64,000 nt of DNA from Macrococcoides canis (GTDB taxonomy: Bacteria > Bacillota > Bacilli > Staphylococcales > Staphylococcaceae). The DNA lies in NCBI RefSeq assembly GCF_002119805.1, contig NZ_CP021059.1:992001-1056000 (forward strand). The letters run 5' to 3'. The first letter of the stretch is position 1; the number at the start of each line of letters is the position of its first letter. Below the pieces are notes generated by a model that was given only the letters and a program-made list of their open reading frames with translations, was not told the DNA's origin and did no database searches. This document shows, in pieces, positions 1 through 64,000 of this stretch. The position numbers and the translations under genes were made by a program.

Positions 1-276
1 TAACTACAAAACCTAACTCTCTTAGTTCGTCGGTTACTGTACGATAACCTATCCTATTTTTATGTTTGTTAATGATTTCTTTAATCAAAGTAATTAAATA
101 ATTGTCTTTATGTTTAATGACACTAAGTTGTAATTTCCAATAATAGTATACACTTTTCGCTATCATAGCTACTGATAATATTTCTTTTAACTTATAGTTA
201 GATTCATTCCTTAACTCGATAATAGCAGCTACTATTTCTTTGTTTGATTTTTTCGAGCTAAGGATTGTAACTTTTT
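1..276 (-). CDS. IS3-family transposase OrfB (DDE integrase subunit), 5' part only
   Basis: On the minus strand, in the -1 frame relative to OrfA, an open frame runs from the A AAA AAG slippery site (271-277) to the window edge. It reads ...EIVAAIIELRNESNYKLKE... then SVYYWKLQ and NRIGYRTVTDEL. The early 'S.YY' and 'H..R.GYR' motifs are typical of the OrfB N-terminal region before the integrase core. No good independent start codon with a ribosome-binding site is visible, so expression as an OrfAB fusion by programmed -1 frameshifting is likely. The catalytic DDE residues lie outside the window, so activity cannot be assessed. Confidence 0.75.
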
Positions 277-750
277 TTCGAGAGCAATTGCGATTTCTAA
301 TCTCCTGTTTTCCTCACGTAAGCGTATTAATTCTTGTCGTTCACTTTCGTTTAAACGAGTGTTATCAACATCTTTATTTTTCATAGTTTTAGACGCACGA
401 CCCTTCGGTTTTGATTCTAAACCTAGGATACCATATTGATTGTATTTCATCTGCCACTGAGCTATTAAAGTAGGATTAGTAATCTCAAAGATTCTAGCAG
501 TTTCTTTATATGAAAGTTGATTAGTAATTCTATACTGAATGATTCTTAATTTTTCATCTGTTGAATATTTCTTTCTGGTCATATTTGATATAAGGCCGTC
601 AATACCGAAGGTATCAAATTGGTAAGTCCATGTTTTTAGTTGTGAAGGATCGATATCATATTTGTTACTTAATGAATCATAACCAATATTTCCTTCTTTA
701 TATTCTTTGATTAGTTTTAATTTAATATCAAGATTATACTTTTTATTCAA
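232..750 (-). CDS. IS3-family transposase OrfA (DNA-binding subunit)
   Basis: This is the DNA-binding protein of an IS150-type element, about 172 residues. It has two tandem helix-turn-helix regions (roughly residues 1-55 and 58-115, each with the 'K.LII.Y' and 'W...Y...G..GL' pattern). A charged, leucine-rich coiled coil near residues 130-165 is the usual OrfA dimerisation zipper. The frame opens at GTG 759, but TTG at 750 is preferred: AGGGGTG (763-757) is a suitable ribosome-binding site for it, and the protein then starts MNKKYNLDIKLKLI as family members do. It ends by running into OrfB through a -1 frameshift signal. The start region lies in one arm of a perfect inverted repeat. Confidence 0.85.
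   Translation of the reverse strand: MNKKYNLDIKLKLIKEYKEGNIGYDSLSNKYDIDPSQLKTWTYQFDTFGIDGLISNMTRKKYSTDEKLRIIQYRITNQLSYKETARIFEITNPTLIAQWQMKYNQYGILGLESKPKGRASKTMKNKDVDNTRLNESERQELIRLREENRRLEIAIALEKKLQSLARKNQTKK
247..277 (-). promoter_or_regulatory. programmed -1 frameshift region of the IS (two slippery heptamers)
   Basis: In the OrfA frame the heptamer A AAA AAG occurs at 277-271 (minus strand), and a second, weaker in-phase heptamer A AAA AAT at 253-247, shortly before the OrfA stop at 234-232. A -1 slip at either enters the OrfB frame, which is open from there to the window edge. A AAA AAG is the classic slippery sequence of IS3-family elements. Confidence 0.6.
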
Positions 751-756
751 AATAAA

Positions 757-796
757 CACCCCTAAAGTTGAATTTTAAGGTTCAACTTTAGGGGTG
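757..796. repeat. perfect 16-bp inverted repeat at the IS end
   Basis: CACCCCTAAAGTTGAA (757-772) and its exact reverse complement (781-796) are separated by 8 bases. The right arm is the terminal inverted repeat of the IS. The left arm covers the ribosome-binding site region of OrfA. A transcript entering from outside on the minus strand would fold this into a strong hairpin and hide the OrfA start, a protection used by several other IS families. The hairpin could also act as a transcriptional barrier. Confidence 0.75.
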
Positions 797-843
797 CACT
801 TCACATAATGCCGGTTTTTCTATATTCACAGCTAAGAGAATGT

Positions 844-849
844 TATAAT
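844..849 (+). promoter_or_regulatory. candidate -10 box for rsgA
   Basis: TATAAT at 844-849 lies 30 bases before the proposed rsgA start and outside the IS. A weak -35 (TATATT, 821-826) is 17 bases upstream. If used, the leader is about 25 nt and rsgA is transcribed independently of the IS. Confidence 0.4.
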
Positions 850-879
850 TTATGTGAACATGAAGAAGAGGTGATATGT

Positions 880-1746
880 ATTAAAGGTCAGATCATAAAA
901 GCTTTAAGTGGTTTCTACTATGTAAAAAGTGATGATAGCATATATCAATGCCGTGCGAGAGGTAATTTTAGGAAACGCGGTATCTCTCCATTAGTAGGTG
1001 ATTTTGTAGAATTTCAGATCGAAAATGAAACGGATGGTTATATCCTGTCGATTGAAGAACGAAATAACAGTATGGTACGTCCGCCTGTAGCCAACATCGA
1101 TCGCGTAATCGTAGTATTAAGTGCAAAAGAGCCCGAATTCAGCTTAAATTTACTGGACAAGTTTCTCGTTAAAGTTGAATCATATGGCATTGAACCTGTG
1201 ATTCTTGTCACAAAGAAGGATCTTATTAATCAAGATGAGACGTTATTTATTGAACGCGCGTTAGGCTATTATGAATCCATTGGATATGAAACATATTTTG
1301 TTACTAATCTTAATGAACAGTCATATGATGCGCTTGTTCAAGGTATTACCGTGCTTGCAGGACAATCAGGTGTAGGGAAGTCTTCATTTATCAATAGTCT
1401 GATACCTGATGCTAATTTAAATACGGGTGTAATCAGCAACGCTTTAAATCGTGGAAAACATACGACAAGGCATGTCGAATTGATACCGTTACAAAATGGT
1501 TATATTGCAGATACACCAGGGTTCAGCTCCCTTGAACTGGATAATATCGATAAGTATGAGCTCAAGAATATGTTCCCTGATTTCGTTAAGCTTGCACCAC
1601 AATGTAAGTTTAGAGAATGTCTGCATCTAAATGAACCGAATTGTGCGATAAAAAAAGCGATTGAGACAGGTGAAGTGCTGCAATCAAGATATGATCATTA
1701 TTTACAGATGATGTCTGAAATCGAGAATAGAAAGGTGAGATATTGA
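880..1746 (+). CDS. rsgA: ribosome small-subunit-dependent GTPase RsgA (YloQ)
   Basis: RsgA is a circularly permuted GTPase that helps mature the 30S subunit and is itself stimulated by 30S. An OB-fold N-terminal domain (about residues 1-65) is followed by a permuted G domain: TKKD (G4) comes before GQSGVGKSS (G1/P-loop) and DTPG (G3). A C-terminal zinc motif follows (C-x4-C-x-H-x5-C, in CKFRECLHLNEPNC). The frame is open from ATG 808, but that would add a tail not found in homologues. The best ribosome-binding site (GAGGTG, 868-873) is 6 bases before an in-frame ATT at 880, which gives (M)KGQIIKALSG as in other RsgA proteins and about 288 residues. GTG 871 is the alternative. It overlaps rpe by one base. 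Confidence 0.93.
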   Translation: MKGQIIKALSGFYYVKSDDSIYQCRARGNFRKRGISPLVGDFVEFQIENETDGYILSIEERNNSMVRPPVANIDRVIVVLSAKEPEFSLNLLDKFLVKVESYGIEPVILVTKKDLINQDETLFIERALGYYESIGYETYFVTNLNEQSYDALVQGITVLAGQSGVGKSSFINSLIPDANLNTGVISNALNRGKHTTRHVELIPLQNGYIADTPGFSSLELDNIDKYELKNMFPDFVKLAPQCKFRECLHLNEPNCAIKKAIETGEVLQSRYDHYLQMMSEIENRKVRY

Positions 1747-2390
1747 TGAAAGTAGCGCCAAGTTTATTATCCTGTAATTTTCTTAAAGTGGAGGAGGAGA
1801 TATCTGCCATCGTTGAAGCAGGTGCAGATTATCTACATTTTGATGTAATGGACGGTAAATTTGTACCAAATATTTCTTTTGCTTTTCCAATTTTACAGCA
1901 AATTAGAAGCATAACAGATTTGACGATTGATACACATTTAATGATACAAGAGCCAGAACAGTATATTCAGGCATTTGCTGATGCTGGAAGTGATATTATC
2001 ACGGTGCATGTTGAGTCAACGAAGCATATTCATAGAGCTTTGCAGATGATTCGAAATACCGGTAAGAAGGCAGGGATTACATTGAATCCTGGAACACCAA
2101 TCGAGTCGATAATCCCTGTTCTTGATATGGTTGATCTGGTGCTTGTCATGACGGTTAATCCAGGGTTTGGTGGTCAGTCATTTATCAAGAGCTGCGTAGA
2201 TAAAATTCGTTTTTTAGATGAGTATCGAAATAAGCACGGACTTTCATATGAAATAGAAGTTGATGGTGGAGTCAATGAAGATACATCTATTCTATGTGCA
2301 GCAGCAGGTGCTGATGTTCTCGTAGCAGGCTCTTATTTCTTTAAGCATGAAGATTATAAAGTGCCGGTAGGCGTGTTGAGAGGAGAATAA
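1746..2390 (+). CDS. rpe: ribulose-phosphate 3-epimerase
   Basis: Rpe interconverts ribulose-5-phosphate and xylulose-5-phosphate in the cytosolic pentose phosphate pathway. The 214-residue TIM barrel shows the family signatures: APSLLSCNF at the start, DVMDGKFVPN (metal/acid-base Asp), the HVE strand, VNPGFGGQSF (phosphate loop) and EVDGGVN (second catalytic Asp). The ATG at 1746 overlaps the rsgA stop by one base (TGATG) and has AAAGGTGAG six bases upstream. A TTG one codon earlier is less likely. Order rsgA-rpe-thiN is the usual Firmicutes arrangement and implies one transcript with translational coupling. Confidence 0.97.
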   Translation: MKVAPSLLSCNFLKVEEEISAIVEAGADYLHFDVMDGKFVPNISFAFPILQQIRSITDLTIDTHLMIQEPEQYIQAFADAGSDIITVHVESTKHIHRALQMIRNTGKKAGITLNPGTPIESIIPVLDMVDLVLVMTVNPGFGGQSFIKSCVDKIRFLDEYRNKHGLSYEIEVDGGVNEDTSILCAAAGADVLVAGSYFFKHEDYKVPVGVLRGE

Positions 2391-2391
2391 G

Positions 2392-3030
2392 ATGAACTTG
2401 CATATATTATGTACTCAGCTGGAAGTAGATAACTCGATATTTGAAGAGTATAGAGATGACGACTGGATTGGAGTTGACTATGGTGCTCTGATGCTCATCG
2501 ATCATAACATTCGACCGATCGCAGCATTTGGAGATTTTGATTCTATAGATGCAGCACAGAAACTTCGTATTGAGTCTGTTATCGATATTGATTATCTTCC
2601 TGCTGAAAAGAATGAAACAGATCTTGAAGTTGCAATGCAGTACGCGAAAGACCTAGGCTATAATAAAGTATTTATTCATGGAGCAACGGGCGGTAGACTC
2701 GACCATTTTCTCGGTAATCTGCAGACGCTGCTTCACCCAGAAATATTATTATCGACAAGTGAATTCTATATTGTGAATGCCCAAAATACGATTCATGTAC
2801 TGACTGCAGGCACACATATTCTTGAGCATGAGATGGATAAGAGATATGTCTCTTTTATTCCGGTGAATGATGGTGTGATACTGTCGCTTGAAGGATTTAA
2901 ATATAATACTGAACGTCTGGAAATAAATCTTGGAATTACAAGAACTGTTTCAAATGAATTTGTTGATCATCGAGCACAAGTTACTGTAGAGCAAGGGATG
3001 GTCTATTGTATACAAAGTAAAGAGCAATAA
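2392..3030 (+). CDS. thiN: thiamine pyrophosphokinase
   Basis: This enzyme transfers pyrophosphate from ATP to thiamine, giving thiamine diphosphate. The 212-residue protein carries the family motifs GDFDS (residues 47-51) and EKNETDLE (around residue 67), then the GATGGRLDH motif (around 98-106), all lining the ATP/thiamine site. It begins one base after the rpe stop with AGAGGAG as ribosome-binding site. It is last in the rsgA-rpe-thiN set and ends at a strong bidirectional terminator facing rpmB. Length and motifs are normal for Firmicutes ThiN (YloS). Confidence 0.95.
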   Translation: MNLHILCTQLEVDNSIFEEYRDDDWIGVDYGALMLIDHNIRPIAAFGDFDSIDAAQKLRIESVIDIDYLPAEKNETDLEVAMQYAKDLGYNKVFIHGATGGRLDHFLGNLQTLLHPEILLSTSEFYIVNAQNTIHVLTAGTHILEHEMDKRYVSFIPVNDGVILSLEGFKYNTERLEINLGITRTVSNEFVDHRAQVTVEQGMVYCIQSKEQ

Positions 3031-3061
3031 AAAAAAGACCTTTCACACAAAGGTCTTTTTT
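3031..3061. terminator. bidirectional intrinsic terminator between thiN and rpmB
   Basis: A 13-bp perfect stem (AAAAAAGACCTTT and complement) with loop CACAC. It has an A-run on one side and a T-run on the other, so it can end transcripts from both converging genes. Confidence 0.9.
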
Positions 3062-3077
3062 GTATCTATATATTCAA

Positions 3078-3266
3078 TTAAACGCGAGTCACTTTACCTG
3101 ATTTTAATGCACGAGCTGATACCCATACACGTTTAGGCTTGCCATCTACTAAGATGCGGACTTTTTGTAAGTTAGCTCCGAAGCGACGTTTGCTGTGGTT
3201 CATTGCGTGAGAACGATTGTTACCTGTTACGGCTTTACGACCTGTAACATGACATACTTTAGCCAT
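3078..3266 (-). CDS. rpmB: 50S ribosomal protein L28
   Basis: L28 is a small 50S subunit protein. The 62-residue sequence starts [20 protein letters not shown] and has the family's basic C-terminus ([12 protein letters not shown]). ATG 3266 is chosen over an upstream in-frame ATG because AGGAGGC (+ strand 3274-3280) is correctly spaced and homologues begin at this residue. Only the first Cys of the zinc-ribbon form is present, so this looks like a zinc-independent L28. It is transcribed opposite to its neighbours, as in other Bacilli, just before the yloU/asp23-like gene. Confidence 0.97.
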
Positions 3267-3315
3267 TGTTTTTGCCTCCTTTAATAGAATATAGAGATAC
3301 ACTTATCTTTTACAT

Positions 3316-3321
3316 ACTATA
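3316..3321 (-). promoter_or_regulatory. candidate extended -10 promoter for rpmB
   Basis: On the minus strand TGT-TATAGT forms an extended -10 element about 50 bases before the rpmB start. No clear -35 box is visible. Confidence 0.4.
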
Positions 3322-3456
3322 ACAATTTAACATAATTCATTTTGCATTGCAATAAATTTTTATTCGACATGCCTAAATGGAAAGCGATGATTATTGATGA
3401 GGATTAAGGTAATATTATAGATATAAAATTATTTTTACCTTTGAACAATAGATTTC

Positions 3457-3486
3457 TTGTAATTATGAATATTTATTGATTATAAT
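3457..3486 (+). promoter_or_regulatory. candidate sigma-A promoter for the yloU-fakA operon
   Basis: TTGTAA (3457-3462) and TATAAT (3481-3486) are separated by 18 bases, about 35 bases before the yloU-like start. The rest of the 3303-3456 interval is AT-rich and holds no gene that I can see. Confidence 0.6.
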
Positions 3487-3521
3487 AATGTGACGAGTGT
3501 ATAAACAAGGGAGGCAATGAA

Positions 3522-3896
3522 ATGACATTAGAAATAACAAATGAATTCGGTTCAATCGATATCTCTAGCGATGTCATCGCAACGGTTGCAGGTGGAGCAG
3601 CCGTCGAATGCTACGGTATTATCGGAATGGCAAGTAAACATCAGGTAAGAGATGGTATCGCGGATATTTTAGGTCGAGATAACTATTCTAAAGGTGTTAT
3701 CGTAACAAATAATAATGGGACATTAGATGTTGATATGTATATTATTGTTGCGTATGGCACAAAAATTTCTGAAATTGCAAGTAATGTACAATCAACAGTT
3801 AAATACACTTTAGAACAAACTTTAAATTTAACGGTTAATTCAGTAAACATATACATTCAAGGTGTACGTGTCATCAAACTGGATGATGAAGAATAG
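3522..3896 (+). CDS. Asp23/Gls24 (YloU) family envelope-stress protein
   Basis: A 124-residue DUF322/Asp23-family protein of the YloU type. It has the conserved early segment (about residues 12-35, [20 protein letters not shown]) and a mid-region with [13 protein letters not shown]. Members are small soluble proteins, some membrane-associated, linked to cell-envelope stress. The exact role of YloU is not established. GGGAGGCAATGAAATG supplies the ribosome-binding site and start. It is 13 bases upstream of fakA, its constant neighbour in Bacilli. Confidence 0.9.
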
Positions 3897-3909
3897 GGAG
3901 GATTTCATA

Positions 3910-5556
3910 ATGAAAACAATTGACGGCAAGCTATTTGCTGAAATGATTATCACAGGAGCAAATAACTTATCTCAAAATGCAGACTATGTAGATTCACTGA
4001 ACGTCTTTCCGGTACCAGATGGTGATACTGGGACGAATATGAATCTTTCGATGAGTTCAGGTGCGAAAGAGACTGAAGAGAATATTGAAGCACATATCGG
4101 AAATGTTGGAATTGCATTCTCGAAAGGTTTATTGATGGGAGCACGTGGTAATTCGGGTGTTATTCTGTCACAATTATTCAGAGGATTTTCAAAATATATC
4201 GAAGCTGAAAGTACGATAGATGCCAAAAAATTTGCAAAAGCATTTCAAGCAGGCGTTAAAACGGCTTATAAAGCAGTGATGAAACCTGTTGAAGGTACGA
4301 TTCTTACAGTTGCTCGTGAAGCAGGAGAAGCTGCGATGAAGGCTAGTGAATCCACTGATGACTGTATCGAAATAATGGAAGCGCTCGTTAAAGCAGGTAA
4401 TGAATCATTAAAGCGTACACCTGACTTACTTCCGGTATTAAAAGAAGTTGGTGTAGTAGATAGCGGCGGTCAAGGATTAATGTATGTCTATGAAGGATTC
4501 CTTGCTGTATTAAAAGGTGAAAAAATCGCTGCTCCAGTTAAGCGTGACCTTGATGATGACTTTATCAATGATGATCATGATTTTGGTGATGTCGTTAAGA
4601 CAGAAGATATCGTGCCAGGATTCTGTACCGAATTTATGGTGCGATTCAAAGATGGAATGAAGCCATTTAATGAAGATGATTTCAGAGAAGATATGTCTAA
4701 ATTCGGTGATTCACTCCTTGTAATTTCTGATGAAGAAATCGTTAAAACGCATGTTCACTCAGAAACTCCTGGTGAAGCATTAACATATGGTAGCCAATAT
4801 GGAGAAATTATCAAGATTAAAATAGAGAATATGCGTGAACAGCATCGTGAAGTATTACGTAAACGTGGTATTAAAGAAACTAAAAATGAGATTGAGAAAG
4901 TAGAGAAAGCACTGATCACAATTTCAATGGGTGATGGTATTACGGATCTATTCAAGTCTATTGGTGCAACGCACGTTATTAGCGGTGGACAGACGATGAA
5001 TCCATCGACTGAAGATATTGTAAAGATTATCGAAGCGAGCGGATGTAAAGAAGCGGTTGTTTTACCGAACAACAAGAACATTATTATGGCTGCTGAACAA
5101 GCTGCTCAAGTTGTTGATATCCCTGTATCGGTAGTTCCTTCTAAGACAATACCGCAAGGATTAGGTGCAATGCTTGCATACAATCCAGAAGCATCAAGTG
5201 ATGATAATAAAGAAGCGATGACAGAAGCGATGCAGCATGTGAAATCAGGTTCCGTTACATATGCAGTCAGAGACACGACAATCGACGGTGTGAATATCGA
5301 AAAAGATGCATTTATGGGCATTAATGAAAGTAAGATTACGGTTTCGGATAAAGACCAGAACAAAGTATGTATTGAATTATTGAAGTCGATGATCGATGAA
5401 GATGCAGAAATCGTAACGATTATTAAAGGAATCGATGCGACTGATGATAATGTTGCAGCTATTGAAAGTTTCTTAAGTGAAAATTACGAAGATATTGAAA
5501 TTGAAATACAAGATGGAAAACAGCCGATATATAGCTTTATGTTTTCTGTAGAATAA
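3910..5556 (+). CDS. fakA: fatty acid kinase catalytic subunit FakA (YloV, DAK2-domain)
   Basis: FakA phosphorylates fatty acids presented by a FakB protein, giving acyl-phosphate for PlsX/PlsY phospholipid synthesis. The 548-residue protein matches the staphylococcal length. It has an N-terminal DegV/DhaL-like kinase domain with [14 protein letters not shown] (Mg-binding Asp residues, about residues 32-45) and [10 protein letters not shown] middle domain and a FakB-interaction C-terminal domain follow. ATG 3910 with AGGGAGG is chosen over an in-frame upstream ATG that would overlap the preceding gene. No fakB gene is in the window. The gene lies near the FapR/PlsX operon, but a terminator and four genes intervene. 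Confidence 0.96.
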
Positions 5557-5573
5557 GTTAATCTATAAGTATT

Positions 5574-5604
5574 AGAACTACACTTTAAAGTGTAGTTCTT
5601 TTTA
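5574..5604 (+). terminator. intrinsic terminator after fakA
   Basis: A 13-bp perfect stem (AGAACTACACTTT with its complement, 5574-5599) is followed by T5. It ends only 22 bases before the sdaAB start. Because no clear promoter fits between hairpin and gene, it may work as a leaky terminator or leader attenuator. Confidence 0.85.
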
Positions 5605-5625
5605 ATGAAATTAAGGGGGAGCATT

Positions 5626-6291
5626 ATGAAATATAGAAGTGTATTTGATATTATTGGTCCGGTGATGGTAGGTCCATCATCTTCACATACAGCAGGTGCA
5701 GTCAGAATCGGCTTAGTTGCCAGAGATTTGTTTGGAGGAACACCAGATGCTGTCGATATATATTTATATGGTTCATTTATGGAAACGTATAAAGGGCATG
5801 GAACAGATGTTGCATTAGTTGCAGGTCTGTTAGGCTTTGATACAGATGACAGTCGTATTCCAAAAAGCCTGGAACTTGCAGAAGAAGCAGGATTACAAGT
5901 AAACTTTATTGAGATGACAGAAGAAAGAAGTCATCCGAATACAGCTGTTCTCAACATGAGAAGTCTCGATCAGCAGCTTTCAATCGAAGGGATTTCAATT
6001 GGCGGCGGTAAGATTGAAATCGTTGCATTAAATGGTTTTCCTATTGCAATTTCAGGGAATTATCCAGCGTTACTTGTATTTCATAAAGATACTTTTGGCA
6101 CGATTGCCAAAGTTACAAGTATTCTTAGTAATCACGAAATTAATGTCGGTCAGATGCAGGTTTCACGTAAGGAAAAAGGAGATCTTGCTTTAATGACGTG
6201 CGAGTTAGATGACGAAATTACAGATGATGTATTAGATCAGATTAGACAGTGTGAAGGTATTCAGACTGTAACATTGATGACAGAATCATAG
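5626..6291 (+). CDS. sdaAB: L-serine dehydratase, iron-sulfur-dependent, beta subunit
   Basis: SdaAB pairs with SdaAA to deaminate L-serine to pyruvate and ammonia using a [4Fe-4S] cluster. The 221-residue protein has the beta-domain motif GPSSSHTAGA (about residues 17-26) and a C-terminal ACT domain (about 145-221), probably involved in serine sensing. ATG 5626 follows AAGGGGGAG. An upstream in-frame ATG lies against the terminator stem and is rejected. The gene is 13 bases before sdaAA. The two-gene form is typical of Firmicutes. The fakA-sdaAB-sdaAA-recG order is the Bacillus arrangement. Confidence 0.95.
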   Translation: MKYRSVFDIIGPVMVGPSSSHTAGAVRIGLVARDLFGGTPDAVDIYLYGSFMETYKGHGTDVALVAGLLGFDTDDSRIPKSLELAEEAGLQVNFIEMTEERSHPNTAVLNMRSLDQQLSIEGISIGGGKIEIVALNGFPIAISGNYPALLVFHKDTFGTIAKVTSILSNHEINVGQMQVSRKEKGDLALMTCELDDEITDDVLDQIRQCEGIQTVTLMTES

Positions 6292-6304
6292 AAGGGGAGA
6301 AAGT

Positions 6305-7195
6305 ATGTTTAAAAGTGTAGAAGAACTCATAAAAATTTGTGAGACAGAAAATAAAAGTATAGCAGACGTTATGATTGCACAAGAGATGGCTGTAAGTAAG
6401 CTTGATTATGAAACAGTTATGTCGAATATGGAAAGAAATTTAATCGTGATGGAACAAGCTGTTGAGCGTGGTCTGGATGGCGTTAAAAGTCCTACAGGTT
6501 TAACTGGAATGGATGCAGTTAAGCTACGTGAATATATCGCAAAAGGCAACACGTTAAGTGGTGAGACTTTGCTGGATGCAGTTTCAAAAGCGGTTGCAAC
6601 AAATGAAGTGAATGCAGCAATGGGATTAATCTGTGCAACACCAACTGCAGGAAGTGCCGGGGTAGTGCCAGGAACATTATTTGCTATGAAAGCAAGACTG
6701 AACCCAACGCGTGAACAGATGATTAAATTCTTATTTACGACGGGAGCATTTGGTTTTGTTGTTGCTAATAATGCATCTATCTCTGGTGCTGCAGGTGGTT
6801 GCCAGGCAGAAGTCGGTAGTGCAGCGGCAATGGCAGCAGCGGCTATCGTAGAGATGGCAGGAGGCACGCCTCAGATGAGTGCACATGCTTTCAGTATTTG
6901 TCTTAAAAATATGCTCGGTCTTGTTTGTGATCCTGTAGCTGGACTTGTTGAAGTGCCATGTGTAAAAAGAAATGCAGCAGGTGCATCAAATGCGATTGTA
7001 TCTGCAGATATGGCGCTTGCAGGTGTGGAAAGCAGAATTCCGACAGATGAGGTAATCGAAGCGATGTATAAGATAGGTTTAACGATGCCAAGTGCACTGC
7101 GTGAAACAGGTCGCGGAGGTCTTGCAGGCACTAAGACTGGCCAGGAAATGAAGGAAAGAATCTTTGGAAAATCAGCATCTTCTAATAACAGATAG
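6305..7195 (+). CDS. sdaAA: L-serine dehydratase, iron-sulfur-dependent, alpha subunit
   Basis: This is the catalytic partner of SdaAB. The 296-residue protein has the glycine/alanine-rich [20 protein letters not shown] segment (about residues 161-180) and [12 protein letters not shown]. Together these supply conserved cysteines expected to bind the labile [4Fe-4S] cluster that acts as the Lewis acid. A lysine/glycine-rich tail ends the protein. GGGGAGAAAGT precedes ATG 6305. The last 32 bases overlap recG in another frame, implying coupled expression. Confidence 0.95.
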
Positions 7196-9200
7196 TACAT
7201 TAAAGGATTTAAAAGGTGTCGGTCCGAAGTCTTTAGAAAATCTCAATATACTCCATATACATTCCATTGAAGACCTCGTATTATATTTGCCTTATAAATA
7301 TGAAGATGAGACAGTCATTAATTTACATGAAGCTGAAGATGGTGCAAAGATAACGGTGCAGGGTAAAATTTACTCTGCACCTGTTTTAGCTCATTTTGGT
7401 CGCGGAAAATCTAAAGTGTCTTTTCATATGATGATTGATAATGTCGCAGTGAAAATAGAATTCTTTAATCAGATGTACGTGAAGCGGATTGCAGAAATAG
7501 ATAAGACGGTTAAAGTTACAGGAAAATGGAATAGGTCGAAGCAGGTGATTCAAGGGAGTAAAATAACAGAAGAAGAACATTCCGGTGTGCAGCTTGTGCC
7601 TCAATACAGCCTTAAAGGTTTGATTAAGCGAGCCCAATTCAGAAAAATGATGGACAGCGCCTTTCAGACGGTGACAATTCAGCCCTTTTTGCCAGACAAC
7701 TTAAAAGAGAAGTATAAACTTTGGGATCTGGATCAATCGTTATATGAACTGCATGTTCCATCAAGCCATAAACATTTACTGCAGGCTCGGAGAAGTTTTG
7801 CGTTTTGTGAATTGTTACTGTTCCAGCTAAAGATGCGTATGCTCAATCAACTTGAACAAAGTGGAGCACCTCGCAGCAAGGTGGATTATAATATTAAGAA
7901 AGTTAAGGCGTTTATTGATACACTGCCCTTCGAACTGACAGATGCACAAAAACAAGTTGTCAATGAAATATTTCGTGATATGAAGCATGAATATCGCATG
8001 AACAGGCTTCTTCAAGGGGATGTAGGTTCAGGGAAGACGGTCGTTGCTGCAATTTGCATGTATGCATTAATGACGGCAGGTCGCCAAAGTGCATTGATGG
8101 TGCCGACAGAAATATTGGCTGAACAGCATGCAGAAAGTTTATCAGAGATTTATGGGGATTCACTTAATATAGCCTTACTTACAAGTTCGATCAAAGGCAA
8201 AAAACGAAGATTGATTCTAGAAGCGTTAGAACGTGGTGATATTGATGTCATTGTAGGCACACATGCGCTTATCAGCGAACCCGTTCAATTTCATGATCTC
8301 GGCTTAGTGATTACCGATGAACAGCATCGTTTCGGAGTGAATCAGCGTAAGTTACTGCGAGAAAAAGGCGATGATGCTAATGTACTCTTCATGACGGCAA
8401 CACCCATCCCACGAACATTAGCGATCTCTGTATTTGGTGAACTGGACGTCTCGACGATTAAACAGATGCCAAAAGGGCGTAAACCAATTATTACTGAGTG
8501 GGCAAAACATGAGGAAATTGAAATTGTGCACGACAAGACTAGCCGTGAAATAAGAGCTGGGCGACAAGTATATGTAATCTGTCCATTGATCGAAGCATCA
8601 GAGCATCTGGATGTTAAAAACGCAATTGAAATTTATGAAACATATCAAGCGTTGTTTGGCGCAGATAAAGTTGGACTACTTCATGGTAAAATGAAGGCAG
8701 AAGAAAAAGATGAAGTGATGAATAAATTCCAAAATCATGAATTTGATGTTATAGTATCTACAACAGTTGTTGAAGTCGGTGTGAATGTACCGAACGCTAC
8801 GATGATTGTCATCTATGATGCACAACGCTTTGGCTTATCGACATTGCATCAGTTAAGAGGTCGTGTCGGTCGAAGTTCTTATCAAAGTTACTGTATACTA
8901 GTTGGTAATCCAGAAAGTGAAACTGGTATAGAAAGACTGCAGATTATGACACAGACAACAGATGGCTTTGTTCTCAGCGAGAAGGATCTCGAAATGAGAG
9001 GGCCAGGTGACTTTTTCGGCATTAAGCAAAGCGGTCTGCCTGACTTTAAGGTGGCCAATATTGTCGAAGATTATCGTATGCTTGAGGTCGCACGTGACGA
9101 AGCAAGTGAATTAATAATAAGTGGTGCCATCGAGCAACCTGAACTACATGCATTAAAGATGCGTCTAGATGCAGATCTTGCCGTGCATCAACTTGACTAA
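7164..9200 (+). CDS. recG: ATP-dependent DNA helicase RecG
   Basis: RecG remodels stalled replication forks and branched DNA. The 678-residue protein has an N-terminal wedge domain ([12 protein letters not shown], then LYLPYKYED and an OB fold). A superfamily-2 helicase core follows with [10 protein letters not shown] (Walker A), [10 protein letters not shown] (DEQH box), [10 protein letters not shown] and the C-terminal [14 protein letters not shown] and QLRGRVGR motifs. The start is a TTG at 7164 inside sdaAA, with AAGGAAAG upstream. Length is close to staphylococcal RecG (about 686), so this start is probably right. Confidence 0.96.
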
Positions 9201-9212
9201 AAGGAGATATAA

Positions 9213-9863
9213 ATGAGAGTTATCGTAAGATTGATTGGCGTTCTATGTATTGTGGCAGCAATTACGATGTTTTTCTGGCAGGATATTCGTGCGTATTTCA
9301 CGAATTCAGTTAACGAAAAGATTATACAGTCATATGAGAAGAATGAAGATAAAGTTAATGTAAATGGCTTTGAAAAATGGATCACTAAGACAGAGCCTGA
9401 AAAATTAAAGCTTAAAGACAATATGATCGGTTACTTAAAAGTGCCGGCAGCTGATATTAACGAGCCATTATACAAAGGTCCGGCAACCCAGGAAGCAATG
9501 AAGAATGGTGTCGTACTTGTAGATAAAGGTGAAAAGATAACAGAGCAGAATGTTGCGATTGCGGGTCACCGCGTTGAAGGTGCAGGGATTCGTTTCAACT
9601 ATCTGGACCGTGCAAAAGTTGGTGACAACGTTGAATTATTATCAAGAAGTGGCAAGAATATCTATAAGATTACAAAGATTTACGATGTGCAACCGACAGA
9701 AGTTGGTGTGCTGGATGAAAAGCCTGGGAACCCTCAGGAACTGACTTTGATAACGTGTAATGATTACAATCCAGATACTTTGTTGTTTGAGAAGCGAATG
9801 ATTGTTAAAGCGCAGATTATCGAAAAAAATGGTAAGAAAGTTGCCATTCAAAAAGCAGCATAG
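9213..9863 (+). CDS. srtA: class A sortase (SrtA-type transpeptidase)
   Basis: Sortase A cleaves LPXTG-type sorting signals and links surface proteins to peptidoglycan. The 216-residue protein has an N-terminal membrane anchor (residues 3-22), a short linker and a sortase barrel. The catalytic His is in IAGHR (H119), Cys in TLITC (C182) and Arg in EKRMIVKA (R195). Length matches staphylococcal SrtA (about 206). AAGGAG lies in the 12-base gap after recG, so it is probably cotranscribed with recG, and a strong terminator follows. In Bacillus, recG is followed directly by fapR, so the sortase is an insertion into that order or an older arrangement of this family. Confidence 0.93.
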   Translation: MRVIVRLIGVLCIVAAITMFFWQDIRAYFTNSVNEKIIQSYEKNEDKVNVNGFEKWITKTEPEKLKLKDNMIGYLKVPAADINEPLYKGPATQEAMKNGVVLVDKGEKITEQNVAIAGHRVEGAGIRFNYLDRAKVGDNVELLSRSGKNIYKITKIYDVQPTEVGVLDEKPGNPQELTLITCNDYNPDTLLFEKRMIVKAQIIEKNGKKVAIQKAA

Positions 9864-9900
9864 ACGCGCGCGTTAAATATGAATCATTTTAGAAGATAAT

Positions 9901-9937
9901 AGGAATAAGGCATACAAATGTCTTATTCCTTTTTTTG
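9901..9937 (+). terminator. intrinsic terminator after the sortase gene
   Basis: A 13-bp stem (9901-9913 with 9918-9930, one G-T pair) with tetraloop ACAA, followed by T7. It separates the recG-srtA transcript from the fapR promoter that begins at the next base. Confidence 0.9.
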
Positions 9938-9966
9938 TTGCAGTGTGTTTATATTTTTGTTATATT
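9938..9966 (+). promoter_or_regulatory. sigma-A promoter of the fapR-plsX-fabD-fabG-acpP operon
   Basis: TTGCAG (9938-9943), a 17-base spacer and TATATT (9961-9966) directly follow the terminator. Transcription would start near 9973, inside the FapR operator. Confidence 0.7.
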
Positions 9967-9973
9967 TACTAGT

Positions 9974-9992
9974 ATTAAGACCAACTACTAAT
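9974..9992 (+). promoter_or_regulatory. FapR operator
   Basis: ATTAAGACCAACTACTAAT matches 14 of 19 positions of the FapR palindrome ATTAGTACCTGGTACTAAT, with the right half perfectly kept. It covers the predicted transcription start of fapR. FapR bound here would block initiation until malonyl-CoA/malonyl-ACP releases it, giving autoregulation. Confidence 0.7.
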
Positions 9993-10007
9993 AAGGGAAA
10001 TGAATGC

Positions 10008-10571
10008 ATGAAAAAGTTGTCGAAGCACTTAAGACAGGAACAGTTACAGCAATTATTAGAAAACGATCCATTTATAACGGATGAAACGTTAAGTCATGAA
10101 TTTAATGTCAGCATACAGACCATTCGACTTGATCGTCTGGAACTTAACATACCGGAACTCAGAGAACGTATCAAAAATGTTGCGGTTAAGTCACATGATG
10201 AAATCAGAACGTTATCGATGGATGATATTATCGGTGAAGTGATAGATATTGAACTTGATCATATGGCTTTATCTATTTTGGATATAAAGAAAGAGCATGT
10301 GTTCAGTCGAAATAATATCACACGAGGTCATTATTTATTCGCACAGGCAAATTCATTATGTGTTGCATTGATCAATGATGAATTTGCACTGACTGTATCA
10401 AGCAATATACATTTCCAGAAGCCTGTAATGCTTGGTGACCGAGTGGTTACAAAAGCAGTGCTCATTGAGAAGAAGGACAGAAGAGCTAAGATCGAAGTTT
10501 TCAGTACCGTCAATCAAAGTCAAGTATTCTATGGTGAATTTGAGATGTATTACAACAATAAAGGAGCTTAG
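10008..10571 (+). CDS. fapR: fatty acid biosynthesis transcriptional repressor FapR
   Basis: FapR represses fatty-acid and phospholipid genes and is relieved by malonyl-CoA or malonyl-ACP. The 187-residue protein has an N-terminal helix-turn-helix (about residues 4-50, with HEFNVSIQTIRLDRLEL as recognition region). A linker helix and a C-terminal hot-dog fold that binds malonyl thioesters follow (HYLFAQANSLCVALINDE). ATG 10008 with AAGGGA is chosen. An in-frame ATG at 9918 would read through the terminator and promoter. It starts the operon with plsX, fabD, fabG and acpP and has a likely operator on its own promoter. Confidence 0.96.
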   Translation: MKKLSKHLRQEQLQQLLENDPFITDETLSHEFNVSIQTIRLDRLELNIPELRERIKNVAVKSHDEIRTLSMDDIIGEVIDIELDHMALSILDIKKEHVFSRNNITRGHYLFAQANSLCVALINDEFALTVSSNIHFQKPVMLGDRVVTKAVLIEKKDRRAKIEVFSTVNQSQVFYGEFEMYYNNKGA

Positions 10572-10573
10572 TT

Positions 10574-11554
10574 ATGATTAAGATAGCAGTAGATATGCAT
10601 GGGGGAGACAATGCACCAGACATCGTTCTAGATGGAATTGAAATGTTCCTTAAAGCATTTGATGATGTGGAGATTCATCTGTATGGCGACGAATCAAAGA
10701 ATCGAATTAATCATCCGGGATTAAAGATGCATCATACGACAGAAGTCATCACGATGGATGATGAACCTGTGCGTGCAATCAGACGTAAGAAAGACGCTTC
10801 TATGGTACGTGCAGCTGAGAGTGTAAAACAAAAAGAAACTGATGCTGTTGTTTCTGCTGGCAATACAGGTGCATTAATGGCCGCGGGACTATTTGTCATC
10901 GGGAGAATAAAAGGAATCGAACGTCCTGCACTTGCCTTGACGTTACCGACAATCGGTAATGAGGGATTTATGCTACTGGATATGGGTGCAAATGCTGATG
11001 CTAAGCCAGAACATCTTGTTCAATATGCTAAGATGGCATCAATTTATGCTCAGAAAAATCGTGGTATCACTAATCCGACTGTAGGACTCGCAAATATTGG
11101 TACCGAAGATAAGAAAGGGAATCAACTCGCACGTGATACATTTAATCTGCTGAAAGAAGAGCCTTCAATCAATTTTATCGGCAATGTAGAATCTAAAGCT
11201 CTGCTGAATTATGCAGCTGATATTGTCGTAACAGATGGCTTTACTGGAAACATGATATTGAAGACATTAGAAGGCACAGCAAATAATATCTTTAAGATGC
11301 TGAAAGAAACGTTATTATCTTCTACTAAAACAAAGATTGCAGCAGGGCTTATAAAAAAAGATTTGATGCAGCTTAAAAATAAGATGGATTACTCAGAATA
11401 TGGTGGTGCCGTATTATTTGGAGTTGATGGAATTGTTATAAAAGCTCATGGTTCAAGTGATAAGAAGGCATTCTTCAATGCACTTAAACAAGCACGCCAA
11501 TCAGCAAAAGAAGATGTTACATCACTATTAAAACAAGAGGTGACACATGAGTAA
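10574..11554 (+). CDS. plsX: phosphate acyltransferase PlsX
   Basis: PlsX converts acyl-ACP and phosphate to acyl-phosphate, the donor for PlsY in phosphatidate synthesis. It acts at the membrane surface. The 326-residue protein begins IKIAVDMHGGDNAPD as the family does and has MDDEPVRAIRRKKDAS, VSAGNTGALMA and DGFTGNMILKT. AAAGGAG in the short gap after fapR is the ribosome-binding site. Its 3' end overlaps fabD by 8 bases. With FakA upstream it joins exogenous and de novo acyl supply. Confidence 0.97.
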   Translation: MIKIAVDMHGGDNAPDIVLDGIEMFLKAFDDVEIHLYGDESKNRINHPGLKMHHTTEVITMDDEPVRAIRRKKDASMVRAAESVKQKETDAVVSAGNTGALMAAGLFVIGRIKGIERPALALTLPTIGNEGFMLLDMGANADAKPEHLVQYAKMASIYAQKNRGITNPTVGLANIGTEDKKGNQLARDTFNLLKEEPSINFIGNVESKALLNYAADIVVTDGFTGNMILKTLEGTANNIFKMLKETLLSSTKTKIAAGLIKKDLMQLKNKMDYSEYGGAVLFGVDGIVIKAHGSSDKKAFFNALKQARQSAKEDVTSLLKQEVTHE

Positions 11555-12443
11555 ACGCGCACTGCTATTTCCGGGACAAGGTTCACAGTTTATCGGAATG
11601 ACCCAAGATTTCAATGATCAGGGGAAAGACACGATTAATGAACTGAACAGCCTGCTTGATATCGATCTCGTTAATATTATGTACAATGATGATGCAGTTA
11701 ATGAAACACAGTATACACAACCCGCGATCTTAATGCATAGTGTTGCATTGTTGGCGCAATTTCAACAGTCATTCGACTATTGCTTAGGTCATAGTCTAGG
11801 TGAATACAGTGCATTAGTCGCATCCGGTGTATTAACACAAGAAGATGCAGTTCGTATCGTCTATAAACGCGGCCAGTTAATGAGCACAGCATACCCACAA
11901 GGTGTAGGTAAGATGGCAGCAATTATGGGTTCTGACCGAAATGTTATAGAAGCGGCCTGTACTGCAGTAAGCAATGATGAACATCTATTAAATATTGCAA
12001 ACATTAACGGTCCGGGACAAATCGTAGTATCTGGACATGCACAAAGTATCGATGCATTGATAGATAGAAAGCAGGAACTCGGTTTAAAGAAAATTATTCC
12101 GCTTAATGTGAGTGGTCCGTTTCATTCTGAGTTGATGAAGGTAATCGAAGCGGAGTTCAGAGCATATCTTGAGCAGTTTGATTTTCAGGATGCCCATGTC
12201 CCTGTAGTTCAAAATGTAAATGCATTACCGGAAACAGATGCAAAACGCATCAAAGAGAATTTAGTAAAACAGCTCTATGCCCCGGTTGAATTTACAGATT
12301 CAATTCGTTTTCTGATTGATCAGGGCGTTACTGAATTTATTGAAATCGGACCTAAAAAGGTGCTTACAGCCCTAGTAAAAAAGATTGATCGTAATGTAAC
12401 AGTTAAAAATATTACTACTACTAATGAAATAAGTGAGGTTTAA
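11547..12443 (+). CDS. fabD: malonyl-CoA:ACP transacylase FabD
   Basis: FabD moves malonyl from CoA to ACP to start chain elongation. The 298-residue protein has [11 protein letters not shown] near the start and the nucleophile elbow [10 protein letters not shown] (catalytic Ser83). The conserved His lies in the later SGPFHSELM motif. GAGGTG precedes ATG 11547, inside the end of plsX, so translation is probably coupled. It is slightly shorter than the Bacillus enzyme, with no missing motif. Confidence 0.97.
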
Positions 12444-12444
12444 C

Positions 12445-13179
12445 ATGAAAACAGCTTTAGTTACTGGAAGTTCTAGAGGTATCGGCAGAAGTATCGCTTT
12501 AGCTCTAGCAGACGAAGGGTTTAATATCATCGTCAATTATTCAGGAAATGAACAAAAAGCACAGCAAGTCGTACAGGAGATTATTGAAAAGGGGCAAAAA
12601 GCTGTTGCGGTAAAAGCAGATGTCAGCAACTTTGATGAAGTTAAAGCAATGATTGATGAAGGAGTTGCTACTTTTGGTTCATTGGACTGTATCGTCAATA
12701 ATGCAGGAATTACGAGAGACAATCTGGCGATGCGTATGAAACGAGAAGAATTTACAGATGTCATCGATACGAATTTAACAGGCGTATTCAACGTAATTCA
12801 GGCTGCCTCTAGACAATTGCTGCGCCAGCGTGCAGGCACTGTAATTAATGTCAGCAGTATCGTTGCAAGTATCGGGAATGCTGGACAAGTCAATTACGTT
12901 GCAGCAAAAGCAGGTGTTGAAGGGATGACGAAAACCTTTGCTCGTGAGTTTGCGAGCCGTGGAATCCGTGTGAATGCAGTAGCCCCTGGATTTATTAAAA
13001 GTGATATGACGGATGTACTGGATGATTCGCTTGTACAGACGATGAAAAGTCAGATACCATTAGGTGAGATGGGCCAGCCTGAAGATGTTGCGCATATGGT
13101 AGCGTTTCTTGCTAGTGATAAAGCGCAGTATATTACAGGACAGACATTTCATGTTAATGGTGGTATGTTTATGCAATAA
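12445..13179 (+). CDS. fabG: 3-oxoacyl-[ACP] reductase FabG
   Basis: FabG reduces 3-ketoacyl-ACP with NADPH in fatty-acid elongation. The 244-residue short-chain dehydrogenase has the Rossmann motif TGSSRGIG (residues 8-15) and NNAG. The Ser-Tyr-Lys triad is in INVSSIVAS and NYVAAKAG, and the PG(F)I segment follows. ATG 12445, one base after the fabD stop with GAGGT upstream, is preferred to an in-frame start 12 bases earlier. It is followed by acpP after a 30-base gap. Confidence 0.97.
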
Positions 13180-13209
13180 CAACTATGATTATTTTAAGGA
13201 GGTGAAATT

Positions 13210-13443
13210 ATGGAAAACTTCGACAAAGTAAAAGATATTATCGTAGATCGTCTTGGTGTAGATGCAGATAAAGTAACTGCAGATGCTTCATTCAAAGATG
13301 ATTTAGGTGCGGATTCTTTAGATATCGCTGAATTAGTAATGGAATTAGAAGATCAGTTCGGTACTGAGATTCCTGATGAAGATGCTGAAAAAATCAACAC
13401 GGTTGGTGATGCAGTGAAATATATTGAATCATTAGAAAAATAA
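13210..13443 (+). CDS. acpP: acyl carrier protein
   Basis: ACP carries growing acyl chains on a 4'-phosphopantetheine arm attached to Ser36 in the GADSLD motif. The 77-residue, highly acidic four-helix protein has the expected length. AAGGAGGTGAAATT is a near-consensus ribosome-binding site, in keeping with high expression. It closes the FapR operon and is followed by a stem-loop terminator. Confidence 0.98.
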
Positions 13444-13462
13444 TAAAAGGCTATAAATACAT

Positions 13463-13500
13463 AATCCGAACACATCGTTTATCGCTGTGTTCGGATTTAA
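13463..13500 (+). terminator. terminator after acpP
   Basis: A 12-bp stem (AATCCGAACACA and complement, 13463-13474 and 13486-13497) with an 11-base loop. The T-tract is weak (TTTAAATTATTT), so efficiency is uncertain. Confidence 0.7.
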
Positions 13501-13595
13501 ATTATTTAAGATGATTATTTTTAAGTTTATTAAGCAATCACTTTTTTTTATCGCATAATTAACGTAAAATAGAAAAGATAGATAAGGAGGACAAA

Positions 13596-14324
13596 ATGAA
13601 TAAAAGGCATCTCATAATCGATAAATTTAAAGTAAGGTTAAGTAAGACATTAACGCACATGGACATTATCCCTAATAATGTTGAACTGTATGTGCAGGCA
13701 TTCTCACATTCTAGTTTCATTAATGATTTCAAGCTTGATAAAAATAAAGACAATGAACGTCTGGAATTTCTAGGAGATGCGGTGTTAGAATTGATGGTTT
13801 CACAATATTTATACCAGCAGCATAGTGATCTGCCAGAAGGTAGGCTGACAAAACTGCGTGCTGCGATTGTATGTGAACCTTCACTTGTGACATTTGCGAA
13901 GATGCTAAAGTTTGATCAGCTGATTCTGCTTGGCAAAGGAGAGGAAAAGACAGGTGGCAGAACACGTCCATCTTTAATCGCAGATGTATTTGAGGCTTTC
14001 GTCGGCGCACTATATCTTGATCAAGGACACGATGTAACGCAAAAGTTTTTTAATGATTATATATTTCCTGCCATAACTGATGAATTGTTACATGGCTTGA
14101 TAGACTATAAAACATATCTACAGGAATATATTCATAAAACTAAAAATCTACAAGTTACTTATCGTCTTGTCAAAGAGGAAGGACCGGCACATTTTAAAGC
14201 GTTTACGTCTGAAGTTTATGTCGAAGATAAAGTCATCGGTTCTGGAACCGGAAGAACGAAAAAAGAATCAGAGCAACAGGCAGCTCAAGCTGCTTTATTG
14301 CTACTGACAGCAGGAGAGTCATAA
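13596..14324 (+). CDS. rnc: ribonuclease III
   Basis: RNase III cuts double-stranded RNA in rRNA processing and mRNA/antisense turnover. The 242-residue protein has the signature ERLEFLGDAVLELM (residues 54-67, Mg-binding Glu/Asp) in the nuclease domain. A C-terminal double-stranded RNA-binding domain follows (about 170-238, ending KKESEQQAAQAALL). AAGGAGG precedes ATG 13596. A weak -10 (TAAAAT, 13565-13570) may give it its own promoter. It overlaps smc by one base (TAATG). Confidence 0.97.
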   Translation: MNKRHLIIDKFKVRLSKTLTHMDIIPNNVELYVQAFSHSSFINDFKLDKNKDNERLEFLGDAVLELMVSQYLYQQHSDLPEGRLTKLRAAIVCEPSLVTFAKMLKFDQLILLGKGEEKTGGRTRPSLIADVFEAFVGALYLDQGHDVTQKFFNDYIFPAITDELLHGLIDYKTYLQEYIHKTKNLQVTYRLVKEEGPAHFKAFTSEVYVEDKVIGSGTGRTKKESEQQAAQAALLLLTAGES

Positions 14325-17300
14325 TGGTTTATTTACAATCGGTAGAAGCAACAGGTTTCAAATCGTTTGCAGATAAGACAACGGTGCTGTTTGATGAAGG
14401 TGTAACAGCAATTGTTGGACCAAACGGTTCAGGTAAAAGTAATATTACAGATGCCATCAAGTGGGTGCTTGGAGAGCAATCGGCAAAATCACTTCGAGGT
14501 GCAAAGATGGAAGATATCATCTTCTCAGGTGCACAGAATAGGAATGCAACCAATTTTGCACAAGTAACTTTAACGATCAATAATATGGGACGCAGCCTCG
14601 CTGTTGATTCTGATAAAGTGATGATTACTCGTAAACTCTTTCGCTCAGGTGAAAGTGAATATTTCTTAAATCATCAGAAAGTAAGGCTGAAGGATATCAC
14701 TGAGCTATTTTTAGATAGTGGTCTAGGTCGCGATGCTTTCAGTATTATTTCTCAAGGAAAGGTCGATCAGGTACTGAATGCTAAGCCGAGTGAACGTCGT
14801 CAGCTGATAGAAGAAGCAGCCGGTGTACTGAAGTATAAGAAGCGTAAGGTTGAAACTGAACAGAAGCTTGAGGATACGATGAATAATCTCAGTCGTGTGC
14901 ATGATATTATATTCGATCTTAAGGATCGTGTAGAACCACTTAAAATTGAAGCGAGTATTGCTGAGGAATATATCGCATTATCTGAAGAAATGAAGGATGC
15001 AGATATTCAAGTGACGGTGCATGATATTAAAGAGTGTAGTGCGGAATACGAGCGTCTGCAACGAGAAATTCTAAATTTCAATGAACAGCTTACTTATAAG
15101 AAAGATAAGAGCGAGCGTATTTCCAGCAAGCTGGATACACATAAATCAGAAAGAAATGAACAGCAAAAGCAGCTTGAGACGCATAAAACAGATTTGCTGC
15201 ATATAACTGAACGTATTGAACGTAATATCGGTCTGCTAAATGTGAATAAAGAGCGTCTTAGTCATCAGAATGCGAACTTTGAGGAGAAACATCAGCTGCA
15301 AAAAACACTTGCTGAAACGCTGGAACATACAAAAAAAGAGCTATCATCAACAGACGCTAAAATACAGACGATAAAGCAGGAAAAATTATCTAAAAAGCAA
15401 AAGCTGTCTGAGACAGAGCAAGATCAATCGGCATTAGCTGATGATATAGAGGCGATAATCGAAGAAACAAGAAGTGAATATTATGAACAGTTTACGATAA
15501 AGACGAAGCTTGAAAACGATATTCAGCATATGAACTCTAGAATAGAACAGTTTAATCGTAAAGAAGAAGCGCAGATTGATGAGTCAACAATGACGCATTA
15601 TGAAGTTCTACTGTCAGAGCAGCAGTCGTTGAATGAACAGATTAATCGTTTAGAAAAGACAGTTGATGATAAACGACTGTCCTATACGCAGCATCAGCAA
15701 TATATCACTAAGCAAAAGCAGCTCTATTTTAAGGAAAGTGAAAACTTAAAACAAGCTGAGCGCTTCATTTCTACACTAGAATCTAAAGTGAATCGATTAA
15801 AAATGATGCAGGAGGAATATCAGGGATATTATCAAGGTGTCAGGTTACTGCTTAAAAATAAAGAAAAGCTGGATGGTATTCATCATACTGTGCTTGATTC
15901 TATTTCAGTAGAACCGCAATATAATGATGCACTGGATAGTGCATTAGGCGGGATATTACAGCATATTATCGTAGAAGATGCACAGGCAGCACGTAAAGCG
16001 ATAGCATTCTTGAAGTCAAAACAGGCAGGGCGTGCGACATTTTTGCCGTTAAATGTCATCAGACCAAGAAACATCGCGAGTGATATCTTAACGGGATTGA
16101 CCCAATTCGAAGGATATATCGGCACTTTAAATACGCTCATAACAGCAGATAACCAATACAAGAATATTGTAGACAACATCGCTGGCCATATTATTATTGC
16201 AACGACACTTGCAGAAGCGAATAAAATTGCAAAGTTTGCATCATATAGACATAAAGTGGTGACATTGGATGGACAAGTCGTTAATCCAGGCGGATCGATG
16301 ACAGGTGGAAGTAAGCAAAAACCGACGCAGGCGCTGTCATCTAGAAATGAACTGCAGCAATTAACTAAACAGTTATCTGACTATGAATCACAAACTTCAC
16401 AGTTAAGTGAAAAAGTAAGCCAGTTGAATGAATCAATTTCAGAAGCTGAATTTCAGCTTGAACAGGATAAACAAAATGGTATAGAGCTGCGTGATGAATT
16501 GCATCAGCTAAAATTAACGCGTGAAGAAATCCACGTAAAGTTAGAACGTCTTCAGTCTAAGCTTGAGGCTAGAAGTCAGTATGACAAAGAACGAGATGAA
16601 ATCAGACAACTGGAAAAAGATAAAACAGTTATAATGGACAGCATTCAGTCAATCGATATACGGTTAACAGAACTTACAGAAAAAATAAAGTTATACCAGA
16701 ATAATGCACAGAACAAAAAGACATTACTTGAAAATATGCAGCAGGAAATACAAAGTATCAATAAATCGATCAGTCAGCTGGATGCAGATATCAATTATTA
16801 TCAAAAGGTAAAACAGGATCTGTCAGACAAAATAGAGACGACAGAACGTGAACTTGAACATTTAAGTCAACTTGATCATACCATTAATCGTGAAAAGCTT
16901 GAGAAAGAAATCGTTCAACTGGAAAAAGATATTGGAGAAGATAAAGAAAAGAAAAGTTTTCTGCATGATCAGATTGAAAAGTTACAGCACAATATCGGTG
17001 AATATATAGAACAGGAAACAGAACTTGAATTACAGAATAAAGAACTTATACGTCAAATTAATGGAATAGAAAATGGTATCGGTGAACTAAAGGTTCAGCA
17101 TTCGAGATTAGACGTAAAGCTTGAAAATTACATCGAACATTTAAGCTTTACTTATGAAATGACTTATGAGGCTGCAGAAGATTATATGTTTGAACATAGT
17201 CTTACGGTTGATGATGCCGAGCAGTTAAACGAATTAAGAAGTCGTGTTAAACTGACAAAGATTGCCATAGATGAATTAGGACCGGTGAATATGAATGCAA

Positions 17301-17902
17301 TTGAACAATATAAAGCGGTGAGTGAGCGTTACGAATTCTTAATATCACAAGAGGCAGATCTGCTGGAAGCGAAAGATAATCTCGAAATGATCATAAGAGA
17401 TATGGATCATACAGTTGCTGAACGCTTTAAAGCAACATTTGAAGTGATATCAAATGCATTTGAGCACATCTTCAAACAATTGTTCGGCGGTGGAGAAGGA
17501 CGATTAATTCTGACAGAAGAAGATTATTTAACAAGTGGCATCGATATATATGTTCAGCCACCAGGAAAGAAAAGACAGCACTTGTCATTGTTATCGGGTG
17601 GTGAACGTGCGATGACTGCAATCGTTCTGCTCTTTGCAATTTTAAATAGAAAGAAAGCACCATTTGTGATTCTGGATGAAGTGGAAGCAGCGCTTGATGA
17701 AGCAAATGTCAGTCGGTTTGCGCACTATTTAACAACTTTAAAGAAAGATACCCAGTTTATCGTGATTACGCATCGTAAAGGGACGATGGAAGAAAGCGAT
17801 AGACTCTATGGTGTTACAATGCAAAACTCGGGTATATCTAAACTAGTAAGCGTTAATCTGAAAGAAATTGATGATAAAAAATTTAAGGAGTTGACGAAAT
17901 GA
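14324..17902 (+). CDS. smc: chromosome segregation protein SMC
   Basis: SMC is the ATPase arm of bacterial condensin and works with ScpA/ScpB (not in this window). The 1192-residue protein has an N-terminal head with GPNGSGKSNI (Walker A). Two long coiled coils (about 165-500 and 670-1010) flank a hinge (about 510-660, rich in Gly, with GSMTGGS at its end). The C-terminal head has LSGGERAMTA (signature) and FVILDEVEAALDEANV (Walker B). The rnc-smc-ftsY order is standard for Firmicutes. Start and stop overlap both neighbours by a few bases. Confidence 0.98.
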   Translation: MVYLQSVEATGFKSFADKTTVLFDEGVTAIVGPNGSGKSNITDAIKWVLGEQSAKSLRGAKMEDIIFSGAQNRNATNFAQVTLTINNMGRSLAVDSDKVMITRKLFRSGESEYFLNHQKVRLKDITELFLDSGLGRDAFSIISQGKVDQVLNAKPSERRQLIEEAAGVLKYKKRKVETEQKLEDTMNNLSRVHDIIFDLKDRVEPLKIEASIAEEYIALSEEMKDADIQVTVHDIKECSAEYERLQREILNFNEQLTYKKDKSERISSKLDTHKSERNEQQKQLETHKTDLLHITERIERNIGLLNVNKERLSHQNANFEEKHQLQKTLAETLEHTKKELSSTDAKIQTIKQEKLSKKQKLSETEQDQSALADDIEAIIEETRSEYYEQFTIKTKLENDIQHMNSRIEQFNRKEEAQIDESTMTHYEVLLSEQQSLNEQINRLEKTVDDKRLSYTQHQQYITKQKQLYFKESENLKQAERFISTLESKVNRLKMMQEEYQGYYQGVRLLLKNKEKLDGIHHTVLDSISVEPQYNDALDSALGGILQHIIVEDAQAARKAIAFLKSKQAGRATFLPLNVIRPRNIASDILTGLTQFEGYIGTLNTLITADNQYKNIVDNIAGHIIIATTLAEANKIAKFASYRHKVVTLDGQVVNPGGSMTGGSKQKPTQALSSRNELQQLTKQLSDYESQTSQLSEKVSQLNESISEAEFQLEQDKQNGIELRDELHQLKLTREEIHVKLERLQSKLEARSQYDKERDEIRQLEKDKTVIMDSIQSIDIRLTELTEKIKLYQNNAQNKKTLLENMQQEIQSINKSISQLDADINYYQKVKQDLSDKIETTERELEHLSQLDHTINREKLEKEIVQLEKDIGEDKEKKSFLHDQIEKLQHNIGEYIEQETELELQNKELIRQINGIENGIGELKVQHSRLDVKLENYIEHLSFTYEMTYEAAEDYMFEHSLTVDDAEQLNELRSRVKLTKIAIDELGPVNMNAIEQYKAVSERYEFLISQEADLLEAKDNLEMIIRDMDHTVAERFKATFEVISNAFEHIFKQLFGGGEGRLILTEEDYLTSGIDIYVQPPGKKRQHLSLLSGGERAMTAIVLLFAILNRKKAPFVILDEVEAALDEANVSRFAHYLTTLKKDTQFIVITHRKGTMEESDRLYGVTMQNSGISKLVSVNLKEIDDKKFKELTK

Positions 17903-19149
17903 GTTTCTTTAAAAAATTAAAAAATAAATTTGTCGGTAATAATGAAGAATCAACGGATGCATTAGAAACTTTAGCACCAGAAGATACACTGGATCCCCAG
18001 CAGGAAGATCCGATTCATGACGTGCAGACAAATGAAAGTGTCAGTCACGCTGAAGTCATTGAACAACCGAAGAAAAAAGAAAAGAAGTCAGATTGGGACT
18101 GGGACTTTGATGATGATGATCTCATTTCTATCGAAGAGTTTGAGGAACTTGAAGCTCAGCAAATTGGCGCGAAATTCCGTGAAGGGTTAGAAAAATCTCG
18201 TGAAAACTTCCAGAATAAACTTAATGATTTACTTGCGATGTACCGTACTGTTGATGAAGATTTCTTTGAAGCTTTAGAAGAAATGCTGATACAGGCAGAC
18301 GTTGGATTTAATACCGTGATGGATTTAGTGGAATCACTTCGTATGGAAGCGAAGCGCCGTAATATTACGGAGACAGCTGATCTGAGAGAAGTTATCGTAG
18401 AGAAGATTGTTGAGATCTATGAACAAGAAGATGACAAGCTGCAGGAAATGAATATTCAGGAAGATGGACTGACTGTAATATTGATGGTTGGTGTTAACGG
18501 TGTCGGAAAAACAACGACGATAGGTAAACTTGCACATCGATACAAAGGACAAGGAAAAAAGGTGATGCTTGCTGCGGGAGATACTTTCCGTGCAGGCGCT
18601 ATAGAACAGCTTCAAGTATGGGGTGACCGTGTCGGTGTTGAAGTGATCAAGCAAAGCGAAGGCTCAGATCCTGCAGCGGTTATGTACGATGCAATAGGAG
18701 CAGCCAAAAATCGTGGTGCGGATATATTAATTTGTGACACAGCAGGTCGTCTTCAAAATAAAGCGAATTTAATGACAGAATTAGAGAAGGTTAAAAAAGT
18801 ATTGTCTCGTGCTGTACCAGGTGCACCGCATGAAGTACTGCTTGCACTGGATGCAACGACAGGACAAAATGCGCTTGTACAGGCAAAAGCATTTAAAGAA
18901 GTGACAGATGTATCAGGCATCGTTCTGACGAAATTGGATGGAACTGCAAAAGGTGGTATCGTGCTTGCGATTCGAAATGAGCTGCACATTCCTGTTAAAT
19001 TTGTCGGTTTAGGTGAAAAGTTAGATGACTTACAGCCGTTCGATGCTGAAAGCTATGTATATGGGTTATTTGCTGATATGATTGAAGCTTCTACAGAAGA
19101 AGAGAATAGAGCAGCAGAAGTGCTGAAGGATAATTCAGACGATGAGTGA
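17899..19149 (+). CDS. ftsY: signal recognition particle receptor FtsY
   Basis: FtsY is the membrane-associated SRP receptor GTPase that delivers ribosome-nascent chains to SecYEG. The 416-residue protein has an acidic N-terminal A domain (about 1-110, low complexity). The NG domain has [16 protein letters not shown] (P-loop), DTAGR and TKLDG (G4). The start overlaps the smc stop by four bases (ATGA), and its end overlaps ylxM by eight. Ffh follows two genes later, so both SRP GTPases are in one operon. Confidence 0.97.
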
Positions 19150-19486
19150 TCTGCTGAAGACGATGCGCATGAATTATCTGTTTGACTTCTATCAGTCATT
19201 ATTGACAGATAAACAGAGAAATTATCTTGAAAAATATTATATGGATGATGAATCACTTTCGGAAATTGCAGAAACGTTTGATGTATCGAGGCAGGCAGTT
19301 TATGATAATATAAGACGTACTGGTGATTTATTAGAAGAGTACGAAAGCAAGCTTGGTCTTTATCAAAAATTTGAAGCACGTCAGTCAATCTACGAACAGA
19401 TGCTTCAAATAAATAAGTTACAGGATAATGAAGAACGTAATCAGCAGTTAGAATCATATATAGAACAATTACAAAGAATAGAATAG
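19142..19486 (+). CDS. ylxM: SRP-associated HTH protein YlxM
   Basis: A 114-residue UPF0122 protein, always next to ffh in Firmicutes and reported to assist SRP function. It has a sigma-70 region-4-like helix-turn-helix (about residues 15-60, with [13 protein letters not shown] and [19 protein letters not shown]). A coiled, charged C-terminus follows. The first ATG overlaps ftsY by eight bases. An internal ATG at codon 9 is also possible. The HTH may bind RNA rather than DNA, but that is inference. Confidence 0.93.
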
Positions 19487-19497
19487 GGGGTCATTGT

Positions 19498-20850
19498 ATG
19501 GCTTTTGAAGGATTATCAGATCGACTCCAGGCTACAATGCAGAAAATTAAAGGTAAGGGTAAAGTTACAGAAGCGGATATAAAAGTAATGATGCGTGAAG
19601 TGCGCTTAGCATTGCTTGAAGCCGATGTTAACTTTAAAGTTGTAAAAGAATTTGTAAAAACTGTGTCCGATCGTGCAATTGGCTCTGAAGTGATGCAGTC
19701 ATTAACTCCGGGTCAGCAGATCATTAAGATTGTACAGGAAGAATTAACGACATTAATGGGCTCTGAAAATACTCAGATTAATATGAGCAAAAAACCACCA
19801 ACTGTTGTGATGATGGTAGGTTTACAAGGGGCAGGTAAAACGACGACTGCAGGTAAACTAGCACTTTTAATGCGCAAGAAATACAATAAGAAACCATTAC
19901 TTGTTGCATGTGATATTTATAGACCTGCTGCAATTCAGCAGTTACAGACTGTAGGAAAGCAAATTGATATTCCTGTCTTCACTTTAGGAGATCAAGTATC
20001 ACCTAAAGAAATTACTGAACGTGCATTACAGCATGCGAAGGAAGAACACCTCGATTTTGTGATTATCGATACTGCAGGGCGATTACATATCGATGAAGCA
20101 CTGATGAATGAGCTTGTGGAAGTTAAAGAAATCAGCAAACCTGATGAAATTATGCTTGTCGTAGATTCAATGACTGGTCAAGATGCGGTCAATGTCGCTG
20201 AGAGTTTCGATAATCAGCTGGATGTCACGGGTGTTACGTTAACGAAGCTCGATGGTGATACTCGTGGTGGGGCGGCACTGTCTATTCGAAGTGTTACGCA
20301 AAAACCAATTAAGTTTGTCGGGATGAGCGAGAAGCTTGATGGACTAGAACCTTTCCATCCTGAACGTATGGCATCACGAATTCTAGGTATGGGTGATGTG
20401 TTAAGTTTAATCGAGAAAGCACAGTCACAAGTCGATGAGTCAAAGGCGAAAGAACTTGAACAGAAGATGAAGACGTCTTCATTTACTTTCGATGATTTTC
20501 TTGAGCAGCTTGAGCAGGTGAAAGCTTTAGGACCATTAGATGAACTGCTTAAGATGATTCCTGGTGCGAACAAGATGAAAGGTCTGAACAATGTCAATAT
20601 GAATGCAAAGCAAATTGATCATGTGCAGGCAATCATCCGTTCAATGACGAAAGAAGAACGTAACAATCCAGCAATTATCAATGTTTCGCGTAAGAAAAGA
20701 ATTGCAAAAGGTTCAGGTAGAAGTCTATCTGAAGTTAATAAGCTGATTAAACAGTTTGAAGAGATGAAGAAGATGATGAAACAGTTTACAGGAATGAAAA
20801 AAGGGAAAAAAGGGCGTAATCCATTCCAAGGTATGAATTTACCATTCTAA
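19498..20850 (+). CDS. ffh: signal recognition particle protein Ffh
   Basis: Ffh binds 4.5S/scRNA and signal sequences and forms the twin GTPase complex with FtsY. The 450-residue protein has the N domain (1-85) and a G domain with GLQGAGKTTTAGKLA (P-loop), DTAGRL and TKLDGD. The methionine-rich M domain (about 300-450) has many Met plus the RNA-binding segment GSGRSLSEVNKLIKQF. GGGGGTCATTGT precedes ATG 19498. A strong terminator follows. The scRNA gene itself is not in the window. Confidence 0.98.
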   Translation: MAFEGLSDRLQATMQKIKGKGKVTEADIKVMMREVRLALLEADVNFKVVKEFVKTVSDRAIGSEVMQSLTPGQQIIKIVQEELTTLMGSENTQINMSKKPPTVVMMVGLQGAGKTTTAGKLALLMRKKYNKKPLLVACDIYRPAAIQQLQTVGKQIDIPVFTLGDQVSPKEITERALQHAKEEHLDFVIIDTAGRLHIDEALMNELVEVKEISKPDEIMLVVDSMTGQDAVNVAESFDNQLDVTGVTLTKLDGDTRGGAALSIRSVTQKPIKFVGMSEKLDGLEPFHPERMASRILGMGDVLSLIEKAQSQVDESKAKELEQKMKTSSFTFDDFLEQLEQVKALGPLDELLKMIPGANKMKGLNNVNMNAKQIDHVQAIIRSMTKEERNNPAIINVSRKKRIAKGSGRSLSEVNKLIKQFEEMKKMMKQFTGMKKGKKGRNPFQGMNLPF

Positions 20851-20859
20851 CCTATTGAG

Positions 20860-20890
20860 AGGCAGAAAAAACTTGATTTTTTCTGCCTTT
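20860..20890 (+). terminator. intrinsic terminator after ffh
   Basis: A 12-bp stem (AGGCAGAAAAAA and complement, 20860-20871 and 20877-20888) with a 5-base loop, then a short T-rich tail. Confidence 0.85.
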
Positions 20891-20923
20891 TATATTAAAT
20901 TAATATCTGTAAAGAAAAAACAC

Positions 20924-20952
20924 TTTACAGGGAATGATATTCCTGTTAATAT
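20924..20952 (+). promoter_or_regulatory. candidate promoter for rpsP-khpA-rimM-trmD
   Basis: TTTACA (20924-20929), 17 bases, TAATAT (20947-20952), about 40 bases before rpsP. Confidence 0.5.
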
Positions 20953-20990
20953 TAGTACTTGAGAAAAGATTAGAAATGGAGAGATTTATA

Positions 20991-21266
20991 ATGGCAGTAA
21001 AAATTCGTTTAACGCGTATGGGTTCTAAAAGAAACCCATTCTATCGTATTGTAGTAGCAGATGCACGCGCACCACGTGATGGTCGTATCATCGAATCAAT
21101 TGGAACTTATAATCCAGTTGCTAAACCTGAAGCAGAAATTAAAGTTGATGAAGCATTAGCTTTAAAATGGTTAGCTGATGGCGCAAAACCAACTGATACA
21201 GTTCGTAATATCTTATCAACTCAAGGTATTATGGAGAAATTCCATAACCAAAAAATCGCGAAGTAA
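20991..21266 (+). CDS. rpsP: 30S ribosomal protein S16
   Basis: S16 is needed early in 30S assembly. The 91-residue protein starts [20 protein letters not shown], the family signature, and has [21 protein letters not shown] 20991 after GGAGAGATTTATA is used. The longer in-frame opening at 20934 would overlap the promoter and is rejected. It heads the classic rpsP-khpA-rimM-trmD cluster of ribosome assembly genes. Confidence 0.98.
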
Positions 21267-21271
21267 TCGCT

Positions 21272-21499
21272 ATGGAAAAATTAATACAAACCATTGTTAC
21301 ACCGCTAGTGCGTCATCCTGAAGATATTAAGATCACGAAGGAAGAGCATGCATCCAGTATTACGTATCATCTATCGGTCAATAAAGCCGATAAAGGAAAA
21401 GTAATCGGTAAACAAGGGCGTATTGCAAAAGCAATGCGAACAGTTACGAGTGGTGCAGAACTTGCGTCTGTTAAGAAAGTGTTTGTAGAGATTGATTAA
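21272..21499 (+). CDS. khpA: KH-domain RNA-binding protein KhpA (YlqC)
   Basis: A 75-residue single KH-domain protein. The [11 protein letters not shown] loop (about residues 49-59) is the RNA-gripping GxxG element. In other Firmicutes KhpA partners KhpB in RNA binding and cell-division/elongation control. It starts five bases after the rpsP stop. The upstream sequence is a poor ribosome-binding site, so translation is probably coupled to rpsP. An intrinsic terminator overlaps its stop codon. Confidence 0.94.
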
Positions 21500-21527
21500 G
21501 AGTACCTTTTTTGGTACTCTTTTTTTA
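21498..21527 (+). terminator. intrinsic terminator inside the rpsP-trmD operon
   Basis: A 9-bp stem (AAGAGTACC with its complement GGTACTCTT) around a T6 loop, followed by a T-run to 21526. It begins at the khpA stop and ends 20 bases before rimM. No promoter is visible between it and rimM, so partial readthrough is likely, lowering rimM-trmD relative to rpsP. Confidence 0.8.
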
Positions 21528-21546
21528 TGAGATGGAGGTTTTGAGA

Positions 21547-22044
21547 ATGGAAATTAATGTGGGGAAAATTGTCAACACACACGGTGTGAAAGGTGAAGTG
21601 AAAATTTTAACAGCGTCTGATTTTGCTTCTGAACGTTTTAAGCCCGGTAAAGTGTTATTGATTCCGTTTAAAGATGAGAAAGTTACACTGACAATCAAGT
21701 CGTATCGTACACATAAAAACTTCCATATGGTATCTTTTGAAGGCTTGAACAATATTAATGATGTAGAGAAGTATAAAGGTCTGGATGTTTATCAGGATAT
21801 TGAAAATGAAGATATTATATTGGATGAAAACGAATATTTCTATTCTGACATCATAGGGTGCACTGTGTTTGATGGTAAACGAGAAATCGGTATTGTGAGT
21901 GAGATCTTTGAAACGGGAGCAAACGATGTGTGGGTCGTTCAAGGGGAAAAGGAATATTTGATTCCATACATTGAAGATGTTGTTAAGTCGATCGATATCG
22001 ATAATAAAAAAATCGTTATTGAAGCGATTGAAGGGTTACTATAA
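21547..22044 (+). CDS. rimM: 16S rRNA processing protein RimM
   Basis: RimM binds S19 and helps assemble the 30S head. The 165-residue protein has the N-terminal RimM barrel ([15 protein letters not shown], residues 5-19) and a C-terminal PRC-barrel (about 90-165, with GANDVWVVQ and [14 protein letters not shown]). ATG 21547 follows GGAGG. A longer in-frame opening at 21511 would begin in the terminator loop and is rejected. The stop overlaps the trmD start (TAATG). Confidence 0.97.
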
Positions 22045-22766
22045 TGAAGATTGATTATTTAACCTTATTTCCTGAAATGTTTGATGTGCTTAATCACTCA
22101 ATTATGAAACGTGCTCAGGAAAAAGGGATTGTAGAGCTGAACACCGTTAATTTCAGAGAATATACGGGTAACAGACATAACCAAGTTGATGATTATCCAT
22201 ACGGTGGGGGTCAAGGAATGGTCTTAAAGCCTGAACCGATATTCAATGCAATGAATGCGATTGAGAGAACTGAGCATACGCGCGTTATTCTTATGTGCCC
22301 ACAAGGGAAACCGTTCACGCAGCAAGTCGCTGAATCGTTAGCACAAGAAGAACATCTTGTCTTTATTTGTGGGCATTATGAAGGCTATGATGAACGTATA
22401 CGTGAACAGCTCGTTACGGATGAACTTTCAATCGGTGATTATGTATTAACGGGTGGAGAACTGGCTGCAATTACAATGACAGATGCCATCGTGAGACTGA
22501 TTCCCGAATCTATTAAAGAAGAAAGTCATAAGGACGATTCATTCTCAACAGGATTACTTGAACATCCACAATATACGAGACCGGCAGAATATAATGGAAT
22601 GAAGGTTCCAGAAGTCCTGCTTAGCGGAAATCATAAGCGTATTGACTCATGGCGCCATGAGATGCGTTTAAAGCGTACTTTTGAGCGAAGACCAGATTTA
22701 TTAGCGCACTATCCACTGACTCAGTCAGATAAAGATTATCTGGAACAACTGAAACTTAATAAATAG
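22044..22766 (+). CDS. trmD: tRNA (guanine37-N1)-methyltransferase TrmD
   Basis: TrmD methylates G37 next to the anticodon with S-adenosylmethionine, preventing +1 frameshifts. The 240-residue SPOUT enzyme has LFPEMFDVL at the start, [23 protein letters not shown] and the knot motif [13 protein letters not shown]. The [11 protein letters not shown] tail helps bind tRNA. It is coupled to rimM by a one-base overlap and followed by the separate rplS promoter. Confidence 0.98.
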
Positions 22767-22779
22767 CTGTCAATATATA

Positions 22780-22808
22780 TTGCTTTACACAGTGAAATAT
22801 GATATTAT
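22780..22808 (+). promoter_or_regulatory. candidate promoter for rplS
   Basis: TTGCTT (22780-22785), 17 bases, TATTAT (22803-22808). An overlapping reading TTTACA (22784) with N16 and TATTTT (22806) is also possible. Transcription would begin near 22815. Confidence 0.55.
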
Positions 22809-22811
22809 TTT

Positions 22812-22888
22812 AAAAGTGTGAATCACACATAAATCACTATGATCCGCTGAGCAAAGACTTAAGAACATAGGCAGAAGGAGAAGGTAAA
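22812..22888 (+). promoter_or_regulatory. rplS 5' leader, candidate L19 autoregulatory RNA
   Basis: The leader of about 75 nt holds a small hairpin GTGTG-AAT-CACAC (22816-22828). A longer-range pairing CTATG/CATAG (22837-22841 with 22866-22870) closes a 24-base loop just before the ribosome-binding site. Firmicutes rplS leaders are known structured r-protein leaders. I cannot fold or search this one, so the assignment is tentative. Confidence 0.4.
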
Positions 22889-23236
22889 ATGAATAACAAA
22901 TTAATCGAAGCAGTAACAAAAGAACAATTACGTACAGACATTCCTGCATTCCGTCCTGGTGACACTTTAAAAGTGCACGTACGTATCGTTGAGGGATCTC
23001 GCGAACGTATCCAGGTTTACGAAGGTGTAGTAATTAAACGTCGTGGTGGCGGAATTTCTGAAACTTTCACAGTTCGTAAAATTTCATACGGTGTTGGTGT
23101 TGAACGTACATTCCCTGTACACACACCTAAAATCGAGAAAATTGAAGTATTACGTCGTGGTAAAGTACGTCGTGCTAAATTGTACTACTTACGTAGCTTA
23201 CGTGGTAAAGCTGCACGTATTAAAGAAATTCGCTAA
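22889..23236 (+). CDS. rplS: 50S ribosomal protein L19
   Basis: L19 sits at the 30S-50S interface. The 115-residue protein has the family segments [39 protein letters not shown] and the basic end [26 protein letters not shown] precedes ATG 22889. It follows trmD as in nearly all bacteria but has its own promoter and leader. Downstream lies a complex inverted-repeat region that faces the convergent YfhO gene. Confidence 0.98.
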
Positions 23237-23250
23237 TATTAGACAAACAG

Positions 23251-23370
23251 AGAGGCTGGGACAGAAGTGTTCTGCCACAAGCAAAAACCGAACAAAACTA
23301 ATAAATCGTTCTTTGATTTATAGTTTTTGTTCGGTTTTTGTCGTAGGGGCAACTTCTGTTCCGCCGTTTA
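23251..23370. repeat. composite inverted-repeat element (AGAGGCTGGGACAGAAGT type)
   Basis: Between rplS and the convergent YfhO gene lies a nested hairpin. Outer arms GGGACAGAAGT (23258-23268) and ACTTCTGTTCC (23352-23362) enclose an inner stem of about 26 bp with few mismatches (23282-23307 with 23315-23340, loop GTTCTTT). The opening AGAGGCTGGGACAGA resembles the AGGCTGGGACAnAA intergenic repeats that I recall as common in staphylococci. It may terminate rplS transcription or be a small non-autonomous repeat. Confidence 0.65.
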
Positions 23371-23375
23371 AGCTG

Positions 23376-23425
23376 TTAAACAGAAGAGGGCTAGAGACTT
23401 ATGTCTCTAGCCCTCTTCTGTTTAA
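23376..23425. terminator. perfect 23-bp palindrome, likely bidirectional terminator of rplS and yfhO
   Basis: Arms 23376-23398 and 23403-23425 are perfectly complementary around a 4-base loop TTAT. The YfhO stop codon lies in the loop. Flanking T-tracts are short. It sits between convergent genes, so it probably serves both. Confidence 0.7.
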
Positions 23426-25993
23426 ATAACGAATATATAAGAAGGTAAGAAGCATGCCTATAACAGAAATTATCTGCATTAGATGGAAATATGGCGGTGT
23501 ATATTTAATCGTAATATGTTTTGCATCAGCATCAACCTTGACGGCCGTCATCAAGTAATTCCCTTCAGATATCTGTGCATCTTTACCATCAACTTTAGCA
23601 GTCATGCCCTCTAAAAATGGAACGGGTATAACCACATAGCCTGCTTTATGCTTTGCGAGTGTAATCTCCATCTTGTCTTTGTTCTTCTTAAATAGGTGGG
23701 TATTTGTATTTTTTGAAGCATCTTTAAGATGTTGATAATCCTCACCATATATTCCAAGCAATTTATAGTCATAAGTACCTGTCTTTAATTTTAGGTCGAT
23801 AAGATCTGTCGCTTTGATCTTTAGCGTGATTACAGGATTAAATCGTCTGTAATCATCATTCAAAGGTTTTCTTGATTGGTAAATTTCATTGATCCATACA
23901 TAATGATAATCTGTTGCTGTCTTTGATTCAATGCTTAAAGTTACATATAAGTCCTTGTATCTATTGATCTTCTTTTTATCAAGTTTATAAGTAATGCCGC
24001 CATTTTCCTGATTAACAATAAGCTCATTTCCTTTTAGTGTTGCATTACGTAATTCAGGTTTAGCATCTTTGAGTAAGTTTCTTTGAGGTTTAATCTTACT
24101 GTTTCCTTTATCATCGAGCACAACACCATTCAGCATCGCATGCTCTCTGTCTATAGGTTGTTTTAGATCCTTTTTATTATAGACTTTGTTGGTAACACGG
24201 ACGAATGGGAGTTTATTTGTATTATTATAGACATAATACTTTTGAGACAGATCGTTCTCAGCGTAGAGATTACCACGTTCATAGCCATATGGAATGGTCA
24301 TCGATTCATTGACTCTGACAATCTGATTGACATTAAATAAACTATTTAAGTTAGCGCGTTCACCGAGACGATAGTAAATAGAATTACTATCTGTATCCAT
24401 CGTAATATTCAGATCCTTATCATAAAACTGATAAATATCTTTGTTAAAGATGCTTGAATATAATTTTATCCCATTATACTGCATCAACATCGGTGTATTG
24501 TGTGTAATAGACGTTTGCCAGTCTATACGGTCGCCCGGTTTTTGTACTGCTTTAATTTCATCGATAATTCTGTTTTGAATCGGTGATTGATAAGCTTTAC
24601 TTGTAATATATTCGATATTTCGTTCCTTTTCAGGATGCAGCGTATCAATCTGTTCGGTCATATATTCATAGACAAAGAAATTGGTCATAATAAAAATGAC
24701 GGCGTGCGTGAGTATATAGAGATATCTTTTTTCGTTATAGATATAAAATCCGATCAGAATACAGAATATCGGAATGTAGATCAGCCAGATCAGAAACTTC
24801 TCGTGACCAATCGCTGAAATTGGATAGATGAACAGGGCAGGTATTAAAGATATTAGAAATGACTTCATATTAAGTTCACTCAATTTATCGAGATAGAGTG
24901 CTGCTAGTACGGAAGTCGTAAATACGAGCAGATAAATCCATCTTCTCTGGTCAATTGAGAACCCATTAAAGAAACTATCGAAATATGGGCTTAATGAGCC
25001 GAGCATAAAGATAATTGAAAGTATCGCGTAAAGTCTATAGTCATAATGCTTATACAATACAAATGTTGCAAGTGCGATAACTGCGACTGCTGTAATAACG
25101 ACATAATAGCCGTCATAAAATAAATTATAGAATCCGACCATATCAATAATAGGATTAAGTTTAAATGGTGGTAATGTACGGTCGTTCATCAAGTAGCTCG
25201 TAGCTCCAGTAAAGAAACCGACGCTGCTTATTAAAAGCGCGAGTATACCACTGATACTTCCGGTAATCAGCTTTTGTCTTCTATTCAGAAGATCACTATC
25301 TTTGTTAAAAATCGTACGATAAATAAAATATACTGCTACAAAAATAAATTCGTAGTAGCTGAAATAAAAGTTAGCGTGCAGCGTTAATGCAACAGCGACA
25401 ATAAATAACAGCGGCTTTCTTTCTCTGAAAAGTCGTTCCAGACCAAAAATGGTCATCGGTAGCCATAGCATTACATCACTGAAGAAACTCCATGTGAAGG
25501 TGAAGAAATAGTAAGCGGTTGACCAGCCATATATAAAACTCCCAGTGAAAGCTGCATATCGATTTATATTCATATATCTCAGAAATTTATAAGTGACAAA
25601 GAATATAAGGGATAACTTAATGATTGAGATAAAGATTTGATTTTTTGCCCAGAATACTGGATCTGTTACATCATAAGGTAAAAACAGATCTCCGATATAA
25701 ACACAGATAAAATTTAGATAAGTCAGGGGAGAAGTGGCGTAGTAATAGGATAGACTTTTAAAGAAGTCTCCGCCAATTCCAAAATCCATATCATAGAAGA
25801 AGTGGAAATTTGAAAACTTATTGTACAGATACATTTGAAAAGGAAGCATCTGTGCAATTCCGTCACCTTTACCTGTAAATAATGTCCCGCGGTCAAACAT
25901 ACGATAAAGGACAACACTATGTGCAATAAGAGCACATAGTATTGAGCCAAGCAGTATTGAAATATTTGGATAACGCTTAAATCTTTGTTTCAT
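23399..25993 (-). CDS. YfhO-family GT-C membrane glycosyltransferase, second copy
   Basis: An 864-residue integral membrane protein of the YfhO family. In S. aureus and Bacillus, YfhO is the GT-C-type enzyme thought to move a sugar from a lipid carrier onto lipoteichoic acid outside the membrane. It has about a dozen N-terminal membrane segments (residues 10 to about 465). The first outside loop has TGKGDGIAQMLP (Asp44) and FFYDMDFGIGGD, acidic residues likely to be catalytic. A soluble outer domain (about 480-830) has the IDREHAM motif, and one C-terminal membrane helix ends the fold. It overlaps the end of the other YfhO gene by 17 bases. Its last residues (LNRRGLET) are encoded inside a palindrome, so the tail may be a recent extension. 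Confidence 0.88.
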   Translation of the reverse strand: MKQRFKRYPNISILLGSILCALIAHSVVLYRMFDRGTLFTGKGDGIAQMLPFQMYLYNKFSNFHFFYDMDFGIGGDFFKSLSYYYATSPLTYLNFICVYIGDLFLPYDVTDPVFWAKNQIFISIIKLSLIFFVTYKFLRYMNINRYAAFTGSFIYGWSTAYYFFTFTWSFFSDVMLWLPMTIFGLERLFRERKPLLFIVAVALTLHANFYFSYYEFIFVAVYFIYRTIFNKDSDLLNRRQKLITGSISGILALLISSVGFFTGATSYLMNDRTLPPFKLNPIIDMVGFYNLFYDGYYVVITAVAVIALATFVLYKHYDYRLYAILSIIFMLGSLSPYFDSFFNGFSIDQRRWIYLLVFTTSVLAALYLDKLSELNMKSFLISLIPALFIYPISAIGHEKFLIWLIYIPIFCILIGFYIYNEKRYLYILTHAVIFIMTNFFVYEYMTEQIDTLHPEKERNIEYITSKAYQSPIQNRIIDEIKAVQKPGDRIDWQTSITHNTPMLMQYNGIKLYSSIFNKDIYQFYDKDLNITMDTDSNSIYYRLGERANLNSLFNVNQIVRVNESMTIPYGYERGNLYAENDLSQKYYVYNNTNKLPFVRVTNKVYNKKDLKQPIDREHAMLNGVVLDDKGNSKIKPQRNLLKDAKPELRNATLKGNELIVNQENGGITYKLDKKKINRYKDLYVTLSIESKTATDYHYVWINEIYQSRKPLNDDYRRFNPVITLKIKATDLIDLKLKTGTYDYKLLGIYGEDYQHLKDASKNTNTHLFKKNKDKMEITLAKHKAGYVVIPVPFLEGMTAKVDGKDAQISEGNYLMTAVKVDADAKHITIKYTPPYFHLMQIISVIGMLLTFLYIRYLNRRGLET

Positions 25994-28574
25994 CTTTTGT
26001 TAACCTCGTAAATTTAATATAGAGTACAGCAAGGATGATTCCTAGAAGTGATAATAATATCATGAGATAAAAATATGGTGGTGTATATTTAAGAACGACT
26101 TCCTTTGTATCTTTAGTGACTGGGATCGTCGATATTATATAATTGCCACGCTTCACTTCAGTTTTCTGACCATCCACGTAAGCTTTCATACCTTCTCGAT
26201 ATACGATAGGAACGACCATTGTGCCATCTTTAGAAGATTTTAGTCTGATGGTCATCTTATTACCTTCATCTTTGAACGTATAATCGATAGCTTTGTCTGC
26301 ATCATTCAGATGTTTATAATCTTCACCGTAGATACCATTAATCTTCAACTTATAGGTGCCTGGTGTCAGACCGATAAGAATCTTACCGTTTTCTGGTGAC
26401 TTTACACGGTAGAGTAAGTCATCATAATGTGTACGATATTTACTTGTCTGAAAGAGTCGATTGTTGGCATATTTGTTCACATTGATCTGATGATTCGTAA
26501 TCGGTGAAATAATTTCTACATGCATATCAACATAGAAATCTTTATATTTTTGTTGTAAGTCTTTAGGAATTTCGATGATTAACCCACCACTTGGAGGATC
26601 AACCTTAAGTTTTTCATTTTGAGCGAGCCAGTTTGAACCGCTAGTTTTGACTTGTACTTTATCGATTAAATTTTTATTCTTCTTAAAAGGATAACTTGTA
26701 GGTTCATCTTCTGAAATGATTCCTTCAATCATTGCATGTTCTCGGTCAATAATTTCAGAGACATCATTCGTATTGACAAACTTATCCGTAATTCTGACAA
26801 AAGGAATCGGTTTTGTATTTTCGTATACTTTATATTTTCCGTCATTCTGAATAAGTTTAAAGTTTTCAGGTACGTCAGTCTGATACGCTTTACGAACAAG
26901 ATATTTTACATTGAATAATGATTCAAGGTTGCTTCTTGACTGAAAAGTGGAATAGCGACTCACTGATTCTTCCTTAAGATTAATCTTCATGTCCTTAAAA
27001 TAAAAATCAACTAAAGCACCGTCGAATATACTTGAATATAGACTTACACCTTTAAATCCTTGATACATCGGTGTATTATCCTGCTCCAGCACACGCCAGT
27101 CAATGCGTTCATCAGCTTTTGTCTTTCGTTTTAACTGATCGATTATATGCTGTTGCAGCGGTGAATCATAGACACTGGATTCAATATAGCTCATCTTCGC
27201 TCGGTCATTGATACCTGGATTATAGTTATCCAGTTTATTATGTACACGAATGATGTCCCAGTTGAAGATAAGAATCACGATAATCATAGCAATATACAGC
27301 ATTTGCTGATGTTTCTTATCCTTTACGATCAATACAAAGAATCCGATGATAATGATGATCGGTATAATGTATATCCAGCTCACTGCTTTATGAATCATGA
27401 AATGACTCGTGAACACTATTATTATTCCTGGAACAATGGAGAGCAGATATTGTCTTATCGATATTGTTCTAAAGCGCATAATATACATGCCGATCAGACC
27501 GCTTGTAAAGAATGATATTAAGTAATGCCAGCGTTTTTGCGGAGCACTGAATCCATTGAATACAGAATCGATAAATGGTGTAAAGCTTAAACACATGAAG
27601 ATAATAGACATTATGCTAAAGAATCGGTAAAAATAACTGTCATATAATTTAAAGGTAAAGAGGGCCTGTACCGCTAAGAACAATACTATGACCAAATAAT
27701 TATCATAGAAGATATTCGCATTCTGATCGAAAGGATCAAAAAGAGGAATACCCGCTTTATATGGCGCACGTTCATTTTGAAGGAAGCTCTTAACGCCATA
27801 GAAGAAGAACATACTGCTGATCAATATTCCGATGACTGACATAATGACGAAATGAAACCACTGTGTCTTACGCAATACGGCATCATATTGTGATCTGAAT
27901 ATATTCCTTGCAATAAAATAGATAAGTCCAGCAAGGAGATGGTAATATGCAAAATAGAAATTATTGATGAATATCAGCGCAACGGCAATAATAAATATAG
28001 AACGTTTCTTATTCTGTATAAAATATTCAATCCCAAGCAACATAAATGGTAAGAAAATAAAGACATCGCTAAAAAATGACCAGTATAATGTAAATCTGAA
28101 GTAAATTGCAGATATGACAAATAAAAACGCTGCAAGCATTGCTGACGTATCGTTTAATCGAATTTTCCTGAAGTATAGATAACTGATACTTATCGCCAGT
28201 GCCGATTTAAATATAGATACATAAAAAGCATTCTTTGCCCAGAAACTGATGCTATCTGTTTTAAAATTGAAGAACAGATCAAGTATCCAGACGAAAATGA
28301 TGTTGATGTAGTAAATGATATTTGTTGAATAGTAATATGATAGGTCGGTAAAATAGTCGCCGCCAAGACCGAAATCCATACTATAGAACAGTTCTCCTTT
28401 AATAAATTTCTGATAGAGATAGAGCTGCATCGGCAGCATCTGTTCTAATCCGTCATTAGGACCTGTGAATATTGTTCCGTCCTTTAAAAATCGATAAATA
28501 TAAAAACTATGTCCAAAAATAGCGAGTAGCAATGCAATCAATGGAATAAATACTTTTCTGTTGTTTTTCATCAT
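25977..28574 (-). CDS. YfhO-family GT-C membrane glycosyltransferase, first copy
   Basis: An 865-residue paralogue of the next gene with the same plan. It has multiple N-terminal membrane helices, TGPNDGLEQMLP (Asp41) and MDFGLGGDYF in the first outside loop, and a globular outer domain with IDREHAM. A KYTPPYFYLM segment leads into the last helix. Both copies keep these anchors while much of the rest differs, so they are diverged duplicates rather than a recent copy. GGAGTAA precedes ATG 28574, which directly abuts the stop of the GtrA-type gene. In S. aureus a single YfhO lies at this same place between rplS and rbgA (recalled). Substrate here is inferred, not shown. Confidence 0.88.
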   Translation of the reverse strand: MMKNNRKVFIPLIALLLAIFGHSFYIYRFLKDGTIFTGPNDGLEQMLPMQLYLYQKFIKGELFYSMDFGLGGDYFTDLSYYYSTNIIYYINIIFVWILDLFFNFKTDSISFWAKNAFYVSIFKSALAISISYLYFRKIRLNDTSAMLAAFLFVISAIYFRFTLYWSFFSDVFIFLPFMLLGIEYFIQNKKRSIFIIAVALIFINNFYFAYYHLLAGLIYFIARNIFRSQYDAVLRKTQWFHFVIMSVIGILISSMFFFYGVKSFLQNERAPYKAGIPLFDPFDQNANIFYDNYLVIVLFLAVQALFTFKLYDSYFYRFFSIMSIIFMCLSFTPFIDSVFNGFSAPQKRWHYLISFFTSGLIGMYIMRFRTISIRQYLLSIVPGIIIVFTSHFMIHKAVSWIYIIPIIIIIGFFVLIVKDKKHQQMLYIAMIIVILIFNWDIIRVHNKLDNYNPGINDRAKMSYIESSVYDSPLQQHIIDQLKRKTKADERIDWRVLEQDNTPMYQGFKGVSLYSSIFDGALVDFYFKDMKINLKEESVSRYSTFQSRSNLESLFNVKYLVRKAYQTDVPENFKLIQNDGKYKVYENTKPIPFVRITDKFVNTNDVSEIIDREHAMIEGIISEDEPTSYPFKKNKNLIDKVQVKTSGSNWLAQNEKLKVDPPSGGLIIEIPKDLQQKYKDFYVDMHVEIISPITNHQINVNKYANNRLFQTSKYRTHYDDLLYRVKSPENGKILIGLTPGTYKLKINGIYGEDYKHLNDADKAIDYTFKDEGNKMTIRLKSSKDGTMVVPIVYREGMKAYVDGQKTEVKRGNYIISTIPVTKDTKEVVLKYTPPYFYLMILLSLLGIILAVLYIKFTRLTKDETKI

Positions 28575-28952
28575 TTACTCCTTTGTTAAGATATAGGTTG
28601 TAACTAAATATGTAACTGGTATCGTAAAGATTAATGCAGGAAATGGCGCATAAACTTTATCGATATGTAATAGTTCTACAAAAATATAGAGCAGTAATGT
28701 CTGTACTCCCATATTTACGATTTGGGTTAACGGAAACTGAATGAATTTTTTAATAGTGGGTTTAACTTTATAAACAAAATAGCAGTTTAAAAAGTATGAA
28801 ATAATGAATGAAACGAGAAATCCTGTTAAATGACTCGTTATATAACTCAAACTTAAAAACTTTAATAACAGCAAATAGACAATGTAATAATTCAGCGTAT
28901 TTAATACGCCTACAATAATAAACTTTATAAGCCTGCCGTATCGCTCTATCAT
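28575..28952 (-). CDS. GtrA/GtcA-family membrane protein, probable undecaprenyl-phosphate-sugar flippase
   Basis: A 125-residue protein with four predicted membrane helices (about 9-27, 34-55, 72-92 and 100-121), the whole length of the GtrA family. Family members carry lipid-linked sugars across the membrane for O-antigen, teichoic acid or arabinogalactan decoration. In S. aureus and Listeria the name is GtcA. It overlaps the glycosyltransferase gene by four bases (ATGA) and touches the first YfhO gene, which supports a joint function. The sequence does not show which sugar is handled. Confidence 0.87.
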   Translation of the reverse strand: MIERYGRLIKFIIVGVLNTLNYYIVYLLLLKFLSLSYITSHLTGFLVSFIISYFLNCYFVYKVKPTIKKFIQFPLTQIVNMGVQTLLLYIFVELLHIDKVYAPFPALIFTIPVTYLVTTYILTKE

Positions 28953-29905
28953 GCGCGCTTTCTCACTTTCTCCTGGAAATCACTCTCGTCGATATTAGTA
29001 TCACTGATAATATAATGCGGTCGGCCTTTCGTTTCATAATAGATACGTCCGATATATTCTCCGATTATTCCAAGTCCAAATAATTGAACAGAACCGAGAA
29101 ACAATACGGATGCAATGATTGTGAAATAACCAGGTGACTCTACGCCATGGCGCATTATCTGTATGAATGTGATTAATATATAGAGTAAGCATAACGTCAT
29201 AGTGATTGCACCAAAATGGAAACACAGACGTAACGGTTTATTGTTGTAGCTGATAATTCCGTCAATTGCATAGTCAACCAGTCTTTTTAGAGAAAATGAA
29301 GATTGTCCCTCAAAACGTTCGATATTTTTAAAGTTCAATGTTTTCTTGCTGAAGCCGACCCACTCAAATATCCCTTTAGAGAATCGGTTATATTCTTTCA
29401 ATGAAAGGATACTGTCAATTACACGTCTTGAGATGAGACGGAAATCACCTTCACCATCCGTTAACTGAATATCAACGGCATTGTTGATTAATTTGTAGAA
29501 TAACTGTGTCGGAAACTTTCTGATGGCATGTTCACCAGATCGATCTCTACGCATTACAACCTGGTCATAACCTTGTAGATAATACTGGATCATCTCAGGT
29601 ATTCGTTCAGGGGGGTGCTGCAAATCTGCATCTAGTATAACAGCACAATCTCCTCTGGCAGCATTGAGCCCGGCAATCATTGCGGACTCTTTGCCAAAAT
29701 TACGAGAAAATGAAATATATCTTATTTGCGGGAAAAGTAATGCCTGCTCCCTTATGATTGATAAAGAGTTATCCTTACTCCCATCGTTGATAAGTATGAG
29801 TTCGTATTTGAACTTATTGCTATGCATCACAGCATCAATCTTTTCTGTAAGCAGCTGAATATTCTTTTCTTCATTATAAATTGGTGCGATGAGTGAAATT
29901 AGCAT
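28949..29905 (-). CDS. csbB: CsbB/GtrB-type polyprenyl-phosphate glycosyltransferase (GT2)
   Basis: A 318-residue enzyme of the DPM1-like GT2 family that loads a sugar onto undecaprenyl phosphate on the inner face of the membrane. The GT-A domain (1 to about 215) has APIYNEE, LINDGSKD and the metal-binding DADLQHPP (Asp92 and Asp94). Two C-terminal helices (about 232-256 and 264-288) anchor it. In Bacillus and S. aureus CsbB makes the GlcNAc-lipid used for lipoteichoic acid; the same sugar is likely but unproven here. AAGGAG precedes ATG 29905. It heads the four-gene minus-strand operon and is divergent from rbgA. Confidence 0.88.
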   Translation of the reverse strand: MLISLIAPIYNEEKNIQLLTEKIDAVMHSNKFKYELILINDGSKDNSLSIIREQALLFPQIRYISFSRNFGKESAMIAGLNAARGDCAVILDADLQHPPERIPEMIQYYLQGYDQVVMRRDRSGEHAIRKFPTQLFYKLINNAVDIQLTDGEGDFRLISRRVIDSILSLKEYNRFSKGIFEWVGFSKKTLNFKNIERFEGQSSFSLKRLVDYAIDGIISYNNKPLRLCFHFGAITMTLCLLYILITFIQIMRHGVESPGYFTIIASVLFLGSVQLFGLGIIGEYIGRIYYETKGRPHYIISDTNIDESDFQEKVRKRA

Positions 29906-29937
29906 AAAGACTCCTTAAGTATTATGTTAAAATGTTA

Positions 29938-29969
29938 ATTATAAATCATAAAGATATTTTAACATACAA
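29938..29969 (-). promoter_or_regulatory. candidate promoter for the glycosylation operon
   Basis: On the minus strand TATAAT (29943-29938) is about 30 bases before the glycosyltransferase start. A TTGTAT at 29969-29964 is 20 bases upstream, longer than ideal. No sigma-B type box (GTTT...GGGTAT) is evident. Confidence 0.4.
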
Positions 29970-30027
29970 TGAAGAAATTCGGACTTTGTATGATGATTAA
30001 TTTAAATAACTGGAAAGAAGTGAGATT

Positions 30028-30900
30028 ATGGCGATACAATGGTTCCCGGGACATATGGCGAAAGCGAGAAGAGAAGTTACAGAACAGCTGAAACTTGTAG
30101 ATGTTGTATTTGAACTTGTTGATGCACGTATTCCATACTCTTCGCGTAACCCTATGATTGATGAAGTGATCAAGGATAAACCGCGTGTAGTATTATTGAA
30201 TAAGATGGATATGGCCAACTTGAACGAAACGAAGAAATGGATGCAATTCTTTGAAGATAAAGGTTTCTATCCTGTGCTGATTGATAGTAAGAACGGAAAG
30301 AACTTATCTCAGGTGACAAAGGCTGCAGAAATTGTAACGCAGGAAAAGTTTGATCGTATGAGACAAAAAGGGTTGAGACCACGTGCAATTCGAGCGATGA
30401 TTGTCGGAATTCCTAATGTCGGAAAATCAACATTGATCAATCGACTTGCAAAAAAATCAATTGCGAAGACAGGAAATATGCCTGGTGTAACAAAGAAACA
30501 GCAGTGGATTAAAGTAGGAAAGACTCTGGAATTATTAGATACTCCAGGGATTCTATGGCCAAAGTTTGAAGATCAGACGGTCGGCAAAAAATTAAGCTTA
30601 ACAGGGGCAATTAAAGACAGCATCGTTCATTTAGATGAAGTTGCAATATACGGCATTTCATTTTTGCAGGAAAGAGACCTAGCAACGTTTAACAAGCATT
30701 ATAACATTGATGTTACTGCAGATACACCCTACCTAGAAGTATTTGATGCGATTGGTAGAAGTCGCGGTCTAAAGTTAAAAGGGAATGAAATCGATTATGA
30801 GTCAGTTGTGGAATTGATCATCCGAGATATTCGTAACGAAAAAATTGGAAAATATACATTCGATCATATTTCGATGCTAGAGGAAAATAATGAACAGTAA
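30028..30900 (+). CDS. rbgA: ribosome biogenesis GTPase RbgA (YlqF)
   Basis: RbgA is an essential GTPase for a late step of 50S assembly. The 290-residue protein is a circularly permuted GTPase: NKMD (G4) comes before GIPNVGKST (P-loop) and DTPG (G3). It begins with the family motif [14 protein letters not shown], and a C-terminal helical domain binds rRNA. GAAGTGAGATT precedes ATG 30028. It overlaps rnhB by 11 bases; the rbgA-rnhB pair is standard. The promoter is not obvious. Confidence 0.97.
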
Positions 30901-31678
30901 ACAATTTTCGATTGCAGTATTAAAAGAGAAAGTAAAAATGATGCCAAAAGATGAACTCGCTATCTTCTTTCTGGAAGAAGATAGAGCTGGTGCATTAGCT
31001 GTGAAAAGAAGAAGAGAGAATGAACTATATAAGCTTGAGCAATCGATAGCGCAATACGAACAGATGCAATTATATGAAGAGCGCTATAAAGGGAAGATCA
31101 TCTGTGGCATTGACGAAGTTGGACGTGGCCCACTTGCAGGTCCTGTAATCGCATGTGCAGTAATATTGAATGAAGATCATCGCTATTTAGGGCTGAAAGA
31201 TTCAAAGCAATTGTCAAAACAAAAAAGAGATGTGCTCTATCATGAGCTGACACAGGCAGTGACCTATGCCATCGGTGAGGCATCAGTAGAAGAAATTGAT
31301 GCATTAAACATATATGAAGCAACGAAGCTTGCGATGCGACGTGCAGTTGACAGATTACCGGTTACACCTGAAGTATTGTTGATAGATGCGATGAAGCTGG
31401 ATTCTGGACTTATTGAAGAATCAATTATTAAAGGCGATGCAAATAGCATATCCATTGCAGCAGCGAGTGTAATTGCAAAAGTTTATCGCGATCAGCTGAT
31501 GGAAAATATACATGCTGATTATCCGTTTTATGATTTTAATAATAACGCAGGCTATGGTACGAAGAATCATATTGATGGATTGATGGCGTATGGCATCACT
31601 GAACATCATAGAAGATCATTTGAACCCATTAAATCGATGGTGCATACTGAACAAAAGTCACAGACAATTACGACGTGA
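30890..31678 (+). CDS. rnhB: ribonuclease HII
   Basis: RNase HII removes ribonucleotides from DNA and RNA primers. The 262-residue protein has an N-terminal extension of about 70 residues usual in Bacilli. The catalytic core follows with [12 protein letters not shown] (first Asp-Glu pair), LKDSKQLS and LLIDAMKL. A terminal motif HRRSFEP ends the fold. GAGG precedes the start inside rbgA. The terminator stem begins within its last codons. Confidence 0.96.
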
Positions 31679-31699
31679 AGCGTAATTGTCTGTTTTTTT
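31661..31699 (+). terminator. intrinsic terminator overlapping the rnhB 3' end
   Basis: A 12-bp stem (CAGACAATTACG and complement, 31661-31672 and 31681-31692), loop of 8, then T7. The stop codon TGA lies in the loop. Confidence 0.9.
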
Positions 31700-31711
31700 A
31701 AGCGTTTGCGG

Positions 31712-31740
31712 TTTACAATAGCGCTTTCATTTTTTATAAT
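31712..31740 (+). promoter_or_regulatory. sigma-A promoter for sucCD
   Basis: TTTACA (31712-31717), 17 bases, perfect TATAAT (31735-31740), about 43 bases before sucC. Confidence 0.75.
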
Positions 31741-31783
31741 TGGAACGTAAGCTAAATTAATGCGCATTATAGGAGGATGGACA

Positions 31784-32953
31784 ATGAATATCCATGAGTA
31801 TCAAGGGAAAGAAATTTTTCGCTCTATGGGTGTAGCGGTACCGAATGGTTCTGTTGCTTATACACCTGAAGAAGCAGTTGAAGTAGCTAAAGGACTTAAA
31901 GAGGGCGTTTACGTTGTTAAAGCTCAAATTCACGCGGGTGGTCGTGGCAAAGCAGGCGGCGTTAAAATTGCAAAGTCTTTAGAAGAAGTTGAAAGCTACG
32001 CAAAAGAATTACTTGGTAAAGTGTTAGTAACACACCAGACTGGTCCTGAAGGTAAAGAAGTGAAACGTCTTCTTGTTGAAGAAGGATGCGATATTAAGAA
32101 AGAATACTATTTAGGTTTCGTATTAGACCGTGCTACTGATAGCGTTGTATTAATGGGATCTGAAGAAGGTGGAACTGAAATTGAAGAAGTAGCTGAAGCG
32201 ACACCTGAGAAGATCTTTAAAGAAGTTATCGATCCAGTAGTAGGATTAATGCCATTCCAAGCTCGTCGTTTAGCATTTAATATTAACATTCCTAAAGAAT
32301 CAGTGAATAAGGCAGTTAAAATTATGTTAGGTCTTTATGATGTATTTATTAAGAAAGATGCATCGATCATTGAAATCAATCCATTAGTTACGACAGGTGA
32401 AGGAGATGTCCTTGCACTTGATGCTAAGATCAATTTTGATTCTAATGCGTTATTCCGTCAAAAAGACGTTACTGAGTTACGTGACTTAGACGAAGAAGAT
32501 CCAAAAGAAATCGAAGCATCAAAATATGATTTATCATATATTGCTTTAGATGGAAATATCGGATGTATGGTTAACGGTGCCGGACTTGCGATGGCAACGA
32601 TGGACACGATCAACCACTTCGGCGGAAATCCGGCGAACTTCCTGGATGTAGGGGGCGGCGCTACGAAAGAGAAAGTTACTGAAGCGTTCAAAATCATTTT
32701 AGGTGATGAAAAAGTTGAAGGTATTTTTGTAAATATCTTTGGTGGTATCATGAAATGTGACATTATCGCTGAAGGTGTTGTAGCAGCAGCTAAAGAATTA
32801 GAATTAACAATTCCATTAGTTGTACGTCTAGAAGGTACAAACGTTGAACAAGGTAAAGAAATTCTAAACAATTCTGGATTAGCAATCACTCCAGCAAATA
32901 CAATGGCTGAAGGTGCACAAAAAATCGTTGAATTAGTAAAAGAAGCTAAATAG
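31784..32953 (+). CDS. sucC: succinate-CoA ligase (ADP-forming) beta subunit
   Basis: SucC with SucD converts succinyl-CoA to succinate with ATP formation in the TCA cycle. The 389-residue protein has an ATP-grasp N-terminal part ([45 protein letters not shown]). The C-terminal domain has [15 protein letters not shown] and [15 protein letters not shown] 31784 after AGGAGGATGGACA is chosen over an in-frame ATG 24 bases upstream that precedes the ribosome-binding site. It is 15 bases from sucD. Confidence 0.97.
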
Positions 32954-32968
32954 GAAGCGGGGATAAAC

Positions 32969-33877
32969 GTGGGAGTATTTATTGATAAAGATACGAAAGT
33001 AATCGTACAAGGTATTACAGGATCAACAGCATTATTTCATACAAAACAAATGATCGAATATGGTACAAAGATCGTTGCAGGTGTTACACCTGGTAAAGGC
33101 GGCATGGAAGTTGAAGGCGTGCCTGTATTCAATACAGTAGAAGAAGCAGTTAAAGCTACTGGTGCAACAGTTTCAGTTATCTATGTACCAGCACCATTTG
33201 CTGCTGATGCAATCGTAGAATGTGTAGATGCAGAATTAGATTTAGCAATCTGTATTACGGAGCATATTCCAGTATTAGATATGGTTAAAGTTAAACGTTA
33301 TATGCAAGGCAAGAAAACACGTTTAGTCGGACCAAACTGTCCAGGTGTGATTACTGCTGACGAATGTAAGATTGGTATCATGCCAGGATACATTCATAAA
33401 AAAGGACATGTTGGTGTCGTAAGTCGTTCTGGAACATTAACTTATGAAGCAGTGCATCAATTAACACAGTTAGGTATCGGTCAGACAACAGCAGTTGGAA
33501 TTGGTGGAGACCCAGTTAACGGTACAAACTTCATCGACGCTTTAGAAGCATTTAACAATGACCCAGAAACTTTAGCTGTCGTAATGATCGGTGAAATCGG
33601 TGGAACAGCGGAAGAAGAAGCAGCTGAATGGGTTAAAGCAAATATGAAGAAACCTGTTGTAGGCTTCATCGGTGGTCAAACAGCTCCTCCAGGAAAACGT
33701 ATGGGACACGCAGGTGCAATCATCTCTGGTGGTAAAGGTACAGCATCAGAAAAGATTAAAGCGATGAATGCTGCAGGTATTAAAACAGCAGCAACACCAT
33801 CTGATATCGGTTCAACATTAGTAGAACGTATTAAAGAAGAAGATGGATTATACGAAAAATGTTTAACAGTTAAATAA
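32969..33877 (+). CDS. sucD: succinate-CoA ligase (ADP-forming) alpha subunit
   Basis: This subunit binds CoA and carries the phosphohistidine. The 302-residue protein has the CoA-binding Rossmann part ([26 protein letters not shown]), [20 protein letters not shown] and GGDPVNGT. The active-site His is in RMGHAGAII. The start is GTG at 32969 with AAGCGGGG upstream. It is followed by a long terminator. The sucCD pair lies between rnhB and dprA as in staphylococci. Confidence 0.97.
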
Positions 33878-33883
33878 TTAGAT

Positions 33884-33928
33884 AAATCCCGAATGACCGA
33901 TTACTTATCGGTTATTCGGGATTTTTTT
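33884..33928 (+). terminator. intrinsic terminator after sucD
   Basis: A long stem (AAATCCCGAATGACCGA pairing with TCGGTTATTCGGGATTT, one wobble) around a short loop, followed by a T-tract. Confidence 0.88.
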
Positions 33929-34009
33929 ATTACTAATATTTACAAATATTAATATTTAAATGAATTGAAATTAAAAAATACCTATTAGAATATAAATGAG
34001 GTGATAAGG

Positions 34010-34897
34010 ATGAAAAGACATCATAAACTATTAAAACTCATTTATGCAGGTTTTACGACTCAGGAGTTACACAAGATATATAATGTGTACCATTCATTTG
34101 ATCTAAATATGTTTCAGCTCAAACCTATATTACGGCAAATTCTGAACTGTAACGAACGAACTCTGGATAATAAGTTGACAAAATTTCAGAATCTTAAGAG
34201 CAGCATGCTACTTGAAGAGCTTGAAAGCAAGGAGATTACCCCACTTTATTTTGACTCTGAAACGTACCCCAAAATACTGCTTGAAATTTATGATTACCCT
34301 TTCATTTTATTCACAAAAGGCAATATTAATATCCTTAATTATTCGAATGCTTTAGCGATTGTAGGGAGCAGGGATGCGACGAATTATACTGCGAATGCGC
34401 TCGACCAGATTGTACCTGAACTTATCAAAAATAATATATTTATTGTCAGCGGCCTTGCAAAAGGTGCGGATAATTATGCACATCTTGCGTGTAACTTCTA
34501 TGGTGGCCATACGATTGGAGTACTTGCATATGGTCATGATTTTGTTTATCCGGCTGAAACTGCGCTCATTAGAAAATTGATGGAAAAAAATCATATCGTT
34601 ATAAGTGAATATCCACCATCGACACCGATTCAGAAGTTTAGATTTCCGGAACGTAATAGAATTATCAGTGGTCTTGCTCAAGGGGTCCTGATTACAGAAG
34701 CGAAAGAGAGAAGCGGGAGTCTCATTACGCTTGATCAGGGACTAGAACAAGACAGAAATATCTATTGCCTACCTGGACCTATCAATCATGAACTGTCATC
34801 CGGATGTAACAAAAGAATAAAAGAAGGTGCAAAGTTAGTGCAATGCGCACAAGACATCCTGGAAGATTATTCTTTTCCTGATATTTCAAAAAATTAA
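34010..34897 (+). CDS. dprA: DNA-processing protein DprA (Smf)
   Basis: DprA binds incoming single-stranded DNA and loads RecA during transformation. The 295-residue protein has a short N-terminal helical part and a Rossmann-like domain with AIVGSRDATNY, VSGLAKGAD, GHDFVYPAE, FPERNRIISGLA and EAKERSGSLIT. The C-terminal winged helix of some DprA proteins is absent, as in other Bacilli. ATG 34010 after GAGGTGAT is preferred to GTG 34001. No other competence genes are in the window. Confidence 0.94.
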   Translation: MKRHHKLLKLIYAGFTTQELHKIYNVYHSFDLNMFQLKPILRQILNCNERTLDNKLTKFQNLKSSMLLEELESKEITPLYFDSETYPKILLEIYDYPFILFTKGNINILNYSNALAIVGSRDATNYTANALDQIVPELIKNNIFIVSGLAKGADNYAHLACNFYGGHTIGVLAYGHDFVYPAETALIRKLMEKNHIVISEYPPSTPIQKFRFPERNRIISGLAQGVLITEAKERSGSLITLDQGLEQDRNIYCLPGPINHELSSGCNKRIKEGAKLVQCAQDILEDYSFPDISKN

Positions 34898-34918
34898 AAT
34901 TATATTTATGAGTTTTAT

Positions 34919-34948
34919 TTGACAATCACTTACTTATACGTATATTAT
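34919..34948 (+). promoter_or_regulatory. candidate sigma-A promoter for topA
   Basis: A perfect TTGACA (34919-34924) with TATTAT (34943-34948, spacer 18) or TATATT (34941-34946, spacer 16), about 40 bases before topA. Confidence 0.65.
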
Positions 34949-34988
34949 TTATCATTGAAAACAAATTAAGTAAGAGGGGGATATACAA

Positions 34989-37052
34989 TTGGCAGAAAAT
35001 CTCGTCATTGTTGAATCGCCTGCAAAAGCCAAAACCATTGAAAAATATTTAGGAAAGAAATTTAAAGTTGTCGCATCTATGGGGCATGTACGTGATTTAC
35101 CACGTAGCCAGATGGGCGTAGATACTGAAAATGATTTTGATCCAAGATATATAACGATTAGAGGAAAAGGACCTATCGTACAAGATTTAAAAAAGCATGC
35201 GAAGCGCGCGAAGCATGTTTATCTTGCGAGTGACCCGGACCGTGAAGGTGAAGCGATTGCCTGGCATTTAGCACATATACTGAATATTGATGAAAAAGCA
35301 GATTCAAGAGTTGTATTTAATGAAATTACAAAGGATGCTGTCAAAGAGAGTTTTAAGCATCCGAGACAAATTGAACAAAACCTTGTAGATGCACAACAAG
35401 CACGACGTGTACTTGATCGCCTTGTAGGTTACAATATTTCACCAGTATTATGGAAGAAAGTTAAAAAAGGACTTTCAGCTGGCCGTGTTCAATCTGTGGC
35501 ACTCAAACTTATTATTGACCGAGAAGAAGAAATAAATGCATTTAAACCAGAAGAATACTGGACGATTGATGGATTGTTTGAATATAACAAAAAGCAGTTT
35601 AAGGCAAAGTTCTTACATGAAAACAATAAATCGAAGAAATTAAAGCAGGAAGATGACGTTAAAGCAATCGTTAAACAATTGAAATCTGATATGTTCAAAG
35701 TAACTGATGTTACAAAGAAGGAGAAGCTCAGAAATCCTGCACAACCATTTACAACAAGTTCACTGCAGCAAGAAGCTGCACGTAAGCTTAACTTCAAAGC
35801 ACGTAAAACGATGATGCTTGCACAACAATTGTATGAAGGGATCGACCTTAAGAAGCAAGGTACTGTTGGGTTGATTACATATATGCGTACGGATTCAACA
35901 CGTATTTCTGATACTGCAAAGAATGAAGCTGCAAGTTATATTGAAGAACATTATGGTAAGGAATACTTGTCTAAACGCAAAAGTAAGAGTGGTGGTGCTC
36001 AAGATGCACATGAAGCAGTTCGTCCAACGTCAGTGCTGCGCACACCATCTGACATGAAAGCATATCTCTCTAGAGATCAGCTGCGTCTATACAAATTGAT
36101 CTGGGAGCGTTTTATGGCAAGCCAAATGGCTGCAGCAGTCATTGACACGGTCAGTGTAGATCTCGTTCAGGATAATATTAAATTTAGAGCAAATGGCCAG
36201 ACAATTAAGTTTAAAGGATTTATGAGTGTATACATTGAAGGTCAGGATGAAGAAACAGAAGACGGAGAAAATAAATTACCAGTGCTTGAAGTGGGTAATA
36301 CAGTCAAGGCGGTTAATATCGATGAGAATCAACATTTCACACAGCCACCTCCGCGCTATACTGAAGCTAGACTTGTTAAAACGATGGAAGAAAAAGGAAT
36401 TGGCAGACCTTCAACCTATGCTCCAACTTTAGATACGATTCAAAAGCGTAATTATGTTAAAGTTGACCAGAAGAAATTTTATCCGACAGAGCTTGGCATA
36501 ATCGTCAATGAATCTGTTAAAGAATACTTCCCCGAAATTATTGATATTGATTTCACGGTGAATATGGAAACGTTACTAGATAAAATTGCCAGTGGAGATA
36601 TGGAATGGAAGAAAGTCATTTCAACTTTTTATGGTGATTTCAAAACGCATGTTGAACGTGCAGAGTCAGAAATGGAAAAGATTGAAATCAAGGACGAACC
36701 CGCAGGAGAAGATTGTGAAAAATGCGGTTCTCCGATGGTATATAAAATGGGACGTTATGGAAAGTTTATGGCTTGTTCAAACTTCCCGGACTGCAGAAAT
36801 ACAAAGGCAATTGTCAAAACAATCGGAGTGCCATGTCCGAAGTGTAAAGATGGCGAAGTTGTAGAACGTAAATCTAAGAAGAATAGAATTTTTTACGGCT
36901 GCAGTAATTTTCCGGAATGTGATTATATTTCCTGGGATAAGCCTATTGCAAGAAATTGTCCTAAGTGTGACACACAGCTCGTGGAACGCAAAAAAGGGAA
37001 ACAGACACAAGTTGTCTGCACGAATTGCGATTATGATGAGAAGCCTCAATAA
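34989..37052 (+). CDS. topA: DNA topoisomerase I
   Basis: TopA relaxes negative supercoils by single-strand passage. The 687-residue protein has an N-terminal Toprim domain ([30 protein letters not shown]). The core has [14 protein letters not shown], whose Tyr is the DNA nucleophile. Three C-terminal zinc ribbons (about 575-687) are built from CEKCGSP..C, CPKCKDG..C and CPKCDTQ..C pairs. The start is TTG at 34989 with AAGAGGGGG upstream. Length agrees with staphylococcal TopA. Confidence 0.97.
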
Positions 37053-37079
37053 CACATCCGTAAATAATCATGTTAATAT

Positions 37080-37120
37080 GAGAGCAGATTTGAAATAAAA
37101 ATCTGTTCTCTATTATTTTT
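37080..37120 (+). terminator. terminator after topA
   Basis: Stem GAGAGCAGATTT (37080-37091) with AAATCTGTTCTC (37099-37110), one G-T pair, followed by TATTATTTTTT. Confidence 0.75.
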
Positions 37121-37161
37121 TCGATTTTTAAGAAAATTAATACGTTTTTAATAATTAATAG

Positions 37162-37190
37162 TTTATTTCGATACAAAATTGTAATACAAT
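37162..37190 (+). promoter_or_regulatory. candidate promoter for trmFO
   Basis: TTTATT (37162-37167), 17 bases, TACAAT (37185-37190), about 28 bases before trmFO. Confidence 0.4.
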
Positions 37191-37217
37191 CATGAAGGAT
37201 ATTCAGGAGGAGATAAT

Positions 37218-38519
37218 ATGACAACTGTAAATATAATAGGTGCTGGGCTTGCCGGCAGTGAAGCGGCTTATCAAATTGCCGAACGAGGAATTAAAGTAAA
37301 ACTCTATGAAATGAGACCGGTGAAACAAACACCGGCACATCATACGGACAAATTTGCTGAGCTTGTCTGCTCGAATTCATTACGAGGAAATGCATTGACG
37401 AACGCGGTCGGTGTCCTTAAAGAAGAGATGCGCAGACTTGATTCATTAATCATTAAAGCAGCTGATAATGCAAGCGTACCCGCAGGTGGTGCACTTGCTG
37501 TAGATAGACATGAATTCAGTGGCTATGTTACAGATACGTTAAAGCAACATGCAAATATTGAAGTCATCAATGAAGAAATTACGGAAATTCCAGATGGACC
37601 GACGATTATTGCAACAGGTCCGTTAACTACAGAAAGCTTATCGAAACAAATTCAGGCACTGACAGGACAAGATCATCTTTATTTCTATGATGCAGCTGCA
37701 CCTATCATCGAAAAGGATTCAATTGATATGAATAAAGTATATTTGAAGTCCCGTTATGATAAAGGAGAAGCTGCATATTTGAACTGTCCGATGACAGAAG
37801 AAGAGTTCAATAGATTCTATGATGCACTGCTTGAAGCAGAAGTTGTCCCATTAAAGGAATTTGAAAAAGAAATTTACTTTGAAGGGTGTATGCCGTTTGA
37901 AGAGATGGCGAAGCGTGGGCGTAAAACGTTATTATTCGGACCAATGAAGCCTGTTGGCCTCGAGGACCCTAAGACAGGAAAACGTCCCTATGCAGTTGTT
38001 CAGTTGCGCCAGGATGATGCAGCAGGGACACTTTATAATATTGTAGGTTTTCAGACACATTTGAAGTGGGGTGCACAAAAAGAAATATTGAAGCTGATAC
38101 CTGGTCTGGAAAATGTAGAAGTTGTCAGATATGGCGTTATGCATCGTAACACTTTTATCAATTCACCGACTAACTTACAGCAGACGTATCAATTCAAAGG
38201 GAATGACAGTCTGTTTCTTGCAGGTCAGATGACCGGTGTAGAAGGTTATGTGGAAAGTGCAGCAAGCGGATTAGTTGCAGGAATCAATATGGCGAAGTAT
38301 GTTGAAGGTAAACCTGTGATTACTTTCCCTGAAAACACAGTAATCGGTTCAATGGCTTATTACATCACGCATACGAACAGTAAAAACTTTCAGCCGATGA
38401 ATGCCAATTTTGGACTTTTACCAAGTTTAGATAAACGTATTAAAGATAAGAAGGAACGTTATGAAGCGCTGGCAGCACGTGCTTTAGATTCATTAGAACA
38501 TTTTAAAGTTACTTTATAG
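37218..38519 (+). CDS. trmFO: folate/FAD-dependent tRNA (uracil54-C5)-methyltransferase TrmFO
   Basis: TrmFO makes m5U54 in the tRNA T-loop with methylene-THF and FADH2. The 433-residue flavoprotein starts with the dinucleotide fold [19 protein letters not shown]. The conserved [20 protein letters not shown] supplies the active-site Cys region, and [17 protein letters not shown] is also present. CAGGAGGAG precedes ATG 37218. The old name Gid reflects similarity to GidA/MnmG. The topA-trmFO-xerC order is conserved in Bacilli. Confidence 0.97.
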
Positions 38520-38527
38520 TGTTTTAG

Positions 38528-38557
38528 TTGTGTGTCAATTTTAAATTGTGATAGAAT
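38528..38557 (+). promoter_or_regulatory. candidate promoter for xerC-hslVU-codY
   Basis: TTGTGT (38528-38533), 18 bases, TAGAAT (38552-38557), about 22 bases before xerC. Confidence 0.45.
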
Positions 38558-38578
38558 TCAGATAAATAGGAGGACAGT

Positions 38579-39451
38579 ATGGATACTAATGATTTGCAGA
38601 GATTCTTAACTTACTTACAGAATGAGCGTAATTTTTCGGACCATACTGTTACTGCCTATAAAAAAGATGTTATGCAGTTTATTGCGTTTTTAGAACAGGA
38701 ACAGCTGGATTTTAATACTTTTGAATATCGTGATGCGAGAAATTACCTCGTGAGTCAATATAATAAAGGGCTTGAACGTACGACAGTGTCGAGAAGAATT
38801 TCTGCATTACGTTCTTTTTATGCGTTTTTATATGATGGAGATGATCGTAATCCTTTTGTACAGCTTGTTCATCCAAAGCAGAAGAAGTATTTGCCTGAAT
38901 TCTTCTATGAAAAAGAGATGACATTATTATTTAACAGTATCGATATGTCAAAACCGTTTGCAGTAAGAGATAAATTTATACTTGAAATGCTGTATGCTAC
39001 AGGCATGCGTGTATCAGAGTTCATTGAGCTGAAAATCGATGCATTCGATTTGCGGCTCATGACAGTTAAGGTGATGGGGAAAGGGCGTAAAGAAAGGATT
39101 ATTCCATATGGCGCCTATGCACATCAGTCACTGCTGGATTATCTGGAATTCAGAAACAGCAGAACGATAACGCATGATTTCTTGCTGATCAATCAACGAA
39201 ATGGTCCTCTTACCGCAAGAGGTCTGACATACATTCTTGATATGCTGATTAAAAGGAGTAGTGCAGATGGACATATCCATCCTCATAAATTAAGGCATAC
39301 TTTCGCAACACATTTATTGAATAATGGAGCAGATTTGCGTACTGTGCAGGAATTGTTAGGGCATGTCAATTTATCGACAACGAGCAAATACACACATATA
39401 ACGAAAGCACATCTAAGAAATTCATATTTAAACGCACATCCAAGAGCATAA
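38579..39451 (+). CDS. xerC: tyrosine recombinase XerC
   Basis: XerC with XerD resolves chromosome dimers at dif. The 290-residue protein has an N-terminal SAM-like core-binding domain (about 1-90). The catalytic domain has [10 protein letters not shown] (first Arg), [10 protein letters not shown] (Lys), [14 protein letters not shown] (His-x-x-Arg), LGH (His) and TTSKYTHI, whose Tyr271 is the nucleophile. AGGAGGACAGT precedes ATG 38579. Its place next to trmFO and hslV marks it as the housekeeping XerC, not a mobile-element integrase. Confidence 0.96.
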
Positions 39452-39462
39452 GGAGTGAAAGA

Positions 39463-40005
39463 ATGAATAATCAATTACATGCAACGACCATTTTTGCAAT
39501 CAGACATAATGGTAGTGCAGCGATGAGCGGTGACGGACAAGTAACACTTGGCCAGCAGGTCATTATGAAGCAGACCGCAAGAAAAGTGAGAAGACTGTTT
39601 AATGATGAAGTAATTGCAGGATTTGCAGGAAGTGTTGCGGATGCTTTTACTTTATTTGAAATGTTTGAAGCAAAGCTTCATGAGTATAATGGCAATTTAT
39701 CACGCGCAGCCGTTGAGTTAGCTAAAGAATGGCGTGGAGACAAGATGCTGCGACAGTTAGAAGCAATGCTCATCGTTATGAACAAAGATGAACTGCTTGT
39801 TGTAAGTGGTACAGGTGAAGTGATTCAGCCAGACGATGATATTATTGCAATTGGTTCAGGCGGCAATTATGCACTCAGTGCAGGACGCGCTTTAAAGCGT
39901 CATGCCACTACAATGAGCGCGCGAGATATCGCACAGGCTGCTTTAGAAACAGCAGCTGATATATGCGTATTCACAAATCATAATATTATTATCGAAGAAA
40001 TTTAG
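39463..40005 (+). CDS. hslV: ATP-dependent protease proteolytic subunit HslV (ClpQ)
   Basis: HslV forms the peptidase rings of the HslVU protease. The 180-residue protein carries a seven-residue propeptide before the N-terminal nucleophile (Thr8 in [12 protein letters not shown]). [26 protein letters not shown] and [15 protein letters not shown] are conserved. This threonine form is as in staphylococci; Bacillus CodW uses serine (recalled). AAGGAG precedes ATG 39463. It is 10 bases from hslU. Confidence 0.97.
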
Positions 40006-40015
40006 GAGGCATGTC

Positions 40016-41389
40016 ATGAAGACAGCGAACTTAACGCCAAGACAAATCGTTAGCCATCTTGATGAACATATTATCGGTCAGCAAGATGCAAAAAGGAAGG
40101 TCGCGGTAAGCTTGAGAAATCGTTACCGCCGAATGGCACTGGATGATGAGATTCAAAAAGAAGTGATTCCTAAAAATATATTGATGATTGGACCGACTGG
40201 TGTAGGAAAAACGGAGATTGCGAGACGTATGGCAAAGTTAGTTGGCGCACCTTTTGTAAAAGTAGAAGCTACTAAGTATACAGAAGTCGGTTATGTAGGT
40301 CGAGATGTTGAAAGTATGATTCGTGATCTTACAGAAAATGGTGTCAGGCTGATTAAAGAGAAGAAGAAACAGGAAGTTCTAGAAGAAGCTAAGCAAAATG
40401 CAGAAGACCGACTTGTTAAATTACTCGTTCCAGCAATGAAGAAAAAAGACAACAAAGCTGGAAATCCATTTGAGATGCTGTTTAATCAAACTATCCAAGA
40501 AGAAGAGGATGCACCTGATGAGCATGTGAAATTGAAACGTAAAGATATTCTAGCCCAGCTTAAAGCAGGAAAACTGGAAGACGAAACCGTTAAGATTAAA
40601 GTTGATCAGGAATTTAAAGGATTAAATATGTTCGGTATGGATATGCAGAATAATCAAATGCAGGATATGTTCAGTCAGATGATGCCGAAGAAGAAGGTTG
40701 AACGTACGTTAAAGGTTTCAGATGCCAGGGATGTACTGATTGATGAAGAAGCTACGAAGCTGATCGATGAAGAATCAATGCACAGTGAAGCTGTAGCTTT
40801 AACTGAGCAGATGGGAATCGTATTTATTGATGAAATAGATAAGATAGCAGGTGGTAATCAAGGTCCGGATGTTTCAAGACAAGGTGTTCAGCGAGATATA
40901 TTGCCTATCGTTGAAGGAAGTGTAGTTCAGACCAAGTATGGCGCTGTTAATACGGAGCATATCCTATTCATAGGCGCTGGTGCCTTCCATGTATCGAAAC
41001 CGAGTGACCTAATTCCAGAGTTACAAGGAAGATTTCCGATTCGTGTGGAACTTGATAAGCTCTCGGTAGAAGATTTCAGAAGAATTTTGAAAGAGCCGAA
41101 ACTCTCTCTTTTGAAGCAGTATGAAAGCTTACTGGCAACAGAGGATGTTACCATTAATTTTACGGATGAAGCGATTGACAGACTTGCTGAAATGTCTTAC
41201 GAAGTGAACCAGGAAACCGATAATATTGGTGCAAGACGTCTGCATACAATTTTAGAGAAGATGCTTGAAGATCTGCTGTTCGAAGCTTCGGAAATGCCGA
41301 ATGCACATGTAGATATTACTGCACAGTATGTTGATTCTAAACTTGGAAATATTACTAAAAATAAAAATTTAAGTGAATTTATACTTTAA
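40016..41389 (+). CDS. hslU: HslU ATPase subunit (ClpY)
   Basis: HslU unfolds substrates and feeds them to HslV. The 457-residue AAA+ protein has [17 protein letters not shown] at the N-terminus and [12 protein letters not shown] (Walker A). An insertion I domain (about 110-230) is rich in Lys/Glu and Met, and [12 protein letters not shown] is the Walker B. The C-terminus ends LSEFIL, the peptide that docks into HslV. AGGAGGCATGTC precedes ATG 40016. It is about ten residues shorter than the S. aureus protein, likely in the I domain. Confidence 0.97.
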
Positions 41390-41406
41390 AGGAGTGTCTT
41401 TTAATA

Positions 41407-42180
41407 ATGGAACTATTACAAAGAACGAGAAAGATCAATAAGCTGTTACAGGAGCATAAAGGACTTGCTGTTGATTTTAAAGAAATGGCAGATTATCTTG
41501 GATCTGCGATGCAGTCTAATGTATTTATCCTGTCGCGCCGCGGAAAGCTATTAGGTTTTGGTGTTAATGAACTACTTAAGAATGAACGAATCATCAAGAT
41601 GCTGGAAGAACGTCAGTTCCCAGAAACGTATGTCGATTTACTGCTTAATATCGATGAAACAAAAAGTAATATTCAAATAGAGAATGACCTTTCAGTTTTT
41701 CCATCAGAAAATGCAGATTTATTCGCTAAGTCTAATACGGTTATTATCCCGATAAAAGGTGGCGGTACACGTCTTGGAACGCTTGTACTAGGACGTGTAG
41801 ATAAAGCGTTTGATGATGAAGACCTTGTGCTGGGAGAATATGCAGCTACTGTAGTAGGTATGGAAATTCTGCGTGAAAAACATGCTGATATTGAAAAGCT
41901 TGCAAGAGATAAAGCGGCAATCAATATGGCGATTAATTCACTGTCATACTCAGAGAAAGAAGCGATTGAACATATCTTTGAAGAACTGGGTGCATCAGAA
42001 GGTTTACTTGTCGCTTCTAAAGTAGCCGATAGAGTTGGAATTACGCGATCGGTTATCGTTAACGCATTACGTAAACTTGAAAGTGCTGGAGTAATTGAAT
42101 CGCGTTCACTTGGTATGAAAGGTACATTTATCAAGATTAAAAAAGAACACTTCTTAGAGGAACTTGCAGCGTCACACTGA
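41407..42180 (+). CDS. codY: GTP-sensing transcriptional pleiotropic repressor CodY
   Basis: CodY binds GTP and branched-chain amino acids and represses starvation, transport and virulence genes. The 257-residue protein has an N-terminal GAF domain for amino-acid sensing (about 1-155). A C-terminal winged helix-turn-helix (about 190-255) has the conserved [27 protein letters not shown] lies 12 bases before ATG 41407. The xerC-hslVU-codY order is the standard Bacilli operon. Confidence 0.98.
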
Positions 42181-42221
42181 GGATTTGCTAAGATAAAGCT
42201 TCGAACTCAATATCAAAATAA

Positions 42222-42260
42222 GCCACCAGGAACAAATCGTGTTTTACTGGTGCTTTTTTT
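42222..42260 (+). terminator. terminator after codY
   Basis: A short imperfect stem (AGCCACCAG with CTGGTGCT) around a 15-base loop, then T7. The interval between it and codY (42181-42221) holds nothing I recognise. Confidence 0.65.
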
Positions 42261-42272
42261 GATTTTTATTAT

Positions 42273-42300
42273 TGAATCTAGAATTTAATTATGTTATATT
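42273..42300 (+). promoter_or_regulatory. candidate promoter for rpsB
   Basis: TTGAAT (42273-42278), 16 bases, TATATT (42295-42300). Transcription would start near 42307, giving a structured leader of about 115 nt. Confidence 0.55.
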
Positions 42301-42307
42301 TATCTAT

Positions 42308-42389
42308 GGCTAAAAAAGCCAAATTCACACATTACAGATAAGTATTTCAGATGGTGCAACATCTGTTGTTTCTGAAATTGCCTGTAATG
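42308..42389 (+). promoter_or_regulatory. structured 5' leader of rpsB, candidate S2 autoregulatory RNA
   Basis: The leader has a small hairpin GGCT-AAAAA-AGCC (42308-42320). A three-part arm follows: CATTACAG (42330-42337) pairs exactly with CTGTAATG (42382-42389), ATTTCA (42344-42349) with TGAAAT (42373-42378), and GATG (42350-42353) with CATC (42360-42363) around GTGCAA. Asymmetric internal loops separate the three stems. Such perfect nested pairing just before a ribosomal protein gene suggests feedback control by S2. Confidence 0.6.
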
Positions 42390-42420
42390 GCGGAATAAAA
42401 CCAATTAGGAGGAAATTAAA

Positions 42421-43197
42421 ATGGCAGTAATCTCAATGAAACAATTGCTAGAAGCTGGTGTTCACTTCGGTCACCAAACACGTCGCTGGAACCCAAAAAT
42501 GAAGAAATATATCTTCACTGAAAGAAATGGTATTTATATCATCGACCTTCAAAAAACAGTTAAGAAAGTTGAAGAAGCTTACAACTTCGTAAAATCTATT
42601 TCTGAAGAAGGCGGTACTGTATTATTCGTAGGTACTAAAAAACAAGCACAAGAAGCGATCAAAGAAGAAGCAGAACGTGCTGGACAATTCTTCATCAACG
42701 AACGTTGGTTAGGTGGAACATTAACAAACTACAAAACAATTTCTAAACGTGTTAAACGTATTTCTGAAATTGAAAAAATGGAAGAAGATGGTACTTTTGA
42801 CGTACTTCCTAAAAAAGAAGTAGTAGAACTTAAAAAAGAATATGATCGTTTAATCAAATTCTTAGGTGGAATTCGTGAAATGAAATCTATGCCTTCAGCA
42901 TTATTCGTTGTTGACCCTCGTAAAGAGCGTAACGCGATTGCAGAAGCTAAAAAATTACACATTCCAATCGTTGGTATCGTAGATACAAACTGTGATCCAG
43001 ACGAAATCGATTACGTAATCCCTGCAAACGATGATGCAATTCGTGCCGTTAAATTATTAACTGGTAAAATGGCTGATGCAATCTTAGAAGGTCGTCAAGG
43101 CGTATCTAATGAAGAAGTTGCAGCTGAACAAAATATCGATTTATCTGAAGAAGCAGAAGTTAAAGCAGAAGAAACTACTGAAACAACTGAAGCTTAA
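42421..43197 (+). CDS. rpsB: 30S ribosomal protein S2
   Basis: S2 is a 30S surface protein near the mRNA exit. The 258-residue protein has [34 protein letters not shown] and [19 protein letters not shown], the family signatures. It ends in an acidic Glu/Ala/Thr-rich tail of about 25 residues. AGGAGGAAATTAAA is a strong ribosome-binding site. Codon use is biased as for a highly expressed gene. A terminator separates it from tsf. Confidence 0.98.
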
Positions 43198-43204
43198 TTG
43201 AAAT

Positions 43205-43240
43205 AAAAGTGATAAGTGTATAACATTTATCACTTTTTTT
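43205..43240 (+). terminator. terminator between rpsB and tsf
   Basis: Stem AAAAGTGATAAGTG (43205-43218) with CATTTATCACTTTT (43224-43237), one G-T pair, followed by Ts. Some readthrough into tsf is likely, giving an rpsB excess over tsf. Confidence 0.8.
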
Positions 43241-43322
43241 AAAAGCTAAAGCATTTACTTTAGTTTTAATTAAAATTTTAGTAAAATAAAATCGTAAACA
43301 CAAATCTCTGGAGGTATTATAC

Positions 43323-44204
43323 ATGGCTATTACAGCACAATTAGTTAAACAATTACGTGAAAGAACAGGCGCAGGTATGATGGACTGCAAAAAAGCATTA
43401 ACTGAAACAAACGGAGATATCGACGCAGCAGTTGACTACCTACGTGAAAAAGGAATTGCGAAAGCTGCTAAGAAAGCTGACCGTATCGCTGCTGAAGGTA
43501 CAACTTATGTTGCATCTAATGGCAACACTGCAGTTTTATTAGAGTTAAACTCTGAAACAGACTTCGTTGCACGTAATGAAGGTTTCCAAGCATTAGTTAA
43601 AGAAATGGCAGATCACATTTTAGCAACTAAACCAGCAGATCTTGATGCATTAATGGCGTCTGAAATCGAAGCAGGTAAAACGGTTGAAACTAAATTGAAC
43701 GAAGCGATTTCTACAATCGGTGAAAAATTAACTTTACGTCGTTTCGTATTAGCTGAAAAAACAGATGCAGATGCATTTGGTGAATACTTACACATGGGTG
43801 GACGTATTGGTGTTTTAGCAGTAGTTGAAAATTCAACGGACGCTGAAGCAGCGAAAGACGTTGCAATGCATATTGCTGCATTAAACCCTAAATTTGTTTC
43901 TCGTGAACAAGTTTCTGCTGAGGAATTAGAACACGAAAAAGAAATCTTAAAACAACAAGCGTTAAACGAAGGTAAACCAGAAAATATCGTAGAAAAAATG
44001 GTAGAAGGTCGTTTACGTAAATATTTAGAAGAAATTTGTGCAGTTGATCAGCCATTCGTTAAAAATCCAGATCAAACTGTTGCTGAATTCTTAAAATCAA
44101 AAGGCGGCACATTAAAATCATTCGTACGTTATGAAGTTGGAGAAGGTATCGAGAAACGTCAAGATAACTTTGCTGATGAAGTAATGGGACAAATGGGTAA
44201 ATAA
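43323..44204 (+). CDS. tsf: translation elongation factor Ts
   Basis: EF-Ts exchanges GDP for GTP on EF-Tu. The 293-residue protein has an N-terminal UBA-like domain (residues 1-55, [19 protein letters not shown]). The core has the [10 protein letters not shown] motif that contacts EF-Tu, and a coiled-coil and C-terminal module follow. TGGAGGTATTATAC precedes ATG 43323. A UUCG-loop terminator follows. Confidence 0.98.
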
Positions 44205-44213
44205 TGTTCTGAT

Positions 44214-44238
44214 AAAGACACTTCGGTGTCTTTTTTTA
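44214..44238 (+). terminator. intrinsic terminator after tsf (UUCG tetraloop)
   Basis: Stem AAAGACAC/GTGTCTTT capped by TTCG, followed by a T-run. Confidence 0.9.
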
Positions 44239-44349
44239 TACATAAAAGGTTAGACAAACTACATATAATGATTTATTTAACAGAAGATTATTGATATAAT
44301 GGCTATAGTTTTGTGTACAGTACACATATTTTTGAGAGGACGGATAATA

Positions 44350-45072
44350 ATGATTGAAACTTCTAAATATAAACGTGTCGTATTAAAGTTAAGTGGAGAA
44401 GCACTTGCTGGAGAAACAGGCTTTGGTATTAATCCGTTTGTGATTAAAAGTGTAGCGAAACAAGTAGCAGAAGTAGCTAAGATGGATTGTGAGATTGCTG
44501 TAATCGTAGGTGGAGGTAACATATGGCGCGGTAAAACGGGTAGTGACTTAGGTATGGACCGTGGTACTGCTGACTACATGGGTATGCTTGCAACAGTAAT
44601 GAATTCATTAGCATTACAGGACTCTTTAGAACAATTAGATTGTGACACACGTGTGCTCACTTCTATTGAGATGAAGCAAGTCGCAGAACCTTACATAAGA
44701 CGTCGTGCGATACGTCATCTAGAAAAAGGTCGCGTCGTAATCTTTGCTGCTGGTATCGGTAACCCTTATTTCTCAACAGATACGACAGCTGCATTACGCG
44801 CTGCAGAGATGGAAGCAGATGTCATTCTTATGGGTAAGAATAACGTAGATGGTGTATATTCAGCAGATCCGAAACTTGATCCAAATGCGAAGAAATATGA
44901 AACATTAACATATATTGAAATGTTACAGGAAGGCCTGCAAGTGATGGATTCAACAGCAAGCTCATTCTGTATGGACAACGACATTCCACTCGTGGTATTC
45001 TCAATTATGGAAGACGGTAATATTAAACGTGCTATAATGGGTGAAGAGATAGGTACTACGATTACAAAATAA
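44350..45072 (+). CDS. pyrH: UMP kinase
   Basis: PyrH makes UDP from UMP for RNA, cell-wall and teichoic acid precursors. The 240-residue amino-acid-kinase-fold protein has [37 protein letters not shown] and a late [17 protein letters not shown] 44350 after GAGAGGACGGATAATA is preferred to an in-frame ATG 51 bases upstream that lacks a ribosome-binding site. A -10-like TATAAT at 44295-44300 may belong to its promoter. It is 25 bases from frr. Confidence 0.97.
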
Positions 45073-45097
45073 AATATAGGATTAAAGGAGAAAGAGA

Positions 45098-45655
45098 ATG
45101 ACAACTGAAATTTTGAACGAATTAAAATCAAAGATGGAAAAAAGTATCGAAAATCTACAACGTGAATTTGCAGGCATTCGTGCAGGACATGCAAATGCTA
45201 ATCTGTTAGATCGTGTGTCTGTAGTATACTATGGCGCTGAAACACCAGTTCAGCAATTAGCAAGTATATCAGTACCTGAGCCAAGAATGCTTTTAGTTAC
45301 ACCATATGATAAAACATCGATCGATGATATCTTAAAGGCAATTAATATGGCCAACTTAGGTGTTAACCCGACTTCAGACGGCAATGTAATTCGTATTACA
45401 GTTCCAGCTTTAACAGAAGAGCGCCGTAAAGAACTTGTTAAAGAAGCGAAGAAAGAAGCTGAGAATTCAAGGATTGCAATTCGTAACATCCGCCGTGATG
45501 CGAACGATGCACTTAAAAAAGCAGAAAAAGCTGGAGATATTACTGAAGATGATTTAAAATCATTTTCTGATGATGTACAAGGTGAAACAGATAAATTTAT
45601 CAAGAAGATTGACGAATTAACGGCTTCTAAAGAAAAAGATATTCTAGAAGTATAA
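45098..45655 (+). CDS. frr: ribosome recycling factor
   Basis: RRF with EF-G splits post-termination ribosomes. The 185-residue protein has the L-shaped three-helix family motifs [32 protein letters not shown] and the long C-terminal helix [28 protein letters not shown] precedes ATG 45098. It ends the rpsB-tsf-pyrH-frr set and is followed by a terminator. Confidence 0.98.
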
Positions 45656-45688
45656 GGCGTTTGTAATATTAATAATCGTTCGAAAAAT

Positions 45689-45722
45689 GGCGAGCCAAAT
45701 ATATTTGGCTCGACCTTTTTTT
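45689..45722 (+). terminator. intrinsic terminator after frr
   Basis: Stem CGAGCCAAA (45691-45699) with TTTGGCTCG (45704-45712), extended by GG/CC, then CTTTTTTT. Confidence 0.9.
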
Positions 45723-45790
45723 GTGATTTTCATGAATATACATATATCTTATGTTAAAATATATGAATAAGTTGAATTACGGAGGCTGCT

Positions 45791-46540
45791 ATGTTCCCAT
45801 TTAAGAAAAGGAAAGTGACAGAAAACATTCAAATGAGTAAGGCGCATATTCCGAAACACATTGCTATTATTATGGATGGTAATGGGAGATGGGCGAAAGC
45901 TAAAAAGATGCCCCGCATTAAAGGGCATTATGAAGGCATGCAGACAGTAAAGAAGATTACGAGACATGCAAGTGATCTTGGTGTGGAATATTTAACATTG
46001 TATGCATTTTCTACTGAGAACTGGTCACGACCTAAAGACGAAGTGAATTATTTGATGAAGTTACCAGGAGATTTCTTAAATACCTTTTTGCCGGAATTGA
46101 TTGCAAAGAACGTGAAGGTAGAGACGATTGGATTCATTGATGATCTGCCAGAGCATACAAGAAATGCTGTATTAGAAGCAAAAGAGAAGACGAAGGATAA
46201 TACAGGATTAAAGCTTGTATTTGCATTAAATTATGGTGGCAGAAAAGAAATTATTTCTGCAGTACAGCTCATTGCAGAACAATATAAATCGGGAGAAATT
46301 TCATTAGATGAAATTAGTGAATCTCAGTTCAATGAATTTTTGTTTACGAAAGGTATGCCAGATCCAGAACTACTCATCCGTACATCTGGTGAAGAGCGCC
46401 TAAGTAACTTTCTAATCTGGCAATGTTCGTATAGTGAGTTTGTGTTTGTAGATGAATACTGGCCAGACTTCACAGAACAAAGTCTAGAGAAATGTATTTC
46501 AATATACCAGAATCGACATAGACGATTTGGTGGATTATAA
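45791..46540 (+). CDS. uppS: undecaprenyl diphosphate synthase
   Basis: UppS extends FPP with eight IPP units to C55-PP, the lipid carrier for peptidoglycan and teichoic acids. It is also the carrier loaded by the CsbB-type enzyme of this window. The 249-residue cis-prenyltransferase has IAIIMDGNGRWAK (Asp29), HYEGMQ, TLYAFSTENWSRP and RTSGEERLSNFLIWQ. GGAGGCTGCT precedes ATG 45791. It is 10 bases from cdsA. Confidence 0.97.
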   Translation: MFPFKKRKVTENIQMSKAHIPKHIAIIMDGNGRWAKAKKMPRIKGHYEGMQTVKKITRHASDLGVEYLTLYAFSTENWSRPKDEVNYLMKLPGDFLNTFLPELIAKNVKVETIGFIDDLPEHTRNAVLEAKEKTKDNTGLKLVFALNYGGRKEIISAVQLIAEQYKSGEISLDEISESQFNEFLFTKGMPDPELLIRTSGEERLSNFLIWQCSYSEFVFVDEYWPDFTEQSLEKCISIYQNRHRRFGGL

Positions 46541-46550
46541 GGAGTAAATC

Positions 46551-47336
46551 ATGAAAACGAGAACGATTACTGCGATCATCGCAATGGCAGTCTTTTTGCC
46601 CGTAGTAGTATATGGTAAACTGCCGTTATTAATTATGGCATACCTACTTGCGATTGTAGCGCTAAAAGAAGTATTAAACATGAAGAATATTAAGCTTTAT
46701 TCATTACCTGGTATCATAAGTGTTATCGCACTTAGTTTAATTATGTCTCCAGAGAAAAGTAAACTTGTATCACTCGATTATCAAGTGCCTTTTTTAATAT
46801 TAATGAGTTTAATTATGCTGAGCTATACAGTAATGAGCAAGAATCGATTTAATTTCGTGGATGCTGCATTTTGTATGCTTGCGGTGGCCTATGTCGGTAT
46901 TGGTTTTATGTATTTCTATGAGACCCGTAACAATGGTCTGATTTATATATTATTTGCACTGCTTATCGTATGGGTGACAGATACAGGTGCATACATATTT
47001 GGACGTTTATTCGGGAAGAACAAATTGTGGCCAGAAATTAGTCCGAATAAAACGATAGAAGGGTTTGTTGGAGGTATTCTAAGTTCTACAATAATAGCGA
47101 TTATCTTCAGTATCAACTACGATATGCCCTTACCAATGCTCCCATTGATCCTGGTGACATGGCTTTTCAGTATGTTTGGTCAGCTGGGTGATTTAGTGGA
47201 AAGTGCATTAAAACGTCATTTCGATGTTAAAGACTCAGGAAATCTTCTGCCAGGCCATGGTGGTATTCTTGACCGCTTCGATTCCTTTATCTTCGTATTA
47301 CCTTTAATGAACATATTATTAATTAATTTCAAGTAA
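46551..47336 (+). CDS. cdsA: phosphatidate cytidylyltransferase
   Basis: CdsA makes CDP-diacylglycerol from phosphatidate and CTP, the hub for phospholipids. The 261-residue protein has about seven or eight membrane helices. The conserved C-terminal signature is in [19 protein letters not shown] followed by ILDRFDS, which holds the metal-binding acids. AAGGAG precedes ATG 46551. The uppS-cdsA pair is standard, and a strong terminator follows. Confidence 0.96.
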
Positions 47337-47361
47337 ACTTCATAATATCGATTTACATGCT

Positions 47362-47408
47362 ACAACCCAATTCATGTTCTGTATTTTCATGAATTGGGTT
47401 GTTTTTTC
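47362..47408 (+). terminator. intrinsic terminator after cdsA
   Basis: A 15-bp perfect stem (ACAACCCAATTCATG and complement, 47362-47376 and 47388-47402) with an 11-base loop and T6. Confidence 0.92.
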
Positions 47409-47423
47409 ATGATATATTTGTAT

Positions 47424-47452
47424 TTGAATTCTTATTATCATTTCAATATTTA
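47424..47452 (+). promoter_or_regulatory. candidate promoter for dxr-rseP
   Basis: TTGAAT (47424-47429), 17 bases, TATTTA (47447-47452). The -10 is weak. Confidence 0.35.
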
Positions 47453-47491
47453 TGATAGAATAAAGCTATTAAACGTAAAAAAGGTGAAACA

Positions 47492-48622
47492 ATGAAAAAC
47501 ATAGGGATTTTAGGTGCCAGTGGATCAGTTGGTACACAAGGATTAGATATTATTAGACAGTATCCGGATAATTATAGGCTCGTAAGTTTCTCGGTTGGTA
47601 AAAATATAGCACTCGCTAATGACATCATCGAAGAATTTAGACCGGATATTTGTTGTGTACAAAATAAAGATGATATAGATAAGATTAAATCAGCTTCTAT
47701 TAAAGTTGTATATGGCAATGATGGATTAATGGAGATTGCTGCATATCACAAGAATGATATACTCTTAAATTCAATTATGGGAAGTGTCGGTTTAAAGCCG
47801 ACCGTTCATGCAATAAAACACGGCATCGATATTGCGCTTGCAAATAAGGAGACGCTAGTTGTTGCAGGTGAGATCATTATGCAGCTCGCACGTGAATTTA
47901 ATGTGAATATTATCCCCGTAGATTCGGAGCATTCTGCAATCTTCCAGTGTCTGAATGGTGAAAACCACAAAAATATTGAAAAGTTGATTATTACAGCAAG
48001 CGGCGGTTCATTTAGAGAGCTATCTCGTGAAGCACTGAAAGATGTTACCGTACAGGACGCACTGAATCATCCGAACTGGTCGATGGGTAAGAAGATTACA
48101 ATTGATTCAGCGACGATGATGAATAAAGGGCTTGAAGTCATTGAAGCAAAATGGCTGTTTGATATGCCGGTCGAAAAAATTGAAACATTATTGCATAAGC
48201 AGAGTATTATCCACTCAATGGTAGAGTTTAATGACACGAGTGTTATTGCGCAGCTTGGGACACCGGATATGCGTATGCCGATCCTTTATGCATTTAGTTA
48301 TCCTGATCGACTACCTAGAAATGCTGAGCGATTAAATCTTGCTCAAATAGGTCAGCTGGATTTTAAAGCGATGGATTTTGAAAGATATCGCTGCCTGAAG
48401 CTTGCTTTTGATGCGATTAAGATCGGTGGTACGATGCCAGTTGTAATGAATGCAGTCAATGAAGTTGTCGTGCAGCAGTTTTTAGACGAAGAGATTAGTT
48501 TTTTAGATATCGAGACAATTATCGAACGTGAAATGCGTGCACATGATGTGATTCAAAATCCAGATTTAGAAACCATTCTTGAAGTTGATGCAAAGTATAA
48601 GTCAAGAAAGTATGAGGTGTAG
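47492..48622 (+). CDS. dxr: 1-deoxy-D-xylulose 5-phosphate reductoisomerase
   Basis: Dxr is the second step of the MEP isoprenoid pathway. The 376-residue protein has the NADPH site [23 protein letters not shown], the metal-binding [20 protein letters not shown] and [38 protein letters not shown] precedes ATG 47492. As I recall, S. aureus and other staphylococci use the mevalonate pathway and lack Dxr. A complete dxr here is a notable difference and is Bacillus-like and Macrococcus-like. No other MEP gene is in the window. Confidence 0.96.
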
Positions 48623-48624
48623 CG

Positions 48625-49905
48625 ATGTTAGGATTATTAGCCTTTATATTAGTCTTCGGTTTAATCGTTACCGTCCATGAACTTGGACATTTAATATTCG
48701 CAAAACGTGCGGGTATTATGTGTCCTGAGTTTGCAATCGGTATGGGACCGAAGCTCTTCTCTTACAAGAAGAATGAAACATTATATACGATTCGTATGCT
48801 GCCAGTCGGTGGTTATGTCATGATGGCCGGTAGCGGCATGGAGGAAAATCCGCTTAAAGCAGGAATGAATGTCAATATTAAGAAAAATAGTAATGGAGAA
48901 GTGACGCATATTCTCCTTGATGATCAGCATCAATTTCAGCAAATCGAACAAATTGAAGTCATCGATAGCGATTTTGATGATGCTTTGTTTATTGACGGTA
49001 TCAATCAATTTACGCAGCAGCAAGAACGCATGCATATTGCAGATCAGTCATATTTTGTCCGAGAAGGGGATTTAATTCAAATTGCACCTCCAAGCAGACA
49101 GTTCAGAACGAAAAAGCCATGGCCAAAGTTTTTGACGTTGTTTGCGGGACCATTCTTTAATTTTCTGTTGACTCTTGTATTATGTATTATCATTGCATTT
49201 ATGATAGGTTCTCCTACAAATGGAGTGAAAGAAGTTGCTGAAGATTCTCCAGCAATGAGTGCCGGACTAAAAGCTGGTGATAAAATTATTCAGCTTAATG
49301 ATGAGAAGGTAGATACTTTCGGTGAAATTAAGGCGTACCTTGCTGACAATAAAGATAAGCCATTAATTGTGACAGTTGAACGCGACAATAATACTGAAAA
49401 GATCAATTTACAGCCAAAGAGAATCGAAACGCAAATTTCTAAAACGAAGAAAGAAACGAGCTATCAAATCGGATTTCTTCCTGAAAGACAGTTTTCATTG
49501 ACGGATCCATTTATAAATGGCTTTAATGAAACAATGCGTTATGCAACGCTTATTTTTACATTACTTATTGAACTGTTTACTTCTATCTTTACAGGAAGTT
49601 TTTCGTTTAATATGTTAAATGGGCCAGTAGGTATCTATAAATTTACAGATACCGTTGCGCAGCAAGGGCTAATTCCCCTGCTCAATCTAGCAGCAATGCT
49701 TTCTATAAACATCGGAATTATGAATTTGATTCCAATTCCAGCTTTAGATGGCGGGCGCATACTATTTGTACTATATGAGGCAATATTCAGACGTCCTGTG
49801 AATAAACGTGTAGAGATGATTATCGTCGGAGCAGGAGTAGTCTTCATGTTCTTTGTGATGATCATGGTCACTTGGAACGATATTTCAAGATACTTCTTAA
49901 AATAA
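48625..49905 (+). CDS. rseP: site-2 (intramembrane) zinc metalloprotease RseP/RasP
   Basis: RseP cleaves transmembrane anti-sigma factors and remnant signal peptides. The 426-residue protein has HELGH in the first membrane helix (His18, Glu19, His22 bind zinc). A PDZ domain follows (about 200-275, with PAMSAGLKAGDKI). The second zinc motif is PIPALDGGRILF in a C-terminal helix. It begins 2 bases after dxr, so the two are cotranscribed. A hairpin terminator follows its stop. Confidence 0.96.
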   Translation: MLGLLAFILVFGLIVTVHELGHLIFAKRAGIMCPEFAIGMGPKLFSYKKNETLYTIRMLPVGGYVMMAGSGMEENPLKAGMNVNIKKNSNGEVTHILLDDQHQFQQIEQIEVIDSDFDDALFIDGINQFTQQQERMHIADQSYFVREGDLIQIAPPSRQFRTKKPWPKFLTLFAGPFFNFLLTLVLCIIIAFMIGSPTNGVKEVAEDSPAMSAGLKAGDKIIQLNDEKVDTFGEIKAYLADNKDKPLIVTVERDNNTEKINLQPKRIETQISKTKKETSYQIGFLPERQFSLTDPFINGFNETMRYATLIFTLLIELFTSIFTGSFSFNMLNGPVGIYKFTDTVAQQGLIPLLNLAAMLSINIGIMNLIPIPALDGGRILFVLYEAIFRRPVNKRVEMIIVGAGVVFMFFVMIMVTWNDISRYFLK

Positions 49906-49929
49906 ACAGCAATGTGCTGTTTATTTTTT
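49901..49929 (+). terminator. intrinsic terminator after rseP
   Basis: Stem AATAAACAGCA (49901-49911) with TGCTGTTTATT (49915-49925), 3-base loop, then Ts. It overlaps the rseP stop codon. Confidence 0.85.
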
Positions 49930-49988
49930 GTTTTATTAATGATTATTTTATTATATGATATATGTATTATAGATTTTAGGAGGCAGCT

Positions 49989-51695
49989 ATGAAACAGAGT
50001 AAAATGTTTATTCCAACATTAAGAGAAGTTCCTAGTGATGCAGATAGCAAGAGTCATCAGCTACTGCTTAAAGCAGGGATGATTAAACAGGTCGCAAGTG
50101 GTGTATACAGCTATTTACCGATTGCTAAACGTGTATTGAACAAGATCGAGTCTATCGTACGTGAAGAGATGGAAGCGATTGATGGTGTCGAAATATTAAT
50201 GCCTGCCTTACAACCTTCAGAGCTTTGGAGCGAATCTGGTCGCTGGCAAAGTTACGGTGCAGAGCTTATGCGTATGACAGACCGTCATGGACGTGAATTT
50301 GCGCTTGGACCGACGCATGAGGAAATTATTACGTCGCTCGTACGTGATGAATTAAAGTCTTATAAGAAGTTACCAGTAACGTTATTCCAGATTCAGAACA
50401 AGTTCCGTGATGAGAAACGACCTAGATTTGGATTATTACGTGGCCGTGAATTTATTATGAAGGATGCTTATAGCTTCCATGCAACAGAAGCATCACTTGA
50501 TGAGACATATCAGGATATGTACGATGCATATTCTAAAATCTTTACACGACTTAATCTGCAGTTCCGTCCAGTTATCGCAGATAGTGGTGCAATTGGTGGT
50601 AGCCACACGCATGAATTTATGGCGTTAGCAGAAATTGGTGAAGATACTATTTGTTATACGGATGGCAGTGATTACGCAGCAAATATCGAAAAGGCAGAAG
50701 TCGTGTATCATCCAAATAAGAAACATACTGAAGAAAAAGCATTAGAAAAAGTACATACACCTGGTGTAAAAACAGCTCAGCAGTTAGCAGATTTCTTAGG
50801 GCGTGACTTAGATGAAATTGTGAAATCGATGATCGTTAAAGTCGATGATCAGTTTGTAATGTTCTTAATTCGTGGACATCATGAACTAAATGATATTAAG
50901 GTGAAATCATTCTTTGGAACAGAACATGTAGAGATGGCAACAGACGATGATATTCGTTCAATCTTAAATGCGAGTCCAGGTTCATTAGGACCTGTCGGAG
51001 TTGATAAGATTGATATATATGCAGATAATAGTGTGCAGGATTTGAACAATCTTGCCGTTGGTGCAAATGAAGACGAATATCATTATGTGAATGCGAATGC
51101 AGAACGTGACTTTAACGTAAAAGCTTACGGTGATTTCCGATTTATTTTAGAAGGTGAACCCGCTGCAGATGGTAGTGGACCAGTTAAATTTGCCGAAGGT
51201 ATTGAAATCGGACAAGTATTTAAACTTGGAACGAAGTACAGTGAAAGTATGAATGCGACTTTCTTAAACGATCAAGGCCGAGCAGAGCCAATGGTTATGG
51301 GTTGTTACGGTATAGGTGTTTCACGTACTTTATCGGCAGTAATCGAGCAGCACAATGATGAAAAAGGTATTATATGGCCAACTGCTATTACGCCTTATGA
51401 AGTTCATATTATCAGTGTTAATCCAAAACAAGAAGTACAAAAAGATCTTGCAGACCAGCTCTATGATACGTATCGCACTCAATATGAAGTGCTCTATGAT
51501 GACCGAGCGGAACGTGCTGGTGTTAAATTCAACGATGCAGATTTAATCGGCATCCCGGTACGCGTTGTAGTCGGTAAACAAGCTGCAGATGGAATTGTTG
51601 AAGTTAAGAACCGTCGCACAGGAGATTCAGTTGAAGTCCATGTGGACAAATTACAAGAAACGATTCAATCAATTTATGCATCTTTTGAATCATAA
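49989..51695 (+). CDS. proS: prolyl-tRNA synthetase (bacterial type with editing domain)
   Basis: ProS charges tRNA-Pro. The 568-residue class II enzyme has motif 1-3 segments ([40 protein letters not shown]). An editing insertion (about 225-400) clears Ala-tRNA-Pro, and an anticodon-binding C-terminus follows. AGGAGGCAGCT precedes ATG 49989. The 83-base upstream gap is too short for a T-box, so it is not T-box controlled. Confidence 0.98.
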
Positions 51696-51713
51696 TTTGA
51701 TATAATGAATAAT

Positions 51714-51745
51714 AAAAGTAATACGCACCTGCGTGTTACTTTTTC
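51714..51745 (+). terminator. intrinsic terminator between proS and polC
   Basis: Stem AAAAGTAATACGCA (51714-51727) with TGCGTGTTACTTTT (51730-51743), one wobble, with a small ACCT loop and a short T-tail. Confidence 0.8.
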
Positions 51746-51766
51746 ATTTTGAAGGTGGTAAAAAAC

Positions 51767-54700
51767 GTGACAATAAATAACAATGAAAAATTTAAAGTAT
51801 TGCTAAAGCAGCTGCAGATAGAAGATTTATTTAAAATACCTGATCTCGACGAAGCGGAACTTACTAAAATCGACGTTTATAAAAATGACCGAAAATGGCA
51901 TATGTACTTTCAATTTAATACACACCTGCCATATGAATTATTTGCACTTCTTAAATCAAAGATCCAGGAACATTTCGAACATATCGCGACAGTGACATTT
52001 GAAATAGAAGTACTGGATGCTCTTGATACTGACAAGCTGCGCGCATATATTCCGTACGCCATTGGGCAGACGAATATGAGTCCGAGCTTAAAGCACCAGT
52101 TAAATAGTAAACAATTTACATTCAGTGGAGATGTATTGAAGTTTAATGTAACGAATGAAATCGAGAAAGTTCATTTTGAAAAGAATTGTAACGGTACGCT
52201 TCTAAAGGCTTTTAAAGAAGTAGGCTTCAATGTGTCACGTTGTGTATTTGAAGTATCAGACAATGCAGAACAAGAAGAACTGGCATCTTTAGAAGCTTAT
52301 ATACAAGAAGAAGAAGAAAACCACAGCAAAATATTAAGAGAAAAGATGATTGAACGAGAAAAACAGCGAAAAGAAGATGATAGTCCAGAAGTTACCCGCT
52401 GTCAGATAGGAAAACCGATACAAATTGAAAATGTTAAACGCATCGAATCCATCATTGAAGAAGAATATAAAGTCGCACTTGAAGGTGTCGTCTTTGATAT
52501 TGAAATTAAAGCGCTGAAAAGCGGTCGCCATATCGTGCAGCTTAAAATTACGGATTATACTGATTCATTAATCGTTAAGATGTTCACACGTAAAGGAAAA
52601 AATGATCTGGAACACTTTGAATCATTGAAAACTGGAGACTGGGTACGTGTGCAAGGACGTATTGAAATGGATACCTTTGTACGAGACCTGGTAATGATGA
52701 TGGATGATATTGAAGCTATCAAGAAACCTGAAAAACAAGATAAAGCACAAGATAAACGTGTAGAATTTCATCTGCATAGTGCAATGAGTCAGATGGATGG
52801 TATAACGCATATCGGAAAATATGTTGCACAAGCTGCAAAATGGGGGCATAAAGCGATTGCGGTAACTGATCATAACGGTTGTCAGGCTTTTCCGGATGCA
52901 CATGCTGCAGCAAGTGCAGCGGGTATTAAGATGATCTATGGTATTGAAGGGATGCTTGTCGATGATGGTGTGGATATTAGCTATAAACCACAGGATATTC
53001 CATTGAAAGAAGCGACATATGTTGTCTTTGACGTAGAGACAACAGGGTTAAGCTCACAATACGATAAAATTATTGAACTTGCGGCAGTTAAAGTGAAGGA
53101 CGGAGAAATTATCGAAAAGTTTGAACGTTTCAGTAACCCTGGAGAACGTTTGAATGAAACGATTAAGAACTTGACTGGAATCACTGATGATATGCTCGTT
53201 GACGCACCCCCAATCGAATCTGTACTGAATGATTTTAAAGCGTTTGTAGGGGATGCAATCTATGTGGCACATAATGCAAGCTTTGATATGGGATTTATTG
53301 ATACTGGATTTGACCGACTAGGATTTGGTCCAACAAAGAATGCGGTTATCGATACGCTAGAACTATCTAGAACGATCAATACTGAAATGGGGAAACATGG
53401 CCTGAACTTTCTGGCTAAGAAGTATGGTGTAGAATTAACGCAGCACCATAGAGCTATCTATGATGCGGAAACGACTGCCCATATCTTTGTGAAGATGCTG
53501 AAGCAGATAGAAGATTTAGGCGTCTCAAACCATAATGAAATTGACGCTAAACTATCCAATAAGGATGCTTATAAACGTGCGCGACCAATGCATGTAACGT
53601 TAATCGTACAAAACCAGAAAGGGTTAAAGAACCTTTTCAAAATTGTAAGTGACTCTATGGTGGAATACTTCTACAGAACACCGAGAATCCCACGTTCACT
53701 GCTAAATGAATATCGTGAAGGGATATTGGTGGGCAGTGCTTGTGATAATGGTGAAGTGTTTACGGCAGTGATGCAGAAGGATCAGGAAGAAGTGGAGAAG
53801 ATTGCACGTTATTATGACTATCTTGAAGTTCAGCCAAAAGCGCTGTATCAGCATTTATTAGATAAAGATCTCATCCGAGATAACGAAACGATGGAAGAAA
53901 TATATCAGCGTATACTAGATGTCGGTACAAAACTAGATATTCCAGTGCTAGCAACTGGCAATGCCCATTATTTAAATGAACATGATAAGATCGCACGTGA
54001 AATATTGATCGCCTCAAATCCCGGAAATCCACTGAATAGACAGACGTTACCAGATGCACATTTTAGAACGACAGATGAAATGTTAGATGCATTCCATTTT
54101 CTAGGAGAAGAAAAAGCATATGAAATCGTTGTTAAAAACACAAATGATCTTGCTGATCGTATAGAAACGGTCATTCCAATCCAGGATAAACTGTTTACGC
54201 CGAACATCGATGGTGCGAATGAAGAAATTCGTGAGATGAGCTATACACGCGCACGAAGTATTTACGGTGAAGAACTACCTGAAATCGTAGTTGCCAGATT
54301 AGAAAAAGAACTCGACAGTATTATCGGGAATGGATTTGCTGTTATTTATCTAATTTCCCAGAAGCTCGTTAAGAAAAGTCTGGATGACGGCTATCTCGTG
54401 GGAAGTCGAGGTTCGGTTGGATCGAGCTTTGTAGCGACAATGACAGAAATCACTGAAGTTAACCCATTACCTCCACACTATATCTGTCCGAAATGTAAAA
54501 CGAGTCATTTCTTTGAAGATGGAAGTGTAGCAAGTGGCTTTGACTTACCGGATAAGTCATGTCCAGCATGTAATGTACCATACATTAAAGAAGGTCAGGA
54601 TATTCCATTTGAAACGTTCTTAGGATTTAAAGGGGATAAAGTTCCGGATATAGACTTAAACTTTAGTGGAGAATATCAGCCCGTTGCACATAACTATACG

Positions 54701-56071
54701 AAAGTACTGTTTGGTGAAGATAAAGTATTCCGAGCAGGAACGATTGGTACTGTTGCAGAAAAGACAGCATTCGGCTATGTAAAGGGTTATATGAATGATT
54801 CAGGCGTACATAAACGTGGTGCAGAAATAGATAGACTCGTAAAATCGTGTACGGGTGTTAAACGTACGACAGGGCAGCACCCTGGAGGTATTATCGTTGT
54901 ACCAGATTATATGGACATCTACGATTTCACTCCGATTCAATATCCTGCAGATGATCAGTCCAGTGCATGGAAAACGACACATTTTGATTTCCATTCTATA
55001 CATGATAATTTATTGAAGCTGGATATACTTGGACACGATGACCCTACAATGATTCGTATGCTCCAGGATTTATCAGGCATGGATCCGAAGACGATTCCGG
55101 TTGATGATAAGGAAACGATGAAGATATTCTCGAGCCCTGAGTCGCTTGGTGTGACTGAGGACGATATTTTATGTAAGACAGGAACACTTGGTGTGCCAGA
55201 GTTTGGTACTGGTTTTGTACGACAAATGCTTGAAGATACGAAACCCGCTTCATTCAGTGAGCTTGTGCAGATCTCTGGATTATCTCACGGAACTGACGTG
55301 TGGCTCGGCAATGCTCAGGAACTCATCAAGAGTGGAACGTGTGATTTAAGTTCTGTAATCGGCTGTCGTGATGATATTATGGTGTACTTAATGTATGCAG
55401 GCTTAGAACCATCCCTGGCGTTTAAGATTATGGAATCTGTACGTAAAGGGAAAGGTCTATCTGAAGAATTTGAAGCTGCAATGCGTGAAAATAACGTACC
55501 AGAATGGTATCTGGATTCATGCAAAAAGATCAAATATATGTTCCCGAAAGCCCACGCGGCAGCTTATGTACTGATGGCCGTGCGTATCGCATATTTTAAG
55601 GTGCATCATCCGTTATATTATTATGCAAGCTACTTTACTGTACGTGCAAGTGACTTCGATCTGTTGACAATGACGAAAGACAAGCACACGATCAAAGCGA
55701 CAGTGAAAGATTATTATAGTCGTTTTCATGATCTCGGTAAAAAAGAGAAAGATGTACTGACGGTGCTTGAAATTACGAATGAAATGGCGCAGCGTGGATT
55801 TAAGGTACAGCCGATTTCACTGGAAAAAAGTACAGCATTTGAGTTCATCATTGAAGGCGATACGTTGATTCCGCCGTTTATCTCTGTTCCAGGTCTAGGT
55901 GAAAACGTTGCGAAACGCATCGTGTCAGCAAGAGATGAAGGACCATTCCTGTCAAAAGAAGAGTTGAACAAAAAAGCAGGCGTTTCTCAGAAGATCATTG
56001 ATTATCTAGACGAACTTGGAAGTCTATCTGGTATGCCTGATAAAGCACAGCTCTCAATTTTTGACCTGTAA
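51767..56071 (+). CDS. polC: DNA polymerase III PolC-type alpha subunit
   Basis: PolC is the replicative polymerase of low-GC Gram-positives with built-in proofreading. The 1434-residue protein has an N-terminal domain, an OB fold (about 225-320) and a PHP domain (VEFHLHSAMSQMDG). A DEDDh 3'-5' exonuclease follows (FDVETTGLS, HNASFDMGF, HRAIYDAETT), then the palm with zinc cysteines (CPKCKTSHF, CPACN), PDIDLNFSG and GTIGTVAEKTAFG. GTG 51767, eight bases after GAAGGTGG, gives a length close to S. aureus PolC. An in-frame TTG at 51749 overlaps that ribosome-binding site. Confidence 0.97.
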   Translation: MTINNNEKFKVLLKQLQIEDLFKIPDLDEAELTKIDVYKNDRKWHMYFQFNTHLPYELFALLKSKIQEHFEHIATVTFEIEVLDALDTDKLRAYIPYAIGQTNMSPSLKHQLNSKQFTFSGDVLKFNVTNEIEKVHFEKNCNGTLLKAFKEVGFNVSRCVFEVSDNAEQEELASLEAYIQEEEENHSKILREKMIEREKQRKEDDSPEVTRCQIGKPIQIENVKRIESIIEEEYKVALEGVVFDIEIKALKSGRHIVQLKITDYTDSLIVKMFTRKGKNDLEHFESLKTGDWVRVQGRIEMDTFVRDLVMMMDDIEAIKKPEKQDKAQDKRVEFHLHSAMSQMDGITHIGKYVAQAAKWGHKAIAVTDHNGCQAFPDAHAAASAAGIKMIYGIEGMLVDDGVDISYKPQDIPLKEATYVVFDVETTGLSSQYDKIIELAAVKVKDGEIIEKFERFSNPGERLNETIKNLTGITDDMLVDAPPIESVLNDFKAFVGDAIYVAHNASFDMGFIDTGFDRLGFGPTKNAVIDTLELSRTINTEMGKHGLNFLAKKYGVELTQHHRAIYDAETTAHIFVKMLKQIEDLGVSNHNEIDAKLSNKDAYKRARPMHVTLIVQNQKGLKNLFKIVSDSMVEYFYRTPRIPRSLLNEYREGILVGSACDNGEVFTAVMQKDQEEVEKIARYYDYLEVQPKALYQHLLDKDLIRDNETMEEIYQRILDVGTKLDIPVLATGNAHYLNEHDKIAREILIASNPGNPLNRQTLPDAHFRTTDEMLDAFHFLGEEKAYEIVVKNTNDLADRIETVIPIQDKLFTPNIDGANEEIREMSYTRARSIYGEELPEIVVARLEKELDSIIGNGFAVIYLISQKLVKKSLDDGYLVGSRGSVGSSFVATMTEITEVNPLPPHYICPKCKTSHFFEDGSVASGFDLPDKSCPACNVPYIKEGQDIPFETFLGFKGDKVPDIDLNFSGEYQPVAHNYTKVLFGEDKVFRAGTIGTVAEKTAFGYVKGYMNDSGVHKRGAEIDRLVKSCTGVKRTTGQHPGGIIVVPDYMDIYDFTPIQYPADDQSSAWKTTHFDFHSIHDNLLKLDILGHDDPTMIRMLQDLSGMDPKTIPVDDKETMKIFSSPESLGVTEDDILCKTGTLGVPEFGTGFVRQMLEDTKPASFSELVQISGLSHGTDVWLGNAQELIKSGTCDLSSVIGCRDDIMVYLMYAGLEPSLAFKIMESVRKGKGLSEEFEAAMRENNVPEWYLDSCKKIKYMFPKAHAAAYVLMAVRIAYFKVHHPLYYYASYFTVRASDFDLLTMTKDKHTIKATVKDYYSRFHDLGKKEKDVLTVLEITNEMAQRGFKVQPISLEKSTAFEFIIEGDTLIPPFISVPGLGENVAKRIVSARDEGPFLSKEELNKKAGVSQKIIDYLDELGSLSGMPDKAQLSIFDL

Positions 56072-56075
56072 TTAT

Positions 56076-56104
56076 TTGATGAATGCGTAACTTTATGTTA
56101 TGAT
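56076..56104 (+). promoter_or_regulatory. candidate promoter for the rimP-nusA-infB operon
   Basis: TTGATG (56076-56081), 17 bases, TATGAT (56099-56104). The downstream hairpin at 56134-56161 would lie in the leader. Confidence 0.55.
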
Positions 56105-56133
56105 TTAATTGTTAAAGAAAATACTCTACTAGC

Positions 56134-56161
56134 GAAAAGAGTGGGAATTCCCGCTCTTTTC
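56134..56161 (+). terminator. stem-loop between polC and rimP (terminator or leader hairpin)
   Basis: Stem GAAAAGAGTGGG with CCCGCTCTTTTC, one wobble, loop AATT. The Ts lie in the stem and the tail is short (TTACG), so termination strength is uncertain. It lies downstream of the likely rimP promoter. Confidence 0.6.
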
Positions 56162-56185
56162 TTACGTTTATGTTAGGAGGATTAT

Positions 56186-56653
56186 ATGAGTAAAGTTACA
56201 GAACGCGTTGAAGAGATATGTCAGCCGGTAGTTGAATCTTTAGGATTTGAACTTGTAGATGTAGAATATGTGAAAGAAGGTCCGGATTACTATTTACGTA
56301 TCGCTATAGATAAACCAGGCGGTATCGATATTAGTGACTGTGCACTAGCAAGTGAAAAGATCAGTGAAGTGATGGATAAAGAAGATCCGATTACAGAAGC
56401 ATATTTTCTGGATGTTTCGTCTCCAGGTGCAGAACGTCCACTCAAAAAAGAAAAGGATTACGAAAATGCGATTGGTAAACATGTATACGTAAAACTTTAT
56501 GAACCTGTCGAGGGAGATAAAGAGTGGATCGGTGAGTTAAAAGAAGTCTCAAAAGATACGATAACATTATCAGCAAAGATTAAAACGAGAACAAAAGTGA
56601 TTGAAATTGACCGTAAGCGTATTGCTAAGATTCGTCTTGCAGTCATTCTATAG
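56186..56653 (+). CDS. rimP: ribosome maturation factor RimP
   Basis: RimP aids assembly of the 30S subunit. The 155-residue protein has an alpha/beta N-terminal domain (GFELVDVEYVKEGPDYYLRI, and later FLDVSSPGAERPLK) and a C-terminal SH3-like barrel (about 85-155). TTAGGAGGATTAT precedes ATG 56186. It starts the nusA-infB operon, the same order as in most bacteria. Confidence 0.96.
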   Translation: MSKVTERVEEICQPVVESLGFELVDVEYVKEGPDYYLRIAIDKPGGIDISDCALASEKISEVMDKEDPITEAYFLDVSSPGAERPLKKEKDYENAIGKHVYVKLYEPVEGDKEWIGELKEVSKDTITLSAKIKTRTKVIEIDRKRIAKIRLAVIL

Positions 56654-56662
56654 GAGGCAGTT

Positions 56663-57724
56663 ATGAAGAACAATGAATTATTAAATGCAATTGATTTTCT
56701 TGAGAAAGAAAAATCGATTCCAAGAGAAGTATTGATAGAAACGATTGAAGCAGCTTTAATCACCGCTTATAAGAAAAACTATAATTCAGCAAATAATGTA
56801 CGTGTAGAACTGAATATGGATAACGGAGCATACCGAGTATATTCACGCAAAGACGTAGTTGAAGAAGTAATGAATCCAAGAGAAGAAGTAAGTCTTGAGA
56901 CAGCATTATTATCGAATCCGGCCTATGAGATCGGAGATATCTATGAAGAAGACGTAACACCAAAAGATTTTGGACGTGTGTCGGCACAAGCTGCTAAGCA
57001 AGCAGTATTACAAAGATTAAGAGATGCTGAACGTGGTATATTATATAATGAGTTTATCGATAAGGAAGATGATATCATGACAGGTATCATCGACCGTGTG
57101 GATCATCGTTATGTCTATGTAACTTTAGGTAAGACAGAAGCTGTATTGTCTGAAGCAGAAAGAAGTCCGAATGAAGTTTATCGCCCGACAGAACGTATTA
57201 AAGTCTATGTCAATAAAGTTGAACAGACGACTAAAGGACCACAAATCTTTGTATCACGTAGTCACCCAGGCTTATTAAAGCGTCTATTCGAACAGGAAGT
57301 TCCTGAAATTTTTGATGGCACAGTCGTTGTGAAATCTGTAGCGCGTGAAGCAGGAGATCGTTCTAAGATCAGCGTATATTCAGATAATCCTGATATCGAT
57401 GCAGTTGGAGCTTGTGTGGGTGCGAAAGGTGCACGTGTGGAAGCAGTAGTAGAAGAACTTGGTGGAGAAAAAATTGATATCGTTGAATGGAGCGCAGATA
57501 CAAAGACTTTCGTAAAGAATGCATTAAGTCCATCTCAAGTTGTCGATGTACTGGTAGATGAAGCGAATCAGTCGACAACAGTAATTGTTCCAGATTATCA
57601 GTTGTCCCTTGCCATTGGGAAGAAAGGTCAGAATGCACGTCTTGCTGCAAAGCTTACTGGCTGGAAGATCGATATTAAATCTGAGACAGATGCTAAAGAA
57701 GCGGGCATTTATCCGACAGAATAG
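56663..57724 (+). CDS. nusA: transcription termination/antitermination protein NusA
   Basis: NusA binds RNA polymerase and RNA and affects pausing and intrinsic termination. The 353-residue protein has an N-terminal domain (1 to about 125) and an S1 domain (about 135-200, MTGIIDRVDHRYVYVTL). Two KH domains follow (about 230-345, DAVGACVGAKGARV and LAIGKKGQNARLAAK). It stops soon after KH2. It is shorter than the S. aureus protein (about 391, recalled), so the acidic C-terminal tail is missing. AGGAGG precedes ATG 56663. Confidence 0.97.
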   Translation: MKNNELLNAIDFLEKEKSIPREVLIETIEAALITAYKKNYNSANNVRVELNMDNGAYRVYSRKDVVEEVMNPREEVSLETALLSNPAYEIGDIYEEDVTPKDFGRVSAQAAKQAVLQRLRDAERGILYNEFIDKEDDIMTGIIDRVDHRYVYVTLGKTEAVLSEAERSPNEVYRPTERIKVYVNKVEQTTKGPQIFVSRSHPGLLKRLFEQEVPEIFDGTVVVKSVAREAGDRSKISVYSDNPDIDAVGACVGAKGARVEAVVEELGGEKIDIVEWSADTKTFVKNALSPSQVVDVLVDEANQSTTVIVPDYQLSLAIGKKGQNARLAAKLTGWKIDIKSETDAKEAGIYPTE

Positions 57725-57735
57725 GGGGATTTTTT

Positions 57736-58023
57736 ATGAAGCAACGAAAAATACCCATGAGAAAATGTATTCTTTCTAATGAAATGAAACCTAAGAAGGA
57801 AATGATTCGTGTCGTTAAAAATAAAGATGGCGAAATATTTGCAGATGCAACCGGTAAACAAAATGGACGTGGTGCATATGTTTCAATGGATTTAGAAATC
57901 GTTAATAAAGCACGTGAAAAAAAGAAACTAGAACATTATTTTGAAGCCGATGAAACGGTCATGAATCCTGTTTACGATGAAATTGTACGACTCATCTATA
58001 GAGAGATGATTCCAAAACGATGA
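57736..58023 (+). CDS. rnpM: YlxR family RNA-binding protein (RnpM)
   Basis: A 95-residue DUF448 protein always found after nusA. YlxR has been reported to bind and modulate RNase P RNA, hence the newer name RnpM. It has the conserved MRKCILSNEM, KKEMIRVVKNKDGE and GRGAYVSMD segments, the last forming the basic RNA-binding cleft. AGGGGGATTTTTT precedes ATG 57736. It overlaps the next gene by four bases. Confidence 0.93.
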   Translation: MKQRKIPMRKCILSNEMKPKKEMIRVVKNKDGEIFADATGKQNGRGAYVSMDLEIVNKAREKKKLEHYFEADETVMNPVYDEIVRLIYREMIPKR

Positions 58024-58352
58024 CATCTAAAGATAAACTATTAAACCTGCTAGGTCTTGCGATGCGTGCAAGAAAGTTATCTACTGGGGAAGAGCTCGTA
58101 TTAAATGATGTACGAAGTAAACGTGCTAAGCTCGTCATCATTTCTACAGACGCATCAAATAATACTAAGAAAAATGTTTCGAACAAATGCCAGTCCTATC
58201 AAGTCCCTTTAGAACAAGTATGTTCAAGATACGAACTAGGGTATGCACTTGGTAAAGACGAACGCGTAACAATCGGCGTTCTGGATGCTGGATTTGCCAA
58301 ATCAATGAAAGCCTTGATTCGAGACATCAATGAGGAGAGAAGCTATGAGTAA
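58020..58352 (+). CDS. rplGA: L7Ae-family protein YlxQ
   Basis: A 110-residue protein of the L7Ae/L30e/S12e family that recognises kink-turn RNA. It has [16 protein letters not shown] and the later [23 protein letters not shown]. In Bacilli it lies between ylxR and infB. Its cellular role is not well settled. The start overlaps ylxR by four bases and the end overlaps infB by eight, so the three are translated together. Confidence 0.92.
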
Positions 58353-60525
58353 AAAGAGAATATATGAATACGCAAAAGAAGTCAGCTTAAAGAGTAAGGA
58401 TATTATCGATGCATTAAAGAAGATGAATATCGAAGTATCAAGTCATATGCAAGTGATTGAAGCTAATGAAATCACTGCATTAGATAAAATTTTTAAGAAA
58501 TCAGATGCGAAAGCAGAAGCGAAACCTGAACAAAAAGCTGATTCTAAAAAAGTTGAGCCAAAAAAAGAAGAACCTAAAAAAGAAGAACAGAAGAAGCAGA
58601 ACGAACAGAAAAAACCACAAAATAATAATCAGAAACGTAATCCGAATCATCGTCCTGGAAGCCATAATAAGCCAGGGACTGGCGGACCTTCTAAAAATAA
58701 AAAAGGTAAAGGCAAAGGTAAACAAAAACCTGAACCAAAACAAGAAGTACCTGTTGTAAAAGAAACACCTTCTAAAATTACATATGAAGAAGGCATTACA
58801 GTTGGAGAGCTCGCTGAAAAGCTAGGTAAAGATGCTTCTGAAATCGTTAAAAATTTATTTATGGTCGGCATTATGGCCAATATCAATCAATCTTTAAATC
58901 AAGAAGCAATCGAACTTATTTGTGATGAATACGGCGTAGAAGCTGAACTTGAAGTAGTTGTCGATGCGACGGATCTAGAAACGTATTTTGAAGATGTAGA
59001 TGCAAACGAAGAAGACATTATGGAACGTCCTCCGGTTGTTACAATTATGGGACACGTTGACCATGGTAAAACAACGTTGCTCGATTCTATCCGTAATACC
59101 CGTGTTACTGCTGGAGAAGCGGGTGGTATCACACAGCATATCGGTGCATATCAGATTGAATACAATGACAAACCTATTACATTCTTAGATACACCGGGAC
59201 ATGCTGCGTTTACGACAATGCGTGCACGTGGTGCGCAAGTAACAGATATTACAATCTTAGTCGTAGCAGCTGATGATGGTGTAATGCCACAGACGGTTGA
59301 AGCAATCAACCATGCCAAAGCAGCTGAAGTACCAATTATCGTTGCAGTAAACAAAATTGATAAACCAACTGCTAATCCGGACCGCGTTATGCAGGAACTT
59401 GGAGAACACGGTTTATATCCAGAAGATTGGGGTGGCGATACAATCTTCGTTCAAATCTCTGCAATTAAAGGTGACGGAATCGACGATCTACTGGAAATGA
59501 TTCAGCTTGTAACTGAAGTTGAAGAATTAAAGGCGAACCCGAAACGTACTGCAATCGGAACTGTTATTGAAGCGGAATTAGATAAATCTCGTGGACCAGC
59601 TGCATCATTACTTGTTCAGGATGGGACGCTTGAAATCGGGGACTCTATCGTTGTGGGTAATACGTTCGGACGTGTTCGTGCTATGGTCAATGACCTTGGT
59701 AAACGTATTAAGACAGCAGGACCATCATTGCCAGTAGAAATTACTGGACTTCAAGATGTACCTTTAGCTGGAGACCGTTTTGTTGTCTTTAAAGATGAGA
59801 AGAAAGCACGCCGTATCGGTGAAGCACGTCAGCAGCAGAATATATTAGCGCAACGTCAGGAATCTCAAAAAGTTTCGCTTGATAACTTGTTTGAACAGAT
59901 GAAACAAGGTGAGATGAAAGACTTAAACGTTATCATCAAAGGTGATGTTCAAGGTTCAGTAGAAGCACTTGCAGCATCATTAATGAAGATTGATGTAGAA
60001 GGCGTTAACGTACGTATCATTCATACAGCAGTTGGTGCGATCAATGAATCAGACGTTACTTTAGCATCAGCATCTAACGGTATTATCATCGGGTTCAACG
60101 TACGCCCTGATGTGAATGCGAAACGTGCAGCTGAAGCTGAAGGCGTTGATATGCGTCTACACCGTATCATCTATAAAGTGATCGAAGAAATCGAAAGTGC
60201 GATGAAAGGGATGCTTGATCCTGAGTTTGAAGAGAAAGTTATTGGTCAGGCAGAAGTTCGTCAAACAATTAATATTTCTAAAGTTGGTACTGTAGCAGGT
60301 TCTTATGTAACTGAAGGTAAAATTACGCGTGACTCACAAGTACGTATCATCCGTGATGGTATCGTAGTATATGAAGGTCAAGTTGATGCGCTTAAACGTT
60401 TCAAAGATGACGTGCGTGAAGTTGCTCAAGGTTATGAGTGCGGTATCACGATCGAAAACTTCAATGATGTTAAAGAAGGCGACATTTTCGAAGCATTCGT
60501 GATGGAAGAGATTAAGAGAGTGTAA
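58345..60525 (+). CDS. infB: translation initiation factor IF-2
   Basis: IF-2 brings fMet-tRNA to the 30S and promotes subunit joining. The 726-residue protein has a short N-terminal IF2N domain ([19 protein letters not shown]) and a low-complexity Lys/Glu/Gln/Asn linker (about 50-140). A second IF2N follows (about 150-205), then the G domain ([26 protein letters not shown]) and domains II-IV. ATG 58345 after GAGGAGAGAAGCT is preferred to the in-frame ATG 15 bases upstream. Confidence 0.98.
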
Positions 60526-60533
60526 TGATAATG

Positions 60534-60566
60534 ACACTATCGCAAAAGACTGCGATAGTGTTTTTT
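60534..60566 (+). terminator. intrinsic terminator after infB
   Basis: Stem ACACTATCGCA (60534-60544) with TGCGATAGTGT (60551-60561), 6-base loop, then T-run. Confidence 0.92.
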
Positions 60567-60582
60567 ATCATATCCGCTTTAA

Positions 60583-60612
60583 TTGACACAGTCCGCCATT
60601 AATCCTTATAAT
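60583..60612 (+). promoter_or_regulatory. sigma-A promoter for rbfA-truB-ribF
   Basis: Perfect TTGACA (60583-60588), 18 bases, perfect TATAAT (60607-60612), about 31 bases before rbfA. It is the closest to consensus in the window. Confidence 0.8.
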
Positions 60613-60643
60613 AAAGGTCAATCGAGAAATAGAGGTGAAATTT

Positions 60644-60988
60644 ATGAGTTTAAGAAGTGAACGTGTTGGCGAACAGCTGAAGAAAGAGATCAGTGAGATC
60701 ATCAATCAGAAGCTGAAGAATCCGAATGTTGGTTTTGTCACAGTAACAGAGGTTGAGGTTACGGGTGATTTAAGTTTAGCAACGGTATATGTAACGGTGC
60801 TTGGTGAAGAGAAAGAGCGTAAGAAGTCTTTAGAAGGTCTGGAGAAATCTAAAGGGTTCATTAAGTCAGAAATCGCACATCGTATGGATTTACGTATCGT
60901 TCCAGACTTAAAGTTTAAATACGATGAGTCAATCGATTATGGTAATAAAATTGAGCGTATGATTGCAGAATTAAATAGAGATAAATAG
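60644..60988 (+). CDS. rbfA: 30S ribosome-binding factor RbfA
   Basis: RbfA binds immature 30S subunits and is needed for 16S 5'-end maturation and cold adaptation. The 114-residue KH-like protein has [38 protein letters not shown] and [20 protein letters not shown] 60644, eight bases after AGAGGTG, is chosen over an in-frame GTG at 60635 that lies inside the ribosome-binding site. It has its own promoter here, separate from infB. Confidence 0.96.
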
Positions 60989-61045
60989 ACCAAACACACT
61001 TTTTCATGTAAACTATTTTAGAGTTTACTGAAGGAGTGTTTTTTT

Positions 61046-61942
61046 ATGGATGGCATTATCGGTATTAATAAGGCACGTGGGATGACGAGTCATGATGTGG
61101 TGTTTAAGCTGCGTAAAATTTTAAAGACGAAGAAGGTAGGGCACACGGGAACGCTTGATCCTGAAGTGGATGGCGTATTGCCGGTTTGTGTCGGTAAGGC
61201 GACGCGTATCAGTGACTACGTAATGCAGAGTGGAAAGCGTTATATTGCAGAGGTGACGCTTGGTATTCAGACGACTACAGAAGATGCGCATGGTGAGGTC
61301 GTGAATTCTGTTTCTATTGAAGCGGATACTTTTTCTGAACAGCAGGTGGATGATGTACTGTCTGATTTAACAGGTAGTATTAAACAAATTCCTCCAATGT
61401 ATTCAGCTGTTAAAGTAAATGGACGTAAACTGTATGAGTATGCACGTGAAGGCATTGAGGTTGAGCGTCCGGAACGTACGGTTGAGATTCATGAGTTAAA
61501 ACGTACGAGTGCTGTTCGTTATATTGATGATAAATGCATATTCAATATTGAGGTCGCATGTGGTAAAGGGACATATATCCGAACGCTTGCGACACAGATT
61601 GCAGATTGTCTTGGTACAATCGGGCATATGTCAGATTTGACACGTACAGAAAGTGGTGGCTTTAAGCTGGAGGACTGTATTACGCTGGATGCGTTACGTG
61701 AAGTTCCATTTGATGCATTGGATGCCTATTTTAAACCGATAGAGATGGGGCTTATGCATATGCCGCACGTCGCTGTTGATGAGCCGACTTCCGTCAAGAT
61801 TATGTATGGTCAAAAGTTGCGTCAGATGAGCCCGCCGATTGAAGATGAGACGGTGATGACGTACAATGATAAAGTAATCGCTATTTTTATTCCGGATGAC
61901 AAACATCCTGGATTAATTAAGGCAAAAAAAGTATTTAATTAG
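61046..61942 (+). CDS. truB: tRNA pseudouridine55 synthase TruB
   Basis: TruB makes pseudouridine 55 in the T-loop of tRNAs. The 298-residue protein has GIIGINKARGMTSHDVV and KVGHTGTLDPEVDGVLPVC, whose second Asp-containing motif holds the catalytic Asp. YIAEVTLG and GTYIRTLATQIAD are conserved, and the C-terminus has a PUA-like part. GAAGGAG precedes ATG 61046, with a T7 spacer. It is 9 bases from ribF. Confidence 0.97.
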   Translation: MDGIIGINKARGMTSHDVVFKLRKILKTKKVGHTGTLDPEVDGVLPVCVGKATRISDYVMQSGKRYIAEVTLGIQTTTEDAHGEVVNSVSIEADTFSEQQVDDVLSDLTGSIKQIPPMYSAVKVNGRKLYEYAREGIEVERPERTVEIHELKRTSAVRYIDDKCIFNIEVACGKGTYIRTLATQIADCLGTIGHMSDLTRTESGGFKLEDCITLDALREVPFDALDAYFKPIEMGLMHMPHVAVDEPTSVKIMYGQKLRQMSPPIEDETVMTYNDKVIAIFIPDDKHPGLIKAKKVFN

Positions 61943-61951
61943 GGGATAGCT

Positions 61952-62905
61952 ATGAGAACAATAGAGATGATACATCCGATAGAACTATGTTATGATCACG
62001 CACCTTGTGCACTGGCGATTGGCTTTTTTGATGGGATACATACAGGTCATCAGAAGGTGATTGAAACAATGATAAAGATTGCTGATGATAAAGGATTAAA
62101 AAAAGCGGTGATGACGTTTGATCCTCATCCTTCAGTTGTGTTAAATCCTGAAAAACAGCGTACAGATTATTTAACACCGATGCAGGAGAAGAAACGTATA
62201 TTAGAAGCTATGGGCATTGATTATTTATTTATCGTTCCATTTACTTCATCGCTCGCTCAGATGGAAGAGCGTGACTTTATTTCAAATTATTTTACTAAAA
62301 ATCATGTAAAGGAAGTTGTCGCTGGATTTGATTTTACGTATGGTAAGTTCGGTAAAGGTAATATGCTGAAATTAGAAGCGGATAAAGAAGGGTTTAATGT
62401 GACAACTGTAGAAAGACATGCATTAGCTGACGAGAAAGTTTCTACGACGTTAATTCGTAAAGATTTAATGGAAGGCAATATTGAATCTGCCAATGCACAG
62501 CTTGGCCGCCCATATAAGATTACTGGGTTAGTGGTTCAAGGTGAAAAGCGTGGACGCACGATTGGTTTTCCGACAGCGAATGTCGAGCCGAATGAACATT
62601 TCGTATTGCCGAGATTAGGTGTCTATGCTGTTACCCTTAAGATTGAGCAGACAGGTAAAGTTTATAAAGGGGTATGTAATGTAGGCGTAAAACCAACGTT
62701 CCATGATCCTGAAAAACAGCAGGTTTCGATTGAAGTGAATATCTTTGATTTCAAAGAATCCATTTATGGAGAACGTGTTGAAGTCGAGTGGTATGAATTC
62801 TTACGTGCAGAGAAGAAGTTTGATGGTATCGATAGTCTGATTGCACAAATAAATGCGGATAAACAGCAGGCAATTGAAATATTGGATGATATTCAACTTG
62901 ATTAA
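61952..62905 (+). CDS. ribF: bifunctional riboflavin kinase/FAD synthetase RibF
   Basis: RibF phosphorylates riboflavin and adenylates FMN to FAD. The 317-residue protein has an N-terminal adenylyltransferase (AIGFFDGIHTGHQKV, the HxGH-like nucleotide site, and TFDPHPSVVL). A C-terminal flavokinase follows (about 185-310, RGRTIGFPTANVEP and GVCNVGVKPTF). GGGGATAGCT precedes ATG 61952. The truB-ribF-rpsO-pnp order is common to most bacteria. Confidence 0.97.
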   Translation: MRTIEMIHPIELCYDHAPCALAIGFFDGIHTGHQKVIETMIKIADDKGLKKAVMTFDPHPSVVLNPEKQRTDYLTPMQEKKRILEAMGIDYLFIVPFTSSLAQMEERDFISNYFTKNHVKEVVAGFDFTYGKFGKGNMLKLEADKEGFNVTTVERHALADEKVSTTLIRKDLMEGNIESANAQLGRPYKITGLVVQGEKRGRTIGFPTANVEPNEHFVLPRLGVYAVTLKIEQTGKVYKGVCNVGVKPTFHDPEKQQVSIEVNIFDFKESIYGERVEVEWYEFLRAEKKFDGIDSLIAQINADKQQAIEILDDIQLD

Positions 62906-62925
62906 TTACCGTTTCATGGTATAAT
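62898..62925 (+). promoter_or_regulatory. sigma-A promoter for rpsO (extended -10)
   Basis: TTGATT (62898-62903), 16 bases, TATAAT (62920-62925) with a TGG just before it. It overlaps the ribF stop codon. Confidence 0.7.
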
Positions 62926-62931
62926 AACGAA

Positions 62932-63012
62932 GTACCTTTCCTTGGCTTATAGATCACTCCGACTTTATGCTCAGGTTATGGTGTCAATTAAATTTATAGG
63001 AGGCTATTAACA
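62932..63012 (+). promoter_or_regulatory. rpsO 5' leader, candidate S15 autoregulatory RNA
   Basis: About 80 nt lie between the likely transcription start and the rpsO start, longer than needed for initiation. S15 represses its own mRNA in several bacteria through leader structures. I see short complementary blocks but no decisive fold, so this is tentative. Confidence 0.3.
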
Positions 63013-63282
63013 ATGGCAATTTCACAAGAACGTAAAAATGAAATCATTGCACAATACCGTGTACATGAAACTGACACAGGATCACCAGAAGTACAGATCG
63101 CAGTTTTAACAGCAGAAATCAATGCGTTAAACGAGCATTTACGTACACACAAGAAAGACCACCATTCACGTCGTGGTTTATTAAAAATGGTAGGTCGTCG
63201 TAAAAACTTATTAACTTACTTACGTGAGAACGATGTTCAACGTTACCGTGAATTAATTAAATCATTAGGATTACGTCGTTAA
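63013..63282 (+). CDS. rpsO: 30S ribosomal protein S15
   Basis: S15 is a primary 16S-binding protein. The 89-residue all-helical protein has the signature [35 protein letters not shown] and the ending [27 protein letters not shown] precedes ATG 63013. A terminator separates it from pnp. Confidence 0.98.
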
Positions 63283-63292
63283 TTCTATTTTT

Positions 63293-63327
63293 ATCGAAAG
63301 AAACATCTGTTTCTTTCGATTTTTTTG
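63293..63327 (+). terminator. intrinsic terminator after rpsO
   Basis: A 13-bp perfect stem (ATCGAAAGAAACA and complement, 63293-63305 and 63308-63320) with a tiny loop, then T7. Confidence 0.9.
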
Positions 63328-63336
63328 TGCAATTTA

Positions 63337-63365
63337 TGACATAATATGAATTGTCATGTTATGAT
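63337..63365 (+). promoter_or_regulatory. candidate promoter for pnp (extended -10)
   Basis: TGACAT (63337-63342), 17 bases, TATGAT (63360-63365) preceded by TGT. A short palindrome ATGACA/TGTCAT (63336-63341, 63352-63357) lies inside. Confidence 0.5.
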
Positions 63366-63396
63366 TAAGGATATATGTGAGAGAGGAGATACATAC

Positions 63397-64000
63397 ATGT
63401 CTCAAGATAAGAAAGTTTTTAAAACAGAATGGGCAGGTCGTCCATTAATCATTGAAACTGGCCAGCTAGCGAAACAAGCAAATGGTGCAGTTCTCGTACG
63501 CTACGGTGATACGGTTGTATTATCAACAGCGACAGCAAGTAAAGAACCTAGAGACGTGGATTTCTTCCCGTTAATGGTCAATTATGAAGAGAAATTATAT
63601 GCGGCTGGAAAAATACCTGGAGGCTTCAATAAACGTGAAGGTCGTCCTGGTGAGGATGCAACTTTAACTTCACGATTGATTGACCGTCCGATTCGTCCGC
63701 TGTTCCCGAAAGGTTACCGTCACGATGTACAGGTCATTTCAATCGTCATGAGTGTAGACCCAGATAATTCACCTGAAATGGCAGCGATGATCGGTTCATC
63801 TATGGCGCTTTCAGTTTCAGATATTCCATTTGAAGGACCTATTGCAGGGGTGAATGTTGGTCTAGTTGATGGAGAACTTATCATCAATCCTAATGTAGAA
63901 CAGCGTGAAGTGTCTGTTCTGGATTTACAGGTTGCAGGTCACTTTGATGCAGTGAACATGGTTGAAGCGGGTGCTAAAGAAGTACCGGAAGATAAGATGC
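63397..64000 (+). CDS. pnp: polyribonucleotide nucleotidyltransferase (PNPase), 5' part
   Basis: PNPase degrades RNA 3' to 5' with phosphate. About 201 codons are present before the window edge. The reading frame starts [16 protein letters not shown] after GAGAGGAGATACATAC. It shows the first RNase PH-like core with [35 protein letters not shown] and [17 protein letters not shown]. The second core, KH and S1 domains lie beyond the edge. It follows rpsO as in almost all bacteria. Confidence 0.96.

Follow-up and report, generated by a model that had tools for sequence, protein, structure and literature searches.

The four-gene minus-strand cluster csbB-gtcA-yfhO-yfhO, flanked by rplS and rbgA (Table 1), has, by gene content, every component of the known CsbB/GtcA/YfhO three-component glycosylation pathway. 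Comparison of sequences across the family indicates that the cluster is an ancestral arrangement of Staphylococcaceae and Salinicoccus, not special to this genome. The two YfhOs of the window (the whole 64,000-nucleotide stretch of DNA analysed) fall into ancient paralogue classes, A and B, which their phylogeny places as separate since before the genera split.

Table 1. Features of the csbB-gtcA-yfhO-yfhO locus, in window coordinates
Feature	Position	Strand	Description
rplS	22889-23236	+	syntenic flank
Long hairpin between rplS and class B yfhO	23255-23350		z -8.2 (minus), -6.4 (plus)
21-bp perfect hairpin at operon end	23378-23423	-	stop codon of class B yfhO in loop; -38.3 kcal/mol, z -11.5
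yfhO class B, rplS-proximal	23399-25993	-	864 aa; GT-C glycosyltransferase; class of the single S. aureus (G029) YfhO
yfhO class A, rbgA-proximal	25977-28574	-	865 aa; GT-C glycosyltransferase; extracellular stretch resembling CBM22/35
gtcA	28575-28952	-	125 aa; GtrA-family putative flippase for lipid-linked sugar
csbB	28949-29905	-	318 aa; GT2 polyprenyl-phosphate sugar synthase, GtrB/CsbB type; DXD-type motif DADLQHP
Inverted repeat in csbB-rbgA divergent intergenic stretch	29923-29966		11-bp arms, 22-bp spacer
rbgA	30028-30900	+	syntenic flank

Gene content and layout

An earlier note on this DNA had proposed a complete three-component system in one minus-strand cluster, and the coordinates and Pfam families confirm it. 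In operon order the products matched PF00535 (CsbB), PF04138 (GtcA) and PF09586 (both YfhOs), all above cut-off, in agreement with the CsbB/GtrB, GtrA/GtcA and two YfhO-type GT-C classes that had been assigned. CsbB matched GtrB (5EKP) with an E-value of 2.1e-77 in phmmer and contains the DAD motif, as a GT2 polyprenyl-phosphate glycosyltransferase should; GtcA scored 83 bits against PF04138 (E 2.3e-23, cut-off 26.1), placing it in the GtrA family; and PF09586 extended across the full length of the two YfhOs (484 and 468 bits), which marks them as YfhO-type GT-C enzymes. A GT-C fold was predicted for the YfhO models, with a conserved loop aspartate (D44/D41). A search of the PDB for sequence relatives of YfhO returned a single match, taken as chance (E 0.15). 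The models resemble the GT-C enzymes AftD and STT3/PglB in predicted fold, AftD also across the extracellular part, but structural alignments gave at most 13% identity and these enzymes use other donors and acceptors.

The operon junctions measure -4, 0 and -17 bp. The end-to-start overlaps described earlier therefore hold for csbB/gtcA and for yfhO/yfhO, whereas gtcA and yfhO simply abut.

Several non-coding elements surround the operon. The inverted repeat between csbB and rbgA is a possible operator; its motif is shared with the three nearest relatives (G001, G004 and G008; arms of 10 to 13 bp), while the other Macrococcus-type genomes have different or no perfect repeats in this stretch. 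Neither hairpin downstream of the operon was listed in the terminator scans, the consensus scan in the case of the long hairpin. The long hairpin between rplS and the class B gene is perhaps a two-way transcription terminator; the 21-bp hairpin is not followed by a T run. A promoter scan was little above shuffle level (43 found against 35.9, sd 5.7, in shuffles).

Conservation and history of the locus

Genomes of groups g1, g2 and g4 are referred to as Macrococcus-type, those of g3 as Mammaliicoccus-type and those of g5 as Staphylococcus-group. Genome G029 was taken as S. aureus, since published cloning primers for S. aureus JE2 yfhO match it exactly on both sides of the gene; in G027 these primers are unmatched within 3 mismatches, and this genome is treated as a near relative only.

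The ancestral status of the cluster is suggested by the presence of csbB-gtcA-yfhO here, in the same order, in all 16 Macrococcus-type genomes and at all 6 Salinicoccus loci. Besides the present genome, 14 Macrococcus-type genomes (G001-G014) have the full order with two yfhO genes, and a fifteenth (G023) has a single yfhO. Between the two histories offered by the earlier note, an ancestral cluster later dispersed or the local assembly of a distinct system, this distribution favours the first; assembly of a new system specific to this genome was rejected, as the order recurs in all 15 further genomes. The note was also right that yfhO of S. aureus occupies the same locus (trmD-rplS-yfhO-rbgA in G029 and G027) and that csbB and gtcA lie far from it, at more than 400 kb.

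Dispersal itself appears to be only part of the story. It fits gtcA, which adjoins yfhO in at least 19 of 84 Staphylococcus-group genomes and was relocated at least twice in Staphylococcus, away from the locus in many species. It does not fit csbB equally well, since the staphylococcal gene was probably replaced by one of another lineage located elsewhere. In AU tests, run after L120, L158 and Shimazuella had been removed from the 61 rows as long or odd, a single Staphylococcaceae CsbB clade without Salinicoccus was disfavoured (p=0.004). Simple relocation of csbB was set lower on this ground, yet a common CsbB clade was not rejected once Salinicoccus was admitted to it (p=0.225), so that replacement is no more than probable.

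Two classes of YfhO

The earlier note had missed that the YfhOs form ancient, distinct classes. Each class lay on one side of a branch in 200 of 200 bootstrap trees. Grouping the S. aureus-type YfhO with class A was rejected (AU p=1.25e-13), and the single YfhO of S. aureus is class B; this lineage thus seems to have kept class B and lost class A. The Salinicoccus YfhO is of class A type. Two rows of this data set need qualification: in G018 the class A gene is disrupted close to its end, and the class B row of G016, a piece of a broken gene, was included in the 93-row and 79-row trees and is absent from the 38-row tree.

One possibility is that the two window YfhOs are redundant copies serving one LTA site. 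Classes A and B share their fixed polar and aromatic residues, a single alignment column holds different residues in the two with at least 95% fixation, and several genomes carry class A or class B alone (G094 has a second YfhO and was left out of the genomes with class B only). We nevertheless regard redundancy as improbable, because the classes appear separate since before the genera split and 15 of 16 Macrococcus-type genomes retain the two as neighbours, with 37% identity between those of the window. With one column fixed differently, the core residues give no sign of a difference in acceptor between A and B.

Other genes of the genome and candidate acceptors

The genome encodes one CsbB, one GtrA, four YfhOs and LtaS. 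Homologues of csbB and gtcA elsewhere that would better match the S. aureus trio were looked for, and no second match of either was found: CsbB is the sole relative of its kind and GtcA the sole GtrA match genome-wide at E<=0.001. For yfhO, which has two further copies outside the window, the answer is divided. In the tree, staphylococcal class B groups with the copy at C1:118956 and those of Mammaliicoccus (100/99) and not with the class B gene of the window, although by identity the window gene is closer to S. aureus YfhO (38% against 33% for the C1:118956 copy).

LtaS scored 1025.6 bits against its NCBIfam equivalog (cut-off 970), identifying it as an LTA synthase. The PF04464 genes (TagB/TarB-family; TagB/TagF/TarL-type) of canonical wall teichoic acid (WTA), a point also overlooked earlier, are absent here: the search gave 0 matches in this genome and 6 in S. 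aureus G029. Macrococcus has been described as being without wall teichoic acid.

These results bear on WTA glycosylation outside the cell, as carried out by Lmo2550/GtcA/Lmo1079 in L. monocytogenes. The same three protein families are reported to act there, and 6 of 16 Macrococcus-type genomes have PF04464 genes. Neither this genome nor the other 10 gave a match, and all 10 retain csbB and gtcA with two YfhOs here, so canonical WTA is not an obligatory acceptor and we consider this explanation very improbable; absence of PF04464 speaks to canonical poly-glycerol/ribitol phosphate WTA, and non-canonical wall polymers are possible.

A broader alternative is that one or both YfhOs act on some exported glycopolymer or glycolipid other than LTA. 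According to a review table and to PMC11127046, GT-A/flippase/GT-C systems act on many polymers, and the four YfhOs of this genome, one of them directly after genes reading as a glycogen operon, would accord with this. Against it, LtaS is the teichoic polymerase found in the genome and the S. aureus enzyme belongs to class B; we think it unlikely, while giving it some weight.

Two-step glycosylation of surface proteins, as by S. mutans PgfS-PgfM1-PgfE-PgfM2 with adhesin targets, was also considered. Like the present cluster, the Pgf operon has a single GT2 and two large membrane transferases, the second of which is proposed to add terminal GlcNAc (PMC5856776), and PgfS is the best NCBIfam model for CsbB. 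Membership of CsbB was rejected, as its 386 bits do not reach the curated cut-off (500) and S. aureus (G029) CsbB scores higher (405 bits); the match therefore does not discriminate. At E<=0.001 neither window YfhO matched the PgfM1 or PgfM2 equivalogs, and a UDP-sugar epimerase (PgfE) gene is absent from 22889-30900. The Pgf system has a protein acceptor and an epimerase, and the main text of its paper does not contain the words flippase or GtrA. The occurrence of class A or B alone is, moreover, unlike an obligatory two-step pair, and we hold this explanation to be quite improbable. The C1:118956 YfhO gave weak matches to PgfM1 and PgfM2 (28 and 26 bits; cut-offs 1400 and 1500).

Proposed mechanism and comparison with known systems

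We think it rather probable that the ancestral operon provides a single line of donor supply for two transferases facing the outside, class B directed to LTA and class A to a second site. CsbB would transfer a sugar, most likely GlcNAc, from UDP-sugar onto undecaprenyl phosphate, GtcA would carry the lipid-linked sugar to the outer leaflet, and both GT-C YfhOs would spend this common donor. Class B would attach the sugar to the glycerol-phosphate chain of LTA (lipoteichoic acid); the second site of class A may be another LTA position or sugar, the LTA anchor or another exported polymer. Subsequently gtcA would have moved in many Staphylococcus species, csbB probably been replaced, and class A been dropped in the S. 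aureus lineage. Reactions, sugar and acceptors, and with them the label "LTA-type" used earlier, are what we infer.

The single CsbB and GtrA beside four YfhOs count for one donor line feeding several GT-Cs, and a review table lists one GT-A serving two GT-Cs in L. monocytogenes 4b. In S. aureus and B. subtilis the decoration of LTA with GlcNAc is reported, in a review and two papers, to depend on CsbB, GtcA and YfhO (Kho and Meredith 2018, via citing papers; Rismondo 2018 and 2020). The same three protein classes, class B YfhO included, are present here; the differences are that all genes form one operon with an additional class A YfhO, and that csbB lies on a different branch from the staphylococcal one. 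Belonging to the family does not by itself determine the acceptor, because L. monocytogenes YfhO (Lmo1079) reportedly glycosylates WTA; the WTA-GlcNAc system of L. monocytogenes 1/2a uses the same three families, whereas PF04464 is absent from this genome. Nor is a three-in-one cluster new in itself, since GtrABX (Shigella phages) and GtsABC (B. anthracis) are described as grouping GT-A, flippase and GT-C genes, with other GT-C families and acceptors. Among the first ten of 102 literature matches, none linked YfhO with Macrococcus, Mammaliicoccus or Salinicoccus, no chemical study of the present organism turned up, and the words "teichoic" and "glycosyl" were not found in a 2026 Macrococcus review or in 2025 and 2018 Macrococcus species papers.

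Implications for the family

The puzzling separation of csbB, gtcA and yfhO from one another in S. aureus is best seen as a derived state, in which the order of events is largely readable. We tentatively propose, at slightly less than even confidence, that Staphylococcaceae have two ancient non-equivalent YfhOs that draw on one shared lipid-linked sugar for two envelope targets, class A representing an undescribed surface glycosylation. The S. aureus model system would then show just one YfhO class because its lineage lost class A, leaving the second out of sight for work done in that species. If true, class A glycosylation persists in macrococci without canonical wall teichoic acid genes, and the macrococci lacking PF04464 would offer a clean background for learning the target of each YfhO.

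The csbB-gtcA-yfhO operon

Pfam searches confirmed the families of the four genes, which lie where the earlier note had placed them, and we conclude that they form a real and complete three-component operon, ancestral and of a type already known. csbB and gtcA overlap by 4 bp, gtcA and the first yfhO abut with 0 bp between them, and the two yfhO genes overlap by 17 bp. The operon is flanked by trmD and rplS on one side and by rbgA, rnhB and sucC on the other. The contrast with S. aureus drawn in the earlier note also holds: G029, which we take as S. aureus, and its near relative G027 have the same flanks, but with yfhO by itself between rplS and rbgA. Both published S. aureus JE2 yfhO cloning primers match G029 exactly, one on either side of yfhO, identifying it as S. 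aureus; they had no match in G027 within three mismatches. Clustering alone is not new, since GtrABX and GtsABC are already reported as three-in-one clusters of the same logic.

Genes and sequence features of the M. canis genome (plain coordinates, window; C1, contig)
Feature	Position	Strand	Evidence or setting
csbB	28949-29905	-	PF00535 above cut-off
gtcA	28575-28952	-	PF04138 above cut-off
First yfhO (class A)	25977-28574	-	PF09586 above cut-off
Second yfhO (class B)	23399-25993	-	PF09586 above cut-off
Third yfhO	C1:118956-121418		Beside genes reading as hydroxyacid dehydrogenase, cobW-type protein and catalase
Fourth yfhO	C1:964438-966909 (locus L008, 8382-10979)		Shortly after genes reading as glycogen operon
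Inverted repeat	29923-29966		Between divergent csbB and rbgA
Hairpin	23378-23423		Stop codon of second yfhO

The inverted repeat has 11-bp arms, its motif is kept in the three nearest relatives, and it is a possible operator. The hairpin is a perfect 21-bp structure with the stop codon as its loop and no T run after it.

The genome is a single contig of 2.36 Mb that includes the window. It encodes one CsbB relative at E ≤ 0.001 and one GtrA match against four YfhOs, which suggests a single donor line for four transferases unless some of these draw on remoter GT2 enzymes. The site of the third yfhO is common to the comparison genome G001, the fourth is a long-branched relative of class B, and the eight genomes of the same genus have only two or three YfhOs each. 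A surface protein at locus L007 (50-787) has an LPDTG anchor and many copies of an 11-residue repeat, DNMQQKDMNNM.

Age and dispersal of the cluster

The cluster is old: in a set of 80 named loci retrieved with CsbB, the order rbgA-csbB-gtcA-yfhO was present in all six Macrococcus/Macrococcoides loci (five with two yfhO genes) and all six Salinicoccus loci (one yfhO each). All seven Planococcus/Planomicrobium loci had csbB-gtcA-yfhO with neither rbgA nor rplS nearby, and the trio was also present in Litchfieldia and Domibacillus. Three Mammaliicoccus loci had csbB and yfhO without gtcA, and a fourth, located elsewhere, had a second csbB and a gtcA piece. None of the 21 Staphylococcus loci had gtcA, yfhO, rbgA or rplS within the flanks covered. 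Within the family, the operon occupied this site in every one of the 16 Macrococcus-type genomes (G000-G014 and G023), with two yfhO genes in all except G023, which has one; in all eight Mammaliicoccus-type genomes csbB was at the site and gtcA was absent from it. Across 15 rbgA-yfhO stretches fetched from the Staphylococcus group, csbB was found in none and gtcA in seven, and reading by hand placed gtcA next to yfhO in at least 19 of 84 genomes of that group.

The earlier suggestion of an ancestral cluster that was later dispersed is borne out for gtcA by tree and flanks. In the GtcA tree (57 rows), staphylococcal and Mammaliicoccus genes, at the locus or away from it, form one group (98/92) nested in a Macrococcus-Salinicoccus-Staphylococcus group (99/97), which indicates that gtcA moved. 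Comparing about 1 kb of flank, the moved copies share surroundings in six of eight Mammaliicoccus-type genomes and, on one or other side, in the eight Staphylococcus-group genomes with such a copy; no flank gene was common to the two sets, so gtcA moved at least twice.

Dispersal accounts less well for csbB. In the CsbB tree (61 rows), staphylococcal proteins are separate from the CsbBs encoded at the locus in Macrococcus, Mammaliicoccus and Salinicoccus; the latter form one group of 30 rows (100/99). A single clade uniting every Staphylococcaceae CsbB but excluding Salinicoccus was rejected by the AU test (p=0.004), and one including Salinicoccus was not (p=0.225). Together these results suggest, short of proof, that replacement of csbB in Staphylococcus is likelier than relocation. 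In Mammaliicoccus lentus, a second csbB lies beside a gtcA piece with PF04464 genes within 5 kb (L120, G016:C26:1-2500; L077), and in G024, G025, G045 and G059 the distance from csbB to a PF04464 gene is 7-9 kb; these may represent a csbB lineage linked to wall teichoic acid (WTA).

Candidate acceptors

PF04464, the family of canonical WTA primases and polymerases, had no match in the M. canis genome and was missing from 10 of 16 Macrococcus-type genomes; it was present in all 17 Mammaliicoccus-type and Staphylococcus-group genomes tested. In all ten genomes lacking it, the locus still carries csbB, gtcA and two yfhO genes. One PF00884 (LtaS-type) gene was found in each of nine genomes tested, four of them without PF04464; the M. 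canis gene, the sole copy checked further, passes the NCBIfam LtaS cut-off. From gene content, canonical WTA would not be an obligatory acceptor of either YfhO class, and the best candidate is lipoteichoic acid (LTA). Published work reports that GlcNAc on LTA needs CsbB, GtcA and YfhO in B. subtilis and S. aureus, that YfhO of L. monocytogenes acts on WTA, and that YfhO of B. subtilis shows specificity for both sugar and acceptor.

Protein glycosylation of the S. mutans Pgf type is a minor alternative to LTA. The best NCBIfam model of CsbB is PgfS, whose operon is reported to glycosylate proteins and to include two membrane transferases, but the match is below cut-off and S. aureus CsbB matches PgfS better. 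Neither PgfM1 nor PgfM2 matched the window YfhOs at E ≤ 0.001; both match the third YfhO weakly.

G065 is the only one of 108 genomes without a YfhO match; it has no CsbB match at E ≤ 1e-40 and its gtrA is broken. The three genes seem to have been lost together, which fits one pathway.

Two classes of YfhO

A 38-row tree divided YfhOs from the family and from Salinicoccus into two classes. Each class forms one side of a branch whose support in the group table is 100/100 and which recurs in every one of the 200 bootstrap trees inspected; quick trees of 93 and 79 rows agree. Class A comprises the gene adjoining rbgA or gtcA and the Salinicoccus-locus copy, and class B the gene adjoining rplS. 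The two window proteins are 37% identical. G029 and G027 each have a single YfhO, of class B, and forcing these into class A was rejected (p=1.25e-13); S. aureus YfhO is 38% identical to the window class B protein, 30% to class A and 33% to the third copy. However, staphylococcal class B groups with Mammaliicoccus class B and the Macrococcus extra copy (100/99), away from the window class B gene, which counts against a simple one-to-one correspondence. In the Mammaliicoccus genome G016, the class B gene is split into two open frames (L104, C56).

Class A alone is found in G017, G021, G023 and G018 (with a gene that is disrupted close to the end), and class B alone in G026, G027, G029 and G025 (with three copies), so neither class needs the other. 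The second YfhO class is the point worth following.
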